From Lactobacillus sp. CBA3606 (GTDB taxonomy: Bacteria; Bacillota; Bacilli; Lactobacillales; Lactobacillaceae): a DNA stretch of 64,000 nt. The notes below the pieces were generated by a model. That model had not been told where the DNA came from. It ran no database searches and saw only the letters and a list, made by a program, of their open reading frames with translations. The stretch covers positions 1,054,001 through 1,118,000 of the forward strand of contig NZ_CP027194.1 in assembly GCF_002970935.1 (NCBI RefSeq), read 5' to 3'. Shown here one piece after another: positions 1 to 64,000 of this stretch (its first letter is position 1; each line of letters begins with the position of its first letter). The position numbers and the translations under genes are program-made.

Positions 1-1
1 G

Positions 2-870
2 GTGGCAACGAGTTTACTGACCCTGCTCAATCCTGGTGATGGCGTCTTACTACCGATGCCTTGCTATACTAGCTATGAACCCCTGTTAGCAATGGCACAA
101 GCTCACGTCGTTCCCATTGACACGACTGCCAGTAATTATAAGTTGACGCCAACTGGCTTAGCCGCCACCATTCAGGCCCATCACTCAGACCATTTGAAAG
201 CCATTATTTTAAACTACCCGACCAATCCGACCGGGGTCACCTACACCCGCTCGGAATTAGCCGCGCTAGTCAAGGTTATTCGTCAAGCTGGCTTACTCGT
301 CATTAGTGATGAGATTTACAGTGAAATCACCTACGACCAACCCCATGTGGCTTTGGCAACCCTATACCCAGAACGCACCATTACTATCAATGGCCTGTCC
401 AAATCACATGCCATGACCGGGTGGCGTCTAGGCTTCATTATGGCCCCCAGCCCCTCATGACTGAAATGAAAAAGACCCATCAATACTTAGTGACTTCTGC
501 AAGTTCCATTACGCAAATGGCAGGGATTGAGGCCCTCACTAATGGCCTAGCCGATGGCCCCAAGATGCGGGCCAGTTATCAGCACCGGCGGGATTACTTA
601 ATGCAGCGACTAAACGAAATTGGCCTTAACTATCTCCATCCGGCTGGTGCCTTTTACCTTTTTGCGCAGATTCCCGCTGACTATAACGGAACTAGCTGGG
701 ACTTTGCGACCCAGTTAGCTGAACAAGCACAGGTAGCTGTTATTCCGGGATCCGCTTTCGGCGCCGCTGGCGAAGGTTGGTTTCGAATCAGCTATGCGGC
801 TAGCGAAGCGGCCTTGCGTCAAGAGATGAATCAGCTCGCAACTTGGTGTGCCCAACGTCAAAATTTATAA
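2..870 (+). pseudogene. patA: Class I/II aminotransferase (PatA-like), 5'-truncated by the window and frameshifted
   Basis: PLP-dependent fold-type I aminotransferase, probably the N-acetyl-diaminopimelate or aspartate aminotransferase of lysine synthesis, judged from the dapA gene 15 bases downstream. The first part (to about 460) has the NYPTNPTG substrate motif, SDEIYSE and the PLP-lysine motif NGLSKSHAMTGWRLGF. The rest (STSA-like stretch, AGAFYLFAQIP, C-terminal FRISYA) continues in another frame from about 448. The break lies at a run of five C in 444-448; one extra C would join both halves as MAPQPLMTE. This is either a real inactivating deletion or a homopolymer sequencing error. The N-terminus lies outside the window. 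The family is certain; the exact substrate is not. Confidence 0.8.
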
Positions 871-885
871 ACGGAGGCTTTTACC

Positions 886-1767
886 ATGGATTTCACAACC
901 GCAACTTTAATGACAGCGATGGTCACGCCCTTCGATGACCAGAATCAGCTTGACTATGCACGTTTAAAGCGCTTAATTGAGACCTTGCTTGCTCACCATA
1001 CCAATGGGTTGCTCGTTGGCGGCACGACTGGTGAGGGGCCAACCTTAACTCATTCTGAAAAGTTAACCCTGTTTCGAACGACCGCTCAAATCGTCGCTGG
1101 GCGGGTCCCAGTAATGGCGAACACCGGATCAAATGACACCGCCGCCACAATCGCGCTAACGCGCCAAGCCAGCCAAATTGTTGGTATCGATGCAGCATTA
1201 GTCGTGGTGCCACCGTATAACAAACCCGATCAAGCCGGAATGCTAGCCCACTTCACTGCTATCGCTGACCGTGGCGGGTTGCCACTGATGATTTACAATA
1301 TTCCCAGTCGCGTTGGCGTTAAAATGCAAGTTGACACCATCTTAACGCTGGCACAACATCCAAATATTATTGGCGTTAAGCAGTGCACTTCCTTAGAAGA
1401 ATTGGCCACCGTCGTTGAACAAGCGCCACGTGATTTTTACGTTTATACTGGCGAAGACGCTCAGACCCTTACAGCTAAATTGCTCGGCGCCCATGGCGTT
1501 ATTTCCGTCGCCAGTCATCTGTTTGGCGATGAAATGGCAGCAATGCTCTCGGCCTTAGATGCTGGTCAGATTGCTCTGGCAGGTCAACGCCAACGCCAGC
1601 TATTCCCTAAAATGGCGGCACTGTTCAGCTTTCCCTCACCGGCACCGGTCAAAGCAGCTTTAAATCACCGCCACTGCGACGTTGGGCAGCCACGGTTACC
1701 CATCCTGCCCCTAACACCTAGCCAGCAAGCAACCTTGACCAGTCAACTGACCTGCAAGGCAGAATAA
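886..1767 (+). CDS. dapA: 4-hydroxy-tetrahydrodipicolinate synthase
   Basis: Condenses pyruvate with aspartate semialdehyde, the first committed step of the diaminopimelate/lysine branch, in the cytosol. The 293-residue protein has the usual family length. Visible motifs are GGTTGEGPTL near residue 45, the catalytic tyrosine Y137 in YNIPSRVG and the Schiff-base lysine K165 in GVKQCTS. An ACGGAGG ribosome binding site precedes the ATG. It follows the patA-like gene by 15 bases, so the two were probably co-transcribed, and the pair would supply lysine and cell-wall precursor. If the upstream frameshift is real, dapA expression may suffer from uncoupled translation. Confidence 0.95.
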   Translation: MDFTTATLMTAMVTPFDDQNQLDYARLKRLIETLLAHHTNGLLVGGTTGEGPTLTHSEKLTLFRTTAQIVAGRVPVMANTGSNDTAATIALTRQASQIVGIDAALVVVPPYNKPDQAGMLAHFTAIADRGGLPLMIYNIPSRVGVKMQVDTILTLAQHPNIIGVKQCTSLEELATVVEQAPRDFYVYTGEDAQTLTAKLLGAHGVISVASHLFGDEMAAMLSALDAGQIALAGQRQRQLFPKMAALFSFPSPAPVKAALNHRHCDVGQPRLPILPLTPSQQATLTSQLTCKAE

Positions 1768-1790
1768 TTCTTTAATACTTAAAAACCGGT

Positions 1791-1796
1791 TATAAT
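1791..1796 (+). promoter_or_regulatory. Possible -10 box for the 43-residue ORF
   Basis: A perfect TATAAT lies 37 bases upstream of the ATG at 1833. No convincing -35 element is seen 17 bases further upstream, so this is a weak call. Confidence 0.4.
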
Positions 1797-1832
1797 GGCC
1801 TTAAATATGGTTCGTAGAAAGTGGTGAAGAAC

Positions 1833-1964
1833 ATGTGTGGCGGTTGGTATTTCGGTGGCTTCCCCTTCATGTGGCTAGGAGGCACCTTAGGTTTAATAGC
1901 CATAGTCATGATTAGTGTGTTGGGCACAATGTTAGTTGTGACTCATTCGAAACACAAACAGTAA
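1833..1964 (+). CDS. Small hydrophobic membrane peptide, 43 aa
   Basis: Unrecognised short ORF. It starts with Met-Cys-Gly-Gly-Trp, continues as a glycine- and aromatic-rich segment, then one hydrophobic helix of about 20 residues (LGLIAIVMISVLGTMLVV) and a short basic tail (HSKHKQ). This predicts a single-pass membrane peptide with its tail inside. It has its own TATAAT-like -10 box upstream and a strong terminator just downstream, which argues that it is expressed as an independent small transcript. The ribosome binding site (GTGAAGA region) is weak. Function unknown. Confidence 0.5.
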   Translation: MCGGWYFGGFPFMWLGGTLGLIAIVMISVLGTMLVVTHSKHKQ

Positions 1965-1977
1965 CGCAATCAGTACG

Positions 1978-2017
1978 AAAAAAGCCTGGCATCATGAAAA
2001 TGCCAAGCTTTTTTTCG
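1978..2017. terminator. Bidirectional rho-independent terminator
   Basis: Hairpin with arms GC-TGGCAT / ATGCCA-GC and a short ATGAAA-type loop, flanked by an A run on the left and T7 on the right. It can end both the 43-aa ORF and the convergent NAD(P)-binding gene. Confidence 0.85.
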
Positions 2018-2043
2018 ATTTAAATTTAGTTTTAGCCGGTGGT

Positions 2044-2685
2044 TTAAGCCATTTTAACAGCTGTTGTAATTTCGGTATCACCATTAATCAACGTAATTGT
2101 TTGACCAATCGTCGCCGGCGTTGCCAAGGCTTTAACGGCAAATGTCGCCACATAATCGCGAGTGATTTCGCCACCGACACCAGGGTTAACCGTCACTTTA
2201 CCAGTCCCAGCATCATTAACTAAGCCCCCAGGTTGTAGAATCGTATAATCAAGCTGTGTCCGATTTTTCAACCAATCATCCGCATAGTATTTAGCAACGT
2301 AATATGGTTTCAAATTAGCAGTCCATTTTTCACGATCCGCTGCAAATTCAGCACTAATAATCAGATAGCGTTGCACGCCAGCCAATTCGGCTGCTTGCAT
2401 CGACTTAACGGCCCCATCTAAATCAATCATCAAGGTCATATCATATCCAGTTTTACCACCCGAACCAGCTGCGAATACCACGGCATCCATCCCTGCAAAA
2501 GCGGTCGCTAATTCGGCTGGTTGTGCTAATAAATCGAACTTAACTGGTTGCGCACCAGCATCTTCAAAAGCTTCAGCCTGATCAGGATTACGAATCCCAG
2601 CAAAGACTTGATCGCCCTGAGCCACTAACTTGGAAACAATTTTCTTACCAATTTGGCCATGAGCCCCAATTATAAATACTTTCAT
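2044..2685 (-). CDS. NAD(P)-binding Rossmann protein (NmrA/atypical SDR-like)
   Basis: The 213-residue protein starts MKVFIIGAHGQIGKKIV, the glycine-rich dinucleotide-binding motif GxxGxxG of atypical short-chain dehydrogenases, and later shows AVVFAAGSGGK and a YYxxKYYAD segment containing a YxxxK-like pair. Relatives are sugar-epimerase-like or NmrA-like redox-sensing proteins of about 210 residues; the substrate cannot be told. I prefer the ATG at 2685 with GGGAGTGA seven bases upstream over the TTG five codons earlier. It is monocistronic, divergent from the acetyltransferase gene. Confidence 0.85.
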   Translation of the reverse strand: MKVFIIGAHGQIGKKIVSKLVAQGDQVFAGIRNPDQAEAFEDAGAQPVKFDLLAQPAELATAFAGMDAVVFAAGSGGKTGYDMTLMIDLDGAVKSMQAAELAGVQRYLIISAEFAADREKWTANLKPYYVAKYYADDWLKNRTQLDYTILQPGGLVNDAGTGKVTVNPGVGGEITRDYVATFAVKALATPATIGQTITLINGDTEITTAVKMA

Positions 2686-2762
2686 ATTCGTCACTCCCAA
2701 TTATTAATAGTTCTTATTATAAAGCTAATCATCACTAACTTGGTATCAATATGTTTCAGGAT

Positions 2763-2791
2763 TTGTTCCAGTCTCAGATTAGTCTTATAAT
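2763..2791 (+). promoter_or_regulatory. Promoter of the GNAT acetyltransferase gene
   Basis: TTGTTC (2763-2768), 17-base spacer, perfect TATAAT (2786-2791). The start codon is 35 bases downstream, with an AAGGAAG ribosome binding site. Confidence 0.8.
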
Positions 2792-2826
2792 AGAAGCCAT
2801 CTCAATTAAGAAGGAAGTTATCTGCG

Positions 2827-3345
2827 ATGCTTAAATACGTTCGTGCCGCCACTATTGCGGATTTACCCGCCATGTTAGCCATTATTGAACAAGCTCGGAC
2901 TGTTCTCGCTAACGATCAGATTCCACAATGGCAGGATGGCTATCCCGTTGCTGCTGATATTCAGGCGGATATTACGGCTAAACGGGCTTGGCTTCTAGTC
3001 GTTGATGGTCAAATTGCAGGAACCGCTGCCTTACTTACTACCCCAGACCCTAATTATCGGGACATGCAAGCTGGTCAATGGCTTGCAGCGACGACCCCTT
3101 ACACATCAATTCATCGGATTGCGATTGCCGGCGCCTATCATGGTCAACACTTGGCTGATTTTTATTTCAGTAATCTCATCACCTTGAGCCACCAACTTGG
3201 CTTTCGCCAATTACGCGTCGACACGCACGCTTTAAATCAACGGATGCAACACGTGATTCTCAAAGCTGGCTTTACGTATCAAGGCGTCGTCGTCATGGAT
3301 GGTGATGTCACCGATCAACGTAATGCTTATCAGCTTAACCTTTAA
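2827..3345 (+). CDS. GNAT-family N-acetyltransferase
   Basis: Predicted acetyl-CoA-dependent acyltransferase of 172 residues. The N-terminus VRAATIADLPAMLAIIEQAR is the classic first beta-strand and helix of the Gcn5-related fold. Further on are an AAL-type strand (IAGTAALLTTPDP), the acetyl-CoA region IHRIAIAGAYHGQHLADFYF and the end motif LRVDTHALNQRMQHVILKAG, in which an asparagine/glutamine-rich turn precedes a helix, as in RimI- or PhnO-like enzymes. The acceptor is unknown. It stands alone between its own promoter and terminator. Confidence 0.85.
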   Translation: MLKYVRAATIADLPAMLAIIEQARTVLANDQIPQWQDGYPVAADIQADITAKRAWLLVVDGQIAGTAALLTTPDPNYRDMQAGQWLAATTPYTSIHRIAIAGAYHGQHLADFYFSNLITLSHQLGFRQLRVDTHALNQRMQHVILKAGFTYQGVVVMDGDVTDQRNAYQLNL

Positions 3346-3382
3346 CCACCTAAAATCAATTTGTTTGCACCGATTAACCTGA

Positions 3383-3424
3383 AATCAGCGGTCATTCTTT
3401 TTTGAATGACCGCTGATTTTTGAT
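3383..3424. terminator. Terminator between convergent GNAT gene and addA
   Basis: Long perfect stem ATCAGCGGTCATTC / GAATGACCGCTGAT with a T-rich loop followed by T5 on the plus strand. It serves the acetyltransferase gene and may also stop addBA transcription, whose T run is shorter. Confidence 0.85.
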
Positions 3425-3458
3425 ATCTATGATGAATGCTGCCAAATCCCTTTTTAAG

Positions 3459-6400
3459 TTAATTTGGAACCGTCACAATGGTTTGACTAGCCAATGCGTA
3501 CAAGACTTTTTGGACCACTGGCCGTTGATACATGGATTCTAACGCCTTGGCATATAAGTTAACCTGCCCGGCATAGCGTTTGCTTAAGTCGGCTGGTTGC
3601 TTCACATGATCCGTTTTGTAATCAAACAGAATCAAGCCAGCCGGCGTTTCTAAATACCCATCAATAATCCCATGAATCAGAATTTTATTCTCATCGGTTT
3701 GTTCAAACTCATCAAATAAGCGCCAAGTCGGCATCAATAATGAAAATGGCACTTCGCGATGTACGTTCTTCGGTGCCGCTAAAATCTGTTGGCCCAACGA
3801 ACTGGCATAAAAGCCCACAATTTCAGCTGGTGATACCAAGGCGGCCACCGCCGCTGTTAAGACCTGCTTTGCCACTAAATCAGCAATAGTCGTCGTAACC
3901 ACAGTCAAAGTTATCGGTTGCGTCAACGGTAACTGTTCCAAGACCAAATGAGTGGCACTCCCCACTTCAGCACTAGTCGGAGCCTGGGCCGTTTGTAAGA
4001 ACTCGGGTTGCCCTAAATCATCCGTCACATACCGACTAGTGATTGGCTGGGCCGTGACTAATGGATTGGCTTGCATCAGCGGGGTATCCGGATCTTCGAA
4101 GACCCGCTTAATTTCTGAAACGGACTGATAGGCCGTCGTCGCCGTCGCAACTTGATCTGGATAATGATAATCCAAGAGCTGAGCCACAGCGGTTTGCGTG
4201 GCAGCCGGAACCGTGTCCATGACTTGCGCCTCTACTAAATCTACGCTACTAGTGTCTTGCGCCACTGCAGCCGGCGTATCGGTCGTCGCAAACGTCTTCG
4301 AATCCGCCAATTCAATTGCGACGTGGGTCTCATTATCCGCAAATGAATAAACCGGTTGCATCCCATCCCAATAATCTTTTAAATCTGGATGGCGAATTAG
4401 TGTCATTCCCAGCCAGTCTAAGTCACTCTTTGCTGTGATGCGTGCTTGCGCATTTAATACCCGTTGAGGTGTCTCTAAAACCCGCCGCCATTGCTTGGTG
4501 GCAGCCTCAATTGTGTCAATGGTTCCTACCAGATACAATTGTTGTTCGGCCCGTGTAATCGCCACGTATAATTTCCGCATCTCTTCAGCCCGTAATTTCT
4601 GACTAACCACTTGTTGTGTGACCAATCTTGGTAGCGTGGGATATTTGACCCGTGTTTCAGGGTCCAAATAAGTAATCCCAATCCCCGCTTGCCGATCTAA
4701 TAAAGCGGATTGCCGTGTATCAGTCTGATTAAATTGTTTATCGAGATCCATAATGAAGACCACTGGATATTCCAAGCCCTTACTTCCATGAATCGTCATT
4801 ACACTAACAGCTTCGGTATCCGTGTCAGCCACCGCTGACGCCAAGTCTTGATCCTTAGCTTGCATCCGTTTGATGAACCGCACAAACTGGAATAAGCCCT
4901 TAAAACTCCCGGCTTCATACGCATGCGCGCGTTCATACAAGGCATTTAAGTTTGCTTGTCGTTGTTTACCGGCGGGCATACCACCAACATAATCCAAAAA
5001 ACCGGTCCGTTCATAGATCCGCCAAATCAGCGTAACGAGTTGATTCCGCCGAGCTAAATCGCGAAATTCAGTCAATTGGGTCATAAACTGGTCAAGCTTG
5101 GCAAACACCACATCACCGTATTGCGTATGGTCACGTTGCGGATACTCGGTGTAAAACGTTTGTAACGCCTGAAAATAATCGCTGGTTTTATCTTGAATCC
5201 GTAAATAAACCAATTGATTTTCGTCAAAGCCAACGATAGGTGAGCGTAAAACGGCCACTAATGGAATATCCTGATACGGATTATCAATAATACTTAGTAA
5301 AGCCATCATAATTCGAATTTCAGTCGTTTGAAAATAGTTTTGCGCATCATTAACCACAATTGGGACTTGTAATTGCTTAAAAATATCAATAATCGTTAAG
5401 TTATGATTACGGGTTGGCACTAGCAACGCTGCGTCACTGTAGCGAAATGGGCGATACGTTTTGGTCGCTCGATCATAAATCGGGCGATCCATCGCTTTTA
5501 ACGCTAATATTTTTTGGGCCACCATCCGAATACTACCTTCAGCAGGATCATCAATCGCAAAATCCGCCTCCACATCCGGCGTGACTGCCGGCGTGGCTTG
5601 CCCCGTTTGATAGAGCAATAAATGCGTCGTCTGTGGTAAATCGGCAGGGTAATCTTCCGGACCATACTTGAGATAAGCCGCTTCATCATATTCAATCTGG
5701 CCAACCGGTGCATCCATTAATTGACTAAAAATAAGATTCGTTAAGTTATCCACATTTTCAACCGACCGAAAATTCTCAGCTAACACAATGCGATCACCAT
5801 GTGCCGGTTGCTGTCCATAGTCGCGATATTTCGATAAAAATAGTAACGGATCGGCTAGTCGAAATTGATAGATTGATTGCTTAACATCCCCTACCATAAA
5901 CATATTGCCTGGTGTTTGTCGCGATATCAACTGGAGAATCGTCTCCTGCAGACTATTAATATCTTGATACTCATCCACCATCACTTCTTCAAACTGTGCC
6001 CGTAGTTGGGCTAAAGCGCCCCGCCCACTGTCGCTATCCTGCGTTAAAATTTGGAGTGCCAGATGTTCTAAGTCACTAAAATCTAACACATGGCGCCGCC
6101 GTTTTTCTGCTGCAAAGGCTGTTTTAAATTGTTGGGTCGCCTGCACGAGTTCTGTCACAATCGCCGCTGCCCCGGTCATAATATCCAAGACCTGCTGTTC
6201 ATCCGCCGCAAAGTAGCGGTCACTAAGTTGTTTCAATTGCTTCTTAATACCATCAACTAAAGTCCCGACAGTGGCAGCCGCCGTAGTTCTTAGCTCATCG
6301 TCTTTATAAGTTTTCTTCAAACGACCGACCTTTAACGTTTGACATTGATCGCGTAACTCATTCCAACTGGCCGTGGTTAAAGCTGCCTGTAAAGTCGTTA

Positions 6401-7196
6401 ATTGTGTCTGAACTAGTTGCAAAACAGTCATCGTTTTGGCTTCCAAAGCTGCATCTTTAGCGACCGTAATGGCTTGTTGACTAGTCGTTAACATCGTCTG
6501 AACTTCAGTCTGTAATAATGGTAACAACTGTGTCTGATAATAATCAGCCGTCGTTACTGTGGCTGCATTCAAGTTATAGCGGGCTGGCAATGCCGTTAAC
6601 CAGGCATTCGGGTCTGGCGTTGATTGGGCAAAATCAAATAACCGCATGATTAGTGCACTGAGGCCATCATCATTACGATCATTCGAAAAATTGGCCGTTA
6701 ATAAGGCAAATAAGGCACCATCATCGCCGTATAACTTTTCACGGACGGCGCCCCAAACTTGGTCACGAATCAAGAGGCCTTCCGTATTGTCTGTTAATAA
6801 TCGGAACACTGGGTCCAAATCAATGACGTAATAATACCGTTGAATCAGCCGCAAACAAAAGGCATCTAGGGTACTAATATTAGCAACACCAAGTAAATTC
6901 AACTGTTGCCGTAATTGTTGTACAGCCGTGGAGGTCTGCGCTTGACCAGCTTCAGTTTTTAACAACTTGGAGATTTGGGCATTCAATTGTTGTTCTAATT
7001 TTTGTTTCATATGTTTAGCAGCTAAATTCGTAAATGTGACCACTAATAATTGGTCCAGATTCGTCCCGGCGGCTAATTTGCGCATAATGCGTTCAATTAG
7101 CACAGTCGTCTTCCCAGACCCCGCTGATGCTGAAACCAACAAGTTGTTGCCATGTTGCGTAATTGCCGCTTGTTGACTGGCTGTAAATGCTGTCAT
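3459..7196 (-). CDS. addA: ATP-dependent helicase/nuclease subunit A (RexA)
   Basis: UvrD-like 3'-5' helicase plus RecB-type nuclease of the AddAB (RexAB) double-strand-break repair complex; it resects ends and loads RecA. The 1245 residues match the family (about 1230). The Walker A motif SASAGSGKTTVLIERI is near residue 22, the Walker B EVMVDEYQDIN near 410, the helicase motif SVMTIHGSKGLEYPVVF near 800, and the nuclease signature HGIIDGYLETPAG-LILFDYKTD near 1190. The start overlaps the addB stop as ATGA, with GGAGG nine bases upstream, so the pair is translationally coupled. Confidence 0.97.
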   Translation of the reverse strand: MTAFTASQQAAITQHGNNLLVSASAGSGKTTVLIERIMRKLAAGTNLDQLLVVTFTNLAAKHMKQKLEQQLNAQISKLLKTEAGQAQTSTAVQQLRQQLNLLGVANISTLDAFCLRLIQRYYYVIDLDPVFRLLTDNTEGLLIRDQVWGAVREKLYGDDGALFALLTANFSNDRNDDGLSALIMRLFDFAQSTPDPNAWLTALPARYNLNAATVTTADYYQTQLLPLLQTEVQTMLTTSQQAITVAKDAALEAKTMTVLQLVQTQLTTLQAALTTASWNELRDQCQTLKVGRLKKTYKDDELRTTAAATVGTLVDGIKKQLKQLSDRYFAADEQQVLDIMTGAAAIVTELVQATQQFKTAFAAEKRRRHVLDFSDLEHLALQILTQDSDSGRGALAQLRAQFEEVMVDEYQDINSLQETILQLISRQTPGNMFMVGDVKQSIYQFRLADPLLFLSKYRDYGQQPAHGDRIVLAENFRSVENVDNLTNLIFSQLMDAPVGQIEYDEAAYLKYGPEDYPADLPQTTHLLLYQTGQATPAVTPDVEADFAIDDPAEGSIRMVAQKILALKAMDRPIYDRATKTYRPFRYSDAALLVPTRNHNLTIIDIFKQLQVPIVVNDAQNYFQTTEIRIMMALLSIIDNPYQDIPLVAVLRSPIVGFDENQLVYLRIQDKTSDYFQALQTFYTEYPQRDHTQYGDVVFAKLDQFMTQLTEFRDLARRNQLVTLIWRIYERTGFLDYVGGMPAGKQRQANLNALYERAHAYEAGSFKGLFQFVRFIKRMQAKDQDLASAVADTDTEAVSVMTIHGSKGLEYPVVFIMDLDKQFNQTDTRQSALLDRQAGIGITYLDPETRVKYPTLPRLVTQQVVSQKLRAEEMRKLYVAITRAEQQLYLVGTIDTIEAATKQWRRVLETPQRVLNAQARITAKSDLDWLGMTLIRHPDLKDYWDGMQPVYSFADNETHVAIELADSKTFATTDTPAAVAQDTSSVDLVEAQVMDTVPAATQTAVAQLLDYHYPDQVATATTAYQSVSEIKRVFEDPDTPLMQANPLVTAQPITSRYVTDDLGQPEFLQTAQAPTSAEVGSATHLVLEQLPLTQPITLTVVTTTIADLVAKQVLTAAVAALVSPAEIVGFYASSLGQQILAAPKNVHREVPFSLLMPTWRLFDEFEQTDENKILIHGIIDGYLETPAGLILFDYKTDHVKQPADLSKRYAGQVNLYAKALESMYQRPVVQKVLYALASQTIVTVPN

Positions 7197-10100
7197 TTTG
7201 ACTGACCTCCTTGTTCGTCCGCTAACCGTTGCAACACCTCAGCTGCAGTCAACGGTGGCATGTCTCGATAATTATTCTCAGCTAACATCGCATCAAATTG
7301 CATGATTGATAAATACGGCGAATATTGTAATGCCGTCGTCTTATCGGTCAATCGTACTGGATTCAACGCAACTGCACCTGCAAAAATAGCTTGTGCGGCA
7401 GCGACAATCAATGCTTGATTATGCGCCAGTAATTGCGTTAACTGCGTTTCTGTCACTAAGGATGGCGTCCGCGTATTAGCGTGATTATAAGCCCCAGAAG
7501 TCTTACGCCGAAACGGATAAATTTTGGAGACCCCACTTTGCTGTTGTAAATCACTATCCAACTGCGTTAACAAGTCCGGGTCATCCAATAAAATGCCTTT
7601 ATATTTGTTCGCTTTTAGTACGGCGGCCTCAAACCCCGACTGCACATCACTAGGTTTGAGCGTCGGATTTTGAATATGCATATATAATGCACCAGCCAAC
7701 TTCACTTTAGCTGGCGCCGGCGTATCGGTACCCACAATCGCTTGTTCATTAGCCAAGACTGCATCTAAATACGTCAGCATTTGCATCGCTAACCCATAAT
7801 AAGCTTGTTGAAAATCAAAGCGATGGGTCGAAGACTTATAGTCCACAATACCTAAATAGCTTTGATCCGCCACTTGAATCCGATCCAAACGGTCAATTTT
7901 GCCACGGACATGCACACTGTGCGTCGCATCCACTTGAAAATCCAAGGCACGTAGTCCTTTAGTTTGGCCCACATTGCCAAACAACAACTCCGTTTGTTGC
8001 GGTTGGGCGGCAGAAAATGTGCTCTGATTACGAATCGCCACCGCCATTTGTCGTACTGTATTAATCAGCTGTTGTTGCACATAGCCCATCCGTTGCGAGC
8101 TTGCCAAAATCATAAACTGCGGTTGCGCTAATACCGTTGCGGTAACCTGATTTAAATAATGATCCAAACGACCATCGGTAACGTTGGCTAATGCAAGGTG
8201 ATCCGCACGAATCGCCTTAATGAAGCCATCCAAAACCGCATGGAAGAACTCACCGGTACTAGCCGCTGAAAGTTCAAACACATCACGTTCTCGCAACTTT
8301 AAGCCATACTTTAAAAAGTACGCATATTGATTGCGATAAAATTCTTCTAACTTTGAAATTGACGTATAAATTTGATTACCGTACAGCGCTTGGACACTGG
8401 CCGCCGTCAATGGTGTGGGGACATTATGATAACTCAATCCCGTCAGCAATTGCTGCGCCAAGGCCCCAAACTGAGAATCTTGCGTTAAGCGCCGCCGTAA
8501 CCAGACCCAAATGGGGGCTGGTCGCAAGGGCGCGCCTACTCGATTTCGATCAGTATTCGCCGTCAGAACTTCTCGATAAACTTGAATCACGTGCGTTAAC
8601 GTCCGCCGCTTGGTCCCAATAAATGGGGCAACTTTAGTTTGCGTTGGATCTGGCGCACTCAAGTAAGTTACCACTGGTAATTTAAAATGTTGCTGTAACT
8701 GTTTGACATAATTAGACAAATTCAAATCAGTTTCCTGATCATCTTTTAACGGTGCACTTAAGAATAGTGTTTGTTGGGCATTCATAAAGGCTAAATAATT
8801 CAAGCATCGTTCATCACCTAATTGAATAACGGCAGTATCACTTAAATAATGCTCACCGGGAATTGTGACCAAAGTTGGCTGTAATGCTGATTTATCAACA
8901 TCACTCAACAGGTCATTACTCATAATACGATCAGGCATCACTAGGTCAGTGGCCCCAATCATAAAGACGATCTGTCGTTGTTGACTTTGAACCATTCCAC
9001 TTTCAGAAATCAGCACTTGATCCAAGGTCGCTGGGATTTGACTGTAACTCGCCCCTTCAAAGCCGGCTTGCAATAACGCTAAAAAGTCCGTGCTATCAAA
9101 AGGTTCCGCCCCTAGCGTTGTCACAAACTCATCTAACATCTGGCAAAAAGTCTGCCACGTTTGTTCAGGTTCAGCGGCCGTCGCTACGGCTTGTTGTGCT
9201 AACGCTTGATCACGCCACGCCATCAATTGTTGGGCGACCCCATGTTGGTTTAAAAAGTTAAATAAGGTCGTTGCTGCTGCGCGCCCGTCAACGGCCTGCG
9301 CCATTGCTTTAAAGAATGGCGGGAAGATTTCGGCCACAAAATGATGAATTAAATTAATTTGCGCTGTAATTGCCGCATTCTTATCAGTCTCAACACCAGC
9401 ATCGCCAGCGGTGAGTTGGAAATACTCCCAATCCTGGCTTTGTAACCAGCGATTGCCCGCATACCCGCTCTTCAAAATAAAATTTTCCGTCAAATCAACA
9501 GCTTGCCGATAAGCTTGCCGGTCCATCGGTTGACCGTCCACCATCGGTAAAAGTAATTCAGTTTTCAAAATCCGCATGACATCTTGATATTGATAATGTT
9601 TGGCATCCAAATCAAATAAGGCCCCAATTAATTCGACCAAGGGATGATCTGCCATTGACCGTTGTAGATCTACGAAAAATGGAATCGCCATCGTTTGAAA
9701 AATCGGTGCTAACATCGTCTGATACCGATCCAAATGACGAGTCAATACCAAAAAATCACGATAATGATAACCTTTAGTCGCCACTAATTGGCGAATCTGA
9801 CGGGCCACCTGGGCTAATTCAGTTTGCCGACTATCCGTCCGAAATAAGTGAATGTTTGAATTGTTAGCGGTTTGTGGCGTAATGGGTTGCGGCTGACCAC
9901 GCCAGTAATCATCCAATGCAGCTAACCCAGCACTAACTCGGCATGTTTTGGCTTGAATATCCATCAAAACCGGAATTTTCCGAATCCGTGCATACTGGTA
10001 TAGTCGATAATACAACCGACCAGTTTGGTAGAACAATTGCCCATTTTCAGGGGCTTGATCGGTTCGTGCATGATCTAACATTAGACTGATAGTCACGTCG

Positions 10101-10789
10101 GCACCGCGATCCAGCATTGTGGTGATAACACCTTGTTCCTGCGCCGGTAATTGCGCAAAGCCGGCCAATTCGACATACACATGCATTCCAGTCAAATCCT
10201 GTTGTTGCAAGTAGTGATTCAGCTGTGCTAAGACATCCGCCGCTTTTAGATATTTACCCGCAGTAGCTGTGGTAAAGTCAGCATAAATCAAGGCTAAATC
10301 ATGTAGCTTCGCTTTTAAATCTCCGGCCGGTGCTTGTTCAGCTAGTTGAACCACTGCTTCAGGTGTTAAATTAGCCGTCTGCAATTCATTAATTTCTTTT
10401 GCCAATTGGGTCACAAAACCAGTCTGGTTACTTTCCCCACCGAAAAGTTGCAATTCCGTTGCATGCGCCCGCAAAATTTTAAAGAGCAGCATATTAACTC
10501 CAGCAGCTGATAACCGTGGGACCTGATAAGCCGCTTCATTTTTCATTAAATACCAAGCTAACCGGGTAAACGAAAACACTTGGACTTGGGTCTGCGCATA
10601 TAAATCAGGCTGCGCAAAAGCTTGCGATAAGCGATTTAAAACATCAACTTCAGTCTCAAACTTGATATGATTGGGAACCAAATAAAAGAACTGATCAGTC
10701 GGTCGGGCCTTTAATGCGGCCACTAACTGAGCCACCATCGTTGTCCGGTGATCCTGCTTGGCTGGGCCTAAAACGAATTGTAAACTCAC
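7193..10789 (-). CDS. addB: ATP-dependent helicase/nuclease subunit B (RexB type)
   Basis: Partner of AddA in the double-strand-break processing complex; in Gram-positives this subunit recognises Chi and carries the second nuclease. The 1198 residues fit the family. The nuclease core is visible near the C-terminus (GKIDRLDRI, then GIVDYKSSTHRFDF). Two expected features are absent: the N-terminal Walker A is replaced by LGPAKQDHRTT, and the four cysteines that hold a 4Fe-4S cluster in Bacillus AddB appear missing, as in RexB of lactic acid bacteria. I chose the GTG at 10789, preceded by GGGAGG eight bases upstream, over a TTG nine codons earlier. Confidence 0.95.
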   Translation of the reverse strand: MSLQFVLGPAKQDHRTTMVAQLVAALKARPTDQFFYLVPNHIKFETEVDVLNRLSQAFAQPDLYAQTQVQVFSFTRLAWYLMKNEAAYQVPRLSAAGVNMLLFKILRAHATELQLFGGESNQTGFVTQLAKEINELQTANLTPEAVVQLAEQAPAGDLKAKLHDLALIYADFTTATAGKYLKAADVLAQLNHYLQQQDLTGMHVYVELAGFAQLPAQEQGVITTMLDRGADVTISLMLDHARTDQAPENGQLFYQTGRLYYRLYQYARIRKIPVLMDIQAKTCRVSAGLAALDDYWRGQPQPITPQTANNSNIHLFRTDSRQTELAQVARQIRQLVATKGYHYRDFLVLTRHLDRYQTMLAPIFQTMAIPFFVDLQRSMADHPLVELIGALFDLDAKHYQYQDVMRILKTELLLPMVDGQPMDRQAYRQAVDLTENFILKSGYAGNRWLQSQDWEYFQLTAGDAGVETDKNAAITAQINLIHHFVAEIFPPFFKAMAQAVDGRAAATTLFNFLNQHGVAQQLMAWRDQALAQQAVATAAEPEQTWQTFCQMLDEFVTTLGAEPFDSTDFLALLQAGFEGASYSQIPATLDQVLISESGMVQSQQRQIVFMIGATDLVMPDRIMSNDLLSDVDKSALQPTLVTIPGEHYLSDTAVIQLGDERCLNYLAFMNAQQTLFLSAPLKDDQETDLNLSNYVKQLQQHFKLPVVTYLSAPDPTQTKVAPFIGTKRRTLTHVIQVYREVLTANTDRNRVGAPLRPAPIWVWLRRRLTQDSQFGALAQQLLTGLSYHNVPTPLTAASVQALYGNQIYTSISKLEEFYRNQYAYFLKYGLKLRERDVFELSAASTGEFFHAVLDGFIKAIRADHLALANVTDGRLDHYLNQVTATVLAQPQFMILASSQRMGYVQQQLINTVRQMAVAIRNQSTFSAAQPQQTELLFGNVGQTKGLRALDFQVDATHSVHVRGKIDRLDRIQVADQSYLGIVDYKSSTHRFDFQQAYYGLAMQMLTYLDAVLANEQAIVGTDTPAPAKVKLAGALYMHIQNPTLKPSDVQSGFEAAVLKANKYKGILLDDPDLLTQLDSDLQQQSGVSKIYPFRRKTSGAYNHANTRTPSLVTETQLTQLLAHNQALIVAAAQAIFAGAVALNPVRLTDKTTALQYSPYLSIMQFDAMLAENNYRDMPPLTAAEVLQRLADEQGGQSK

Positions 10790-10915
10790 TAGAATAACCT
10801 CCCTCAATCTGAACAAACGTTCTACTAATTAAGTCTAATTATCGCATAGTTACGCCGACAAAAAAAGGACGTTACCAGCAGTTTTTCACCAGCAAAAAAC
10901 GGGCCATTTGCCGAC

Positions 10916-10959
10916 AATAAAGCCCCCAAATTTGGCTATTGAGCCAAGCTTGGGGGCTT
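10916..10959 (-). terminator. pyr: Terminator of the pyr operon
   Basis: Stem AAGCCCCCAA / TTGGGGGCTT with a nested TTGGCT / AGCCAA stem, followed on the minus strand by TTATTG. It lies 23 bases after pyrE and before addB. The short T run makes it a moderate terminator, so some readthrough into addB is possible. Confidence 0.75.
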
Positions 10960-10982
10960 ACTAACTTTTTTAGTTTAAATCA

Positions 10983-11612
10983 TTAGGCCCAAGCGGCCGG
11001 ATCTTCCCGCCAGGCATGTAATGAAGCTAACTCTTGGTCATCAATATAATTGGCAGCCCGGGCAACTTTAATTAACGTGGTATAGTTCGACAAGCTAAAC
11101 AATGGCAAGTTGGCAGCGGCAAAATTTTGCGTGGCGGCAGCCAGTTCATAACTAAAAACGGCACCGACCGCTAAAACTTCGCCCCCAGCGGCTTGAACCG
11201 CTTTAGCTGCTTGGAGCACGCTCCCACCGGTAGAGATTAAATCATCCAACATGACAACTTTAGCCCCAGGTTTAAGGACCCCTTCAATCTGACGGCCAGC
11301 GCCATGATCCTTAGGCTTAGAACGGACATAAATCAATGGTAAATCCAGGAGTTGTGCCACCCAAGCCGCATGTGGAATACCGGCAGTAGCGACACCCGCA
11401 ATCACTTGGGCTTCAGGATATTGCGCGCGAATCACCGCAGCAATCCCAGCAGCAATATGTTGGCGTACCTGAGGATACGAAATCGTTAAGCGATTATCGG
11501 TGTAAATGGGGCTGTGAATCCCACTAGCCCAAGTAAATGGGTCATTAGGACGTAACGTGACCGCCTTAATTGTTAATAAATCTGTGGCAATTGTTGCTGC
11601 TATTTCAGTCAT
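10983..11612 (-). CDS. pyrE: Orotate phosphoribosyltransferase
   Basis: Converts orotate and PRPP to OMP, step five of UMP synthesis. At 209 residues it is a normal-size type I phosphoribosyltransferase; the PRPP-binding loop is VVMLDDLISTGGSVLQA. SGIHSPIYTDNRL near the N-terminus is typical of PyrE. The start is the ATG at 11612, eight bases after GGAG and overlapping the pyrF stop; the in-frame GTG three codons earlier overlaps the ribosome binding site. Last gene of the pyr operon. Confidence 0.96.
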   Translation of the reverse strand: MTEIAATIATDLLTIKAVTLRPNDPFTWASGIHSPIYTDNRLTISYPQVRQHIAAGIAAVIRAQYPEAQVIAGVATAGIPHAAWVAQLLDLPLIYVRSKPKDHGAGRQIEGVLKPGAKVVMLDDLISTGGSVLQAAKAVQAAGGEVLAVGAVFSYELAAATQNFAAANLPLFSLSNYTTLIKVARAANYIDDQELASLHAWREDPAAWA

Positions 11613-12327
11613 TGCTAGCACTCCATTCAGTTAAAATTTGTTGATACGCTTGATAGGGGTCAGCGGTTTGCGTAATCGGCCGGCCAATAACTAAGCCATC
11701 ACTACCGGCTTGTGCCGCTGCTGCTGGTGTCATCACCCGTTGTTGATCATCAGTCGCTGCTGTTTGCGGCCGAATTCCTGGCGTAATACCGATAAAATCC
11801 GAACCAACGGCGGCATGAATTGCGGCCACTTCTTGAGCGGAACAAATGACCCCGTCGCACCCACTCGTCTGAGCTAATTGTGCATAGTGCACCACGCTAG
11901 CAGCAACCGTCCCTGGAATTCGTTGGTCTTGATTCAACATAGTTTGACTGGTCGATGTCAGTTGGGTAATCGCCAATAACTGCGGTGCTGGTAACCCACG
12001 TTCAGCGGCTCCCGCGACCAAGCCCTGTTTGGCTGCCGTCAACATAGCTGCTCCGCCGGCGGCATGCACCGTCGTATAACGAACGCCTAACCGGCCAATG
12101 ACTTGCATCGCCGCCCCCACCGTATGCGGAATATCATGAAGCTTTAAATCTAAAAACACCGCATGTCCCCGGGCCTCAATGGCTGTTACAATCTGTGGTC
12201 CGGCAGCGTAAAAGAGTTCCATACCCACTTTGACCGTTAATGATAACTGCGCTGGAAAACGGTCTAAAAAAGCTAACGCCTGCGTTGCAGTTGGAAAATC
12301 CAAAGCAATTATAACTGGTCGCCTCAT
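11605..12327 (-). CDS. pyrF: Orotidine 5'-phosphate decarboxylase
   Basis: Decarboxylates OMP to UMP, the last de novo step. The 240-residue TIM barrel starts with PVIIALDFPTATQALAF and contains the catalytic HAVFLDLKLHDIPHTV motif (Asp-Lys-Asp network) and the phosphate-binding TPGIRP segment near the end (DFIGITPGIRPQ), then GLVIGRPIT. It overlaps pyrD by ATGA and pyrE by eight bases, so translation of pyrDFE is coupled. Confidence 0.97.
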   Translation of the reverse strand: MRRPVIIALDFPTATQALAFLDRFPAQLSLTVKVGMELFYAAGPQIVTAIEARGHAVFLDLKLHDIPHTVGAAMQVIGRLGVRYTTVHAAGGAAMLTAAKQGLVAGAAERGLPAPQLLAITQLTSTSQTMLNQDQRIPGTVAASVVHYAQLAQTSGCDGVICSAQEVAAIHAAVGSDFIGITPGIRPQTAATDDQQRVMTPAAAAQAGSDGLVIGRPITQTADPYQAYQQILTEWSASND

Positions 12328-13241
12328 CCTTGCACCTCCGAAATCAATTGGGTTAAGCTCGTAATCCCATATTGATCCATTGCTGCGGGCAAGCCCGCAA
12401 TAATAGCCGTACAGGCGGTCGGTTGCCCATACGTCGCTGCGCCAACTTGAACTGCGTTGGCACCGGCTAAGTAAAATTCCAATACATCAGCTGGCGTAAA
12501 GACACCCCCGACACCGATAATTGGTAACTTGGTATGTTGCCGAACTTCATGAATCATCCGCACAGCTAATGGATGAATGGCTTTGCCAGATAAGCCACCA
12601 GTGCCATGCGCTAAGATGGGTTGTCGGGTCTGCAAATCGATTCCCATCCCCGTTAGCGTATTAATCATGGTTAATCCGGCAGCCCCGCCAGCTTCAGCGG
12701 CTTGCGCAATTGGGACAATTGCCGTTACATTTGGCGTTAGCTTCATAAAAACAGGTTTATCGACAGCCGTCACAATTTGGCGTGTTAAAGCTTCCACCAC
12801 GGCTGGGTCAGTCCCAAATGCCAAGCCACCGTGATCAACATTGGGACATGAAATATTAATTTCCAGTAATTTAACGTTCGGCGCCATTGCCATTTGTTGC
12901 GCTACCGTCACGTATTCGTCAAACGTGTTACCGGCCACACTTCCCACGACTGGTAAGTCTGGGTAATGCGCCGCTAGCCATGGTAACTTTTCCGCCAGCA
13001 CATTTTCGATACCTGGATTTTTCAACCCAATCGCATTCAACCAACCAGCCGACGTCACGGCAGTTGTTGGCCGTGGATTACCCACGCGAGGTTGCGCGGT
13101 CGTGGATTTTATCACGAATCCACCCAAATCGCCCAGTGCTAATTGTTGCGCCATCGTTTGACCATAAGCGGCCGTCCCACTGGCAGGCATCACTGGATTT
13201 TTAAACGGTACCCCTGCTAAATTAACTGCTAATCGTTCCAT
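12324..13241 (-). CDS. pyrD: Dihydroorotate dehydrogenase, class 1 catalytic subunit
   Basis: Oxidises dihydroorotate to orotate using FMN. The 305-residue barrel has the class 1 active-site cysteine in LEINISCPNVDHGG near residue 130, the N-terminal NPVMPASGTAAYG motif and the FMN phosphate loop PIIGVGGVFTPADVLEFYLAGANAVQVG. Length and sequence resemble class 1B enzymes, which normally need an Fe-S/FAD partner PyrK; no pyrK lies in this operon. The partner may be elsewhere, or the enzyme may use another acceptor. The AAGGGGA site precedes the ATG. Confidence 0.94.
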   Translation of the reverse strand: MERLAVNLAGVPFKNPVMPASGTAAYGQTMAQQLALGDLGGFVIKSTTAQPRVGNPRPTTAVTSAGWLNAIGLKNPGIENVLAEKLPWLAAHYPDLPVVGSVAGNTFDEYVTVAQQMAMAPNVKLLEINISCPNVDHGGLAFGTDPAVVEALTRQIVTAVDKPVFMKLTPNVTAIVPIAQAAEAGGAAGLTMINTLTGMGIDLQTRQPILAHGTGGLSGKAIHPLAVRMIHEVRQHTKLPIIGVGGVFTPADVLEFYLAGANAVQVGAATYGQPTACTAIIAGLPAAMDQYGITSLTQLISEVQG

Positions 13242-13260
13242 GTTGATCCCCTTTTCCTAT

Positions 13261-16200
13261 TTATAAGGCTTGCGTCACAAATGATTGTGATTCTAAGACT
13301 TGCAAAATTGCGGCAACTGTATCTAAGGCGGTAAACAACGGAATACCATGGGCAATCGCCGTATTACGAATCAACGTGCCATCATTTTCCGCTTGTTCTT
13401 CATCTGAAACGGTATTAATCACCACTTGAACTTGGCCCGCCTCCATTTGATGGCGTAAGTCATGCTCACCGGTCGCAATTTTATTGACCACTTTGACGGG
13501 CAAACCGGCGGCCATTAGGTCCGTGGCGGTCCCAGTGGTCGCCATTAATTGGAATCCCAGTTCGTGGAAACGTTGTGCTAATTGCCGCGCTTCGGGTTTA
13601 TCATCATCACGCACCGTAATCAAGACATTGCCATGACTTGGGACATGCAGTTTCGCCGCTTCAAAAGCTTTATATAGCGCTTTTGCCATCGTCTGATCAC
13701 TCCCCATCACTTCACCAGTAGACTTCATCTCTGGTCCTAACAGACTGTCAACACGGTTCAACTTGGAAAATGAGAATACTGGCGCTTTAACGTGCACAAG
13801 TGGCCCCGGTTGGACTAAACCTGAGGCATAGCCTTGTGCTTGCAACGTTTGTCCCAAGATAACGCGCGTTGCCACTCGAGCCATTGGAATGCCGGTCACC
13901 TTACTTAAAAATGGCACTGTCCGACTAGCCCGGGGATTGACTTCAATCACATACACTTGCTCATCGTGAATGACAAATTGGATATTCATCATACCGATGC
14001 AATTTAACGTCAAAGCCAATTGTTTCGTATAAGTCACAATTTGGTGCTGGACCGCCGCTGAAAGTGATTGTGGTGGATAAACAGCCATCGAATCGCCTGA
14101 ATGGACACCCGCTCGTTCGATATGTTCCATAATGCCTGGAATTAAGACCGTTTCACCGTCACAGATGGCATCCACTTCACATTCTTTACCGACTAAATAG
14201 CGGTCCACCAATACCGGATGGTCATGCGAGACTTGGACCGCATTGTGCATGTAATAATCCAAATCCGCCCGCTTTTTAACGATTTCCATGGCACGACCGC
14301 CTAATACATAACTTGGCCGGACCAAGACCGGATAGCCTAAGCGGTCCGCAATCGCCAATGCCGTCGCCTCATCACTAGCTGTATCGCCAGCTGGTTGTGG
14401 AATCTGTAATTGTTTAATTACCCGATCAAATTCATCCCGGTCTTCAGCACGGTTCACATCCGCCACGCTAGTCCCAAGGATTTTAACACCACGTTTTGCT
14501 AACGGCGCGGCTAAGTTAATCGCAGTCTGACCACCAAATTGCACGATAACCCCTAAGGGCTGTTCCAAATCAATCACATTCAAGACATCTTCTAAGGTCA
14601 AAGGTTCAAAATATAGTTTATCGGAAATCGAGAAATCGGTTGAAACTGTTTCTGGATTACTATTCATAATAATCGCTTCATAACCAGCCTGTTGAATCGC
14701 TTTGACTGAATGAACCGTGGCATAATCAAATTCCACACCTTGACCAATCCGAATCGGTCCAGAACCGAGAACTAAGACCGATTGGCGGGCACTAACCTGA
14801 CTTTCATTCTCAGTCTCATACGTGCCATAGTAGTATGGTGTTGTAGAAGCGAATTCGCCCGCACAAGTATCCACCATCTTATAAACTGGCGTTAACTGAT
14901 TGGCTTGCCGGAAATGCCGAACTGTATCGACCGTTTCATGCCATAAGTCGGCCACTGTCGCATCCGCAAACCCATTTTGTTTAGCTGTCGTCAGAATTTC
15001 CAGATTATCCGGCTGCGCGGTTAACGCGCGTTCAAGTTCAATCAAATGTAATAATTTATCCAAGAAGAACACATTAATCTTAGTTAGCTCTGCTAAATCT
15101 TCAATCTGATATCCCCGGCGAATCGCGGCGGCTAAGTAAAATAACCGATCGTCTTGTGCATGAATCAACTTATCACTAAGTGTATCGTCGTCGACCGTTG
15201 CTAATGCCGGGTCATCAATATAAGTATGACCAATTTCTAAGGAGCGCACCGCTTTTAACGTCGCTTCTTCAATATTGCGGCCAATGGCCATCACTTCGCC
15301 AGTGGCTTTCATTTGGGTTCCCAGCCGGCGGTCAGCATGGGTAAACTTATCAAACGGCCACCGTGGAATCTTGCAAACCACATAATCCAATGCCGGTTCA
15401 AACTCCGCATACGTGGTACCAGTAACCGGATTTTTAATTTCATCCAAGTGCAACCCAACCGCAATTTTGGCGGCCATTTTCGCAATGGGATACCCAGTCG
15501 CCTTAGAAGCTAAGGCTGATGACCGACTCACCCGGGGGTTCACTTCGATAATATAATAGTTGAAACTGTTGGGGTCTAAGGCAAGTTGAACATTACAGCC
15601 CCCTTCAATTTTTAACGCTCGGATAATCTTTAACGACGCATCCCGTAATCGTTGCACTTCACGATCAGATAAGGTTTGGACGGGCGCATACACAATCGAA
15701 TCCCCCGTATGAATTCCCACGGGATCGAAATTTTCCATGTTGCAAACCACCATCGCATTATCGGCCGCATCTCGCATGACTTCAAATTCAATTTCCTTAT
15801 ACCCGGCAATGCTTTGTTCAATCAAGACTTGAGTCACTGGCGACAATGCCAACCCATTTTCAGCGATCGTCCGTAAATCAGCTTCATTTTCAGCAATCCC
15901 ACCACCAGTGCCACCCATAGTAAAGGCCGGGCGCACGATGACCGGATAGCCGGTCGTTGTTGCGAAAGACACGGCGTCTTCAACCGTATAAGCAATCCCC
16001 GAAGCTGGGACCGGTTCACCCAAAGTTTCCATCAACTCTTTGAATTTCTCACGATCTTCTGCTTGGTCAATCGCACTTAATTTAGTGCCTAATAATTCAA
16101 TTTTTAGTGCCGTTAAAATACCGGAATCTGCTAATTCCATCGCCATATTTAAACCTTGTTGCCCACCTAAAGTTGGGAGAATGGCATCCGGATGTTCCTT

Positions 16201-16437
16201 ACGCAGAATTTGTGAAACAAACTCTAAGGTAATGGGTTCTAAGTAAACCTGATCGGCAATTTCTTTGTCCGTCATAATAGTCGCGGGATTTGAATTAACT
16301 AAGACGACTTCATAGCCAAGTTCTTTTAAAGCTAAGCAAGCTTGCGTCCCAGAATAATCAAATTCAGCCGCCTGCCCAATAATAATGGGCCCCGAACCGA
16401 TGACCATAATTTTATGAATATCTGTGCGTTTAGGCAT
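13261..16437 (-). CDS. carB: Carbamoyl-phosphate synthase large subunit, pyrimidine type
   Basis: Makes carbamoyl phosphate from bicarbonate, ammonia (channelled from CarA) and two ATP. The 1058 residues hold two homologous halves: an ATP-grasp module at about 1-400 ([20 protein letters not shown]), an oligomerisation part to about 545, a second ATP-grasp from about 550 ([19 protein letters not shown]), and an MGS-like C-terminal domain from about 935 that normally binds allosteric effectors such as UMP. It overlaps carA by eight bases. Called pyrAb in Lactobacillus plantarum nomenclature. Confidence 0.98.
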
Positions 16438-17524
16438 TGAAATTGCTTCCTTTCTGTGTCTTTGGTTGGGCTGCCATTAAATCAATAAATTCATCAAAGA
16501 TATGGTCAGCATCATGCGGACCTGGGGCAGCATCCGGATGATATTGCACTGAAAAGGCCGGATAATGCCGATGTCTAACGCCCTCAACGGTGCCATCATT
16601 AATTTCTTCGTGCGTGATCATCAAGTCGGTTTGGGCTAAAGAAGCGCGATCCACCGCATAACCATGATTTTGAGACGTAAAGTCAATTCGCCCCGTCGCA
16701 ATTTCTCGCACCGGATGATTGAAGCCTCGATGTCCAAATTTCATTTTGAACGTATCGGCACCATTTGCTAAAGCAAATAACTGGTGGCCTAAACAGATTC
16801 CAAAGAGTGGCACGTGCTTTTCCACTTCCCGAATCATCGTCAACGCGGCAGGTACCGCTTTAGGATCACCTGGGCCATTCGTTAACATGACCCCATCTGG
16901 ATTTAAAGCTAAAATTTGACTGGCCGTCGTATTGTACGGTAATACGGTCACGTTACATTGCCGTTTAGCTAATTCTCGCAAAATAGAATGTTTCAAACCG
17001 AAATCAACCACGACCACATTTGGTCCAGTCGCTGGATTTGGATAGGCATTAGTGGTAGAACTTTCAGCCACAACTGCCGCGTTTAAGACCGTGGCTTGTA
17101 GTCGCGTCACAGTATCTGGTTTAACCGTATCCACAATGGTCGCCTTCATTGCCCCCATCGTTCGAATATGTTTTGTCACTGCCCGCGTATCAATCCCCGT
17201 AATCCCAGGAATTCCGGTCATTTTCAAGTAATCATCCAACGACATTTCACTACGCCAATTGCTGGCACGGCGGGCAAGTTCATGCACAACCACCCCTTTA
17301 CAAGTTGGCGTTATTGATTCATGGTCATCACGATTAATCCCATAATTACCAATTAAAGGATAGGTAAACATCAAAATTTCACCATTGTAAGATTGATCAG
17401 TAATCGATTCTTGGTAACCACTCATTCCGGTATTAAAAACTAACTCACCGAGTGCAACCGTTGGCGCCCCAAAAGCGGTACCGGGATAAATTGTCCCATC
17501 CGCTAAGACTAAATATCGTTTCAT
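16430..17524 (-). CDS. carA: Carbamoyl-phosphate synthase small subunit (glutaminase)
   Basis: Hydrolyses glutamine and passes ammonia to CarB. At 364 residues it has the N-terminal domain [19 protein letters not shown] and a class I amidotransferase domain with the nucleophile in [14 protein letters not shown] and the catalytic histidine in [15 protein letters not shown]. The ATG at 17524 overlaps the pyrC stop (ATGA) with GGAAAGGAA upstream; an upstream in-frame extension of 24 codons is discarded because it lies inside pyrC. Also called pyrAa. Confidence 0.97.
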
Positions 17525-18813
17525 GCTTGCCGTTCCTTTCCATAAACTACCTGACCGTCCACCAAGGTCATTAATACTTGACCATAAACTTGCCAACCAA
17601 TGAAGGGTGAATTATGGCCCTTCGATTGCATTTGATCGGCTTTAATCTCATAGGCTTGATCCAAATTAATAATGGCAATATCCGCAGGAACCCCGGGAGC
17701 TAGTCGACCAGCTTGTTTTAACCCAAATAATTGGGCGGGCCGGGTGCTCATCAAGGCCACTAATTGACCTAGTGTTAACAAACGGGTCCTAACTAAAGCG
17801 GTGTACAACGTGGCAAATGCCGTTTCGAGACCTGTAATGCCAAAAGCCGCGGTCCGCATTGAACCCGCTTTTTGCGCATCCGTATGTGGCGCATGATCCG
17901 TCGCAATCATATCAATGGTCCCATCGAGCAACCCCGCAATTAAAGCGGCGCGATCTTGCGGTGACCGTAATGGCGGATTCATCTTCAACATCGGATTATC
18001 GGCCGTAATGTCCGTATCCGTTAATAATAAGTGATGGGGCGAAACTTCACACGTCACATTAATCCCAGCTCGTTTGGCGTCACGAATCACCCGCACACTA
18101 GCTGCTGTAGAAACATGACACACGTGATAATGCACCCCACTGGCTTCCGCTAACAAGACATCGCGTGCAATTTGGGCAGATTCTGAAATCCCCATAATTC
18201 CCGGTAACCCTAACCGATCAGCCACCGGACCGGCGTTCATCACACCACCATAAGTTAAGGAATCATCTTCAACATGGGCCGCTAACGTTAAGCCCGCTTT
18301 AGCAGCGCCACACATGGCTTGATACATGGTTCCCGCGGTTTGAACGCCGGACCCATCGTTACTTACCGCGAACGCACCGGCTTGTTTAACGCCAGCAAAG
18401 TCAACTAATTTATCGCCGGTCCGCTCAGTGGTAATGCTGGCATATTGGGCCACATGGATATGCCCTTTTTCAGCATTAGCGGTCACCATTGCGGCTACTT
18501 TTGCCGGTGTATCCGGAACCGGCGCCACATTCGGCATGGCACCAATGGTTGTAAAGCCACCGTGAGCTGCCGCCATCGTTCCCGTGGCAATGGTCTCTTT
18601 AGCCGTCAAGCCTGGGTCGCGTAAGTGTACATGAACATCCACCAACCCGGGAATAACGAGCTGACCAGTCGCATCAATCAATTGGTCAGCAGCCCCATAT
18701 TGCTGATTCAACTGTTGGCCGATGGCTTTAATCCGACCGGCTTGAATTAAAATATCTTGGGTCGTTAGTTGACCAGCTACTAAAATTTGTGCATTTTTAA
18801 TTAAGGTTGACAT
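17521..18813 (-). CDS. pyrC: Dihydroorotase, class I
   Basis: Cyclises carbamoyl aspartate to dihydroorotate. The 430-residue amidohydrolase has the zinc-binding [10 protein letters not shown] near residue 60, an HVEDDS histidine, CHVSTAASV and the metal aspartate in ATDHAPHT near 305. It is of the class I length (about 430) rather than the 340-residue type of enteric bacteria. The start lies inside the pyrB end (17-base overlap), eight bases after GGAG, giving tight coupling with aspartate carbamoyltransferase. Confidence 0.97.
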
Positions 18814-19756
18814 CGACGGACTCCTTTTCTAATTGGGTCGCATCGAGCAACCCTTGCTGACCTAACAACTTAGCAACCATTGCCATCCGAACATAAACCC
18901 CGTTAGTCATCTGTTGAAAAATACGGGATTGTGGCGCTTCAACCAACTCACTGGCTAATTCGACGCCCCGATTAACCGGTGCTGGATGCATGATAATTGC
19001 CTGCGCCGGCATCTTAGCCGCTCGCGCCACCGTTAACCCATACTGTTGATGATAAGTCGTCGCATCAAAAGCGGCATTATTCACTTGAGTTAAACGTTCG
19101 TGTTGCACCCGTAATAACATCATGACATCCATCTGACCAACTAAGTCATCAAGCGGCCGATACGTCCCATAGGTAGCAAAATCACTGTTATACCATGCTT
19201 TGGGTCCACTAAAGTACACTTCTGCCCCTAGCTGGGTTAATAACATCATGTTTGAGCGGGCTACCCGTGAGTGCTGTAAATCACCCACAATGGCAATTTT
19301 CAATCCTTTAAAATGACCAAAGGCTTCATAAATCGTTAACATATCTAATAAGGATTGCGATGGATGTTGACCACTGCCATCGCCAGCATTAATCAAGCTC
19401 AACGATAACTTTGCCGCCACGATAGCATCATAATAGTGATCTTTAGGGTGGCGAATGGCGACTAAATTAACCCCGATTGCGGCCACCGTTTTAAGCGTAT
19501 CTAATAAACTTTCACCCTTAGTGACGGAACTCGTTTGCGGGTCAAACGGAATAACCTGTACCCCTAAGCGGCGTTCGGCCATCTCAAAACTGGTATGGGT
19601 CCGCGTACTGTTCTCAAAAAACAAATTCATGGCGTAGACCGGTTGCTTTAACGATACCGTTAACCCCCGTTTGAACGCTTGCGCCAAATGAATATAGGTC
19701 ATCACATCGGTGTTACTAAATTGATCAACACTTACTAAATTAGTCGTTGTTTGCAT
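18797..19756 (-). CDS. pyrB: Aspartate carbamoyltransferase catalytic chain
   Basis: Condenses carbamoyl phosphate and aspartate. The 319-residue protein has the carbamoyl-phosphate motif [20 protein letters not shown] near residue 50, [15 protein letters not shown] and the [11 protein letters not shown] loop. No pyrI regulatory chain is present, as usual for Gram-positives. Two starts are possible: the ATG at 19756, which gives the usual N-terminus but has GAGGAG 13 bases away, or an ATG seven codons earlier (19777) that overlaps that ribosome binding site. I prefer 19756. A PyrR attenuator precedes the gene. Confidence 0.95.
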
Positions 19757-19795
19757 GCTCTTTTGCCGTCTCCTCATTATTTTTAGCCTAAGAAA

Positions 19796-19889
19796 AAAGT
19801 CTAACCCCGTTGCAAATTTGTTTGCAAAGAGGTTAGACTCCGATTAAAATGACCACGCATGGTCAACCGTTTCGTTCCTCTCTGGAAAC
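19796..19889 (-). promoter_or_regulatory. PyrR-dependent attenuator between pyrR and pyrB
   Basis: Read on the minus strand: a binding-loop hairpin GTTTCC-AGAGAGG-AACGAAAC (19869-19889), a small TGACCA/TGGTCA hairpin, then a strong terminator with stem AGTCTAACC / GGTTAGACT and T6 (19796-19840). The AGAGAGG loop resembles the conserved CCNGNGAGG core of PyrR-binding RNA. Known mechanism: PyrR with UMP stabilises the binding hairpin and lets the terminator form. The layout is seen; regulation is inferred from family knowledge. Confidence 0.85.
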
Positions 19890-19915
19890 AATTAAATGGT
19901 TAATTATTCAATTCA

Positions 19916-20470
<555 letters not shown>

Positions 20471-20499
20471 TCATTTTATTGGGCGGTGCGGGGAAAAGA

Positions 20500-20582
20500 A
20501 AAAAGTCCCCCCGTTTTTCCTGCGAAAAGCGTGGGAGACTCCTAGTTACCGTTCCCCTTGTTAGCCTCACAGGACTAATTTA
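20500..20582 (-). promoter_or_regulatory. PyrR-dependent attenuator in the pyr leader
   Basis: On the minus strand the leader reads AATTAGTCCTGTGAGGCTAA (20561-20580), a near-perfect match to the PyrR RNA consensus ARUCCNGNGAGGYU, and then a terminator with stem AGTCTCCC-CG / CGGGGGGACT followed by T6 (20500-20543). It sits about 45 bases upstream of the pyrR start. Confidence 0.92.
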
Positions 20583-20604
20583 AAGGTGCTCTTTAATTTC
20601 ACTA

Positions 20605-20633
20605 AGTGTAACTAAATGTCAGTAGCCTGTCAA
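20605..20633 (-). promoter_or_regulatory. Promoter of the pyr operon
   Basis: On the minus strand TTGACA (20633-20628), 17-base spacer, TACACT (20610-20605). Transcription would start near 20598 and run through the PyrR-binding leader. Confidence 0.88.
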
Positions 20634-20843
20634 GGAAAGATTCCAAGTTGGCAAGACCAAGTCCTACTATCATTATCACCACTATCAACCCGAATTTCGG
20701 CCTACCGGTTCGGTCAAAATTTCCGATTACGCATTTCTTTAAAGACTTTTAATTAGCGGCCTAATGCCCGTCGTTACTGACTTTCATCCCAGTTGCACCC
20801 AGTATTATCTGGATGTCGTCAGCTTAAATCGCTCGGCTTACGC
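20634..20843. other. Intergenic region with no gene recognised
   Basis: About 210 bases between the divergent pyr promoter and the DUF1275 gene. I see no ORF of coding character, no RNA-gene fold I can name and no clear repeat. A possible -10 box TATACT (20844-20849) for the DUF1275 gene lies at its right edge; its -35 element is poor. Confidence 0.5.
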
Positions 20844-20881
20844 TATACTAAATGAACAACAAATTTACTGAGGTGACTAAA

Positions 20882-21562
20882 TTGAAACAGCGCACTAATC
20901 CCGCCCGCGAGCAGCTCTTGTTCGGTAGCGGCTTAATGCTAGTAGCGGGAGCTTTAGAAGCTTACACTTACTTGGAGCACGGCGCCGTCTTTGCTGGCTT
21001 CCAAACGGGAAACTTAATGTTACTCGGTTTACAGCTCGGCCAACTAAACTTCACTCGGTTAGGCAATTACATGGTAGCGATGCTCGCTTTTATGCTCGGA
21101 ACGGTCTTAGTTCGGCGCTTACACACCTATCAAGTTCGTAAGCATTATCAACCAACTACTGGCTTACTCTGGTCAGAATTGCTTATTTTAGTGCTAACAA
21201 CGCTTTTCATGACGTGGTTACCAGAAGTGGTCTTGGTCGGTTTATTAGCGTTAGCGGCGGCCGTTCAAGTTCACACTTTCCAGACCCTAAAAGCGACAAC
21301 CTTAACGAGCAGTCTTTTAACTGACCGTTTTCGCACGCTAGCAACTGCCTTAGATGCGGGCATCCGCCATCATGACCAAGCAGCACGGGTCCAAGCTTTA
21401 GATATGCTCCTTACTATGGGAAGTTTCGGTCTTGGGGCCGTCCTGATTGGCCTATTAGCACCACTGCTTAAAGATTATACCTTGCTTGGTCCGGTAGTCG
21501 GCCTATTGGGCTTAATTCTATGGCGTCATCAGCGGCAACAACAACGGCAATGGAAGCATTAG
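20882..21562 (+). CDS. DUF1275 (YoaK-like) membrane protein
   Basis: Predicted polytopic membrane protein of 226 residues with about six hydrophobic helices. The N-terminal pattern LLFGSGLMLVAGALEAYTYLEHGAVFAGFQTGNLMLLG is diagnostic of the DUF1275/YoaK family, whose substrate is unknown. I choose the TTG at 20882, five bases after GAGGTGA; the in-frame ATG at 20852 sits just after a TATACT box and would fall at or before the transcription start. It stands alone, divergent from the pyr operon. Confidence 0.88.
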   Translation: MKQRTNPAREQLLFGSGLMLVAGALEAYTYLEHGAVFAGFQTGNLMLLGLQLGQLNFTRLGNYMVAMLAFMLGTVLVRRLHTYQVRKHYQPTTGLLWSELLILVLTTLFMTWLPEVVLVGLLALAAAVQVHTFQTLKATTLTSSLLTDRFRTLATALDAGIRHHDQAARVQALDMLLTMGSFGLGAVLIGLLAPLLKDYTLLGPVVGLLGLILWRHQRQQQRQWKH

Positions 21563-21569
21563 CCACTTA

Positions 21570-21622
21570 AAAAACTAATCACGACCGGAATTTTGTAAAT
21601 TCTTGCCGTGATTAGTTTTTTT
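21570..21622 (+). terminator. Rho-independent terminator
   Basis: Stem AAAACTAATCACG / CGTGATTAGTTTT with an imperfect inner part and T7, eight bases after the DUF1275 gene. Confidence 0.88.
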
Positions 21623-21770
21623 AGCGCTAACAGCCGTCGCATCATTAACCCAACTAACTTTCAGCTAAAACAATTCATCATTTTTTAATCTTATTTTCAT
21701 TTAAATATAGTCAAACTGCCAAATTATCGGTATACTACTTGTGAAAGATAACCAATTTTAGGGGGATTGC

Positions 21771-23360
21771 ATGCGTTTACAAACTTTATTACAAACCCCA
21801 TCCATGCATCAGATGCGGGTCATTGCAGGTACTCAGGGACTCAACCGAGAAATTCACAGTATTGGGATGATTGAATCACCCGACGTTGCTAACTATTTAA
21901 AAGCCCATCAGTTTCTCATTACTAATGGTTATCCCTTTACTAATGCCACGACTGACCCGGCAACGCTAATTCAAGCAATGCACCACGCCAATTGTGCCGG
22001 CCTAGGGGTAAAGGATCAACGCTTTTTGGACCACCTGCCAGCTGCTGTGATGGCATTAGCTAACACCCTTGATTTTCCCATTATTGTGACTCCCGCTACC
22101 GAATTAATCTCAACAACGATGCGTAAAATGCTCACCATTATTCTCAGCTCCCAAACAGATGAGTTGAGTCGCATCGTTCAAGTCAATCAAACCTTAGCGG
22201 ACTTATTATTGAAAGATCCGTCGTATGCCACGGTCTTGAATAAATGCAGTGACTTAATTACGCATCCACTATTTTTAATGGACAGTCATTTTCGCGTGGT
22301 CAGTGCTTCAGAAGACTTACCCATGACACGTCACACATTAACACATTATTTACGCACCGAAACCAATATCGATTATTTAAATTTACATACCCGATTAACT
22401 TTAGACTATCAAGGTCAATCCATTACGATTCACCCTTTATTTTCTGCTTATAAAGAAAATAAAGCGTTCATCGGTATTTTAAATTTCGATGCCACTAACT
22501 CCACTGACCAGATGTTAGCCCAAATCGTCTTAAATACCCTCAGCTTCGTGAATAGCCGTACTGATATGTTAAACGAATCTGCATTTCGTAACCAAAGTGG
22601 CTTCTATTTGAATGTTATGGACGGCGGCATTTCTAATGACTTGATTCATAAAACTTTGAAGAGTCGCGAGATTGACCCAAGCACGAAGTTCCACTGTGCA
22701 ACCATTCTAGTGACGACACCGCACCAAACACTCTTGAGCAATGCCTTGTTGGAACAAGTTCAGCAGCTAACATTGTGGTTTATTAAAGAATATCAGACAC
22801 CAGTCATTGCTTTTTCACTCAAACAACAACTGGTACTACTGATTAATGAGCGCCAAAATGCCCAACACTTTTTATTAGCACTAGTCAACTTCATTCAACC
22901 ACGGCTGACAAAACCCGCGCGCCTGATAGCCGGTTATAGCTACTCCACCTTACCGTTAACTGAACTAGCCACCATTTATAATGAAGCCGCTGAAGCGTTG
23001 GCTTTAAGCCGACAAAGTCAACAAGCGGTCACGATTTATCGTCCGAAATACGTCAAAGAACTGATTTCATTGATTCCACATAATGAAGCAAAATCTTTTG
23101 TCGAGCGCGTTTTAGGTGGGTTAGTTGGGGGCGTGAGTGCCAGCGAACAACTGAACCTATTAAATACGTTATACGGCTTCTTTTACTATCATCAAAATAT
23201 TGCCGAAGTTGCCGGTCATCTGTCGATTCACCGTAACACCGTTATTTATCGCTTAAAGAAAATTGAAAAAATGCTGATGCTGACCTTGGATGACCCTGAA
23301 CAAACGCAGACGCTTGAAATGGCTGTTTTACTTTGGCACCATCAACAGGTAAAAAAGTGA
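21771..23360 (+). CDS. PucR-family transcriptional regulator
   Basis: The 529-residue protein has the N-terminal PucR ligand-binding domain (MRVIAGTQGLNREIHSIGMIESPDVANYLKAHQFLIT, about 1-130), a middle GGDEF-like CdaR region and a C-terminal helix-turn-helix AEVAGHLSIHRNTVIYRLKKIEK typical of the PucR/CdaR family. Founding members control purine degradation and uptake genes in Bacillus. Here it lies directly upstream of two purine permease genes, so a role in nucleobase uptake is a reasonable inference. GGGGG precedes the ATG. Confidence 0.9.
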   Translation: MRLQTLLQTPSMHQMRVIAGTQGLNREIHSIGMIESPDVANYLKAHQFLITNGYPFTNATTDPATLIQAMHHANCAGLGVKDQRFLDHLPAAVMALANTLDFPIIVTPATELISTTMRKMLTIILSSQTDELSRIVQVNQTLADLLLKDPSYATVLNKCSDLITHPLFLMDSHFRVVSASEDLPMTRHTLTHYLRTETNIDYLNLHTRLTLDYQGQSITIHPLFSAYKENKAFIGILNFDATNSTDQMLAQIVLNTLSFVNSRTDMLNESAFRNQSGFYLNVMDGGISNDLIHKTLKSREIDPSTKFHCATILVTTPHQTLLSNALLEQVQQLTLWFIKEYQTPVIAFSLKQQLVLLINERQNAQHFLLALVNFIQPRLTKPARLIAGYSYSTLPLTELATIYNEAAEALALSRQSQQAVTIYRPKYVKELISLIPHNEAKSFVERVLGGLVGGVSASEQLNLLNTLYGFFYYHQNIAEVAGHLSIHRNTVIYRLKKIEKMLMLTLDDPEQTQTLEMAVLLWHHQQVKK

Positions 23361-23475
23361 ACGTTTTCATTTTTGCCGGGAGTGCTTGTGACGATTTCAC
23401 GAACATTAATTTGTTCGATTCCGTTTGTATTCGGTTTTCATCTATGCTAAACTTATCCCATTCTAATACGAGTAA

Positions 23476-23545
23476 TTGCCTATATAATGTCATGATATGG
23501 ATGACGAGTTTCTACCCAGTGCCGTAAACACTGGACTATAAGCAA
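23476..23545 (+). ncRNA. Purine riboswitch aptamer, guanine class
   Basis: The three-way junction elements are all present in order: TATAAT (J1/2), ATATGG (P2 side), GTTTCTACC (P2/J2-3), CCGTAAA (L3) and GACTAT (J3/1), closed by a P1 stem TTGC...GCAA. The discriminating base in GACTAT is C, as in guanine/hypoxanthine-binding aptamers, not the U of adenine aptamers (GATTAT). It lies about 70 bases upstream of an NCS2 permease. Confidence 0.95.
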
Positions 23546-23548
23546 ACG

Positions 23549-23581
23549 AGGACATCCCGTTTGCCGGGGTGTCCTTTTTTT
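23549..23581 (+). terminator. Riboswitch expression-platform terminator
   Basis: Stem AGGACA-CCC / GGG-TGTCCT followed by T8, four bases after the aptamer. With purine bound, P1 is stable and this terminator can form and stop the permease transcript; this follows the known xpt-type off-switch. Confidence 0.9.
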
Positions 23582-23615
23582 CGGGCATATTCGCAGAATT
23601 GAGGAGGAAGATTTT

Positions 23616-24953
23616 TTGAAAGAGACCATTGCAACCCCTAAAATCTCCAATGTCAAAGCGGCGATTTTAGGTTTTCAACATTTATTAGCGATGTATTCTG
23701 GTGACGTTTTAGTGCCCTTATTGATTGGTGCCGCCCTGCATTTTAGCGCGCAACAAATGACTTATTTAGTTTCAATTGATATTTTTATGTGTGGTATTGC
23801 AACTTTCTTACAATTAAAGCGCACACCATTAACCGGGATTGGACTACCAGTCGTTTTAGGCTGTGCCGTCCAAGCGGTCAATCCCTTAATCCAGATTGGT
23901 AAAACTTATGGTTTGGGGACAATGTACGGCTCAATTATTGGCGCCGGAATCTTCATCTTCTTAATTGCGGGCCTATTCTCTAAAATTAAAAGCTTATTTC
24001 CTCCGGTCGTCACCGGATCATTAATTACGATTATCGGGTTTACTTTAATCCCAGTCGCCTTTGAAAACTTGGGTGGCGGTGATACCAGTGCTAAAAACTT
24101 TGGTAGCTTGCCAGCCTTAGGAATTGGATTCTTAACGATTGCGATTATTTTACTCATCAGTGTCTTTGCTAAAGGGTTTATGAAGTCCGTCGCCATCCTA
24201 ATCGGGATTCTGGCTGGAACTTTACTGGCCGGAGCCTTCGGGATGGTGTCTTTAAAGCCCGTTGCCGCTGCCAGTTGGTTCCACTTGCCAACTTTATTCT
24301 ACTTCGGCACGCCACACTTTGAATGGTCGTCAATTTTGACCATGATTTTAGTTTCCTTAACCACTATGGTTGAATCAACCGGTGTCTTCTTCGCATTAGG
24401 CGATATCACCGGGCGTAAAATTGAGGGCGATGACTTAAAACGTGGTTATCGTGCCGAGGGCTTAGCCGTTATCTTGGGTGGTTTGTTCAACACCTTCCCT
24501 TACTCTACTTTCTCTGAAAATGTCGGCGTCGTTCAATTATCCGGCGTCAAAACACGTAAACCAATTTACTTTTCTGCCGCTTTCCTAGTTTTACTCGGCT
24601 TATTACCAAAAGTCGGTGCTTTAGCAACGGTCATTCCGGCGCCAGTTTTAGGGGGTGCCATGGTCGTCATGTTCGGGATTGTCGGTATTCAAGGTATTCG
24701 GATGTTGGCGCAAGTTGATTTTCAAAACAACAATAACTTATTGGTTTCTGCCGTTTCAATTGGATTAGGGTTAGGCGTTACCGTCCAAACAAACATTTTC
24801 CAATTTTTACCCAATGCCTTGCAAATCATGTTAAGCAACGGGGTCGTCGTTGGTAGCTTAGCAGCCGTCTTACTCAATCTCCTCTTTAATCGGCATGCTG
24901 CTGAAAAAAAGATCGATGACGAAGCGGTTGGACTAAATGAAACTGATCACTAA
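23616..24953 (+). CDS. NCS2 nucleobase permease (xanthine/uric acid type)
   Basis: Membrane proton symporter of 445 residues with 12-14 hydrophobic helices. The start KAAILGFQHLLAMYSGDVLVPLLIG, the QHLLAMY signature in helix 1 and the motif TTMVESTGVFFALGDITG followed by GGLFNTFPYSTFSENVGVVQLSGV are classic for the NCS2 xanthine/uracil branch, closest to PbuX/PucJK-like xanthine permeases. It starts with TTG at 23616, eight bases after GAGGAGG. A guanine riboswitch controls it, supporting purine rather than uracil transport. Confidence 0.92.
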   Translation: MKETIATPKISNVKAAILGFQHLLAMYSGDVLVPLLIGAALHFSAQQMTYLVSIDIFMCGIATFLQLKRTPLTGIGLPVVLGCAVQAVNPLIQIGKTYGLGTMYGSIIGAGIFIFLIAGLFSKIKSLFPPVVTGSLITIIGFTLIPVAFENLGGGDTSAKNFGSLPALGIGFLTIAIILLISVFAKGFMKSVAILIGILAGTLLAGAFGMVSLKPVAAASWFHLPTLFYFGTPHFEWSSILTMILVSLTTMVESTGVFFALGDITGRKIEGDDLKRGYRAEGLAVILGGLFNTFPYSTFSENVGVVQLSGVKTRKPIYFSAAFLVLLGLLPKVGALATVIPAPVLGGAMVVMFGIVGIQGIRMLAQVDFQNNNNLLVSAVSIGLGLGVTVQTNIFQFLPNALQIMLSNGVVVGSLAAVLLNLLFNRHAAEKKIDDEAVGLNETDH

Positions 24954-24982
24954 TGGTGCACTAACAAGCTTTAGACAACTGA

Positions 24983-25028
24983 AAAAATTGCGATCAGAAT
25001 TTCATGACTTCTGATCGCAATTTTTTTG
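24983..25028 (+). terminator. Rho-independent terminator
   Basis: A 15-base stem AAATTGCGATCAGAA / TTCTGATCGCAATTT with T7, after the NCS2 permease gene. Confidence 0.92.
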
Positions 25029-25081
25029 TTATCATGGTTGCCAAAAATCAGTTTGTGCTGCTTAACCTGAAACCACTATGT

Positions 25082-25087
25082 TATACT
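25082..25087 (+). promoter_or_regulatory. Extended -10 promoter of the AzgA-type permease
   Basis: TG-T-TATACT gives an extended -10 box; no good -35 is found at 17 bases, and TTGTGC lies too far upstream. The predicted leader is only about 45 bases, with no riboswitch. Confidence 0.5.
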
Positions 25088-25136
25088 GGATAATTGTTGA
25101 ATTGTTAAGTTTTTACTACGTTAGGAGTGGACCACT

Positions 25137-26441
25137 ATTTTAGAGCAATTATTTCATTTGAAGCAACGTCGCACAACTGTCCGGGCCGAATTGGTCGGTG
25201 GGCTGACGACCTTCTTAGCCATGTCTTACATCCTTGCCGTAAACCCCGAACTATTGGGAAGTGCCGGCATGAACAAGTCCGCCGTCTTCACAGCTACCGT
25301 CTTGGCCGCAATTGTCGGTTGCTTATTGATGGGGTTAGTCGCAAATTTCCCCGTTGCGTTAGCACCTGGAATGGGCTTAAATGCCTTCTTCACTTATACC
25401 GTCGTCCAAGAATGGCATATTCCATGGCAAACTGCCTTAGCGGGGGTATTTGTCGCTGGGATTTTATTCATTTTATTAACCCTTTCTAAATTACGCGACC
25501 AACTAATCAACTTGATTCCAAGTGCGTTGAAATATGCGGTTTCTGCCGGCATCGGCTTATTCATCGCCTTTTCTGGGTTGCAAACTTCCGGCATTATTGT
25601 TGCTAACAAGTCCAATGCGGTCGCTTTGGGTAACTTGCATAATCCGACTGTTTTATTGGCCATTTTCGGGATTGTCGTTGGGGTGATGTTAGTTACAGCG
25701 AACGTGACTGGTGGCATTTTCTGGGGCATGTTTATTACCGCTGCGGTGGGCATGATCTTCCAGATCATCCCGTTACCAACCGGGATTGTTAGTGGTATTC
25801 CTAGTGTACAACCGATTTTCGGTCAAGCACTGACCCATTTAACCGATATCAACTCGTTTCAAATGATTATCGTGATTCTCACATTCTTCATTATCGGACT
25901 CTTTGATACTTCAGGAACACTAGTCGGGGTTGCCACTGAAGCTGGCATGGTCAACCATGACACCGGCGAAGTTAAAGGCGTTGGTAAGGCCTTGTTTAGT
26001 GGGGCTTTAGCCACAACAATCGGTGCTATCTTTGGGACTTCTCCTACTACCGCTTATGTTGAATCAACCTCCGGCGTGGCTGTCGGTGCTCGCACCGGAC
26101 TATCCTCAGTCGTTGCCGCGGCCTTATTCGTTGTTGCCGCCTTTTTCTCACCGGTTTTAACAGTAATTACCTCAGCCGTAACTGCTTCAGCCTTGATTAT
26201 CGTCGGGATTTTAATGCTATCAAATGTTCAATATATTGATTGGACTAAGTTTGAAATTGCTGTGCCGGCCTTTTTCACGATGATCATGATGTTATTGACC
26301 TACAGTATTTCAGAAGGTCTCGCGGTTGGCTTTATCTTCTACCCAATTACCATGACAGTTAAAGGTCGTTGGCGTGAAGTCAATGCCTTAATGTGGACCA
26401 TGATGGTTGTCTTCATCTTATATTTTACTTTTGTCGCTTAA
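25137..26441 (+). CDS. AzgA-type adenine/guanine/hypoxanthine permease, probable ATT start
   Basis: The 434-residue membrane protein of the NCS2 AzgA branch (PbuG/PbuO-like) contains TTFLAMSYILAVNPELLG, NFPVALAPGMGLNAFFTYTVV, the LFDTSGTLVGVATEAGM motif and GTSPTTAYVESTSGVAVGARTG. ATG, GTG and TTG fail to give the expected N-terminus: homologues start M-LEKFFHLK-like, which matches ILEQLFHLK encoded from 25140. The upstream ATT at 25137 lies nine bases after AGGAG. The alternative TTG at 25158 would remove the conserved N-terminal segment and has no ribosome binding site. Imports purine bases for salvage, next to PucR and the riboswitch permease. Confidence 0.85.
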   Translation: MLEQLFHLKQRRTTVRAELVGGLTTFLAMSYILAVNPELLGSAGMNKSAVFTATVLAAIVGCLLMGLVANFPVALAPGMGLNAFFTYTVVQEWHIPWQTALAGVFVAGILFILLTLSKLRDQLINLIPSALKYAVSAGIGLFIAFSGLQTSGIIVANKSNAVALGNLHNPTVLLAIFGIVVGVMLVTANVTGGIFWGMFITAAVGMIFQIIPLPTGIVSGIPSVQPIFGQALTHLTDINSFQMIIVILTFFIIGLFDTSGTLVGVATEAGMVNHDTGEVKGVGKALFSGALATTIGAIFGTSPTTAYVESTSGVAVGARTGLSSVVAAALFVVAAFFSPVLTVITSAVTASALIIVGILMLSNVQYIDWTKFEIAVPAFFTMIMMLLTYSISEGLAVGFIFYPITMTVKGRWREVNALMWTMMVVFILYFTFVA

Positions 26442-26485
26442 CTCATTAAGCACCCAAGCCAAATTGATTTTTGCGAACGACTACG

Positions 26486-26530
26486 AAAAGTTGCTGCCAG
26501 CAGTTCTGAATTCTGGCAACAACTTTTTTA
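26486..26530. terminator. Bidirectional terminator between convergent genes
   Basis: Stem AAAGTTG-GCCAG / CTGGC-CAACTTT followed by T6 on the plus strand; A-rich on the left, so it can also end the MetE-like transcript. Confidence 0.8.
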
Positions 26531-26545
26531 ACTTACTTTGCTTAA

Positions 26546-27700
26546 TTAAGCGCCCCAAACCTCGGTCGCAATTGACTTAACGAGCGCGATTTTTGCCCAT
26601 TGTTGGGCTTCAGTCAAGACATTGCCTTCTTCGGTCGAAGCAAAGCCACACTGTGTGCTTAAACATAACCGGTCCAAAGGAATGTATTTGGCAGCTTCAT
26701 AAATGCGATCAATAATCGTTTGACGTACTTCCAGTTCACCCGACTTTGAGGTAATTAAACCGAGCACCACCAATTTATCAGCACTCACCAACTGTAATGG
26801 GTCAAAACCACCGGCCCGATCACTGTCATATTCCAAGTAATACGCGTGCACCTTCTCATGGTTGAACAATGGGTCAGCCACCGTATCGTAACCCCCAGCT
26901 GATGCCCAAGTTGAATGATAATTACCGCGACAAATATGCGTATTAATCGTTAAATCCGCTGGTAAATCTTGAATAGCCGCATTATTAACCGCTAAGTAGA
27001 GTTGTTTATTTTCAGTCAACACCGCATCGTTACGCTGCGAAACTGCACCGGTTTCTGCACCTTTGGCATGGTTCCCTGCCAACATTCCCCAAGTACAATC
27101 ATCCAGTTGAATCGTGCGTGCACCAGCTGCATATAAGGCTAACAGAACTTGATGATAAGCCGCTGCCAAATCGGCCACCACCGCTTCATCAGTCGCATAA
27201 ACCCGGCGTAAAGCCGCTATATTTTCAGGACGTTGTAATTCAGCTAAACATTGCGCCGGTGCAGGTAAGGTCTGCTTGACTTGAATACCCGCACTGACAT
27301 GTGCTTGGACAAATTTAAAATGGTCAACAAACGGATGGTTAGCACCACCCAACTTGCCAGTAACCGTCGCTGATTCGGCCCGCGTTTCTTCATCATGGAA
27401 AACGTACCCTTGATCGAGCGTCTTCTTAGCAATTCCTTGTAAGCCCCAGAAAAAATCTAAATGCCACCAACTACGCCGGAATTCACCATCAGTCACAGCC
27501 TTTAAGCCCGCTGCCTCTTGTTGTTTGATCAGGGTCACAATGGCTTGATCTTCCACCGCCGTCAATTGTTCAGCGGTAATGGTGCCTTGGGCAAATTGTG
27601 CCCGGGCCGTCTTTAAAGCTTGTGGGCGTAAAAAGCTTCCAACCGTGTCATACCGAAATGGGGATGTTGTTTGTTTAGTAAAAGCTGTTGTTGTCGTCAT
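26546..27700 (-). CDS. MetE C-terminal-domain-like methyltransferase (YxjG/YxjH family)
   Basis: Related to cobalamin-independent methionine synthase but only 384 residues, equal to the catalytic half of MetE. Motifs seen are YDTVGSFLRP at the N-terminus, KAVTDGEFRRSWWHLDFFWGL, IQLDDCTWG, the zinc-site histidine/cysteine stretch NTHICRGNYHSTWASAGGYD and a terminal STQCGFASTEEGN. Such proteins probably methylate homocysteine from a methyl donor other than the polyglutamyl folate of full MetE; the donor is unknown. A methionine-type T-box leader precedes it, supporting a role in methionine supply. ATG follows GGAGG by seven bases. Confidence 0.88.
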   Translation of the reverse strand: MTTTTAFTKQTTSPFRYDTVGSFLRPQALKTARAQFAQGTITAEQLTAVEDQAIVTLIKQQEAAGLKAVTDGEFRRSWWHLDFFWGLQGIAKKTLDQGYVFHDEETRAESATVTGKLGGANHPFVDHFKFVQAHVSAGIQVKQTLPAPAQCLAELQRPENIAALRRVYATDEAVVADLAAAYHQVLLALYAAGARTIQLDDCTWGMLAGNHAKGAETGAVSQRNDAVLTENKQLYLAVNNAAIQDLPADLTINTHICRGNYHSTWASAGGYDTVADPLFNHEKVHAYYLEYDSDRAGGFDPLQLVSADKLVVLGLITSKSGELEVRQTIIDRIYEAAKYIPLDRLCLSTQCGFASTEEGNVLTEAQQWAKIALVKSIATEVWGA

Positions 27701-27742
27701 AAATAAATCCTCCGTTTAAAATTTAATTTAATGTTAATAATC

Positions 27743-28008
27743 AAAAAAATCGCCCCTTCTAACCACAATTGTGATTAAAAGGGACGATTTTTTGCGTGTT
27801 ACCACCCTAACTTCGCCAGTTGCTGACACAACTAGCCTCAACAGTACCCAAAATAGCGGATACCTGACAAGTTAACGGTTGTAACCGGCCAGACAGCGTG
27901 AACCATCTGACATGCTCAGAGCTCATCTTCAATTTCAACTATAAGCCCCGTTTGCACTAGCCGGGGTCACTGCGACTTAAGTTTGAAATTTACTCTTCTC
28001 TTCAACGC
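27743..28008 (-). promoter_or_regulatory. T-box riboswitch, methionine specifier (AUG)
   Basis: On the minus strand the leader shows an AGAGTA motif at the base of Stem I (27996-27991), a stem AATTTCAA / TTGAAATT, then the specifier loop GAAGATGAG with ATG at 27926-27924, the T-box AGGGTGGTAACACGC (27808-27794) and a terminator stem AATCG-CCCTT / AAGGG-CGATT with T7 (to 27743). Uncharged tRNA-Met would pair with the specifier and T-box and allow readthrough. An Asp reading (GAT, one base earlier) is possible but does not fit the gene. Confidence 0.93.
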
Positions 28009-28039
28009 AAATATTAGATTACGATTAAATGTTGATTAA

Positions 28040-28068
28040 ACTATAAGTCGTTTTGACCAGCTTGTCAA
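28040..28068 (-). promoter_or_regulatory. Promoter of the T-box leader
   Basis: On the minus strand TTGACA (28068-28063), 17-base spacer, TATAGT (28045-28040). It begins only 15 bases after the purD stop. Confidence 0.88.
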
Positions 28069-28083
28069 GGTGACGACAGTTTT

Positions 28084-29319
28084 TTATTTTTCAGCTAACC
28101 CTTGCTGACCAATATCGGTCCGATAAATTAAGGGCCCGACGTTCAACTGATCAAGTTGTGCATAGGCAGCCATTTGCGCGGCCTTTAAATTAGCCGCATG
28201 TGCCGTCACCATCATCACCCGGCCGCCTGCACTAACCAACTGTTGCGGTGTTCCAGCGACACTAGCGTAATCCGCACCGGCTAAGGTTGGCACCGCAACC
28301 CCCTTTTTAGTCGGTCCAGGATAGCCGGGTGCCGCCAAGACTACCCCCAAATAAGTCGCCGTGGTTTGCCAATGCACTGCAGGTTGCTGATGATGGATCA
28401 AAGCTAAAATCACTTGATAAAAATCACTTTGCAACTGTGGTAATAAAATTTGCGTTTCCGGATCACCCAACCGTAAATTATATTCAATCACTTGCGGCCC
28501 AGTCGGGGTAATCACCCCACCGACATAAATAACCCCTTCAAAACTTAAGTGCTCCGCTTTTAAGCCGGCCAACGTCGGTACCACAATCTGATCAATGGTG
28601 GCTTGAGTGATTGCCGGTGTCACTTGTGGCACTGGGGAATAAGCGCCCATCCCACCAGTATTGGGCCCCCGATCATGATCACGTAATCGTTTATGGTCTT
28701 GCGCCGTTGGCAACATTACATAGTGTTCACCACCGACTAAGACCATTTGTGAAAATTCAAAACCGGCGACATAAGCTTCGATTAAGACCGTATCAGTCGT
28801 TGCAAATGCTTGGGTTAAGGCTGCCGCTGCTTGGTCATATGTCGTGGCTACGGTGACGCCCTTGCCCGCCGCTAAGCCATCAACTTTAATCACTTGAGGC
28901 AATGGTCCCTGACGACTGGCTGTTAAGGCCGTCGCTAAGTCATGAAACAACTGATAATCCGCAGTTGGAATCTGATGTCGTTGCATAAATTGTTTGGCAA
29001 AAACTTTCGAACTTTCTAAGCGAGCTGCTGCTTGTTGCGGGCCAAAGACGGTTAAACCGGCTGCCTGAAAAGCATCGACAATCCCAGCAGCTAATGGAAC
29101 TTCCGGACCAATGAACGTTAAGTCAATCGCCTTTTCGTGAGCAAAGGCCACTAAAGCCGCAAAATCCAGCTCCTCAATTGCAACGGTCTGAATCAGATCC
29201 AACTGCATCCCTGGATTTCCAGGTGCACAATAGACCGTCGTCACTTGTGGACTTGCGAGCATTGCTTTGGCAATGGCATGCTCGCGGCCACCGCCACCAA
29301 CAACTAGAACTTTAGCCAT
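28084..29319 (-). CDS. purD: Phosphoribosylamine--glycine ligase
   Basis: ATP-grasp enzyme making GAR, step two of IMP synthesis. At 411 residues it has the N-terminal [17 protein letters not shown], the ATP-grasp signature [14 protein letters not shown], the GARS motif RLGDPETQ near residue 290 and a C-terminal substrate-binding domain. Last gene of the pur operon, 15 bases after purH. No clear T-rich terminator is seen after it, before the T-box promoter. Confidence 0.97.
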
Positions 29320-29334
29320 GCTTAGTCCCCCTTT

Positions 29335-30867
29335 TTAGTGTCGGAAGTGCCGGACACCAGTTGTCACCATTGCAATCCCATAACGGTCTGCCATTGCAAT
29401 CGACGCTTGATCTTTAATACTACCACCCGGTTGAATAATCGCCCGAATGCCATGTTGCGCCGCAAAGGCTACACAATCATCCATTGGGAAGAAGGCATCT
29501 GAAGCCAAAATGGCATTTTCATAGCCGGGCTTCGACATCGCCTTTTCAATCGCAATCTTCGTCGAATCAATGCGGTTCATTTGACCAGAACCAACACCTA
29601 AAGTCCGATCCGCAGTTGTCACTACCATTGCGTTACTCTTGATATGTTTAACCACTTGTTGTCCAAATGCGAGGGCCGCTAATTGGGCTGGCGTCGGTTG
29701 TTGTTTCGTCACTACCGTAAAATCAGCTGGTTGTTCAAAAGCTTGATCAACTTCTTGCCGCAAGAGACCACCACCAACCGAAATTGTTTCAAACTGATCC
29801 GCCGTATGGGCTTGATCAAAATCAACTGTCAATAGTCGTAAGTTCTTCTTCTTAGCTAAAACCGCATAAGCATCGTCAGCAAAACTGGGTGCAATGATAA
29901 TTTCCAAGAATAATTGATGCATTTTTTCAGCAGTGGCTAAGTCAACGGGCCGATTTAAGGCAATAATGCCACCAAAAATTGAAATATTATCAGCTGCATA
30001 AGCCTTATCCCAAGCTGATTCCAAGGTATCACCTAACCCGACCCCACAAGGATTCATATGTTTCATGGCAACGACGGCTGGCCGTTGATATTCACTGACC
30101 ATCCGTAATGCGGCATCCGCATCTTTGATATTGTTGTAAGACAATTCTTTACCATGTAATTGGTGCGCAGCGGTAATTGAGAATGGTGTTGGTAACGCAT
30201 TCTCATAAAAGGCCGCCTGCTGATGACTATTCTCACCGTAACGTAACGCTTGTTTTTTATCGTAGGTCAACGTTAATTTCGCTGGAAATTCATCAGTTGT
30301 TAAGTATTGGGCAATTAGTGCGTCATAAGCAGCGGTATGTTGGAAAACTTTTGCTGCTAACCGTTGCCGTAAAGTTGGGGTCACTGCGTCAGTTTGAAGC
30401 GCAGTCAAAATTAGTTGATAATCAGCTGGATCAACGATTGGTAAAACAGCTGCAAAATTTTTAGCTGCCGAACGTAACATTGAAGGACCACCAATATCAA
30501 TTTGTTCGATTGCAGCCGCTTGCGTGACATCTGGCTGTTGAATGGTCGCTTTGAAGGGATACAGATTAACGACCACCATATCAATCGGCGTAATTCCAGC
30601 CGCCTTTAGTTGTGCCATATGGTCCGGCAAATCACGACGGGCTAACAAGCCAGCATGGACTTTAGGGTGTAAGGTTTTCACACGACCATCTAACATCTCA
30701 GGAAAGCCAGTCACGGTTTCAATGCCAATGACTGGAATTCCAGCCGCTTCCAAAGCTTTTTTGGTGCCACCGGTTGAAACTAACTCATAGTCTAAAGCCA
30801 CTAACCCGCTAGCAAACTCTGTTAACCCCTGTTTATCAGATACACTTAATAATGCCCGTTTTGTCAT
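29335..30867 (-). CDS. purH: AICAR formyltransferase / IMP cyclohydrolase
   Basis: Catalyses the last two steps to IMP. The 510-residue protein has an N-terminal MGS-like cyclohydrolase domain ([35 protein letters not shown]) and a C-terminal transformylase domain with the active-site Lys-His region [14 protein letters not shown] and [14 protein letters not shown]. Start ATG overlaps the purN stop (TAATG), implying coupling. Normal length. Confidence 0.98.
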
Positions 30868-31445
30868 TAGATTGCTCCTTCTTTGATGAGTGCTTGTAAG
30901 ACGTCTGGATAAAATTGATGTTCCGTCGCATGAATCCGGGTGGCTAAAGTCGTCAGGGTATCGTCTGGTTTAATGGGAACCGATCGCTGTGCAATAATTT
31001 GACCGGTATCAATCCCAGCATCGATAAAATGAATCGTGACCCCGGTTGTTGCAACCCCCGCAGCCAATGCATCTTCAATGCCATGCCGACCCGGAAAATG
31101 TGGCAATAATGCTGGATGTAAATTAATAATCTTATGGGGATAAGCTGTGAGCAACGTATTGCCAATAATTCGCATATACCCCGCCAGTAAAATTGCTTCA
31201 ATATGATGCGCTTGTAACGCAGTCAAAATTTCAGCTTCGGCTGCACGCTTACTGGCATACGCTTTAAAATCAATCACCGCAACAGGGATCTTGGCAGCTT
31301 GCGCTTTTTTAATCACGGGTGCGGCGGCCTGGTCACAGACCAACAAGCCAATCGTAGCCGGAATAGCTCGCGTTTGAATTGCTTGTTGCAATGCGACAAA
31401 GTTGGTTCCTTCCCCAGAGGCAAAAATCGCCAATTGTTTAAACAT
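30867..31445 (-). CDS. purN: Phosphoribosylglycinamide formyltransferase
   Basis: Transfers formyl from 10-formyl-THF to GAR. At 192 residues it shows [18 protein letters not shown], the catalytic [12 protein letters not shown] (Asn-His) and the [13 protein letters not shown] aspartate. The ATG at 31445 follows AGGAGG by six bases and overlaps the purM end; an upstream in-frame extension of 12 codons lies inside purM and is dropped. Confidence 0.97.
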
Positions 31446-32463
31446 GGGATGCCTCCTGAAATTGGACCGGTTGATCAGCAACGGTCACTTGCCCAACTTG
31501 ATAATAAGGCTGATTCTGGTGCGTTAAGATTGTTTGCACCGCCGCTAATTGGGCCGGATGAACAATGAGCACTAGTCCTAAACCAAGGTTGAAAGTTGAC
31601 CGCACATCCGTGGGCGTGAGTTGCCCCAACTCAGCCAATAATGGCATAATCGGTGGCACCGGCCAGCTCCCCATTTCAAAGACTGCGCTTAATTTCGGTG
31701 GCAAAGCACGGGCGACATTTTCAATTAGCCCACCACCTGTGATATGAGCCATGCTAGCAATCAGGTTTTGTTGCAGTAGTGGCAACACCTGATTAACATA
31801 GATTTGCGTTGGCCGGAGTAATTCTGTTTGCAGGTCATGCCCTAAGACTTCAAAAACTTGGTCTAATTTAAAAGCATGTTGCTTGAACAAGATATCGCGA
31901 ACTAAACTAAACCCATTCGCATGGAGACCGTTCGACGGTAGGCCAATTAAAATATCCCCCGCTTGAACTGCCGTTGGCGCCAACAGGTCAGCCCGGTTGG
32001 CAATTCCGACCGCAAAACCAGCTAAATCATAATGCTTTGCGCCATACATATCCGGCATTTCAGCTGTCTCACCACCGATTAGTTGCACGCCAGCCTGCTC
32101 ACAGCCCTGCACAACCCCTTGTAAGATTGCTTTAACCTGCTGCGGATTCGTATGACCCAAGCCTAGGTAATCCAAGAAGAACTGTGGTCGCGCGCCTTGC
32201 GCCAAAATATCATTGACACACATTGCGACTAAATCAATACCAATGGTGGTGTGCTGGTTAGCCGCAATGGCAATTAAAAGCTTGGTCCCGACACCATCAG
32301 TCCCCGCCACTAGAACTGGTTCGTTGGCAACTGCTGCGTCCGATAACGGAAACGCCCCGCCAAAACCACCAATCTGGGCATTACCACTAAGTTGTTGTAC
32401 GGCTTTTAAGACTTCATAACCCGCGTTCAAATCGACCCCCGCGGCTTTATACGCATCACTCAA
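31438..32463 (-). CDS. purM: Phosphoribosylformylglycinamidine cyclo-ligase
   Basis: Makes AIR from FGAM and ATP. The 341-residue protein of the PurM/HypE fold starts with SDAYKAAGVDLNAGYEVLKAV and has VAGTDGVGTKLLIA, DLVAMCVNDILAQGA, GGETAEMPDMY and a terminal GLGLVLIV. It begins immediately after the purF stop. Confidence 0.98.
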   Translation of the reverse strand: MSDAYKAAGVDLNAGYEVLKAVQQLSGNAQIGGFGGAFPLSDAAVANEPVLVAGTDGVGTKLLIAIAANQHTTIGIDLVAMCVNDILAQGARPQFFLDYLGLGHTNPQQVKAILQGVVQGCEQAGVQLIGGETAEMPDMYGAKHYDLAGFAVGIANRADLLAPTAVQAGDILIGLPSNGLHANGFSLVRDILFKQHAFKLDQVFEVLGHDLQTELLRPTQIYVNQVLPLLQQNLIASMAHITGGGLIENVARALPPKLSAVFEMGSWPVPPIMPLLAELGQLTPTDVRSTFNLGLGLVLIVHPAQLAAVQTILTHQNQPYYQVGQVTVADQPVQFQEASHV

Positions 32464-33915
32464 CTAATCACTCCTTGATTGGCTTTTTTGCAACTGGCGA
32501 ATTTCTTCATCATATTCGGCTTGATAATCATATAGCGGGGTGGGATAGTCACCATTAAAATACGCCATGCAAAGCCCGCCGTATGGTGCGGTGACTGGCA
32601 ACCCTACCGACTCAATCACACCCGCTTCACTCAGGAAGCCCAAAGAATCCGCCCCAAATGTGTGACACATCTCAGGAATTGTTTGTTGCGCTGCAATTAA
32701 CTCCTTCGTCGTTTGAATATCAATGCCATAAAAACAAGGATAACGTAACGGCGGCGACGCAATCCGTAAATGAACTTCTTTCGCGCCAGCAGCCTTTAAT
32801 AAGGCAACGATTCGCCGACTAGTTGTCCCACGCACGATCGAGTCATCAATCAAGACCACCCGTTTACCCGCGACGACTCCTTTGACAGCGGATAACTTCA
32901 TGCGAACCCCTTGTTCCCTTAATGCCTGGGTTGGTTGAATAAATGTCCGGGATGAATACTGGTTCTTAATCAGTCCCATTTCGTATGGCAATCCGCTGGC
33001 TTCCGCATATCCGGTCGCCGCTGACAACGATGAATTGGGCACACCAACCACAATATCCGCCGCCACGGGTTGTTCTTGCGCCAACCGAGCACCCATTCGT
33101 TTCCGTGCTGAATGCACATTCACGCCATAAATATCCGAGTCTGGGCGGGCAAAATAAATAAATTCCATCGAACAAATAGCGAGTTGTGTCTGCGTCGTAT
33201 AATGGTCAATTTTGATACCATTTTGATCAATCGTTAAGAGCTCACCCGGATGTACATCTTGCATAAAGGTTGCACCAACCGCATCTAGCGCACAGGTTTC
33301 ACTACAAACCACGTAGCCCCCAGTGGGTAACTGCCCCACAACTAACGGTCGAAACCCATTTGGATCAAGGGCCGCAAATAAGCGATCATTAGTCAACAAT
33401 AAGTAGGCAAACCCACCATGCACTTGTTGTAAGCCGGCCTTTAATTGACCCGTCAAGGTCAGTGCCGAACTACGTCGAATCAAGTGCATTAAAATTTCAC
33501 TATCAGAACTGGCATGAAAAATTGCCCCATCCGCCTCCAGGTTTCGGCGTAATGTCACCGCATTCGTTAAATTGCCGTTATGTGCTAAGGCAAACTGGGC
33601 ATCACTAAAATTAAATTCTAGTGGTTGAATATTTTCTACGCCATGATTACCAGCAGTCGCATAACGCACATGACCAACTGCCGCAGTACCAGTCAAGCGT
33701 GCCAATTTCGCTGGATCACGGAAGACATCCGCTAACAATCCTAAACCACGTTCTGATTGAAGTACCCCATGGTCATTGGCTGTAATGCCGGCGCCTTCTT
33801 GACCACGATGTTGCAACGCATGTAACCCAAAATACGTGAGTTGGGCAGCATCCGGTGACCCCCAGACGCCAAATAATCCGCATTCTTCATTTAATCCTTT
33901 TACTTCAGTAGGCAC
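32464..33915 (-). CDS. purF: Amidophosphoribosyltransferase
   Basis: Commits PRPP to purine synthesis. The 483-residue pro-enzyme has a short propeptide ending in Asn-Glu-Glu before the nucleophile cysteine of CGLFGVWG, an N-terminal Ntn glutaminase domain ([19 protein letters not shown]) and a PRTase domain with the PRPP loop [20 protein letters not shown] choose the GTG at 33915, seven bases after GGAG, instead of an upstream ATG (33933) that lies inside purL. Confidence 0.96.
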
Positions 33916-36119
33916 GGTAAGGCTCCTTCCCATAACCGCTTAGCAAAACTAACGGGTAAATCAAACGTCTGATCAGCGGTGGCAACGACTAACCGATCCG
34001 CTGTCGTGGTCTGCCCTAAATAAGTGGCATAAGTTCCCATTAAATTGTCGAATTCAGCCCGTTTATCAGCGGCTACTGAAATCACAAACCGGGATTGCGT
34101 TTCTGCAAAGAAGTGGGCGGCAGGTAGGGTACTCGTCAGTTGCACGCCTAACTCATTATCGAAGCAAGCCTCCGCAATGGCAGTAATTAGCCCCCCTTCG
34201 GAAACGTCATGGGCACTAGCAACCAATCCTTTTTGAATGGCCCGTAACATCAAGCGTTGATTCTGGTGTTCTGTAACCAAGTCAAAATCAAAGAGGTCAC
34301 CCGCAATCTTACCGGTTAACATTTTTTGTAACTCGCTCCCATTAAAATCAGCCCCGGTTTGACCTAAAACATAAACCGCATCACCAGCTTGCTTAAAAGC
34401 CTGTGTCGTAATATCACGTTGGTGCTTAATCAACCCAACCATCCCAATCATGGGCGTTGGGTAGATAGCAGCGCCATTCGATTCATTATTTAACGAGACA
34501 TTACCAGAAATCACTGGCGTATTAAACAACTGACAAGCTCGGGCAATCCCCAGCGCCGATTCATCTAAATCATAAAATTGTTCGGGTTTTGTTGGATCAC
34601 CGTAATTCAAACAATCCGTAATCCCCAGCGGCTGACCACCAGAAGCCACAATATTGCGGGCAGCTTCAGCAACGGCAATTTCGCCCCCAACACGTGGATT
34701 CAAATACAGGTAACGCCCATTCACATCGGTCGTGACAGCTAAAGCTTTATCCGTATGCCGAATGCGAATAACGCCCGCATCCGACCCGGGTTTAACCACT
34801 GTATTCGTTTGAACTTGTGAATCATATGTTTCATAAATCGCTTTTTTGGAGGCAATTGTGGGTTGTTGTAGCAGCTTCTTTAAGGCGCCGGTAGCGTCGA
34901 CAATTCGTGGCATAAATTGATGATGGCTAGCCTGACTGAGACGACTTGGGCGTTTTTTATCCCGTTGATAAACTGGTGCTTGCGTCGCCAAGGCATCTAC
35001 CGGAACATCCGCCACTAATTGACCATGATGGAATAGTTGATACTGATGGCCTGCGGTTACATGACCAATCGTAACGGCCGCCAAACCATATTTTTCAAAA
35101 ACGCGATAGATCTCCGCTTCAGCACCGGCTTTGACACACAATAGCATTCGTTCTTGCGATTCAGACAACATCAACTCATATGGTGTCATCTCACTTTCAC
35201 GTTGTGGGACTAAGTCCAGATTCAATTCCAAACCACTGCCCGCTTTTGACGCCATTTCGGCCGATGACGAAACCAGACCTGCAGCGCCCATATCTTGAAT
35301 CCCGATTAGGACCGCAGCATGGTCATGGATAACCTCTAGACAAGCATCCATTAACAGCTTTTCCATAAATGGATCGCCAACTTGAACGGCCGACCGTTGT
35401 GTTGCTTGCGCATCGTTAAATTCAGCGGAGGCAAAAGATGCCCCATTAATGCCATCACGACCCGTTTTAGCACCCACGTAAATCACACTATTGCCAATAC
35501 CAGTAGCTTGTCCCTTTTGAATATCTGCTTGATTCAAAAGACCAACACACATCGCATTCACCAATGGATTCTTTTGGTAACATGCGTCAAAAGCAGTGTC
35601 ACCACCAATTGTGGGAATACCAATACAATTACCATAGCCACCGATTCCGGCAACGACTTGTGAAATCAAATATTTAGTGTGTGCATCAGTTGGTTCCCCA
35701 AACCGTAAACTATCCAGTAAAGCAATTGGTTTGGCGCCCATCGAGAAGATATCGCGAATAATACCACCAACTCCGGTCGCCGCACCCTCATAAGGCTCAA
35801 CAGCGGACGGATGATTATGACTTTCGGCTTTAAAAACGACCGCCTGACCATCACCAATATCAATAATGCCAGCACCTTCGCCGGGTCCTTCTAACACTTG
35901 TTCACCTTGGGTCCAAAACTTTTTTAAGACCGGTTTGGAATTCTTATAGGAACAGTGTTCACTCCACATTCCAGAGAATAAGCCGGCTTCAGTATAATTG
36001 GGTAACCGGCCCAACACTTCTTTACTAATGAGCTGATATTCCGCATCGGTAAGGCCCCAATCCCGATAAGCTTGCGTATCACGCAAGGCTTCCGGCGTCA
36101 ATTCAGTCGTTTTAAGCAT
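33900..36119 (-). CDS. purL: FGAM synthase subunit II (small-type PurL)
   Basis: Synthesises FGAM with PurQ and PurS. At 739 residues it is the small Gram-positive type lacking the fused amidotransferase. Motifs include [18 protein letters not shown] near the N-terminus, [43 protein letters not shown] and a second PurM-like half ([19 protein letters not shown]). The ATG at 36119 follows GGAGG by six bases and overlaps purQ by eight bases. Confidence 0.97.
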
Positions 36120-36786
36120 GTTGTGCCTCCTGATAATGTTCAAGTAATGACTTAAAGAGTCCTAATCCATCCGTCGAACCAAGTAAGGCTTCCACGGCCC
36201 GTTCAGGATGTGGCATCAAGCCCAAAACATTGCCTTGCCGATTCATGATTCCCGCAATATTAGCCACACTCCCATTCGGGTTATCTGCATATTCAAAAAC
36301 AATCTGATGGTGCGCTCGTAACGACGCTAACGTCGCCGCATCACAATAATAATTACCCTCACCGTGTGCAATTGGTAATTGAATCGTAGTGGTGTCATAA
36401 GCCGTTGTAAATTGTGTATCGGGATTGCGAATGATGAGCTCACTCGTTCGACAAATGAACTTAGCCGACCGATTCGCCTGCAAGACTCCAGGCAATAAGC
36501 CCGCTTCCGTCAAAATCTGAAACCCATTGCAAACGCCTAAAACCGGTTTGCCGGCCGCTGCTAGCTTTTTTACAGCCTGCATCACTGGCGCAAACCGTGC
36601 AATTGCACCGCCACGTAAGTAATCACCATAAGAAAAGCCCCCGGGTAAGACGACCGCGTCATAAGCGGTTAAATCCGTCGTTGTCGCTGCTACCAGCTCC
36701 GCTTCCGCCGACAAACTATCCCGTAAAGCATTAACCATATCCTGATCACAATTGGATCCCGGAAAAACTGGTACGGCAAATTTCAT
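36112..36786 (-). CDS. purQ: FGAM synthase glutaminase subunit
   Basis: Class I amidotransferase feeding ammonia to PurL. It has 224 residues: [15 protein letters not shown] at the start, [16 protein letters not shown], the nucleophile in [20 protein letters not shown] and the histidine in [11 protein letters not shown]. Two bases separate it from purS. Confidence 0.97.
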
Positions 36787-36788
36787 AA

Positions 36789-37043
36789 CTACTCAGCCTC
36801 CATCTCGGTGATTTCATAACGATAAGTCTCCATATTAACGTTCGCTAATAACTGATCACACATCGCATCCACTTCGGTTTCAACTGGTCGGTGCCCCGCC
36901 TGTAACTTGATTTCAAAATATTTTCCTAAGGCCACTTCAGTCACATTAGTATAACCAAGACGATGGAGCGCATCGTTAATTGCTTCACCCTTAGGATCAA
37001 GAATTGACGCTTTATAGGTCACATAGACTTTAACTAAGTACAT
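36789..37043 (-). CDS. purS: FGAM synthase PurS subunit
   Basis: Small scaffold joining PurQ and PurL. The 84 residues ([27 protein letters not shown] and [11 protein letters not shown]) match the dimeric PurS fold. Its ATG overlaps the purC stop by one base (TAATG). Confidence 0.96.
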
Positions 37044-37777
37044 TAAGCTTGGCTCCCTTCAACAGCGGTTAGGCGTTGTAACACTTCTTGATACACCGTG
37101 GTTAAATCACCGGTATTCTTGCGAAAAACATCTTTATCTAAGGAAGCCTGTGTCTGCTGATCGACTAATCGACAGCTGTCTGGTGAGATTTCATCCGCCA
37201 ACAAAACTTTACCTTGATCAGTAAGACCAAATTCAAGTTTAAAATCAACGAGTTGAATCCCCATAGCCTTAAAAATAGCCTGCAAACGCGTATTAACCAA
37301 CAACGCTTGCCGCTTCATTTCAGCGACAACTGCCGCACTAGCGACATCTAAAGCCGCGACTTGTGACTCATTAATAAAGGGATCATCTAACTGATCACTT
37401 TTATAGAAGAACTCTAAAACGGGCGTTGCAAATTTAGTAAGATGGGGCACCGCAAATTTACGTTCAAAACTACCAGATGCGGCATTGCGAACGACTGTTT
37501 CCAAAGGAATCATTTGGACGCGCCGGACTAATTGCACCCGGTCTGATAATTGTTCAATAAAATGATTCTCAATACCATGCTGCTTCAAATCCGTAAAAAT
37601 CAAGCTAGCAATCCGATTATTCAACAGCCCTTTTTCAGTCACAGCTACTTTCCGTTTGCCATTTAAAGCAGTCGCCTGATCCAAGTATTCCACCCATAAG
37701 ATTTCTGGATCATTGGTCGCATACATTTCTTTCGCTTTACCGGTATATAACAACGCACCTTTTACAAGTTCTGCCAT
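37043..37777 (-). CDS. purC: SAICAR synthetase
   Basis: Couples CAIR with aspartate using ATP. At 244 residues it shows LLYTGKAKEMYAT at the N-terminus, VRNAASGSFERKF and the signature LVDFKLEFGLTDQGKVLLADEISPDSCRL. Three bases separate it from purK. Confidence 0.97.
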   Translation of the reverse strand: MAELVKGALLYTGKAKEMYATNDPEILWVEYLDQATALNGKRKVAVTEKGLLNNRIASLIFTDLKQHGIENHFIEQLSDRVQLVRRVQMIPLETVVRNAASGSFERKFAVPHLTKFATPVLEFFYKSDQLDDPFINESQVAALDVASAAVVAEMKRQALLVNTRLQAIFKAMGIQLVDFKLEFGLTDQGKVLLADEISPDSCRLVDQQTQASLDKDVFRKNTGDLTTVYQEVLQRLTAVEGSQA

Positions 37778-37780
37778 AAT

Positions 37781-38911
37781 TTATTGTGCTCCCTTCAATA
37801 GTTGCAACGACGCTAACGCTTGATCAATATCATTATTTAAGACGGTAATATGGCCCAGTTTGCGTTGTGGGCGAATAACCGCCTTCCCATAATCGTGAAA
37901 ATGCCATTCCGGATGGGCCATTAAGTTCTCACGCGCAATCGTTAAGTCTGCCCCTAATAAGTTGCGCATAACGGCCGCCTGGGTTTGCTGAATAGCCGGA
38001 ATAGGCAACCCACAAATACTACGAATATGTGCTTCAAATTGTGAAATATTACAAGCTTCAATCGTGTAATGTCCAGAATTATGCGGGCGTGGCGCTAATT
38101 CATTCACCAGTAAGGTGTCATCGGGCAAGACAAAGAATTCGATACCTAAAACACCACGTAGCTGCAAGGCTTGTGCAATTGAAACCGCAATTTTACGGGC
38201 ACTAGCATGCACCTTTTCACCCACATTAGCGGGCGCAATCGTCGTATGCAAAATATGGTGTTGATGGCGGTTTTCAACTAAAGGAAAAGTCGTTACAACC
38301 CCGGCTGCACTGCGCGTGACCATCATCGAAACCTCTAATCGAAAGACTTGCCGGGCTTCTAGAATACAAGGCTGTTTTAATAACGCTAAGCCGGCGGGCG
38401 TTAAATCAGCCTGATTTAAATCAACTTGACCATGACCATCATAACCACCTGTCACAGTCTTCAAAATAGCGGGCATCCCGACCCGTTGACGCGCATAAGT
38501 CAACGTTTTTTGATCCGTTACGGGTGCAAAAGGGGTCACAGGAATACCGTGATCATGTAAGAATTGTTTTTCATTTAACCGATTCCCAGTAATGTGTAGG
38601 AGTTGTGTCCCTTGTGGTAAGGCGGCATACTGTTGGGCAGCTTTTAAAGCCGTTTCATCAACATTTTCAAATTCATAAGTTAAAACAGCACTACGTTTAG
38701 CTAAAGCTAACAAAGCAGTCTGATCATCATAGGCGGCCGTGATTTGAAAATCAGCCACTTGGGCAGCTGGCGCTTGCGGCGTCGGATCTAATACGCCGAC
38801 ATGATAGCCCATTGCTTTAGCACTCAATGCCATCATCTGACCAAGCTGGCCGCCGCCAATGATGCCGATTGTTGCTGGCGGTAAAATTGGTTGTTTAGAA
38901 TTGCTGTTCAC
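37781..38911 (-). CDS. purK: N5-CAIR synthetase
   Basis: ATP-grasp enzyme carboxylating AIR with bicarbonate. The 376-residue protein has [35 protein letters not shown] and the ATP-grasp end [19 protein letters not shown]. The start lies 17 bases inside purE. The stretch before the Rossmann motif (about 14 residues) is a little longer than usual but has no better start inside. Confidence 0.96.
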
Positions 38912-39377
38912 TAGCTTCTGCCTCCTGACGTTGTCGCTGGCGAAAGGCGATAACTGCTTGTTGCACTGTTGGTGTCGTTAAGCCTAGAATCTGGGCCGCC
39001 ATTAGTGCAGCATTTTTCGCACCGGCTTCGCCAATCGCCATCGTGGCGACCGGGACCCCCGCCGGCATTTGCACAATTGACAGTAACGAGTCCACGCCAT
39101 TCAAAGCGCGCGTCTTAATCGGCACCCCAATCACTGGCAAAACGGTATTAGCCGCGAGCATGCCCGGTAAGTGAGCGGCACCACCCGCGCCCGCAATAAT
39201 GACCTGTAACCCGCGATCAGCAGCCTGTTCACCATAAGTTTGCAGTGTTGCCGGCATCCGATGTGCTGAAATAATATGTCGTTCGTAGGAAATCCCCAAC
39301 GCTGTTAACTGATTAGCCGTCAACTGCATGACCGGCCAATCCGAAATCGACCCCATTACTAAACCAACCTTCGCCAT
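38895..39377 (-). CDS. purE: N5-CAIR mutase
   Basis: Rearranges N5-CAIR to CAIR. The 160 residues are typical for class I Pur[49 protein letters not shown] and [15 protein letters not shown]. First gene of the 11-gene operon; an AAGAGGGA site precedes the ATG. The promoter has TTGACA and TAAACT boxes and an upstream PurBox. Confidence 0.98.
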
Positions 39378-39407
39378 TTCAATCCCTCTTTCTTTGTTTT
39401 CACCATT

Positions 39408-39436
39408 AGTTTAGCAACTCAGTGGCCAACTGTCAA
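39408..39436 (-). promoter_or_regulatory. Promoter of the pur operon
   Basis: On the minus strand TTGACA (39436-39431), 17-base spacer, TAAACT (39413-39408); expected start of transcription near 39401. Confidence 0.9.
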
Positions 39437-39471
39437 CGAATTTCTTAACTTTATCAATAAATAGTCGTTTT

Positions 39472-39484
39472 AATGTTCGTGTTT
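39472..39484 (-). promoter_or_regulatory. PurBox, likely PurR activator site
   Basis: Minus strand reads AAACACGAACATT, matching 11 of 13 positions of the lactococcal PurBox AWWWCCGAACWWT. Its centre is about 77 bases upstream of the expected transcription start, close to the -76 position known for lactococcal PurR activation. A second CGAAC site (GGCCGAACAT) lies at 39522-39535. Confidence 0.75.
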
Positions 39485-39492
39485 TAAAGATA

Positions 39493-39528
39493 AACATCTT
39501 AGAAATATTAATATATTTCTAAGATGTT
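39493..39528. repeat. 36-bp perfect palindrome upstream of the pur promoter
   Basis: Arms of 16 bases beginning AACATCTTAGAAATAT are perfectly complementary around a TAAT centre. It lies between the two PurBox-like CGAAC sites and its outer end overlaps one of them. There is no T run, so it is not a standard terminator. Role unknown. Confidence 0.85.
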
Positions 39529-39607
39529 CGGCCTTTAACTGCTTGATTAAGCGGGTTTGCTCCCCTTTAAGCAGCCTCGGTCATCATAATATTTATATTA
39601 AACAATC

Positions 39608-39645
39608 AAAAAACGAGCCTGGGATGCACCCAAGCTCGTTTTTTT
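39608..39645. terminator. Terminator of the FMN-reductase pair
   Basis: Stem ACGAGC-TGGG / CCCA-GCTCGT with T6 on the minus strand and T7 on the plus strand. It lies 40 bases after the stop of the tail-bearing FMN reductase gene. Confidence 0.88.
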
Positions 39646-39684
39646 ACCTTTTAATTTTAATTGCAAGCGGACGTGCTGTTTCAC

Positions 39685-40956
39685 TTACTCATTCGCTGAA
39701 GCACCTGAAATACTGTCCACTGCTGGTGTCGTTGGCGCTGGTTTTGGTTCTGAATCAGCGGAAGCTCCCGTCACACTATCTGGTTCAGGTGTCGCCGCTT
39801 TAGCTGAAGCACCGGTGACGGCATCGGCCTTGGCCGTTGGATCCTTGGCTAAGACTTGCCCGGTATGTTCGAGATAATACTTAACAATTGGCATTAAATC
39901 AAGCACATATTCATTAATTCCTTGATAGTCACCTTGCTGATCGTGCATCGCCTGATAATAATGCATAATGTATTTTTCGGGACCATTGCCGGGCACTGGC
40001 AACTTGAATAACTTAGTCTGCCCAGTCCGTAACATATGAATCACTTGTTGAACATGGGGAATAGCACGTTTAGGATGACAATCGGCCATCGGATTCCCCG
40101 CCTGGGCTGGTGTCCGGGCAGCCAACATATCGGCCGCATCCGCATTGTGATTATAGTAAATGAATTGGTTATTCGCATCCGCAAATGTCAGTTCCATCGG
40201 CATGGAATTCAAGAAGTAATTCAGTTGATCAACGGTTAAAACACCACGATCTAACTTCACATAATCTTGACCCTCAGCCGCGCCCGTCTTTTTAGCAGCT
40301 TGTTCAACCCAATCAGCAGCGTGCATATCCACCCCATCAATCGTGGTCGCCACATGCCCCGTCGCATTCAAGTCTTCTGACTGCCAGTCATCAGCGGCAG
40401 CTTTGGCATTCATTTGATTAATCACACCGACAAACGTCACGAACTTAGTTAGGGTTGTTTTCAAGAACCCGACTGTCTTAGGATCTTTTAAGTTATTTTG
40501 ATCATCAAATGCCGTCTTAACTTCACCTAACAAAAATTCATTGCCAGGCATGACCGTTGCGTCAACCCCTGGTGCTTCTAAGATTTGTCGTAGATTGAGT
40601 TGTGCTCGTGATGACCCTTGATCATAGTATGATGCGCCGACAATCATTACTGGCTTGCCAGACAAAGGATGAATCTTAAACGAAAGCCATTCAATCACAC
40701 TTTTCAAGCTCGCCGTAATCGTATGATTATGTTCTGGTGTGGCGATAATCACGCCATCAGCCTGTCTGATTTTTCGACTTAAATATTGAATCGCTTCACT
40801 ATTTGTTTGGTCATCGCTCTGATTAAACATCGGAATGTCTTGAATATCTAACAACTCTAAATCAATCGTATCACTAAAATGATTGGCCATAAATTTTAAA
40901 AGTGTTCGATTATAAGATTGGTCGGCTACCGAACCCGCAATTCCAACTAACTTCAT
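39685..40956 (-). CDS. NADPH-dependent FMN reductase with PAS-like domain and tail of three flavinylation motifs
   Basis: The 423-residue protein has three parts. Residues about 1-190 form a flavodoxin-like FMN reductase ([64 protein letters not shown]). Residues about 250-365 resemble the PAS_10/DUF438 C-terminal domain ([20 protein letters not shown], then [22 protein letters not shown]). The Ala/Pro-rich tail holds DAVTGAS (378-384), DSVTGAS (393-399) and DSISGAS (414-420), each fitting the ApbE recognition motif Dxx(S/T)GA(S/T), where the last residue takes FMN. No signal peptide is seen. It forms an operon with the paralogue upstream (15-base gap). AGGAG lies eight bases before the ATG. 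Substrate unknown. Confidence 0.85.
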
Positions 40957-40971
40957 TTAAAAGACTCCTAT

Positions 40972-41580
40972 CTATAAATTATCCCAATCAAAATCACGAA
41001 CTTCTTGCTGGTTTGCCGCATTGGCATGCTTTAATTGGGTCGTGATTGTCACAAAAGTTTGAAAATCAGCAAATAATCCGGCTAACTTAGCTAACTTTTG
41101 TTGATCAATTAATTGCCCCTGGTCATCAAAGGCTTGTAGTGAATGCCCCAATAAAAATTCTGAACTGGGCATAATACGTGCTCGTAACTCAGGTGAATCC
41201 AGAATTTGTCGCAAGTGGGCTTGGGCTCTGGAAGTCCCTAATGACCCGTAAGAGGCCCCAATAATCATGACTGGTTTGTCGACAAAAGGATGGATATGAT
41301 AGGATAACCATTCCAAAGCGTTCATTAAAACGGCCGGCGCCGCATGATCATATTCAGGCGTACTAATGATAACGCCATCGGCTTGATCAATCTGGGCAGC
41401 AATGGTCTTAACTGCTGCCGGGACCTGTTTATCCGCCGGTTTGTTGAACATCGGTAATGCCTTAATCTCAACCAAGTCGATCTGCGCTTGGTCTGCAAAA
41501 TGAGTCTGCATAAACTGTAATAGCTGGCGATTAGTCGATTGATCCGAATTCGTGCCAGCGATTGCGATAAATTTTTGCAT
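40972..41580 (-). CDS. NADPH-dependent FMN reductase family protein
   Basis: Flavodoxin-like oxidoreductase of 202 residues: KFIAIAGTNSDQSTNRQLLQFM is the FMN phosphate-binding start, with ADGVIISTPEYDHAAPAVLMNALEWLSY and IIGASYGSLGTSRAQAHLRQIL further on. It is clearly paralogous to the first domain of the next gene, from which it differs by lacking the PAS-like domain and the flavinylation tail. The pair may work together, one as flavin reductase and one as tailed acceptor. AAGGAG precedes the ATG. Reported relatives reduce quinones, azo dyes or chromate; which applies here is unknown. Confidence 0.88.
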   Translation of the reverse strand: MQKFIAIAGTNSDQSTNRQLLQFMQTHFADQAQIDLVEIKALPMFNKPADKQVPAAVKTIAAQIDQADGVIISTPEYDHAAPAVLMNALEWLSYHIHPFVDKPVMIIGASYGSLGTSRAQAHLRQILDSPELRARIMPSSEFLLGHSLQAFDDQGQLIDQQKLAKLAGLFADFQTFVTITTQLKHANAANQQEVRDFDWDNL

Positions 41581-41620
41581 TTAATTCAGCTCCTTATATA
41601 ATTTAGGAATCGTTGTCTAT

Positions 41621-41649
41621 ATTGTAAACGATTTCACAATTTAAATCAA
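41621..41649 (-). promoter_or_regulatory. Promoter of the FMN-reductase operon
   Basis: On the minus strand TTGATT (41649-41644), 17-base spacer, TACAAT (41626-41621), 41 bases upstream of the ATG. Confidence 0.78.
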
Positions 41650-41669
41650 AGTGATATTTTGCTAATTCT

Positions 41670-41698
41670 AAAAAAGGGGCTTCTCCACGGTAGCCCCC
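41670..41698 (-). terminator. Terminator of the tyrosine phosphatase gene
   Basis: On the minus strand GGGGCT, loop, AGCCCC, then T6. It lies about 100 bases after the phosphatase stop and just upstream of the FMN-reductase promoter. Confidence 0.75.
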
Positions 41699-41799
41699 AC
41701 CTAATCAGTCAATATTCAGTTGCTGGTGCTGATTAATCACCAATCGGCTCAAGTATCGTGACTTGGACTAGTTAAATAACGCCGTCGTGCATTTCCGAC

Positions 41800-42591
41800 T
41801 TAATTTAAATAGATTTTTCTTAAATCTGACACTTCTTGTTTGGTTAAGTTCAATTCAGTCCGTAAATAATGTTCAATATTACCCGATTGCCGTTTGATTT
41901 CTGCTAATGCCGTATCTAAATAATCTTCATTCACAGACCAGAGCGCCTTAATGCTGGCAATTGTTGCTGCCGAAGCGCCTTGATTGGTGGCCGCTTGTAC
42001 AGCACTCGTAATGCGATCCGCCGAAGCCGTATTAGTTAATAAATAATCCTGCCGAATCGTTGCTTGGTCCACACCCAGGGCACTTAACAAATAAACTGCC
42101 CCCATCCCGGTACGATCCTTACCAGCTGTACAATGGAATAATAAAACATCGTCGGGCTGGTCATTGGCTAATAAACTATCAAAGAAACGCCGATATTCAT
42201 ATTTCGCATGCGCTTCATTGGCAATCATCCGATAGACCTTCAGCATGTGCCGATAGCCACTATCCGGATGAGTTTCCAAATCAGCAGTCATTTTATCCGT
42301 GCCATCCGAATTTTTAGTTTCATCTACATTAAAAACTGGCGCATACTGATACTTGGCCTGACCAGGGACCCGGTCGGGACTATCCAAAACTTCTTTCGGT
42401 GACCGAAAATCAATATCATAACGGACACCATATTGATCTAAGTAAGCTAAGTCAGTTTGCGTCAAGCTATCTAGGCCACCGCTTCGCAGTAATTTTTGCC
42501 ACTTCACGGTATGCCCATCTTTAGTCTGATAACCGCCTAATTCTCGGAAATTAAATCCTTGCTGTATTGGTAATACCCGCTGTTTTTCCAT
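41800..42591 (-). CDS. Tyrosine phosphatase (Y_phosphatase3 family)
   Basis: Predicted protein tyrosine or dual-specificity phosphatase, 263 residues. The active-site loop HCTAGKDRTGMGAVYLL carries the CX5R nucleophile near residue 154; upstream are NFRELGGYQTKDG and the conserved DIDFRSPKE, both typical of this bacterial family (LpdA/PtpB-like). It may act on phosphotyrosine, phosphoserine or phosphoinositides; the target is unknown. The ATG at 42591 lies eight bases after AGGTGG; a GTG four codons earlier overlaps that site. A cre-like sequence lies upstream. Confidence 0.88.
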   Translation of the reverse strand: MEKQRVLPIQQGFNFRELGGYQTKDGHTVKWQKLLRSGGLDSLTQTDLAYLDQYGVRYDIDFRSPKEVLDSPDRVPGQAKYQYAPVFNVDETKNSDGTDKMTADLETHPDSGYRHMLKVYRMIANEAHAKYEYRRFFDSLLANDQPDDVLLFHCTAGKDRTGMGAVYLLSALGVDQATIRQDYLLTNTASADRITSAVQAATNQGASAATIASIKALWSVNEDYLDTALAEIKRQSGNIEHYLRTELNLTKQEVSDLRKIYLN

Positions 42592-42638
42592 TGCACAATC
42601 CACCTATTCTATAAGTTATCACGCTTCTAGTTTAACAT

Positions 42639-42653
42639 TGCTAAGCGCTTTCG
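42639..42653. promoter_or_regulatory. Possible CcpA cre site
   Basis: The minus strand reads CGAAAGCGCTTAGC, matching the core AAAGCGCTT of the cre consensus TGAAARCGYTTNCA but with imperfect ends. It lies between the divergent phosphatase and carbonic anhydrase genes. Weak evidence. Confidence 0.35.
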
Positions 42654-42737
42654 CCGAGATAATGTTCATCATTAATTGACAAAGTTGCCGACGGTGGGAA
42701 AATAAGACTAAGCAACTAAAATACGGAGGTTTTTCAC

Positions 42738-43370
42738 ATGACATCAAATATCCAACCAACCAGCTGGCAACCGGTCGCTGGTAACCATCAATCACCACTC
42801 GATTTAGTCACGACCAATGCGGTCAGCTCACAGCTTTCAGCAATTAGTTGGCGCCGCTTGTATCAAGCCAAATCGCGGCTAGCCGATACAACCACCCTGA
42901 AAGTTGCTGGCAGCGGTGCAGCCTATTTAAACGACCGCGATTTTGCTTTTCAACAATTACATTTTCATATTCCAGCTGAACATTTAATCGATGGTCAAGC
43001 TGCACCAATTGAATGGCATCTCGTTCATCAAAGCGCCACTGGTCAGTTGGCCGTTGTTGCCATCTTTGGCCGGCTTGGCAAACCCAATGCCAGCTTTCAA
43101 GCCCTGTTAGATCAAGCCACGACAACTGGCGATGCTGACTTTGCCACCCCAATTGATTTAACTGAATTATTACCTGATACTGGCACCGTCTATCATTATC
43201 TAGGCTCATTAACAACGCCGCCATTCACCGAAACCGTTGAATGGTATGTCTGTAGCGATGCTGTGATGTTGGGCGTCGACCAATTAGCCGCCTACCAAGC
43301 ACAATTTGCCACTAACCAACGACCCGTCCAACCCTTGAACGAGCGACCAATCATTGCCGAACGATTTTAA
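42738..43370 (+). CDS. Alpha-type carbonic anhydrase, cytosolic
   Basis: Zinc enzyme that interconverts carbon dioxide and bicarbonate. At 210 residues it has the family motifs HQSPLDL near residue 17, LHFHIPAEH giving zinc ligands H75 and H77, EWHLVH giving H94, and YLGSLTTPPFTETVEWYV near the end. Bacterial alpha enzymes are usually exported; this one has no signal peptide. A bicarbonate supply fits the nearby carbamoyl-phosphate synthase and PurK, both bicarbonate users. ACGGAGG precedes the ATG. Monocistronic or with the hydrolase 18 bases downstream. Confidence 0.92.
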   Translation: MTSNIQPTSWQPVAGNHQSPLDLVTTNAVSSQLSAISWRRLYQAKSRLADTTTLKVAGSGAAYLNDRDFAFQQLHFHIPAEHLIDGQAAPIEWHLVHQSATGQLAVVAIFGRLGKPNASFQALLDQATTTGDADFATPIDLTELLPDTGTVYHYLGSLTTPPFTETVEWYVCSDAVMLGVDQLAAYQAQFATNQRPVQPLNERPIIAERF

Positions 43371-43387
43371 ATAAATGAGGTGTGTTT

Positions 43388-44197
43388 ATGCCCAAAAAAG
43401 TTAAATGGGGTTTAATTATTTGTGGTGTGTTTCTATTATCCATTATTGGGCTTGGACTGGCTACACAGTTGCATACTGATAAGACGAGTCACGTTATCAC
43501 TGATCAACGCCGACCCTTAATCATGGTGGGCGGCAGTAACAGCACCAAGACCGACTTTAAGTCATTAACCATGGCCCTCAACGCCCAACATCCGCACCCA
43601 ACCATTATGGTGACAGTTGATCGGCAACAGCACATTTCAGCGACGGCAACCCGCGTTGAAAACACCAAAATTGATGATACTTTAATCGTCATTTATTTTG
43701 AAAACAGTGCTGATACCAATGCAAACATCATCGTCCAAACTCAGGGCCTGGTCAAAGCCATGCGGTACTTAGCCGATCATTATCACGTCAAAACGGCAAA
43801 TGCCCTCGGTTACTCTAACGGTGGCTTAATTCTCAGTCGCTACGTTGCTGGCACTACTGCCAGTCAAACGGTCCCGCTTCACGACCTCATGTTGCTGGGA
43901 ACCCCCTTCTTGGGCACAGACGCCAAACAACCGGATCGCACGCTATTCGCGCCATTATTGACCCATAAAAAACGCTTTAAAACTTTACATGCGGTCATTA
44001 ATATTGCTGGTGATACCGGTAACGGTGACGATCAGGTCGTCCCACTCAGTAGCGTGACGGCGGGTGGACAGCTCTTTATGAACGAAGCTAAGCGTTACAC
44101 TGCCATGACCATCACCAAAAAAGAAATTAGTCACACGAATTTGATTCAAGATCATTATTTGGCTCGGCTGGTGCGCCAAAATATCTTAAACCAATAA
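43388..44197 (+). CDS. DUF915-type alpha/beta hydrolase, membrane-anchored
   Basis: The 269-residue protein has an N-terminal signal anchor (WGLIICGVFLLSIIGLGLA, about 7-25) and an alpha/beta hydrolase domain outside the membrane. The serine nucleophile is in ALGYSNGGLILSRYV; a late aspartate in NGDDQVVPLSS and a histidine in KKEISHTNLI complete a likely triad. It matches the DUF915 cell-surface lipase/esterase-like family common in lactobacilli. Substrate unknown. I chose the ATG at 43388, seven bases after GAGG, over the GTG two codons earlier. Confidence 0.85.
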   Translation: MPKKVKWGLIICGVFLLSIIGLGLATQLHTDKTSHVITDQRRPLIMVGGSNSTKTDFKSLTMALNAQHPHPTIMVTVDRQQHISATATRVENTKIDDTLIVIYFENSADTNANIIVQTQGLVKAMRYLADHYHVKTANALGYSNGGLILSRYVAGTTASQTVPLHDLMLLGTPFLGTDAKQPDRTLFAPLLTHKKRFKTLHAVINIAGDTGNGDDQVVPLSSVTAGGQLFMNEAKRYTAMTITKKEISHTNLIQDHYLARLVRQNILNQ

Positions 44198-44210
44198 TCC
44201 AGCAAGCCAA

Positions 44211-44340
44211 TCGTGACCAATTTTCATCTATTCAATACTAAATACGCATTTTGAAACAATTTCTATTAAATAGACGCTACTTACAAACCAAAAAACGATT
44301 CATCACGTCCTTAAAAGAACGTGCCTTCCTTGCCTAATTT
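44211..44340 (+). repeat. Interspersed ~130-bp repeat, copy A
   Basis: Begins TCGTGACCAA and ends TGCCTAATTT. It is nearly identical to the reverse complement of 50717-50845, with the shared core ATTAAATAGACGCTACTTAC. The hairpin part (around 44293-44336) is degenerate here. Copies A and B face each other across about 6.4 kb. Confidence 0.85.
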
Positions 44341-44362
44341 CAAAAAAGTAGGTTGACACAAT

Positions 44363-44413
44363 AAAATAGCCGCTTTAAGAATTCACGAAATTCTTAAAGC
44401 GGCTATTTTTTAT
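44363..44413. terminator. Bidirectional terminator between hydrolase and asparaginase genes
   Basis: A long stem ATAGCCGCTTTAAGAATT / AATTCTTAAAGCGGCTAT around ACGA, flanked by A4 and T6. Confidence 0.92.
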
Positions 44414-44481
44414 CGGCAAGACGATTAAAACGTGCGACCAAAATCCGGTTATTCTGCCGATGTCACGCTTGTTTTTTCAAT

Positions 44482-45456
44482 TTATGAATTAGCCGTAGCA
44501 ACAAAGTGTGCCAGCTTAGCGCCAGCCATGCCTGCACTGACCCCGACTAATAATTTAATCCGCGCCTTTTGCCCATTCAACCCCTGACAGAAAATCACGC
44601 CCATCTTTTTCAACTGGACACCCCCACCTTCGTAATCATAAACATCTTGGGCGATACCATTAAAGCAACGTGAGACCAAGACGACTGGAATGCCCTGATC
44701 AAGTAACGCTTGGACAGCAGGTAAGGTTACTGGTGGTAGATTACCAGCACCTAACGCTTCAATCACGACGCCATTAGTTGTTGGTTGCGCAATAGCTTCA
44801 AATAATTCTGGCCCCATACCGGCATACGCTTTAATCAAGAAAACATGATCCGCCACCGTTTCAATCGGACAGACGGTCGAACGTAATAAGGATTCAAAAA
44901 ACACAATGCCATGCTTAGCTACTAAGCCAATCGGGCCAAAAGTCGGCGTCCGAAATGTGGCGACATTCGTGGTATGCGTCTTGGTCACATACCGGGCCGA
45001 ATGAATTTCATCATTCATCACGACCAAGACCCCTTTATCAGCAGCATCAGGGGTACTGGCCGTTTGAATTGCAGTTTCTAAATTGTGCAGGCCGTCGGAA
45101 CCAATCTCATTGGCCGACCGCATGGCGCCAGTGACCACGACTGGCAACTCGTTTGGTAACGTTAAATCTAAAAAGTAGGCGGTTTCTTCTAAGGTATCAG
45201 TCCCGTGGGTTACCACCACCCCGTCAATGCCCTCATGCGCCGCCTGGGCAATGCGTTGTTTTAGTGCCAACATCTGGATTGGCGTCATATGTGGTGACGG
45301 CAAATTAAAAATATCTTCCGTTTCCAATTGGATTTCACCACTAAATGGATTTTCATAACTATCCAACGGATTTTGCGCCCCCGGTGCCATATTACCTGCA
45401 GCATCAGCTGACATCGCAATTGTACCACCTGTATGTAACACTAATATCTTCTTCAC
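44482..45456 (-). CDS. ansA: L-asparaginase, type I (cytosolic)
   Basis: Hydrolyses asparagine to aspartate and ammonia. At 324 residues with no signal peptide it fits the type I cytosolic class. The first catalytic threonine is in ILVLHTGGTIAMS and the second in VVTHGTDTLEETAYFLDL; VVTGAMRSANEIGSDG follows. The GTG at 45456 is preceded by GGAGG ten bases upstream; the ten extra codons before it have no start with a ribosome site. Aspartate made here could feed the pyrB and purC reactions. Confidence 0.92.
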   Translation of the reverse strand: MKKILVLHTGGTIAMSADAAGNMAPGAQNPLDSYENPFSGEIQLETEDIFNLPSPHMTPIQMLALKQRIAQAAHEGIDGVVVTHGTDTLEETAYFLDLTLPNELPVVVTGAMRSANEIGSDGLHNLETAIQTASTPDAADKGVLVVMNDEIHSARYVTKTHTTNVATFRTPTFGPIGLVAKHGIVFFESLLRSTVCPIETVADHVFLIKAYAGMGPELFEAIAQPTTNGVVIEALGAGNLPPVTLPAVQALLDQGIPVVLVSRCFNGIAQDVYDYEGGGVQLKKMGVIFCQGLNGQKARIKLLVGVSAGMAGAKLAHFVATANS

Positions 45457-45501
45457 TTGTTCATTTCCTCCTAGCCGTACGACCAAATCTTAGTAAGCAT
45501 A

Positions 45502-45530
45502 ATTTTAGGCCAGGCTAGCGTTGATTGCAA
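45502..45530 (-). promoter_or_regulatory. Promoter of ansA
   Basis: On the minus strand TTGCAA (45530-45525), 17-base spacer, TAAAAT (45507-45502), 46 bases before the GTG. Confidence 0.75.
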
Positions 45531-45597
45531 TCACAAAACCACGTCTCTTCTAATAATGTTACTGGTCCATCAGCAGAATGCCACAATTAATCATCAA

Positions 45598-45650
45598 AAC
45601 AAGAAACGATTCATCACGTCTTTAAAAGAACGTGTTTCCTCGCCCAATTT
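45598..45650 (+). repeat. Interspersed repeat, partial copy C
   Basis: About 53 bases matching the right end of copy A: AACGATTCATCACGTC, then TTAAAAGAACGTG and GCCCAATTT. It lies just upstream of the ABC-cassette promoter. Confidence 0.8.
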
Positions 45651-45661
45651 AAAAAAAAGCA

Positions 45662-45707
45662 TTGACAGATTAGTCCATCACCCTTATAGTTAGTTACATA
45701 AGTAATT
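45662..45707 (+). promoter_or_regulatory. ABC-cassette promoter with adjoining operator-like dyad
   Basis: TTGACA (45662-45667), 17-base spacer, TATAGT (45685-45690). Directly downstream is a dyad AGTTAC-ATAA-GTAATT (45692-45707) that would cover the transcription start. The cassette encodes a YtrA-type GntR regulator, whose family commonly represses its own operon, so this dyad is a candidate operator. Confidence 0.7.
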
Positions 45708-45751
45708 AACCGCATAACAAACGAGCAACTAAAAAAAGGAGTTATTCAATT

Positions 45752-46510
45752 ATGACAAGCAATCCAATCATGACAGTCACCGACCTTCACAAAACTTACG
45801 GCAAAGCCGGTAGTAAACAATACGAAGCTTTAAAGGGTATCAACTTCAACGTTAACGCTGGTGAATTCGTCGGCATCATGGGCGCTTCTGGTTCTGGGAA
45901 GACGACGTTACTCAACATGTTAGCCACCTTGGACAAACCAACTAGCGGGCAGGTCACCATTAATCAACAACCAATTACCCATTTAAAGGGCAATCAATTA
46001 GCTGATTTCCGGGCAAAAGAAATTGGGTTTATTTTCCAAGACTTCAACTTGTTAGAAACGATGACCGCTTATGAAAATATCGCCTTACCATTAACGCTTC
46101 AAAATACACCGGCGAAAAAAATTAAACCGGCAGTGGCTGCCGTTGCTACCCATTTAGGCATCAACGACTTCTTAACGAACTATCCTAATGAACTGTCGGG
46201 TGGTCAAAAGCAACGGGTGGCCGCCGCGCGGGCGCTCATCAACGAACCTGCCATTCTATTTGGTGATGAACCCACTGGGGCATTGGATTCAAAATCAGCG
46301 CGCGAATTATTAGAGCTATTTACCACCATCAACGCCGCACAAGCCGTTTCAATCTTGTTAGTCACCCATGATCCTTTTTCTGCCAGTTACTGTCAACGTA
46401 TTTTATTCATCAAGGATGGGCAGATCGAACAAGAATTAAAACGTGGGACCCAAACTAGACAAGCCTTTTATCAACAAGTACTCGATACCCTTGGCACATT
46501 CGAACAATAG
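45752..46510 (+). CDS. ABC transporter ATPase, BceA/MacB-like
   Basis: The 252-residue ATPase has Walker A GASGSGKTTLLNMLA, Q-loop IFQDFNLLETMTAYENI, signature LSGGQKQRVAAARAL and Walker B LFGDEPTGALDSKSA. These are typical of the lolD/BceA subfamily, whose complexes export or sense antimicrobial peptides. The permease with a large extracellular loop follows 14 bases later. Unlike Bce systems, no histidine kinase or response regulator is adjacent; a GntR regulator lies three genes downstream instead. Confidence 0.92.
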   Translation: MTSNPIMTVTDLHKTYGKAGSKQYEALKGINFNVNAGEFVGIMGASGSGKTTLLNMLATLDKPTSGQVTINQQPITHLKGNQLADFRAKEIGFIFQDFNLLETMTAYENIALPLTLQNTPAKKIKPAVAAVATHLGINDFLTNYPNELSGGQKQRVAAARALINEPAILFGDEPTGALDSKSARELLELFTTINAAQAVSILLVTHDPFSASYCQRILFIKDGQIEQELKRGTQTRQAFYQQVLDTLGTFEQ

Positions 46511-46524
46511 AAAGGAACTTCTCA

Positions 46525-48315
46525 ATGTTAACCAAACTTGCTATGACCGGTTTTAAACATCGTTGGCGTGATTATCTCGTCCTATTCTCCGGTTTAATTA
46601 TGTCCAGTGCCATCTTCTATATGTTCGAAGCCTTGGCAACTAATCAAACTTTTCTCAAACAAAATACCAGCATCAGTATGGTCGGCTTTATTTTCCAATT
46701 TGGTTCGGTCCTCCTGACCATCATTACCTTGGTCTATATCGGTTACGCCAATTCATTTTTGCTGAGTATGCGCAAACGTGACTATGGCCTCTTCATGTTA
46801 GTCGGCGCCCGCAAAGGTAAAATCGGCCAATTAATTTGGCTAGAAACCTTACTAGTCGGCATCACTGCGACCATCATCGGTATCTTGGTCGGACTGTTGT
46901 TAACAGCTGGAATCAGTCAATTATTAATTACCAGCTTAGGACTGACCTTACACCATTTGTCCGCGTGGTATTTACCAGCGGCCGTCACAACCTTACTACT
47001 CTATTTAGGGTTATTCTTATTAGCCGGTCTATTCAACTTAATTACCTTAACCAAGACCCCGGCTTTGAAACTATTACACAGTAATGACCAACCCAATCGG
47101 CCACAACTAAAACCAATTCGGCAACTGATCGAAGTCATCATTGGCCTCATCTCAATTGGCGTCGGCTACTGGTCAATGGCCCATTTAGGCGACCTACAAC
47201 TGGCTGGTATTGGCATTGCGTTAGTGACAATTGTTGTCGGCACTTACTTGTTGTTCAACGCGGTCTTTGTTTGGCTAGTGGTTTTATTAAAGCGGCTACC
47301 ATTCGCGCAACGCGGTTTAAATGGCTTTACGTTATCACAACTCGGTTTTCGAATTCGGAATTACACCAAAATTTTAGCAATTGTTGCCATGTTATTTGCT
47401 TTGGCATTAGGCGCAATCACAACTGGGATGGGCTTTCATCGTCAGGCCCCGTTAATGGCTGCCGCTAGTAACGCCTACGATATGGGGCTCGTTAATGCGA
47501 CTACTGCCGAAAAGCAACAAGTCACTAAGCTACACCCAACGCGTCAAGCAACTTATCACTTTAAAGTTGGTAAAAAAGCGATCTATTATCAAGCCACTGA
47601 TTTTAATCAACAGCCATTCACGACAGTTGAAAGCCATGGTAAAGATCAATTAACTTTCAAGTCGCAAACGAATAATGCCCAGCAGTTTAAAAAATCAACT
47701 TTTAGTTATCAGCTGGCCCAACTTCAAGGTAGTGCTAATCAACAATTGCCAGCAATTTTAGTTTCAGCTAAGACATTTGCCCAATTACCACAACCTTCAA
47801 AACAATTATTAATCTTTGCAACCAAAGATGTGACCGCTCAGTTACCAGCTCTAAAACAGTTAGCGCAGCACCAACAACAACGTGATACTGGCCTAAAGGC
47901 TGAAAACTTAGGTGGCCGTTATGGCTACTACCAGCTGCTTAACGGGATGTACTCAGGCTTAGAATTCATGGGCTTTTTCTTAGGGGTCGCCTTCTTAGCA
48001 ATGTTAGCCAGTTGTCTAATGTTCAAAATCTTGTCGGGGGCCGCAGCTGACCGGCAACGTTATCAGATGTTAACCAAGATTGGTACCCGTTCAGCCTACC
48101 AGAATCAGGCTTTGGCTAAAGAAATTGGGATTCTCTTTGCTTTACCTGGTATTGTCGGGGTCGTGCATGTTTTATTCGGCCTACAAATGTTCAAGTTCTT
48201 GATGGTTGGCTCACCTTATGTCGGCATCTGGTTACCATTCGTCATTTTTGCCGTCCTCTATCTGAGCTACTACTTGATTACAGTCCACATTTATCGGCGC
48301 ATTGTTTTGCATTAA
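46525..48315 (+). CDS. ABC transporter permease, BceB-like (FtsX domains)
   Basis: Integral membrane partner of the upstream ATPase; 596 residues with about ten helices. It has two FtsX-like domains (SFLLSMRKRDYGLFMLVGARKGKIGQLIWLE near residue 85 and a second near 490-590) separated by a roughly 190-residue external loop (about 315-475). This build is that of BceB/VraE peptide-detoxification permeases. Likely role: resistance to cell-envelope peptides; the ligand is unknown. Confidence 0.9.
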   Translation: MLTKLAMTGFKHRWRDYLVLFSGLIMSSAIFYMFEALATNQTFLKQNTSISMVGFIFQFGSVLLTIITLVYIGYANSFLLSMRKRDYGLFMLVGARKGKIGQLIWLETLLVGITATIIGILVGLLLTAGISQLLITSLGLTLHHLSAWYLPAAVTTLLLYLGLFLLAGLFNLITLTKTPALKLLHSNDQPNRPQLKPIRQLIEVIIGLISIGVGYWSMAHLGDLQLAGIGIALVTIVVGTYLLFNAVFVWLVVLLKRLPFAQRGLNGFTLSQLGFRIRNYTKILAIVAMLFALALGAITTGMGFHRQAPLMAAASNAYDMGLVNATTAEKQQVTKLHPTRQATYHFKVGKKAIYYQATDFNQQPFTTVESHGKDQLTFKSQTNNAQQFKKSTFSYQLAQLQGSANQQLPAILVSAKTFAQLPQPSKQLLIFATKDVTAQLPALKQLAQHQQQRDTGLKAENLGGRYGYYQLLNGMYSGLEFMGFFLGVAFLAMLASCLMFKILSGAAADRQRYQMLTKIGTRSAYQNQALAKEIGILFALPGIVGVVHVLFGLQMFKFLMVGSPYVGIWLPFVIFAVLYLSYYLITVHIYRRIVLH

Positions 48316-48338
48316 GCTTTTGGAGGAGGAAATAAATC

Positions 48339-48617
48339 ATGGTATACTTTGGATTAGTCACTTTGTTAATCGTTATTACACCCATCCACCGTTTCGGTCT
48401 GGCCAATCGCCAGACCTTTTGGCTAGGCGGGCTCATGCCAATCCTGTGGCTCGTTGTGAATGGCATCATCGCCAATATCACATTGTATGCGCATCAAGAT
48501 ATGCTCTTGGCAGTGCTTGGTACCCTCTTACTCGGTTCAAGCTGGGTTGCCGCTCGGATTGACCGAACGGAACACCAATTACCCTTAATTCACCACCACA
48601 AGGTTGCGGCCAAATAA
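48339..48617 (+). CDS. Small membrane protein, 92 aa
   Basis: Unrecognised protein with about three hydrophobic helices (FGLVTLLIVITPI, FWLGGLMPILWLVVNGIIANI and DMLLAVLGTLLLGSSWVAARI) and a histidine-rich tail (HQLPLIHHHKVAAK). A very strong GGAGGAGG site lies nine bases before the ATG. It sits between the BceB-like permease and the GntR regulator, so it probably belongs to the same operon and may be an accessory membrane subunit. Confidence 0.75.
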   Translation: MVYFGLVTLLIVITPIHRFGLANRQTFWLGGLMPILWLVVNGIIANITLYAHQDMLLAVLGTLLLGSSWVAARIDRTEHQLPLIHHHKVAAK

Positions 48618-48647
48618 CGATTAACCCACTGCAATGAGGTGAAAAAT

Positions 48648-49016
48648 ATGCAGTTCAACTTTAATAGTACTGAACCAATCTACTTGCAAGTCGCTGATCA
48701 AATCGAAGAAGCCATCTTCGCGCAAACCTTTGCCGAGGGGGAACAGATTCCTTCAACCACTGAAATTTCAAAAGAGTTTCATATTAATCCGGCCACTGTT
48801 TTAAAGGGCATGAATATCTTAGTCGATGCCAGCCTCATCGAAAAGCGACGCGGGGTCGGCATGTTCGTGATTGCCGGCGCTCAAAGTCGGATTGTCGCAA
48901 AACGCCGTGATCAATTTTATGATGACTACGTTAAAAATCTCGTGAGTGAGGCACGTAAACTTCATATCACTAAACAAGAACTGGCACAACTAATTGAACG
49001 GGGGTTTTCAGCATAA
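48648..49016 (+). CDS. GntR-family regulator, YtrA type
   Basis: The 122-residue protein has the GntR winged helix (NSTEPIYLQVADQIEEAIFAQTFAEGEQIPSTTEISKEFHINPATVLKGMNILVDASLIEKRRGVGMFV) and only a short helical tail, the hallmark of the YtrA subfamily that controls ABC-transporter operons. The ATG at 48648 lies eight bases after GAGG; a GTG three codons earlier overlaps it. It overlaps the next ATPase gene by one base (TAATG). Confidence 0.9.
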   Translation: MQFNFNSTEPIYLQVADQIEEAIFAQTFAEGEQIPSTTEISKEFHINPATVLKGMNILVDASLIEKRRGVGMFVIAGAQSRIVAKRRDQFYDDYVKNLVSEARKLHITKQELAQLIERGFSA

Positions 49017-49888
49017 TGGGGATTCAAATTCAAGCGCTCAACAAGCGCTTCCATCACCAACAAATTCTAGATAATATTAATTTGACTATCGAGCCTAATA
49101 AGATTTATGGGCTCTTAGGTCGTAACGGCGCCGGTAAAAGTACGTTACTCAACATTATTAGCAATCGGATTTTTGCCGACAGTGGTACCCTCACTTTAGA
49201 TGAGGAATCACTGCCCGATAATGATCACGTGTTAAATAATATCTATTTGATGAGTGAAGTTAATCTATACAATGAACGAGCCCGGCTCAATAAGCTCTTC
49301 AAAACGACCGCCCTTTTCTACGGTAGCTTTGATTTGGCTTATGCGACAGAACTAGCTGATAAATTTGGCTTAGATTTAACTTCCCGGTTTGGTAAATTAT
49401 CAACTGGGTATCGCTCTATTTTCAAATTAATTGTGGCCCTGTGCGTCCCCGCCGATTATATTTTCTTAGATGAACCAGTACTTGGATTAGATGCTAATCA
49501 CCGTGAATTATTTTACCAAGAATTGCTTGAAACCTATGCAGAGCGACCACGGACGTTTGTGATTTCGACCCACTTGATCGAAGAAATTACGAATTTAATC
49601 GAGCACGTTTTCATCTTAAACGACCACCAAATTGTCGTTAATGGCGACATTTCCGATATTTTGGACCGGGCCTATACCATCACTGGGCCACAAAAAGAGG
49701 TGCAACAATACACACAAGGGTTGAACATCATCGGTGAAGACCACCTTGGGGGTATTACCGCCCATTATGTTTATGGCCCGTTGGAAGACGATCGACCACT
49801 TCCAGATACGGTTCAGCTGGAACATGCTGACCTACAAAAATTGTTCGTTAACTTGACGAATACCAAGGAGGAAGCACATGTCAACTAA
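49016..49888 (+). CDS. ABC transporter ATPase, YtrB-like
   Basis: The 290-residue ATPase has Walker A GLLGRNGAGKSTLLNII, Walker B YIFLDEPVLGLDANHRE and the His-switch STHLIEEITNLIEHV. The ABC signature reads LSTGYRSIFKL, a variant of LSGGQ that is seen in other YtrB-like ATPases. A C-terminal extension of about 75 residues follows. It overlaps the downstream permease by 11 bases. Confidence 0.9.
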   Translation: MGIQIQALNKRFHHQQILDNINLTIEPNKIYGLLGRNGAGKSTLLNIISNRIFADSGTLTLDEESLPDNDHVLNNIYLMSEVNLYNERARLNKLFKTTALFYGSFDLAYATELADKFGLDLTSRFGKLSTGYRSIFKLIVALCVPADYIFLDEPVLGLDANHRELFYQELLETYAERPRTFVISTHLIEEITNLIEHVFILNDHQIVVNGDISDILDRAYTITGPQKEVQQYTQGLNIIGEDHLGGITAHYVYGPLEDDRPLPDTVQLEHADLQKLFVNLTNTKEEAHVN

Positions 49889-50678
49889 AACCCGGGCCGT
49901 GACTCGTCACTTACTAAAAGAATACACACAAACCTTGGGCTGGTCATATGCCATCGTCTTGATTGTCCTCGTCGTCTTGCCGGTTTTATTTTCATTATTG
50001 ACTGGTGAAATCAGCAAATATGATTTTGCCAGTAATTTTGCCAATTTAAACGTTGGGATGATTTTTGGCTTTGTGGTCTTCATTCTTTATGCGCTGACCT
50101 ATGATAATTTCAAATTACTCATTCAAAATGGAATTTCGCGCAAAACATATTGGCAAGCACGCCTCAGTAGCCTAACCATCTTTAGTTTGTTTGGCACGTT
50201 AATTGCTTTTATTTACAACTATGGTATCGCTGCCCCATTACTGAATACCACTTTACAAAGCAAATTAAATAGCACTTATTATCAACCCTACAGCCATTTT
50301 TTCGGGACACAACTGCTTTGGAATCTTCTCGGTAATACGCTGTTTACATGGATTTTCTTCATTGCCTTAGGAACTTTTGGCATGGCAATTGGGAGCATCT
50401 TTGCCTTACTAACGAAGTTCGTTCGCCGACTTTGTTTCGTTGTCATTCCAATCCTTGGGGTCTTCTTGCTGGGGTTCATCTCATCAGTCACGGTGACACA
50501 CCTAAATGACCGCTATGCTTTCGATGGCTTTGCCAATTTTGTTAAATTTCTCGTTGGTTATCATGCCAAAAATGGCTACTTCAATCCTTGGATGCCAATG
50601 GCCACGATGATCATTGGGAGTGTCATTACGGCTGCCATTGCTTACTGTTTCAATCAGCAGTTAAAAATTAAAAACTAA
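49878..50678 (+). CDS. ABC transporter permease, about six helices
   Basis: The 266-residue membrane protein (YAIVLIVLVVLPVLFSLL, VGMIFGFVVFILYALTYD, SLTIFSLFGTLIAFIYNYGIA and three more helices) is the partner of the upstream ATPase. GGAGG lies six bases before the ATG, inside the ATPase end. It ends the six-gene cassette; a terminator follows four bases later. Substrate unknown; YtrA-type cassettes respond to cell-wall antibiotics in Bacillus. Confidence 0.85.
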   Translation: MSTKTRAVTRHLLKEYTQTLGWSYAIVLIVLVVLPVLFSLLTGEISKYDFASNFANLNVGMIFGFVVFILYALTYDNFKLLIQNGISRKTYWQARLSSLTIFSLFGTLIAFIYNYGIAAPLLNTTLQSKLNSTYYQPYSHFFGTQLLWNLLGNTLFTWIFFIALGTFGMAIGSIFALLTKFVRRLCFVVIPILGVFLLGFISSVTVTHLNDRYAFDGFANFVKFLVGYHAKNGYFNPWMPMATMIIGSVITAAIAYCFNQQLKIKN

Positions 50679-50681
50679 CGC

Positions 50682-50717
50682 AAAAAAGTTTGAGTCAAAC
50701 GACCCAAACTTTTTTTA
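50682..50717 (+). terminator. Terminator of the ABC cassette
   Basis: Stem AAAAGTTTG-GT / C-CAAACTTTT with T7. Confidence 0.88.
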
Positions 50718-50845
50718 AATTAGGCGAGGAAACGCGTTCTTTTAAGGACGTGTTTCCTCGCCTTTTGTTTTGTAAGTAGCGTCTATTTAATAGAAATCGG
50801 TTCAAAATACGGATTTAGTATTGAACAGATGGAAATTGGTCACGA
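50717..50845 (-). repeat. Interspersed ~130-bp repeat, copy B (inverted)
   Basis: Reverse-complement copy of 44211-44340. In this copy a near-perfect hairpin is kept: GGCGAGGAAAC-CG / CG-GTTTCCTCGCC (50723-50763) around TTCTTTTAAGGA. The rest (GTAAGTAGCGTCTATTTAAT and onward) matches copy A closely. Confidence 0.85.
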
Positions 50846-50960
50846 CGATTATAGCCACTTATTAGTTAATGTACCGCAAAAGTTATCGGCACTACTAACC
50901 AGCAAGCAGTTGCTAAATATATTGATGACCAACGAATAAAAGAGATGATTATAGATGCCA

Positions 50961-52367
50961 CTATTCTTCATACGCTAAAACTTCATCAGATAAAGGTTCC
51001 GCTTTTAAAAATAAACTAAGCACTAATAGTAACCCAGCTAATGGCAGTCCCCAGCCAAAGACAGTTTGAAAAGCCTGCAAGTGACTAAGCGCTGGTCTAG
51101 TTAATTGCGCTGTCAAAATAACGCCGAAAATAGCCGAACCAAACGCCCCACCTAACGTTTTAAAGAAGTTCAAGACGCCCGTCGCCGTACCTAAATCCTG
51201 CACGGCTACTGTATTTTGCCCAACTAATAATGAAATCTGCGTAAAAATACCAATGCCCAAGCCAACTGGAATTTGCCAAATCATCAACGACCAACTGTTA
51301 GCTAATTGTGATAGGCCGTAAAACCCACCTAACATCAGTAACGCCCCAATAATTGGCAATGCCTTATACTTGCCCGTGCGCTCAATCACCATGCCTGCAA
51401 TCATCGTTCCAATAATTAACGCAACTAAAGTTGGGATAATATCAAAACCCGCCCGACTGGTCGTCACCCGATAAACTTGTTGCGCCACCATCGGAACATA
51501 GATCATCGCGACAAATAAGGCAGCCGTTGATAACGCAAACATCAGACTGGCTATGTTAAACGTCCCGTTACGAAATAAGGTTAATGGCGTTAATGCACTT
51601 GCCTTAGCCCGCTGCTCGACCACCAAATACACAACGATTAACGCCAAATCACCTAGTAGCATCCCTAACATGGTTGGTGACATCCAAGCAACTGTCGTGC
51701 CACCTAACGTGACCATGAGTAACGTTAGCGTCGTAATGCCAGTCGCCAAACCGCCGCCGAAATAGTCAATCGCCATCGTCTTTGGTTGCTGTGATTGCGG
51801 CAACGTCAACTTAAAGCCTAAAATGGCCATCGCGACAATACCAATTGGTAAATTGATAAAGAAAATCCACCGCCATGTCAAATACTGCACAAAATAACCG
51901 CCTAACACAGGCCCAGCAATCAACGCAACCATGCTAATTAAGCCGAATAAAGCTTGATACTTTCCACGTTGACGCGCCGGCACCAAATCCGCCAATACGG
52001 CCTGAACCAATGAATTCAAGCCCCCGGCACCAATACCTTGAAAGCCCCGCGCTAAAATTAACGTGAGCATCGACGGCGACAAACCACTTAATAACGAGCC
52101 AACCATAAATAATCCTAATGCCAGCTGTAAAATCCGTTTGCGTCCAAAAATATCACCTAATTTTCCAAAAATAAGCGTCATAACTGCACTCGTCAAGAGA
52201 AAACTCGTAATCACCCACACCGACTGATTCAAATGACCTAACTCTTGCACAATCCCATTCAGAGCCGTAGTAGTAATCGTTTGATCTAAGGTCGCCATAA
52301 ATAAAACCAACCCTAAAGATAAGAAGAGCCAGTAACGCCGACTAATGAGCTGTTTTTCTGATTGCAT
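50961..52367 (-). CDS. MFS drug exporter, 14-helix DHA2 (EmrB/QacA) type
   Basis: Proton-driven multidrug efflux protein of 468 residues with about 14 hydrophobic helices. MATLDQTITTTALNGIVQELG near residue 20 is the D1 motif of DHA2 transporters, LIFGKLGDIFGRKRIL is motif A, and RGFQGIGAGGLNSLVQAVLADLVPARQRGKYQ is motif B/C. It is divergent from a TetR regulator and shares two operators with it, so it is likely induced by its own substrates. Confidence 0.93.
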   Translation of the reverse strand: MQSEKQLISRRYWLFLSLGLVLFMATLDQTITTTALNGIVQELGHLNQSVWVITSFLLTSAVMTLIFGKLGDIFGRKRILQLALGLFMVGSLLSGLSPSMLTLILARGFQGIGAGGLNSLVQAVLADLVPARQRGKYQALFGLISMVALIAGPVLGGYFVQYLTWRWIFFINLPIGIVAMAILGFKLTLPQSQQPKTMAIDYFGGGLATGITTLTLLMVTLGGTTVAWMSPTMLGMLLGDLALIVVYLVVEQRAKASALTPLTLFRNGTFNIASLMFALSTAALFVAMIYVPMVAQQVYRVTTSRAGFDIIPTLVALIIGTMIAGMVIERTGKYKALPIIGALLMLGGFYGLSQLANSWSLMIWQIPVGLGIGIFTQISLLVGQNTVAVQDLGTATGVLNFFKTLGGAFGSAIFGVILTAQLTRPALSHLQAFQTVFGWGLPLAGLLLVLSLFLKAEPLSDEVLAYEE

Positions 52368-52388
52368 CTCGCTTGCATCTCCAATTAA

Positions 52389-52401
52389 GTAACCGAGTTA
52401 C
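52389..52401. promoter_or_regulatory. TetR operator site 1
   Basis: GTAACCGAGTTAC, a dyad with GTAAC/GTTAC arms. It lies within the MFS 5' untranslated region, about 20-30 bases after the expected transcription start. Its reverse complement equals site 2 except for one base. Confidence 0.8.
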
Positions 52402-52426
52402 TTTTTTATTTTATAAAACAGAGGCT

Positions 52427-52455
52427 ATTATATAAAGCTTAGTTAGACTTGTCAA
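52427..52455 (-). promoter_or_regulatory. Promoter of the MFS exporter gene
   Basis: A perfect consensus promoter on the minus strand: TTGACA (52455-52450), 17-base spacer, TATAAT (52432-52427). Confidence 0.92.
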
Positions 52456-52461
52456 CAAAAT

Positions 52462-52474
52462 GTTACTCGGTTAC
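52462..52474. promoter_or_regulatory. TetR operator site 2
   Basis: GTTACTCGGTTAC, the second dyad, lying over the -35 region of the tetR promoter and just upstream of the MFS -35 box. The tetR -10 box TATACT is at 52493-52498. Confidence 0.8.
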
Positions 52475-52504
52475 TTTTTAACGAAATTATGATATACTTA
52501 ACTC

Positions 52505-53071
52505 ATGGGAAAACGAGAAGCTAAAAAAGCCGCTAAACGGCTTGAAATATTTAATGTTGCAACGAAACTCTTTATTCAATTTGGCTATGACAACGTCACG
52601 ACGGCTGAAATTGCCGCTCAGGCGCATATCGCTAAAAAAACGTTATTTCAATATTTTTCTTCGAAAGAAAATATTATTTTTGATCATGAAACTGATCTTA
52701 TTGACGCCTTAATTATTGCATTGAGCACTGAAAGCAACGTCTGGCACGCTTTTGTCGGTTTTGTTCGCCAAGCAATCATGACGCCTGCGCCGCAACAGCA
52801 AGCCCTTATTCCAGAAGCATTGCAACTCCCACAAATCATTCAGGCCAGCGACGTCTTAACAGGGCGCTTACTTAAAATGTGGGCACAAGACGAACAACAA
52901 TTAACCGGTTATTTTGAATCAATTGGTTATGCGGCGGCTCCCGCTCAGGCGCTAGCAATGACCATGATTAACCTCTTACGTCAACTATTTGCGACTAAAC
53001 TGCCATTTGAAACCTTATTGGCGGCACACGTTGATATCGCTAATCTAATCATTACCACACCGACTGATTAG
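52505..53071 (+). CDS. TetR-family repressor of the MFS exporter
   Basis: The 188-residue regulator has an N-terminal helix-turn-helix (FNVATKLFIQFGYDNVTTAEIAAQAHIAKKTLFQYFSSKENIIF) and a C-terminal ligand domain. The ATG is seven bases after the -10 box TATACT and has no ribosome binding site, so the message may begin at the start codon (leaderless). It faces the exporter gene, with two matching operators between them. Confidence 0.9.
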   Translation: MGKREAKKAAKRLEIFNVATKLFIQFGYDNVTTAEIAAQAHIAKKTLFQYFSSKENIIFDHETDLIDALIIALSTESNVWHAFVGFVRQAIMTPAPQQQALIPEALQLPQIIQASDVLTGRLLKMWAQDEQQLTGYFESIGYAAAPAQALAMTMINLLRQLFATKLPFETLLAAHVDIANLIITTPTD

Positions 53072-53087
53072 GCCGCTTGAATAACAG

Positions 53088-53135
53088 TAAAGGGCATCAG
53101 CAGCCGAGGTTAACTCAGCCACTGATGCCCTTTTT
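53088..53135. terminator. Terminator between tetR and usp
   Basis: Stem AAAGGGCATCAG / CTGATGCCCTTT around an imperfect inner part, with T5; it can act in both directions. Confidence 0.88.
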
Positions 53136-53143
53136 ACCCGATT

Positions 53144-53614
53144 TTATTTTTTTACTTGGGTATTATTCAAATCCGTTTTAACAACAATCACGTCGGTTAA
53201 GGCATTACGTTGCACGAATGTGGTGACGGAACCTTCTAAGACCCGTTCAACCGCGTTCAACCCAGTCGCCCCCATCATAATGAGATCATTATGGTGATCT
53301 CGTACAAAGTCTTGCGAGATGATTGGTTTAGGACTGCCCATCCGAATATGGAATTCAATATCTGTAAAACCAGCCTTTTTAATCTTGTCGACAGCTGCTT
53401 TTAAATAAGTTTCTGAATCTTGAACCAGTTGATACGTGATATCGCCATCCGCTAAACCTGCCAAGTTATACCCAAACTGACCGGGATCAATCACCGCTAA
53501 AACATCAACATGCGCTTCATTACGCTTGGCAACCGCAACCGCTTTATCTAAAGCAACTTCCGCTTGCTTGGAACCATCTAAAGGAACTAAAATATTTTTA
53601 TATTCTTGTAACAT
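53144..53614 (-). CDS. Universal stress protein UspA family
   Basis: At 156 residues it has the Usp fold: YKNILVPLDGSKQAEVALDKAVAVA at the start and the ATP-binding motif MMGATGLNAVERVLEGSVTTFV (G-2X-G-9X-G-S) near residue 120. Such proteins bind ATP and accumulate in stress. I chose the ATG at 53614, which gives the standard N-terminus; the upstream in-frame stretch of 22 codons has no homology features. Its ribosome site (AAAGGG) is some 12 bases away and weak. Confidence 0.9.
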   Translation of the reverse strand: MLQEYKNILVPLDGSKQAEVALDKAVAVAKRNEAHVDVLAVIDPGQFGYNLAGLADGDITYQLVQDSETYLKAAVDKIKKAGFTDIEFHIRMGSPKPIISQDFVRDHHNDLIMMGATGLNAVERVLEGSVTTFVQRNALTDVIVVKTDLNNTQVKK

Positions 53615-53783
53615 TTGCGCCACACCCTTTCCATCACCTAAGGTTATTTTACCATTTATCATTAATGAATGCGTTCCCAATTACCGCTTTTAGCCGTGAC
53701 TTTTACATAATTTTTACATAAACAAAATGGTTACTTTACATCCACCGCCTATACTTAAGTTGAAACCTTGGGGGGGTGTTGCC

Positions 53784-54023
53784 ATGTTAACCACTTTAAA
53801 AGCTAAAAAAGCAGTCATTGTTAAGCGTACCATCATTGGGGCTGGTGCGTTGACTTATCAAATCAAATTGACCTTTGACACTCGGCAAGCAGCGCCATAC
53901 ACCGTTAGCGTCACTGCCTGCACCTTACTGGGACAAACAAGTATTAGTCACCAGTCATTCACCGAACTAAGTCCCGCAAAACTTGTTTTTCAACATTATT
54001 TTGCTAATTTAACGCATAAATAA
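53784..54023 (+). CDS. Hypothetical protein, 79 aa
   Basis: Unrecognised small basic protein with beta-strand-like alternation (AVIVKRTIIGAGALTYQIKLTF, YTVSVTACTLLGQTSIS) and no membrane segment. The ATG at 53784 follows a G7 run by about seven bases, an unusually strong ribosome site. It is monocistronic. Function unknown. Confidence 0.65.
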   Translation: MLTTLKAKKAVIVKRTIIGAGALTYQIKLTFDTRQAAPYTVSVTACTLLGQTSISHQSFTELSPAKLVFQHYFANLTHK

Positions 54024-54098
54024 TCAATAACTCGCGCACGATTAGCTTTTTTATGCTAGGATAATAGCTATTAATTAACTAGTTGGAGCGGGGAAAAT

Positions 54099-54518
54099 TT
54101 GAAATCTATTATGCAACTTTGGCAACGCTATCGGAGTGTGTTGTCGTACTTAATTTTTGGCGGTCTAACGACGGTCGTTAACTTTGTCGTTTTTTGGGTT
54201 TTCAATGATTTTGTCCATTGGCCCGTCCTCGTCAGCAACACCATGGCTTGGATTCTTTCCGTCCTTTTTGCCTACGTCACTAATAAAATCTGGGTTTTTG
54301 ATTCTAAAACACCCACCTTACAAGCAGTGCTTAAAGAAGCAACGTCGTTTTTTGGCTTTCGCCTTTTGAGTTACTTCGTTGACCAAGGCATTATGTTTGT
54401 GGGGATTACCTTGTTACATGGTAATCCGTTAATCGTCAAATTACTTGACCAGGTCATCATCGTCGTCATGAATTGGTTCTTTAGCAAACTCTTTATTTTT
54501 AAAGATCGCGGTAAGTAA
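54099..54518 (+). CDS. GtrA-like membrane protein
   Basis: The 139-residue protein has four hydrophobic helices and the GtrA-family start YLIFGGLTTVVNFVVFWVFND, then NTMAWILSVLFAYVTNKIWVFDS and a terminal VMNWFFSKLFIFKDR. Relatives take part in moving lipid-linked sugars across the membrane for cell-surface glycosylation. It starts with TTG at 54099 after GGAGCGGGG; the ATG four codons later is too far from that site. Confidence 0.88.
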   Translation: MKSIMQLWQRYRSVLSYLIFGGLTTVVNFVVFWVFNDFVHWPVLVSNTMAWILSVLFAYVTNKIWVFDSKTPTLQAVLKEATSFFGFRLLSYFVDQGIMFVGITLLHGNPLIVKLLDQVIIVVMNWFFSKLFIFKDRGK

Positions 54519-54528
54519 CGACAATTTG

Positions 54529-54558
54529 GCGTTTGGGCTAACACTCAAACGCTTTTTT
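54529..54558 (+). terminator. Terminator of the gtrA-like gene
   Basis: Stem GCGTTTG / CAAACGC with T6; inner part GGGCTAACACT. Confidence 0.85.
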
Positions 54559-54607
54559 ACTACTGCAATAATTCCTGCCCATCAGCTAACCTCAAGGAGC
54601 CGTGACC

Positions 54608-54931
54608 ATGACCTTTTCAACCACTGAAACTGATTATTTAATTGACCTATTAACGACCCAACTATTCACCCTTTTAACTCGGGTAACCCGCTGGCAAACG
54701 CACAGCCTCTCACAACAACAATATGACAACCAAGTTAGTGAAATCTTGCAACCTAACTTGACCATGCTCCAACAATTGGCTCAAAAATTGGCCCCAACTA
54801 GCGGTGATCAAGCCCAATTCAAGGCCTTGCAGCTTGGTCTCCAAAAGCTCGCGCAAGCAACAACTTACCAACTCACACTGGCTCAATTAAGCCAAGCTAA
54901 TGAACGGCGACTCAATCGACATCGACACTAA
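54608..54931 (+). CDS. Hypothetical helical protein, 107 aa
   Basis: Unrecognised soluble protein that looks all-helical and rich in Gln, Leu and Thr (DYLIDLLTTQLFTLLTRVTRW, LQQLAQKLAPTSG, LQKLAQATTYQLTLAQLSQAN), ending in a basic RRLNRHRH tail. AAGGAG lies eight bases before the ATG at 54608. No catalytic motif is seen. It may be part of a small group of accessory genes (53.8-55.2 kb). Confidence 0.65.
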   Translation: MTFSTTETDYLIDLLTTQLFTLLTRVTRWQTHSLSQQQYDNQVSEILQPNLTMLQQLAQKLAPTSGDQAQFKALQLGLQKLAQATTYQLTLAQLSQANERRLNRHRH

Positions 54932-55053
54932 TTTTCAATTTTGCTCGAACTCTTAACAAAAAATTCAAATTTCAATCACGAGATAGCTATTTTTACCCAG
55001 TACAATGACTTTATAAGCTTGCAGAACTTCGACGAGAAAGCGGGAGGGTCAAC

Positions 55054-55236
55054 ATGTTTCTAATAGTCTATTGTGCATTAGCGATTGCAGTCTTCTTCTG
55101 GATGTTCGGCTTCACAACAGTCGCCACCGTCATCGGTCTTTTAACACTGGCTTTACTTGGCTACTCCTTCATTCGACGCCAAATCGAACATCGCCGGTTC
55201 TTAAAACAACATCCTACTAATAAAAGTCGTGGCTAA
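55054..55236 (+). CDS. Small membrane protein, 60 aa
   Basis: Two adjacent hydrophobic helices (FLIVYCALAIAVFFWMFGF and TVATVIGLLTLALLGYSFI) followed by a strongly basic cytoplasmic tail (RRQIEHRRFLKQH). GGGAGG lies six bases before the ATG. It is unrecognised. The insertion-sequence region begins 20 bases after its stop. Confidence 0.7.
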   Translation: MFLIVYCALAIAVFFWMFGFTTVATVIGLLTLALLGYSFIRRQIEHRRFLKQHPTNKSRG

Positions 55237-55483
55237 AACAACGACACCTAAAAATGACGAGTCTGGGACACAACTCGGATTCCATAAGAAAATGAGGTAG
55301 TAAATTCTGGTTCTAAAATATCTGTTGTTGGTAATTGAGTGAAAACTTGATTACTGGCAGCGGATATTTTTGTATGTATTTTATTTGTAGTATATTAAAA
55401 AAGTGCAGAAAAAGAGATATAGTCGGCAGACTTATATATCTATCCACTACCACATTTCAAGAGAAAGAAGCGACTATACCCCT

Positions 55484-56740
55484 ATGAGTAAGGATACTAA
55501 ATTTTTATTGGGAATTAAAGACCAAAACATCAAAAAAGTAACTATTATCAATAACATTCAAGAAAAAGGACCAATCGAGGTTCAAGCAGTTTTGGACTAT
55601 CGTCCAAAAGCGTGTCCAAAGTGCGGCGTGCTCAACAGAAAAAGCATCATTCGTTATGGCTGGCGGCAAGTAAAAGTTAAGCTACTTAGGAGCAGTGAGC
55701 GAGACGTTTTACTGCATCTAAAGAAACGGAACTTTAAGTGTAAAGTGTGCAACAGCTATTTTTTAGCAGCAACCAGTTTAACGCAACGGAATCATACAAT
55801 CTCTAATAATGTTCGTATCGCTTGCTTAGAGAAGCTGAGTGAACCGGTGACCATGACACACATTGCTCACGAATTGAATATTTCAAGTAGTACAGTTGTC
55901 TCAATGTTAAAGACCTACGAACGTGATTTATTGACCCATTATGATTGGTTGCCAAGTGTCATTTGTATGGATGAAATCAAGTCAACCAAAGATGCCAATG
56001 GTTCGATGAGTTTCGTCTTTATGGATGGAGAAACTCATCAATTTATAGATATCTTAGAATCGAGAACACTTGCTAGTCTTGAAAAATACTTTAACCGTTA
56101 TACGAAAGCAGCCCGAATGGGTGTCAAAGTTATTGTAACGGATATGAATTATACGTACCCTGAGCTAGTGTCAGTATTTCCAGAGGCCATAATCGTTACT
56201 GACCGGTTTCACATCGTGAAATCGGCGGTGGTAGGCTTTAATCAAACTCGTATTCGCGTCATGAAACAATTTGCTAAATCAAATATTAAATATAAAGCAC
56301 TAAAGAGATATTGGAAACTACTCTTAAAACCTAACGAGAAACTTGATATCAAGAACTATAGGCACTATTCCTTTATTGCCGGACGCCATACCCAAAATCA
56401 AATTGTTGAAGAGATGCTGGAATTTGATCCAGATTTAAAACGAGCCTATGACGCCTTGCATACACTCAGAAGCGCCGTCAAATATCGAGATTTACCCCGT
56501 TTAAGACAGGTTCTCGATGCTAGTAATCAATTTCCAGAGGAAATGGAGAAACATTTTTTGAAACTACGAGATAGCCAAGAGTCGATTGAGAACGCACTTA
56601 GATATCAATATTCAAATGGTCCTTTGGAAGGGACAAATAACAAAATCAAAGTTTTAAAACATACCGCCTATGGTTTTGGAAATTTCAATAATTTCAGATT
56701 GCGTATACATTTAATGTTCGCATTAAAAAAAGGTGCTTAG
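55484..56740 (+). CDS. ISL3-family transposase
   Basis: DDE transposase of 418 residues. It has an N-terminal zinc finger CPKCGVLN...CKVCN (about 45-90), a helix-turn-helix MTHIAHELNISSSTVVSML near 130, and the catalytic positions in ICMDEIKS, VTDMNYTYPE and the terminal NGPLEGTNNKIKVLK, ending as LMFALKKGA. No frameshift or stop is seen, so it could be active. The ATG at 55484 gives the normal N-terminus but lacks a good ribosome site; the upstream in-frame extension seems untranslated. Confidence 0.92.
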   Translation: MSKDTKFLLGIKDQNIKKVTIINNIQEKGPIEVQAVLDYRPKACPKCGVLNRKSIIRYGWRQVKVKLLRSSERDVLLHLKKRNFKCKVCNSYFLAATSLTQRNHTISNNVRIACLEKLSEPVTMTHIAHELNISSSTVVSMLKTYERDLLTHYDWLPSVICMDEIKSTKDANGSMSFVFMDGETHQFIDILESRTLASLEKYFNRYTKAARMGVKVIVTDMNYTYPELVSVFPEAIIVTDRFHIVKSAVVGFNQTRIRVMKQFAKSNIKYKALKRYWKLLLKPNEKLDIKNYRHYSFIAGRHTQNQIVEEMLEFDPDLKRAYDALHTLRSAVKYRDLPRLRQVLDASNQFPEEMEKHFLKLRDSQESIENALRYQYSNGPLEGTNNKIKVLKHTAYGFGNFNNFRLRIHLMFALKKGA

Positions 56741-56760
56741 CTGTTGCGCGGCTAAGCACC
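56730..56760 (+). terminator. Hairpin at the end of the transposase gene
   Basis: Stem GGTGCTTAGC / GCTAAGCACC around TGTTGCGC, overlapping the stop codon; no strong T run follows, so it may act as an mRNA stabiliser or weak terminator. Confidence 0.6.
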
Positions 56761-56837
56761 AATAAAAAGATTACCAACAACAGTTGACAGAGAACCTAAA
56801 TTCTCAAAATTCGAGAATTTACTACCTCATTTTTTCT

Positions 56838-57038
56838 TTAATATCCAAATAACAACATTTTAAGTAATAATCTAGCGGGATACTCAGGACGGCCGGTCCA
56901 AGCAGACTCGGCGTCCAAATCAGCCATTGAAATTGATTCAACTAAAGTATCGATTGCCCAAACAATGTGATTACTTTTGAGTTGCCAGTCCAATTCTAGT
57001 TTTAAAATAGTTTGATCATTGATATAATTCATTTGCAT
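56838..57038 (-). pseudogene. IS1182-family transposase, N-terminal fragment
   Basis: The 66-codon fragment has the IS1182-type N-terminus MNYINDQTILKLELDW and GRPEYPARLLLKMLLF and stops at a chance TAA at the ISL3 border. GAGGTG lies six bases before the start. The missing part, some 400 codons in full-length relatives, is not in the window. Confidence 0.8.
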
Positions 57039-57114
57039 AGAAAGCACCTCTATTTTCTTTTTTGTTTGGTCGCAATAAGAATACCAGAGAACTTTCTCTG
57101 CGTACATAAAGAAT

Positions 57115-57164
57115 GAAAAAATAGTTCTGAGAAATCAAAAATCGATTTCTCAGAACTATTTTTT
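57115..57164. terminator. Hairpin near the IS1182-like right end
   Basis: A perfect 21-base stem AAATAGTTCTGAGAAATC.../...GATTTCTCAGAACTATTT with T6, as often found just inside insertion-sequence ends to block readthrough into the transposase. Confidence 0.85.
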
Positions 57165-57200
57165 AGAATCTAGGACTTTTGTCCCAAACTCGTCTTTTGT

Positions 57201-57413
57201 GTGCTCAATGATACCAAGTCGTCAAAAGATGTTAATCGTAGTTTAGCAGCATTGCTGTCAAAATTACCACGCCATTTATTCAAGTCGATGACATTTGAGA
57301 ATGGTAAAGAGTTCACCGATTGGCGAAATCATATTCCACGAAAAAGGCTTAACTCCCCCCCACTGGCGGCGTTCCTAAATCAAATCACAGATGAACAACT
57401 AGCAAATTTCTAA
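57201..57413 (+). pseudogene. IS30-family transposase remnant with internal deletion
   Basis: Two pieces of an IS30-type DDE domain are fused: KDVNRSLAALLSKLPRHLFKSMTFENGKEFTDW (catalytic-core start, with the second aspartate region changed to ENGKEF) and NHIPRKRLN...ITDEQ (C-terminus). The joint near residue 41-42 lacks the middle with the third catalytic residue. The 5' part is cut off by the IS1182-like right end. Inactive. Confidence 0.78.
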
Positions 57414-57478
57414 CTTAATTTGACAATTTGGGATATTTAAGGCACACGAAACTCTGATTTACTAGGATTGTAAGACTG

Positions 57479-57997
57479 TCATTTACCAAGCAATTTCTTT
57501 GTGAAAATCTCAATAGAATCTCCATTAGATCGTATTTTTTCAACCGAGATGCTCTTAACATCTGCAGAAACATTACCTATCTGCTTATTCAATTCATCCG
57601 CCAATTCGACTGCTTTTTCTGGAGTTAATCCCTGTGCAATTGTGATATGTGGTACATATTTTTTATATCTAAGTTCGTGAGCCGAAAATATAGAACAATC
57701 ATATAGACTTCGATGTAGGCTGCTAATTTTATTCTTACTTTTTCCGATTTCTAACCAAACATATCCATTTTCATAATCACCAGACACTTTAGAGATATCT
57801 ATTGAAAAAGCTGGCACATCATGGCTCACTTCACAAAGGGAATCAAATATTAACCCATTCTCCGATTCACTCTCAAACGGGAAAATTAAAGAAATATGTG
57901 GTCTGACATGTGCATATAACGAATCATACTTTTGCCTAATTCTTTGTACTTGATTAATATTATCAAAATCAGGAAATATTAGGACTGAACGCTCCAA
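57479..57997 (-). CDS. 2H phosphoesterase family protein (2'-5' RNA ligase-like)
   Basis: The 172-residue protein has two HxS/T motifs, HISL at H34 and HITI at H117, spaced as in 2H phosphoesterases (LigT/YjcG/YjcH type), which cleave 2',3'- or 1'',2''-cyclic phosphates. It is notably AT-rich compared with neighbours and lies just after the insertion-sequence cluster, suggesting recent acquisition. The start is TTG at 57997, five bases after GAGGTGA. The substrate could be a cyclic nucleotide or tRNA-splicing-type product; not determinable. Confidence 0.85.
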   Translation of the reverse strand: MERSVLIFPDFDNINQVQRIRQKYDSLYAHVRPHISLIFPFESESENGLIFDSLCEVSHDVPAFSIDISKVSGDYENGYVWLEIGKSKNKISSLHRSLYDCSIFSAHELRYKKYVPHITIAQGLTPEKAVELADELNKQIGNVSADVKSISVEKIRSNGDSIEIFTKKLLGK

Positions 57998-58140
57998 TTA
58001 TCTCACCTCTGTATAATTGTCAATTAATTTCGAGAAATTTAACCAGACTGGAGAATCCACTTTTGAAGCATATTCTTCAGAGACACTAATAATATACTTT
58101 TTTAAAAAATGGATATACTATTAATCCCAACAAGGACCGT

Positions 58141-59337
58141 TTATTTCGTTAATTGATCTAAACAGGTGATGATATTTTGGACCGCTCGCTGAACATATTT
58201 CGGATCAGTCGCCAAGTTTAACCGCACAAAGCCTTGATCATTGGCACTGAACCACTCACCAAAATCAACTGCAAGGCCACACTTGGCTTGAATGAATTCC
58301 CGCGTGTATTCCGGCGCAATGTAGCCCCGAATATCCAACCAGGTGAGATAAGTCCCTTGCAACTCGGCCACGACGATTTTAGGCGCATGCGCCGCTAGCT
58401 CAGTTCGTAAGTAATGATAGTTAGCGCGCACAATGGCTAAGATTTGATCCAGCCAGGCTGCCCCAGACCGATAAGCTGCCTCTCCCGCCGTTTGGCCTAA
58501 GACATTAACTTCGGTTTGATTGTTGCGGGTATTAAAGGCATCATATTGTTGCCGCAAAACGTCATTAGGAATAATCACGTGTGAATTGAGCAAACAAGCC
58601 ACATTAAAGGTCTTAGATGGCGAGTTCACAACAATCACCCGGTCAGCAAACCGACCATCCGCAACCGTTAAAGCTGACACAAACGGATGATCATCCGGAT
58701 CAATCTCAATATCTTGGTGAATTTCATCAGAAATAACCAGGACATGATATTGTTCACATAACGCCAATAACCGGGTCTCTTCCGCCACTGTCCAAATGCG
58801 GCCAACTGGATTATGCGGCGAACATTGAATAAATAGGCGCACTTCATTTGCTTTAATTTTACGTTCGACATCATCAAAATCAATCGTGTAATGTCCCGCC
58901 GTATTCGTTAACTCTGACGTCACTAACTGCCGATGGTTATCTTGAATCGCATTAAAGAACGGATAATACACTGGCGTCAAGATTAGGACGCCGTCACCCG
59001 GTTGAGTATAGGTGTTCACCAACGCATATAAGGAATTCACAACCCCGGTTCCAAACCGTAGCCAATCCTTTTGTAACGTCAAGCCATGCCGGTCTTGTTC
59101 CCAATTGAAAAATGCCTCGTAATAACTATCTGGCGTATATGAATAGCCATAGATACCGTGCGCCACCCGCGCAGTTAACGCATCCGTGACTGCCGTGGGC
59201 ACTTTAAACTCCATATCTGCCACCCACATTGCAATTAAATCCTTGTCTCCATAACGTTCCGCTAATGCGTCCCATTTTAACGAATTGGTATTCAGCCGAT
59301 TCGTTGCGTATTGTGCAATAAAAGCTGCCTGATCCAT
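58141..59337 (-). CDS. MalY/PatB-type C-S lyase aminotransferase
   Basis: PLP enzyme of 398 residues. The N-terminus NRLNTNSLKWD...MWVADMEFKVP is diagnostic of MalY/PatB cystathionine beta-lyases; further motifs are HNPVGRIW, VISDEIHQDIE and the PLP lysine in NSPSKTFNVACL. These enzymes split cystathionine or cysteine conjugates to homocysteine or thiol, pyruvate and ammonia. AAGGAG lies eight bases before the ATG at 59337. A terminator-like hairpin sits in the leader upstream. Confidence 0.92.
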   Translation of the reverse strand: MDQAAFIAQYATNRLNTNSLKWDALAERYGDKDLIAMWVADMEFKVPTAVTDALTARVAHGIYGYSYTPDSYYEAFFNWEQDRHGLTLQKDWLRFGTGVVNSLYALVNTYTQPGDGVLILTPVYYPFFNAIQDNHRQLVTSELTNTAGHYTIDFDDVERKIKANEVRLFIQCSPHNPVGRIWTVAEETRLLALCEQYHVLVISDEIHQDIEIDPDDHPFVSALTVADGRFADRVIVVNSPSKTFNVACLLNSHVIIPNDVLRQQYDAFNTRNNQTEVNVLGQTAGEAAYRSGAAWLDQILAIVRANYHYLRTELAAHAPKIVVAELQGTYLTWLDIRGYIAPEYTREFIQAKCGLAVDFGEWFSANDQGFVRLNLATDPKYVQRAVQNIITCLDQLTK

Positions 59338-59363
59338 ATCAAAAACTCCTTCCAACCGACACC

Positions 59364-59412
59364 TAAAAGAAAAGACCTCGTCCTCATTACAAGAACGACG
59401 TCTCACCTTCAT
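59364..59412 (-). promoter_or_regulatory. Terminator-like leader hairpin upstream of the C-S lyase gene
   Basis: On the minus strand a stem AGAC-TCGT-CT / AG-ACGA-GTCT is followed by TTTTCTTTT, 30 bases before the gene's ribosome site. A short in-frame ORF (MKVRRRSCNEDEVFSFRCRL, from 59412) spans it and has Arg, Ser and Cys codons. It may be an attenuator; no ribosome site is clear for the ORF. Confidence 0.55.
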
Positions 59413-59488
59413 CGTGTCACTTTTCTCATTAATATATCATCTTTTAAGTTAAATCTAATTTACAACGGACTTAACTAAATGTCAATCC

Positions 59489-60001
59489 TTACTCCACGCT
59501 GAACTGCGGCGTGGCCGGGATGTCATACTTGGCAATTTGCTGGTCAGTAACCGGAAATGCCCCGGCCACCAAAAAACGCTTTGCTTGCATCACCATCGGT
59601 GAACTATTCGCCCAATTTAATTGCGTTAAGGGCATTCGCGCAGCCCCGGCCGATAAAGCAGCCGTAAAAGCGGGCCGTTTCGTCATTAACGTGCCCCCAA
59701 CGGGTTCCAACAAGTAAAATGTACTAATAATATGGCGTTGGCGCTGGGCAGTTGTGGGATCTGAATCCGGTATTATAAACTGAACCGTCCCTAATTGACG
59801 CTCAATTGTGGTACGTAAGCCCGTTTCCATCACGGTAATTTGATTAACTGTTTCATTCAAAGTGGCATGGGGTGTAATGGCCGCTGTCGGTAAATCATAA
59901 CGATTGGTAAATGGTCCCGTTAGACATTTGGTTACGACTAAAGTGGTCTCATCACCAATGACGCCACAAACGACTAACGGATTAATTTGTTCGACTATCA
60001 T
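59489..60001 (-). CDS. Nudix-fold-like protein with degenerate box
   Basis: The 170-residue protein has a region LPTAAITPHATLNETVNQITVMETGL that lines up with the Nudix box (GG...E...REVxEETG) but has lost the glycines, the arginine and most glutamates, keeping only ETGL. A preceding beta-strand pattern (VVCGVIGDETTLVVTKCLTG) fits the fold. It is therefore unlikely to be a pyrophosphohydrolase; a binding or regulatory role is possible. Unsure call. AAGGAAG lies seven bases before the ATG. Confidence 0.6.
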   Translation of the reverse strand: MIVEQINPLVVCGVIGDETTLVVTKCLTGPFTNRYDLPTAAITPHATLNETVNQITVMETGLRTTIERQLGTVQFIIPDSDPTTAQRQRHIISTFYLLEPVGGTLMTKRPAFTAALSAGAARMPLTQLNWANSSPMVMQAKRFLVAGAFPVTDQQIAKYDIPATPQFSVE

Positions 60002-60211
60002 CGGTTCGCTTCCTTTACAGGTTAACCTATTAATTTTATTATCTGATACTATTAATTACTCTTTAAATATCCAAAAAATTGTGACATTTTTATTTTAACG
60101 CTTTCCTGGGCTAACTCAAACTAAAAACTGGCTTAAATCCAAATATTTAATAACTTTTATTATTTCATCCCCAAAACAACCAATTTTCAACCCGGCTACA
60201 TCGCTAATCGA

Positions 60212-60248
60212 CAAAAAAAGACGCTAACCTTAAAAAGGCTAACGTCAA
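60212..60248 (-). terminator. Terminator of the 212-aa membrane protein gene
   Basis: On the minus strand stem GACGTTAGCC / GGTTAGCGTC with one mismatch around TTTTTAA, then T7. Confidence 0.85.
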
Positions 60249-60256
60249 ACAACTGC

Positions 60257-60895
60257 TTATTCAGCTTGAATATCGGTCGTATTAATAAAGGACTGTGCGG
60301 GTACACGAATTAACCAGCGACTCATCGCTTGATGCCCAACTCGGACGCCTAACCCATTCCAAAAAGTGGGTTGATACGTGGCTGTCATCTTCACCACGTA
60401 CGCCTTTTCATGCCGTTGGTCTTGCTTAACCAAGGCTTGATGCGACCACGGAATACCAGCATCCGCAATTTTAACTTGTTTTAAACTACTAATCACCGTT
60501 GCTTTGTTACTAGAGACGGTATATTTCGCATTCTTAACCCAGTAGTTATAAATATGCACGGGTTTCTTCGTCGTGCCCCGGTCAACGGCCACATAATATG
60601 AGCCTTTAGTCCCGACACGTAAAACCAATGGTTCATAACGATAAGTTACTTTAACCGTCTTTTGATCATTTAAACTAACATGATTGCTAAAAGATGCATA
60701 GCCCATCCCGATTAGTAAGCCAAAACTGACAATCAATTCACCAATCGTAATCAATAAATTATTCCACTCAAACGTATGCTGACGCGCCACAATCATTTTA
60801 ATGCGACGAACGCGGATATTATGAAATACCCACACGATTAACGCCAAGACAATAATCCAAGCAATGATTCCAATCCAATTCCATGCAGAAGTCAT
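60257..60895 (-). CDS. Membrane-anchored hypothetical protein (LVIS_2131-like)
   Basis: The 212-residue protein has two N-terminal helices (WIGIIAWIIVLALIVWVFH and LLITIGELIVSFGLLIGMGY) joined by a basic loop (RVRRIK) and a long C-terminal part outside the membrane with beta-rich alternation (VKVTYRYEPLVLRVGTKGSYYVAVDRG). It resembles the lactobacillus family I know as LVIS_2131, of unknown role. No enzyme motif is seen. It is divergent from the next gene. Confidence 0.65.
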   Translation of the reverse strand: MTSAWNWIGIIAWIIVLALIVWVFHNIRVRRIKMIVARQHTFEWNNLLITIGELIVSFGLLIGMGYASFSNHVSLNDQKTVKVTYRYEPLVLRVGTKGSYYVAVDRGTTKKPVHIYNYWVKNAKYTVSSNKATVISSLKQVKIADAGIPWSHQALVKQDQRHEKAYVVKMTATYQPTFWNGLGVRVGHQAMSRWLIRVPAQSFINTTDIQAE

Positions 60896-61093
60896 TGATA
60901 GGCCAACCCTTTCCCGATTTCCTTATTATTATGTTCTAATTGTAAATAATTCACCGCCAAATAACAAGTGATGCTCTCTAAATTAACCCAAGTTCTAAGA
61001 AACTCAGATTGTGAAAAATATCACTGAAACCTCCCAATGTAATCGAATTCATGGTAAAATAATACTATCAACTTGTAGAAAGAAGGCATACCG

Positions 61094-61408
61094 ATGATCG
61101 CATCACTTATTTACTGGGTTGTTGTCGTAGGATTAATTGTCTGGGGTGTTTGGATGGCAATTTTGTCGGCCTATTGGGCCCGTCATCAACAAAACGGCAA
61201 TTTATTCTTTATTGCAATTATGAATACATTAGGCTTACTAGCTGGACTATTAGTTTGGTGGGTCTTCAATCATCAAAACTGGCAATACTACTGGTTATCT
61301 AGTACCGTCAACACGTCAAACTTACTAGGCCTGATCCTAATTTGTTACGTGGTTCTAATCGTGATTGAATTCATTCAAGGTCGCGGCATTAAACCTGAAA
61401 AGGCTTAA
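61094..61408 (+). CDS. Small membrane protein, 104 aa
   Basis: Three hydrophobic helices (LIYWVVVVGLIVWGVWMAILSA, FFIAIMNTLGLLAGLLVWWVF and LLGLILICYVVLIVIEFI) and a short basic tail. An AAGAAGG site precedes the ATG. Unrecognised; its tandem helices resemble small integral membrane proteins of the lactobacilli. Confidence 0.7.
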   Translation: MIASLIYWVVVVGLIVWGVWMAILSAYWARHQQNGNLFFIAIMNTLGLLAGLLVWWVFNHQNWQYYWLSSTVNTSNLLGLILICYVVLIVIEFIQGRGIKPEKA

Positions 61409-61443
61409 TAAAAAACGTTTGGGTTAGTCCCAAACGTTTTTTT
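61408..61443 (+). terminator. Terminator after the 104-aa membrane protein gene
   Basis: Perfect stem AAAACGTTTGGG / CCCAAACGTTTT with T7, one base after the stop. Confidence 0.9.
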
Positions 61444-61525
61444 ATCGTCTTAATGAGAACGGTTTCATCAACTGACTAACCTAATTCATAACCCTTATGC
61501 ATCGTTATTTTATGACCAATATCCT

Positions 61526-63256
61526 TTAGCGCGTCTTAGACACCGTTAAGGCAAAGCCATCCCTCGCAATTTCACCAGCAGTCAATCCCATTGCCATAAT
61601 GACTGTAGCCGTCGTTGGTAGCGACACGGTCGTCGAACCAAGGTTGAACCGTCCGGTGACCGTTTGCGTGGCTGACTGGCGGATTAACTCGAGACAATCG
61701 TCCTCAACGTGCCAACTCAGCTGACTCGTGGCTAAAAATTCAGCCTGGGCTAACCGCCACCGAATCAGTTGCTTAACAAAGGTGCGCACTTGTTGTTCAG
61801 CTACCGTGGGGTGCCAATTCATGCACCGCCGATTATCCGGATCAGCCCCACCAGCCAAGCTGACTTCCGTCCCATAATAAAGACAGGGCGTGCCGGGTAA
61901 TAACATGAGTAGAGTCAATGCAGCTTGTACCCGCCGTTGATTGCCTTGCAAGACCGTCAATAATCGCGGCGTATCATGCGTATCAATCGCATTAAACATC
62001 ACCTGCTGATTTGGCTGTGGATACTGTAACAACTGCAAGTTAGTCTTGTAGATATAGTCTTTTAAGCTTAGCTCACGCTTGAACAACGCCAAAATCGGTT
62101 GCGTTAATGGATAATTCATCACCGCATCAAATTGCCCCTGATTCACTAACGCTTGGCTACTGTGCCACGCTTCACCCAACAAATAAATATCGGGCTTAAC
62201 CTGACGCAACGCCGTACATAGACGGCGCCAAAACCCATGGTCAACTTCATCCGCCACATCAAATCGCCATGCATCAATGTTAAATTGTTCGACCCAATAT
62301 TTGGTAACGGCAATCAAGTAATCCTGTACCGCTGGATTCTGGGTATTTAATTTAGGCATTGCGGCTCCAGTTGCAAAAGTTTCATAGTTTAAGGTCCCCG
62401 TACGCGTATCACGTCCAACCGGCCAGCCGTGAATGTGGAACCAATCGGCAAACCGTGAGGCCGGCCCATTTTTAACCACATCCAGCCATTGCGGTGCTTG
62501 ATCGCCAAAGTGATTGAAGACAGCGTCTAACATAACTTTCATGCCACGCGCATGGACGGCATCCACTAAGGCTTGAAAGTCTTTTTTAGTGCCAAAGTGG
62601 GGGTCAATTTCGAAATGATCAATCGTATCATATTTATGATTTGACGGTGCAGTAAAGAGCGGACATAGATATAACCCATTAATGCCCAAATCAGCCAAAT
62701 CATCTAAATGATCAATAATTCCTTGCAAATCACCGCCATAAAAAGACGTTCTTTTAACCGGATCAACGCCCCACGGTGTCACGTTTTGTGGATCATTAGT
62801 GGCATCGCCATTGGCAAACCGTTCCGGAAAAATCTGATACCAGACCGTCTTTTTTACCCAGGCTGGTGGTAATTGGGCGTCACTAACGTGTAGATAAGGC
62901 AGATGAAAATAGTGACTCGTCGTTTGCCAATTAGTCGCGGTATCCGCAAAAAAGCCATCATCACCGTAGCCTAACGTCTGCCCGGTTAAATCTGTCAATT
63001 TAAACGCATAAATCAACCGGTTCGTCGGCAACGTCAACGGACAAGTCCAGACTTGCTGGGCTGCAGTAACCAGTCCTGGCTGGAGCACCGTCTGCTGGAA
63101 AGGCGCCCCCGCTTGCCATAAATACATATCGGCAAACACGACTTCAACTTTTTGAATATCTTGCCGCGCTGTCTTTAACCGTAATAATAAGTGGTGATCG
63201 GCTAGAATCGCCGTATCTTCACTCTCCGGTCGGTGCAAAATTCCTGCTAATTGCAT
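61526..63256 (-). CDS. GH13 alpha-glucosidase-type enzyme (maltogenic amylase/neopullulanase-like)
   Basis: Cytosolic starch-dextrin hydrolase of 576 residues. A CBM34-like N-terminal domain (about 1-130) precedes a GH13 barrel: VWYQIFPERFANGDATND, the calcium/region-I motif DAVFNHFGDQAP, the nucleophile in WRFDVADEVDH, the acid in LLGEAWHSSQ and the transition-state aspartate in NAIDTHDTPRL, plus a small terminal domain. The order and length match GH13_20 enzymes that split maltodextrins and cyclodextrins. No signal peptide. It stands alone here, not in a maltose operon; a LacI-type operator is near its promoter. Confidence 0.92.
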   Translation of the reverse strand: MQLAGILHRPESEDTAILADHHLLLRLKTARQDIQKVEVVFADMYLWQAGAPFQQTVLQPGLVTAAQQVWTCPLTLPTNRLIYAFKLTDLTGQTLGYGDDGFFADTATNWQTTSHYFHLPYLHVSDAQLPPAWVKKTVWYQIFPERFANGDATNDPQNVTPWGVDPVKRTSFYGGDLQGIIDHLDDLADLGINGLYLCPLFTAPSNHKYDTIDHFEIDPHFGTKKDFQALVDAVHARGMKVMLDAVFNHFGDQAPQWLDVVKNGPASRFADWFHIHGWPVGRDTRTGTLNYETFATGAAMPKLNTQNPAVQDYLIAVTKYWVEQFNIDAWRFDVADEVDHGFWRRLCTALRQVKPDIYLLGEAWHSSQALVNQGQFDAVMNYPLTQPILALFKRELSLKDYIYKTNLQLLQYPQPNQQVMFNAIDTHDTPRLLTVLQGNQRRVQAALTLLMLLPGTPCLYYGTEVSLAGGADPDNRRCMNWHPTVAEQQVRTFVKQLIRWRLAQAEFLATSQLSWHVEDDCLELIRQSATQTVTGRFNLGSTTVSLPTTATVIMAMGLTAGEIARDGFALTVSKTR

Positions 63257-63276
63257 GCCTAGTCATCCTCTTTTTA

Positions 63277-63288
63277 GTAACCGGTTAC
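63277..63288. promoter_or_regulatory. LacI-type operator, likely MalR-like, near the amylase promoter
   Basis: GTAACCGGTTAC is a perfect 12-base palindrome with a central CCGG, typical of LacI-family operators (TGNAANCGNNTNCA-like). It lies right after the -10 box TAAAAT (63294-63289 on the minus strand), over the expected transcription start of the amylase gene. The regulator itself is not in the window. Confidence 0.6.
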
Positions 63289-63409
63289 ATTTTAACCGGC
63301 TTTAAATTTTTTATCAGCAGTATTAACCGTTGATTTTTGTGTAAATCCCCCCACACAAACGTAATTTAGTGTATCATTTATACCAAATCAACTGAAAGGA
63401 CGTGCATCC

Positions 63410-64000
63410 ATGGAAACACTTTATCGCAGTACCCGCGAAACTGCAAGTCAGACAATGACCAGCTCACAAGCCGTTTTACAGGGACTGACCCCCGACGGCG
63501 GCTTATTTGTCCCCGTTCAACTACCGACCGCCAACTTTGACTTTGATTACTTGGCAACTTTATCTTATCAAGCAGTCGCTTATGAGGTTTTGAAGCTCTT
63601 CTTTACCGATTACACTGAAGCCGAACTCAAAGCCTGTCTCAAAGCAGCTTATGGTGACCAGTTTGATGATCCAGCAATCGCCCCCGTCACGAAACATGGG
63701 CAACAATACTACTTGGAACTCTTTCATGGACCAACGATTGCCTTCAAGGACCTCGCGCTCCAACTATTGCCCCAGCTAATGCTGACAGCGGCTAAAAAGA
63801 ATCACTTAGAATCCGAGGTGGTTATTCTAACCGCTACCTCTGGTGATACTGGTAAAGCGGCCATGGCTGGTTTTGCTGATGTCAATCAAACTAAAATCAT
63901 CGTCTTTTATCCTAAAGACGGCGTTAGCGCCATTCAAAAACAACAGATGGTGACGCAAGCCGGGGCCAATACCTACGTGGTCGCGCTTAATGGGAATTTT
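63410..64000 (+). CDS. thrC: Threonine synthase, partial (cut by window end)
   Basis: PLP enzyme converting O-phosphohomoserine to threonine. The 197 residues seen start METLYRSTRETASQTMTSSQAV and contain GLTPDGGLFVPVQ, the PLP lysine K113 in FHGPTIAFKDLALQ and the TATSGDTGKAAMAGF phosphate loop, all typical of ThrC (full length near 490). No stop occurs before base 64000. An AAAGGA site lies about nine bases before the ATG. Divergent from the amylase gene. Confidence 0.93.
   Translation, partial: METLYRSTRETASQTMTSSQAVLQGLTPDGGLFVPVQLPTANFDFDYLATLSYQAVAYEVLKLFFTDYTEAELKACLKAAYGDQFDDPAIAPVTKHGQQYYLELFHGPTIAFKDLALQLLPQLMLTAAKKNHLESEVVILTATSGDTGKAAMAGFADVNQTKIIVFYPKDGVSAIQKQQMVTQAGANTYVVALNGNF

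Follow-up and report, generated by a model that had tools for sequence, protein, structure and literature searches.

A Conserved Multi-Motif Tail Makes a PAS-Fused FMN Reductase of Lactobacillus sp. CBA3606 a Probable Target of ApbE Flavinylation

The Locus

The window, that is, the whole stretch of 64,000 nucleotides analysed from Lactobacillus sp. CBA3606, carries a two-gene unit (Table 1) in which a tail-less FMN_red paralogue stops 15 bp 5' of a gene on the same strand that encodes an FMN_red domain, a PAS domain and a C-terminal tail (hereafter the tailed gene). The first-pass annotation had described the product of the latter as a cytosolic FMN reductase fused to a PAS-like domain with three Dxx(S/T)GAS copies at its end. 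The domain order agrees with Pfam (FMN_red followed by PAS_10), no signal peptide is visible, and the three motifs were recovered at the same residues by translation. PDB sequence matches were YieF and chromate reductases, with 2qkp for the PAS part, and the 50 best Foldseek matches listed returned the two expected folds and were uninformative on the PAS ligand. AlphaFold2, run with a 35-sequence alignment, gave a mean pLDDT of 82 for the whole protein and block means of 29 to 37 in residues 378-423, a tail that is predicted to be disordered.

Table 1: Features of the two-gene unit (positions are those of the window).
Feature	Position	Strand	Evidence
FMN_red + PAS_10 + flavinylation-motif tail protein, 423 aa	39685..40956	(-)	ORF, Pfam, PDB sequence matches, relatives
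FMN_red domain, residues 1-145	40522..40956	(-)	Pfam PF03358, E 3.8e-37; Foldseek 1rtt, 3svl, FerB
PAS_10 domain, residues 245-354	39895..40224	(-)	Pfam PF13596, E 8e-29; Foldseek top match 2qkp
Predicted disordered Ala/Pro-rich tail, residues 378-423 (46 residues)	39688..39825	(-)	pLDDT <50 throughout
Motif 1 DAVTGAS, residues 378-384	39805..39825	(-)	Translation
Motif 2 DSVTGAS, residues 393-399	39760..39780	(-)	Translation
Motif 3 DSISGAS, residues 414-420	39697..39717	(-)	Translation
Tail-less FMN_red paralogue of 202 aa, upstream gene of the two	40972..41580	(-)	ORF, Pfam
Terminator-like hairpin 3' of the two-gene unit	39608..39644	(-)	16 pairs then T run; consensus match only

No FMN_bind domain was matched in the tailed protein by Pfam at E up to 1, and no signal peptide was seen by inspection, the N-terminus being the first strand of the FMN_red fold. 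The enzyme seems to be cytosolic. Assignment to the secreted multi-flavinylated FMN_bind class was ruled out, as neither the FMN_bind domain nor the secretion signal was found. An RNA element near the tailed gene was rejected, with no Rfam match at the gathering threshold within 36000-44000, and terminator-like sites as a class (3 seen against 2.3 in shuffles) were not above chance in the region.

The tailed protein is probably the orthologue of the L. plantarum FRed-PAS fusion Lp_2732, and the tail-less paralogue is probably its heterodimer partner. The pairing of the two genes, which had been read as pointing to a two-component system, was confirmed, and the main text of PMC4500961 describes the FMN_red subunits of L. 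johnsonii (FRedA and FRedB) as a heterodimer.

Conservation of the Tail Motifs

We defined the strict motif as Dxx[ST]GA[ST] and a relaxed core as D...[GSA]A[ST]. A chance origin of the motifs was rejected by shuffled tails: of 100,000 shuffles of the last 58 residues of the tailed protein, 367 produced a single strict motif and none produced more. Recent DNA duplication or tandem repetition was rejected as their source as well. The three copies differ in codon use and the direct DNA repeats inside the tail amount to one 14-nt pair (93%), so that the likeness at the protein level is no remnant of a recent duplication.

Of 301 family genomes searched with the tailed protein, 147 had a match at E 1e-40 or below. 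We read the PAS proteins encoded in 110 loci (L004-L033 and L064-L143) and collected 92 distinct tails, the window protein included, which hold 233 strict motifs (shuffle mean 0.365, maximum 3 in 200 rounds) and 310 relaxed ones (shuffle 10.75, maximum 21). At least two relaxed motifs were found in 90 of the 92 tails, against a mean of 0.71 and a maximum of 4 of 92 in shuffles; the exceptions are L125, a degraded copy entered as zero motifs, and L134, which has one. At least one strict motif is present in 78 of the 92 and up to six in a single tail (none in 14 tails, one in 11, two in 14, three in 29, four in 15, five in 7 and six in 2). The starts of successive strict motifs lie 11 to 83 residues apart; the spacing is not conserved, which the first-pass annotation had named as a refutation of its reading and which to the letter counts as one, although the motifs themselves are kept. 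Among 35 aligned orthologues A383, S384 and A419 are invariant and D378, D414 and S420 nearly so; conservation inside the tail is confined to the D, A and S of the first and third motifs. Judged from these sequences, the number and spacing of the motifs are free among relatives and the core is kept.

The same holds beyond the family. In 395 genomes searched at the level of the order, matches at E 1e-20 or better were obtained in 234, many of them full-length. Tails from 20 loci chosen in the other families were read as well, and 19 have at least two relaxed motifs within their last 130 residues; the exception, L170, has one there and seven further N-terminal. All of the best 80 of at least 563 confirmed named relatives have two or more relaxed motifs and 66 of these 80 have at least one strict motif. 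These 80 come from Lactiplantibacillus, Furfurilactobacillus, Lentilactobacillus, Levilactobacillus, Companilactobacillus, Pediococcus, Ligilactobacillus, Enterococcus, Tetragenococcus, Vagococcus, Trichococcus, Amphibacillus, Oceanobacillus and others.

Tails that lack a strict motif (14 of 92 in the family, 4 of 20 in other families of the order) have Ser or Ala replacing Gly or Ser/Thr, and several adjoin apbE (for example L079, L092, L093, L096, L100, L119, L169 and L174). L021 and L109 are further relatives with substituted motifs and no strict one. Either ApbE tolerates the change or such sites are dead; its specificity may possibly have shifted toward substituted motifs in these relatives. 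In the account of PMC12052999, changing the motif Gly to Ala or Ala to Val leaves about 50% flavinylation, Ser is used less well than Thr as the flavinylated residue, and Asp to Ala has minor effects only, in one substrate, so that D need not be what ApbE selects. The text of PMC10722498 calls the motif Asp essential. The conservation of the Asp may overstate its importance to ApbE. The multi-motif tail is a real feature and, judged by its conservation, a functional one. The reading of the motifs as ApbE-type sites is supported, and FMN is very probably attached to the tail of the window protein.

The Motifs and the PAS Unit

A strict motif was found in none of 162 tail-less FMN_red ORFs and in 149 of 181 tailed ORFs (overlapping samples); a single one of the 162 has a relaxed motif within its last 60 residues. 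An equivalent of the tail-less FMN_red gene is present in 79 of the 80 named loci (the best 80 of at least 563). By this comparison it is the PAS unit, rather than the reductase, that the motifs accompany.

PAS-tail genes also occur with no FMN_red gene found alongside, in 14 family loci, and apbE adjoins such a gene in four of these (L126, L127, L129 and L132). In L131, apbE, two FMN_red genes and a PAS-tail gene follow one another as four separate adjoining genes. In genus g38, which we infer to resemble Lactobacillus sensu stricto, the genus of L. johnsonii, a stand-alone PAS-tail protein gave a long match in 32 of 41 genomes. The 30 of its loci that were retrieved all hold relaxed motifs (three in 27, two in 3), and in 23 of the 30 apbE loci retrieved from g38 the start, by reading, has no signal-like or lipobox sequence. 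A long arrangement is a protein of 894 aa from another family (L170:3971-6655, plus strand), with three PAS_10 stretches by Pfam and eight D..[ST][GSA]A[ST] sites in the order FMN_red, motifs, PAS, motifs, PAS, motifs, PAS, motif. A further long form of 713 aa (L171:4001-6142, plus strand) has six motif-like sites.

Linkage and Co-Occurrence of apbE

An apbE gene in the same genome was one check that the first-pass annotation had proposed, and the PF02424 profile found three, all away from the tailed gene; the absence of apbE from the window genome was thereby rejected. One of them encodes a lipoprotein and adjoins the gene of a two-motif lipoprotein. The other two have no signal-like start and their products are apparently cytosolic.

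Elsewhere apbE is often a neighbour. With the locus taken as about 4 kb on each side of the tailed gene, less at contig ends, 29 of the 80 family loci contain apbE, as do 17 of the 20 from other families and 47 of the 80 named ones. These counts are neither independent nor complete, since the three samples share species and some loci are cut by contig ends. No linked apbE was seen in the window genus, probably Lactiplantibacillus, in L141-L143 and L175-L187 (12 named Lactiplantibacillus and one MAG). By a simple hydrophobic-start score with a limit of 1.6, 92 of 93 linked ApbE proteins have no signal-like start; the exception is the ApbE of L132 (1.74), and the lipoprotein ApbE of the window genome, used as a control, scored 2.69. 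The commonest gene order is apbE, tail-less FMN_red, FMN_red-PAS-tail, with apbE lying 3' of the pair in the Bacillus-type loci L216, L230, L236, L239 and L243 and in L120.

Among the 301 family genomes, a strong apbE (E <1e-50) was found in 90 of the 91 with a listed PAS-tail gene and in 71 of the 210 others. Adding eight further g38 genomes with a PAS-tail gene changed these counts to 98 of 99 and 63 of 202. The one PAS-tail genome without a strong apbE, G261, is 76% complete. Twenty genomes with only weak PF02424 matches (E 1e-4 to 1e-15) were scored as apbE-free; such matches often come two per genome (e.g. G021, G058 and G081), strong apbE being absent there. We take the co-occurrence as supportive only, because the counts ignore kinship and rest on the PAS-tail genes listed, an incomplete set.

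In a FastTree phylogeny the solitary apbE C1:1279691 of the window genome, the product of which is apparently cytosolic, pairs with the operon apbE of L118 (support 0.988), and the clade of the two has 28 members (0.968), among them an apbE that is linked with the gene of an FMN_red-FAD reductase. The second window apbE of this kind, C1:1580995, falls in a clade of 60 members (1.0) that also holds operon apbE genes. As both lie in clades with operon apbE, the tree singles out no partner for the tailed gene.

Neighbouring Genes, Plasmids, and Related Fusions

A helix-turn-helix protein of about 290 aa, putatively Rgg-like by sequence, is encoded in 33 of 180 loci (including L156-L159, L162, L168, L169, L172, L174, L207, L214 and L218-L221) and in 25 of them directly 5' of apbE in the same direction. 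Named Companilactobacillus loci have a divergent FAD-reductase-like gene next to apbE in 13 of 14 cases. The one scanned by Pfam, in L087, has FAD_binding_2 and FMN_bind domains and a strict motif of its own, and this neighbourhood suggests an enoate- or fumarate-type reductase as the acceptor in Companilactobacillus; in L. johnsonii the acceptor is O2.

On the L. lactis plasmid pGdh442, apbE and FMN_red stand together with the gene of a 403-residue FMN_red-PAS-tail protein that has two DATSGAS motifs. A Crp/Fnr-type regulator is annotated upstream of this operon (L255:3043-3714, plus strand), hinting at oxygen or redox control. A plasmid search with the tailed protein matched 232 records, 95 of them from Enterococcus; the listed E. 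faecium plasmids cover the whole protein, with the best piece at about 57% identity, and plasmids of Lacticaseibacillus paracasei and L. lactis likewise carry the tailed unit. These copies place the unit on mobile DNA. In 60 plasmid rows spread over the matches, the reductase part alone matched outside Enterococcus, Lactococcus and Lacticaseibacillus.

Three other fusions with one strict motif each were seen. Two are in the window genome: FMN_bind, FAD_binding_2 and FMN_red with apbE near (L144:5625-7928, minus strand), and FMN_red, FAD_binding_2 and FMN_bind (L146:7371-9725, minus strand). The third, in G211, has the order FMN_red, FMN_bind, FAD_binding_2 and also has apbE near (L149:4263-6680, minus strand).

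Possible Roles of the Tail

We favour, at a probability of roughly 0.55, a tail-flavinylated heterodimer of the FRed type in which the tail FMNs are a tethered, swinging flavin substrate. A heterodimeric NADH:flavin reductase would have the tailed protein as its PAS-fused subunit, and a cytosolic ApbE would put FMN on Ser384, Ser399 and Ser420. Electrons would pass from NADH to the FMN bound in the interface of the FMN_red dimer and from this flavin to the tail-tethered FMN groups, which would serve as a built-in flavin substrate at high local concentration, on swinging arms. Once reduced, the arms might pass electrons on to O2 or to a partner reductase, or might dock at the PAS domain; the latter could act as a cradle or a sensor. 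A tethered substrate would explain the floppy tail, the free number of sites, their location in the PAS unit and the existence of detachable PAS-tail units. Motif conservation, the motif-free partner, the linkage and co-occurrence of apbE, the reductase-free PAS-tail genes with apbE and the pGdh442 operon were counted for it; the lack of linked apbE in the window genus loci examined, the tails without a strict motif in both samples (14/92 and 4/20), the unconserved spacing and an ApbE tree that names no partner were counted against it. The tail is not required for NADH oxidase activity, as FRedA/B showed it with free FMN and no flavinylated PAS present; LjPAS, the PAS protein of L. johnsonii, slowed complex formation (main text of PMC4500961).

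The tail flavin could instead be a redox sensor, its state reporting NADH or O2 to the PAS domain and so controlling how the reductase pair assembles or how active it is. Sensing is a common function of PAS domains, and the frequency of the stand-alone PAS-tail gene in g38 would suit this role. The main text of PMC4500961 reports that LjPAS slows FRedA/B assembly and that its gene is repressed without oxygen, but the LjPAS tested was probably unmodified, so the effect may be that of the apo form. Several motifs are kept, whereas a sensor needs one flavin, and we regard this explanation as unlikely, at something like one chance in four.

We find it slightly less probable still, and doubtful, that the tail simply anchors the cofactor, with the covalent FMN folding back into the FMN_red active site where it cannot be lost and the extra motifs being spare. 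The Lactococcus tail sites were modelled next to the flavin site in PMC11334425, where flavinylation was also confirmed. However, at least two core motifs are present in 90 of 92 chains against one site per FMN_red domain, the PAS-tail proteins of g38 keep two or three relaxed motifs with no FMN_red domain to fold back into, and the three-PAS protein has motif-like sites after FMN_red and after every PAS. Loss of flavin would also be less of a problem for an enzyme that seems to be cytosolic.

A multi-flavin electron wire, with the tail FMNs as fixed stepping stones for transfer over a long distance, had been the proposal of the first-pass annotation and is not supported. Several sites do lie 15-21 residues apart, and such a wire was proposed for secreted multi-flavinylated proteins in the text of PMC8238504, but the window tail is predicted to be disordered, the number of strict sites (0-6) and their spacing vary freely, and no membrane electron carrier gene was seen among the commonest neighbours inspected, the labels of which come mostly from sequence inspection. 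A wire of fixed spacing was rejected outright, since motif spacing varies among relatives, and the general form is very improbable. A disordered tail with variable site number and spacing fits mobile arms or a tethered substrate pool better than a fixed chain, and the swinging flavin substrate is favoured over the wire. That the motifs are not flavinylated at all, and that the tail is a low-complexity repeat with some other role (acidic spacer, degradation tag), we consider hardly credible: it is Ala/Pro/Glu-rich, varies in length and lacks the Gly in some copies, but the D, A, S core is kept amid free variation of the linker, the three copies differ in codons, apbE is linked, and two Lactococcus FMN_red proteins offer direct proof of flavinylation (PMC11334425).

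The tethered flavin substrate may belong to something broader. We propose, at slightly worse than even odds, a widespread cytosolic class of multi-flavinylated proteins without FMN_bind, made of a PAS domain and a disordered linker that carries two to six ApbE-loaded FMNs as the tethered substrate of a heterodimeric NADH:FMN reductase, and occurring fused, stand-alone (LjPAS-like) or as PAS-linker beads; FRedA/B-LjPAS would then be ApbE-dependent. If this is true, the H2O2-forming FRedA/B-LjPAS system has been studied so far without its covalent flavins. The data suggest that LjPAS, studied as a regulator of H2O2 production in a probiotic Lactobacillus, was assayed unmodified, and its role can be re-tested.

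Already known are the ApbE-modified FMN_red tails in Lactococcus (PMC11334425) and the FRed-PAS fusion Lp_2732 (PMC4500961), both as given in the main texts. What is new is the join of the ApbE and FRed literatures, the conserved multi-site tail, the order-wide operon and the PAS unit, together with the PAS-plus-tail proteins without reductase and the three-PAS protein with eight motif-like sites. No paper joining ApbE flavinylation with the FRedA/FRedB-LjPAS line was found among the open-access papers listed in the literature searches.

Comparison with Known Systems

HcrA and HcrB of L. plantarum (hydroxycinnamate reductase) are, in the description of PMC10295242, also two proteins with an FMN_red-type (COG0431) domain, HcrB being catalytic, but their output domain is FAD_binding_2. 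In the scanned FMN_red-FAD_binding_2-FMN_bind fusions, a folded FMN_bind domain accompanies the motif, in place of a free tail. SaFMN3 and CbFMN4 carry several covalent FMNs per chain, as is proposed for the window tail, but these flavins sit in FMN-binding domains of extracellular proteins (as described in PMC10339131 and PMC8238504).

Closer are the FMN_red proteins of Huang et al. 2024, which the main text of PMC11334425 describes as apbE-linked, mainly from Firmicutes, and bearing a C-terminal extension with one to two motifs. Two of them, L. lactis WP_021723379.1 and L. taiwanensis WP_205872264.1, were flavinylated at the tail, with the Ser/Thr required and the sites modelled beside the FMN_red flavin site, so that the tail of the window protein is not the unusual kind of ApbE target that it had been taken for. 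The FMN_red domain, the motif-bearing extension (predicted disordered in the window protein) and the occurrence in Firmicutes are alike, and apbE linkage is seen in many relatives of the window protein, though not in the loci examined of the window genus; the difference is in number, one to two sites against three in the window protein and up to six in relatives. The word PAS is absent from the main text of PMC11334425. Nevertheless the L. lactis protein of Huang et al. probably belongs to the FMN_red-PAS-tail family, because pGdh442 carries an operon of this type with two sites. A conserved, apparently cytosolic protein with at least two sites per chain calls for a reason other than the one that Huang et al. 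gave.

The closest system in layout is the one of Valladares et al. 2015 (PMC4500961), in which, according to the main text, the L. johnsonii FRedA/FRedB heterodimer is an NADH oxidase that forms H2O2 and LjPAS is a separate 28-kDa protein that slows its assembly in vitro. Besides binding FMN, FRedA/B reduces it as a substrate (Km about 20 uM), and its oxidase activity was obtained with free FMN. LjPAS was produced in E. coli together with FRedA, for which reason it was probably unmodified as assayed, and the terms 'ApbE', 'covalent', 'flavinylat' and 'FMN transferase' are absent from the main text of the paper. Common to both systems are two FMN_red subunits and a PAS_10-type protein, separate or fused; the PAS-FRed fusion in other species was noted there as well, with Lp_2732 and EF1227. 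The tandem FMN_red genes of the window (40972-41580 and 39685-40956) and the fused PAS_10 domain agree with the FRedA/FRedB-LjPAS layout.
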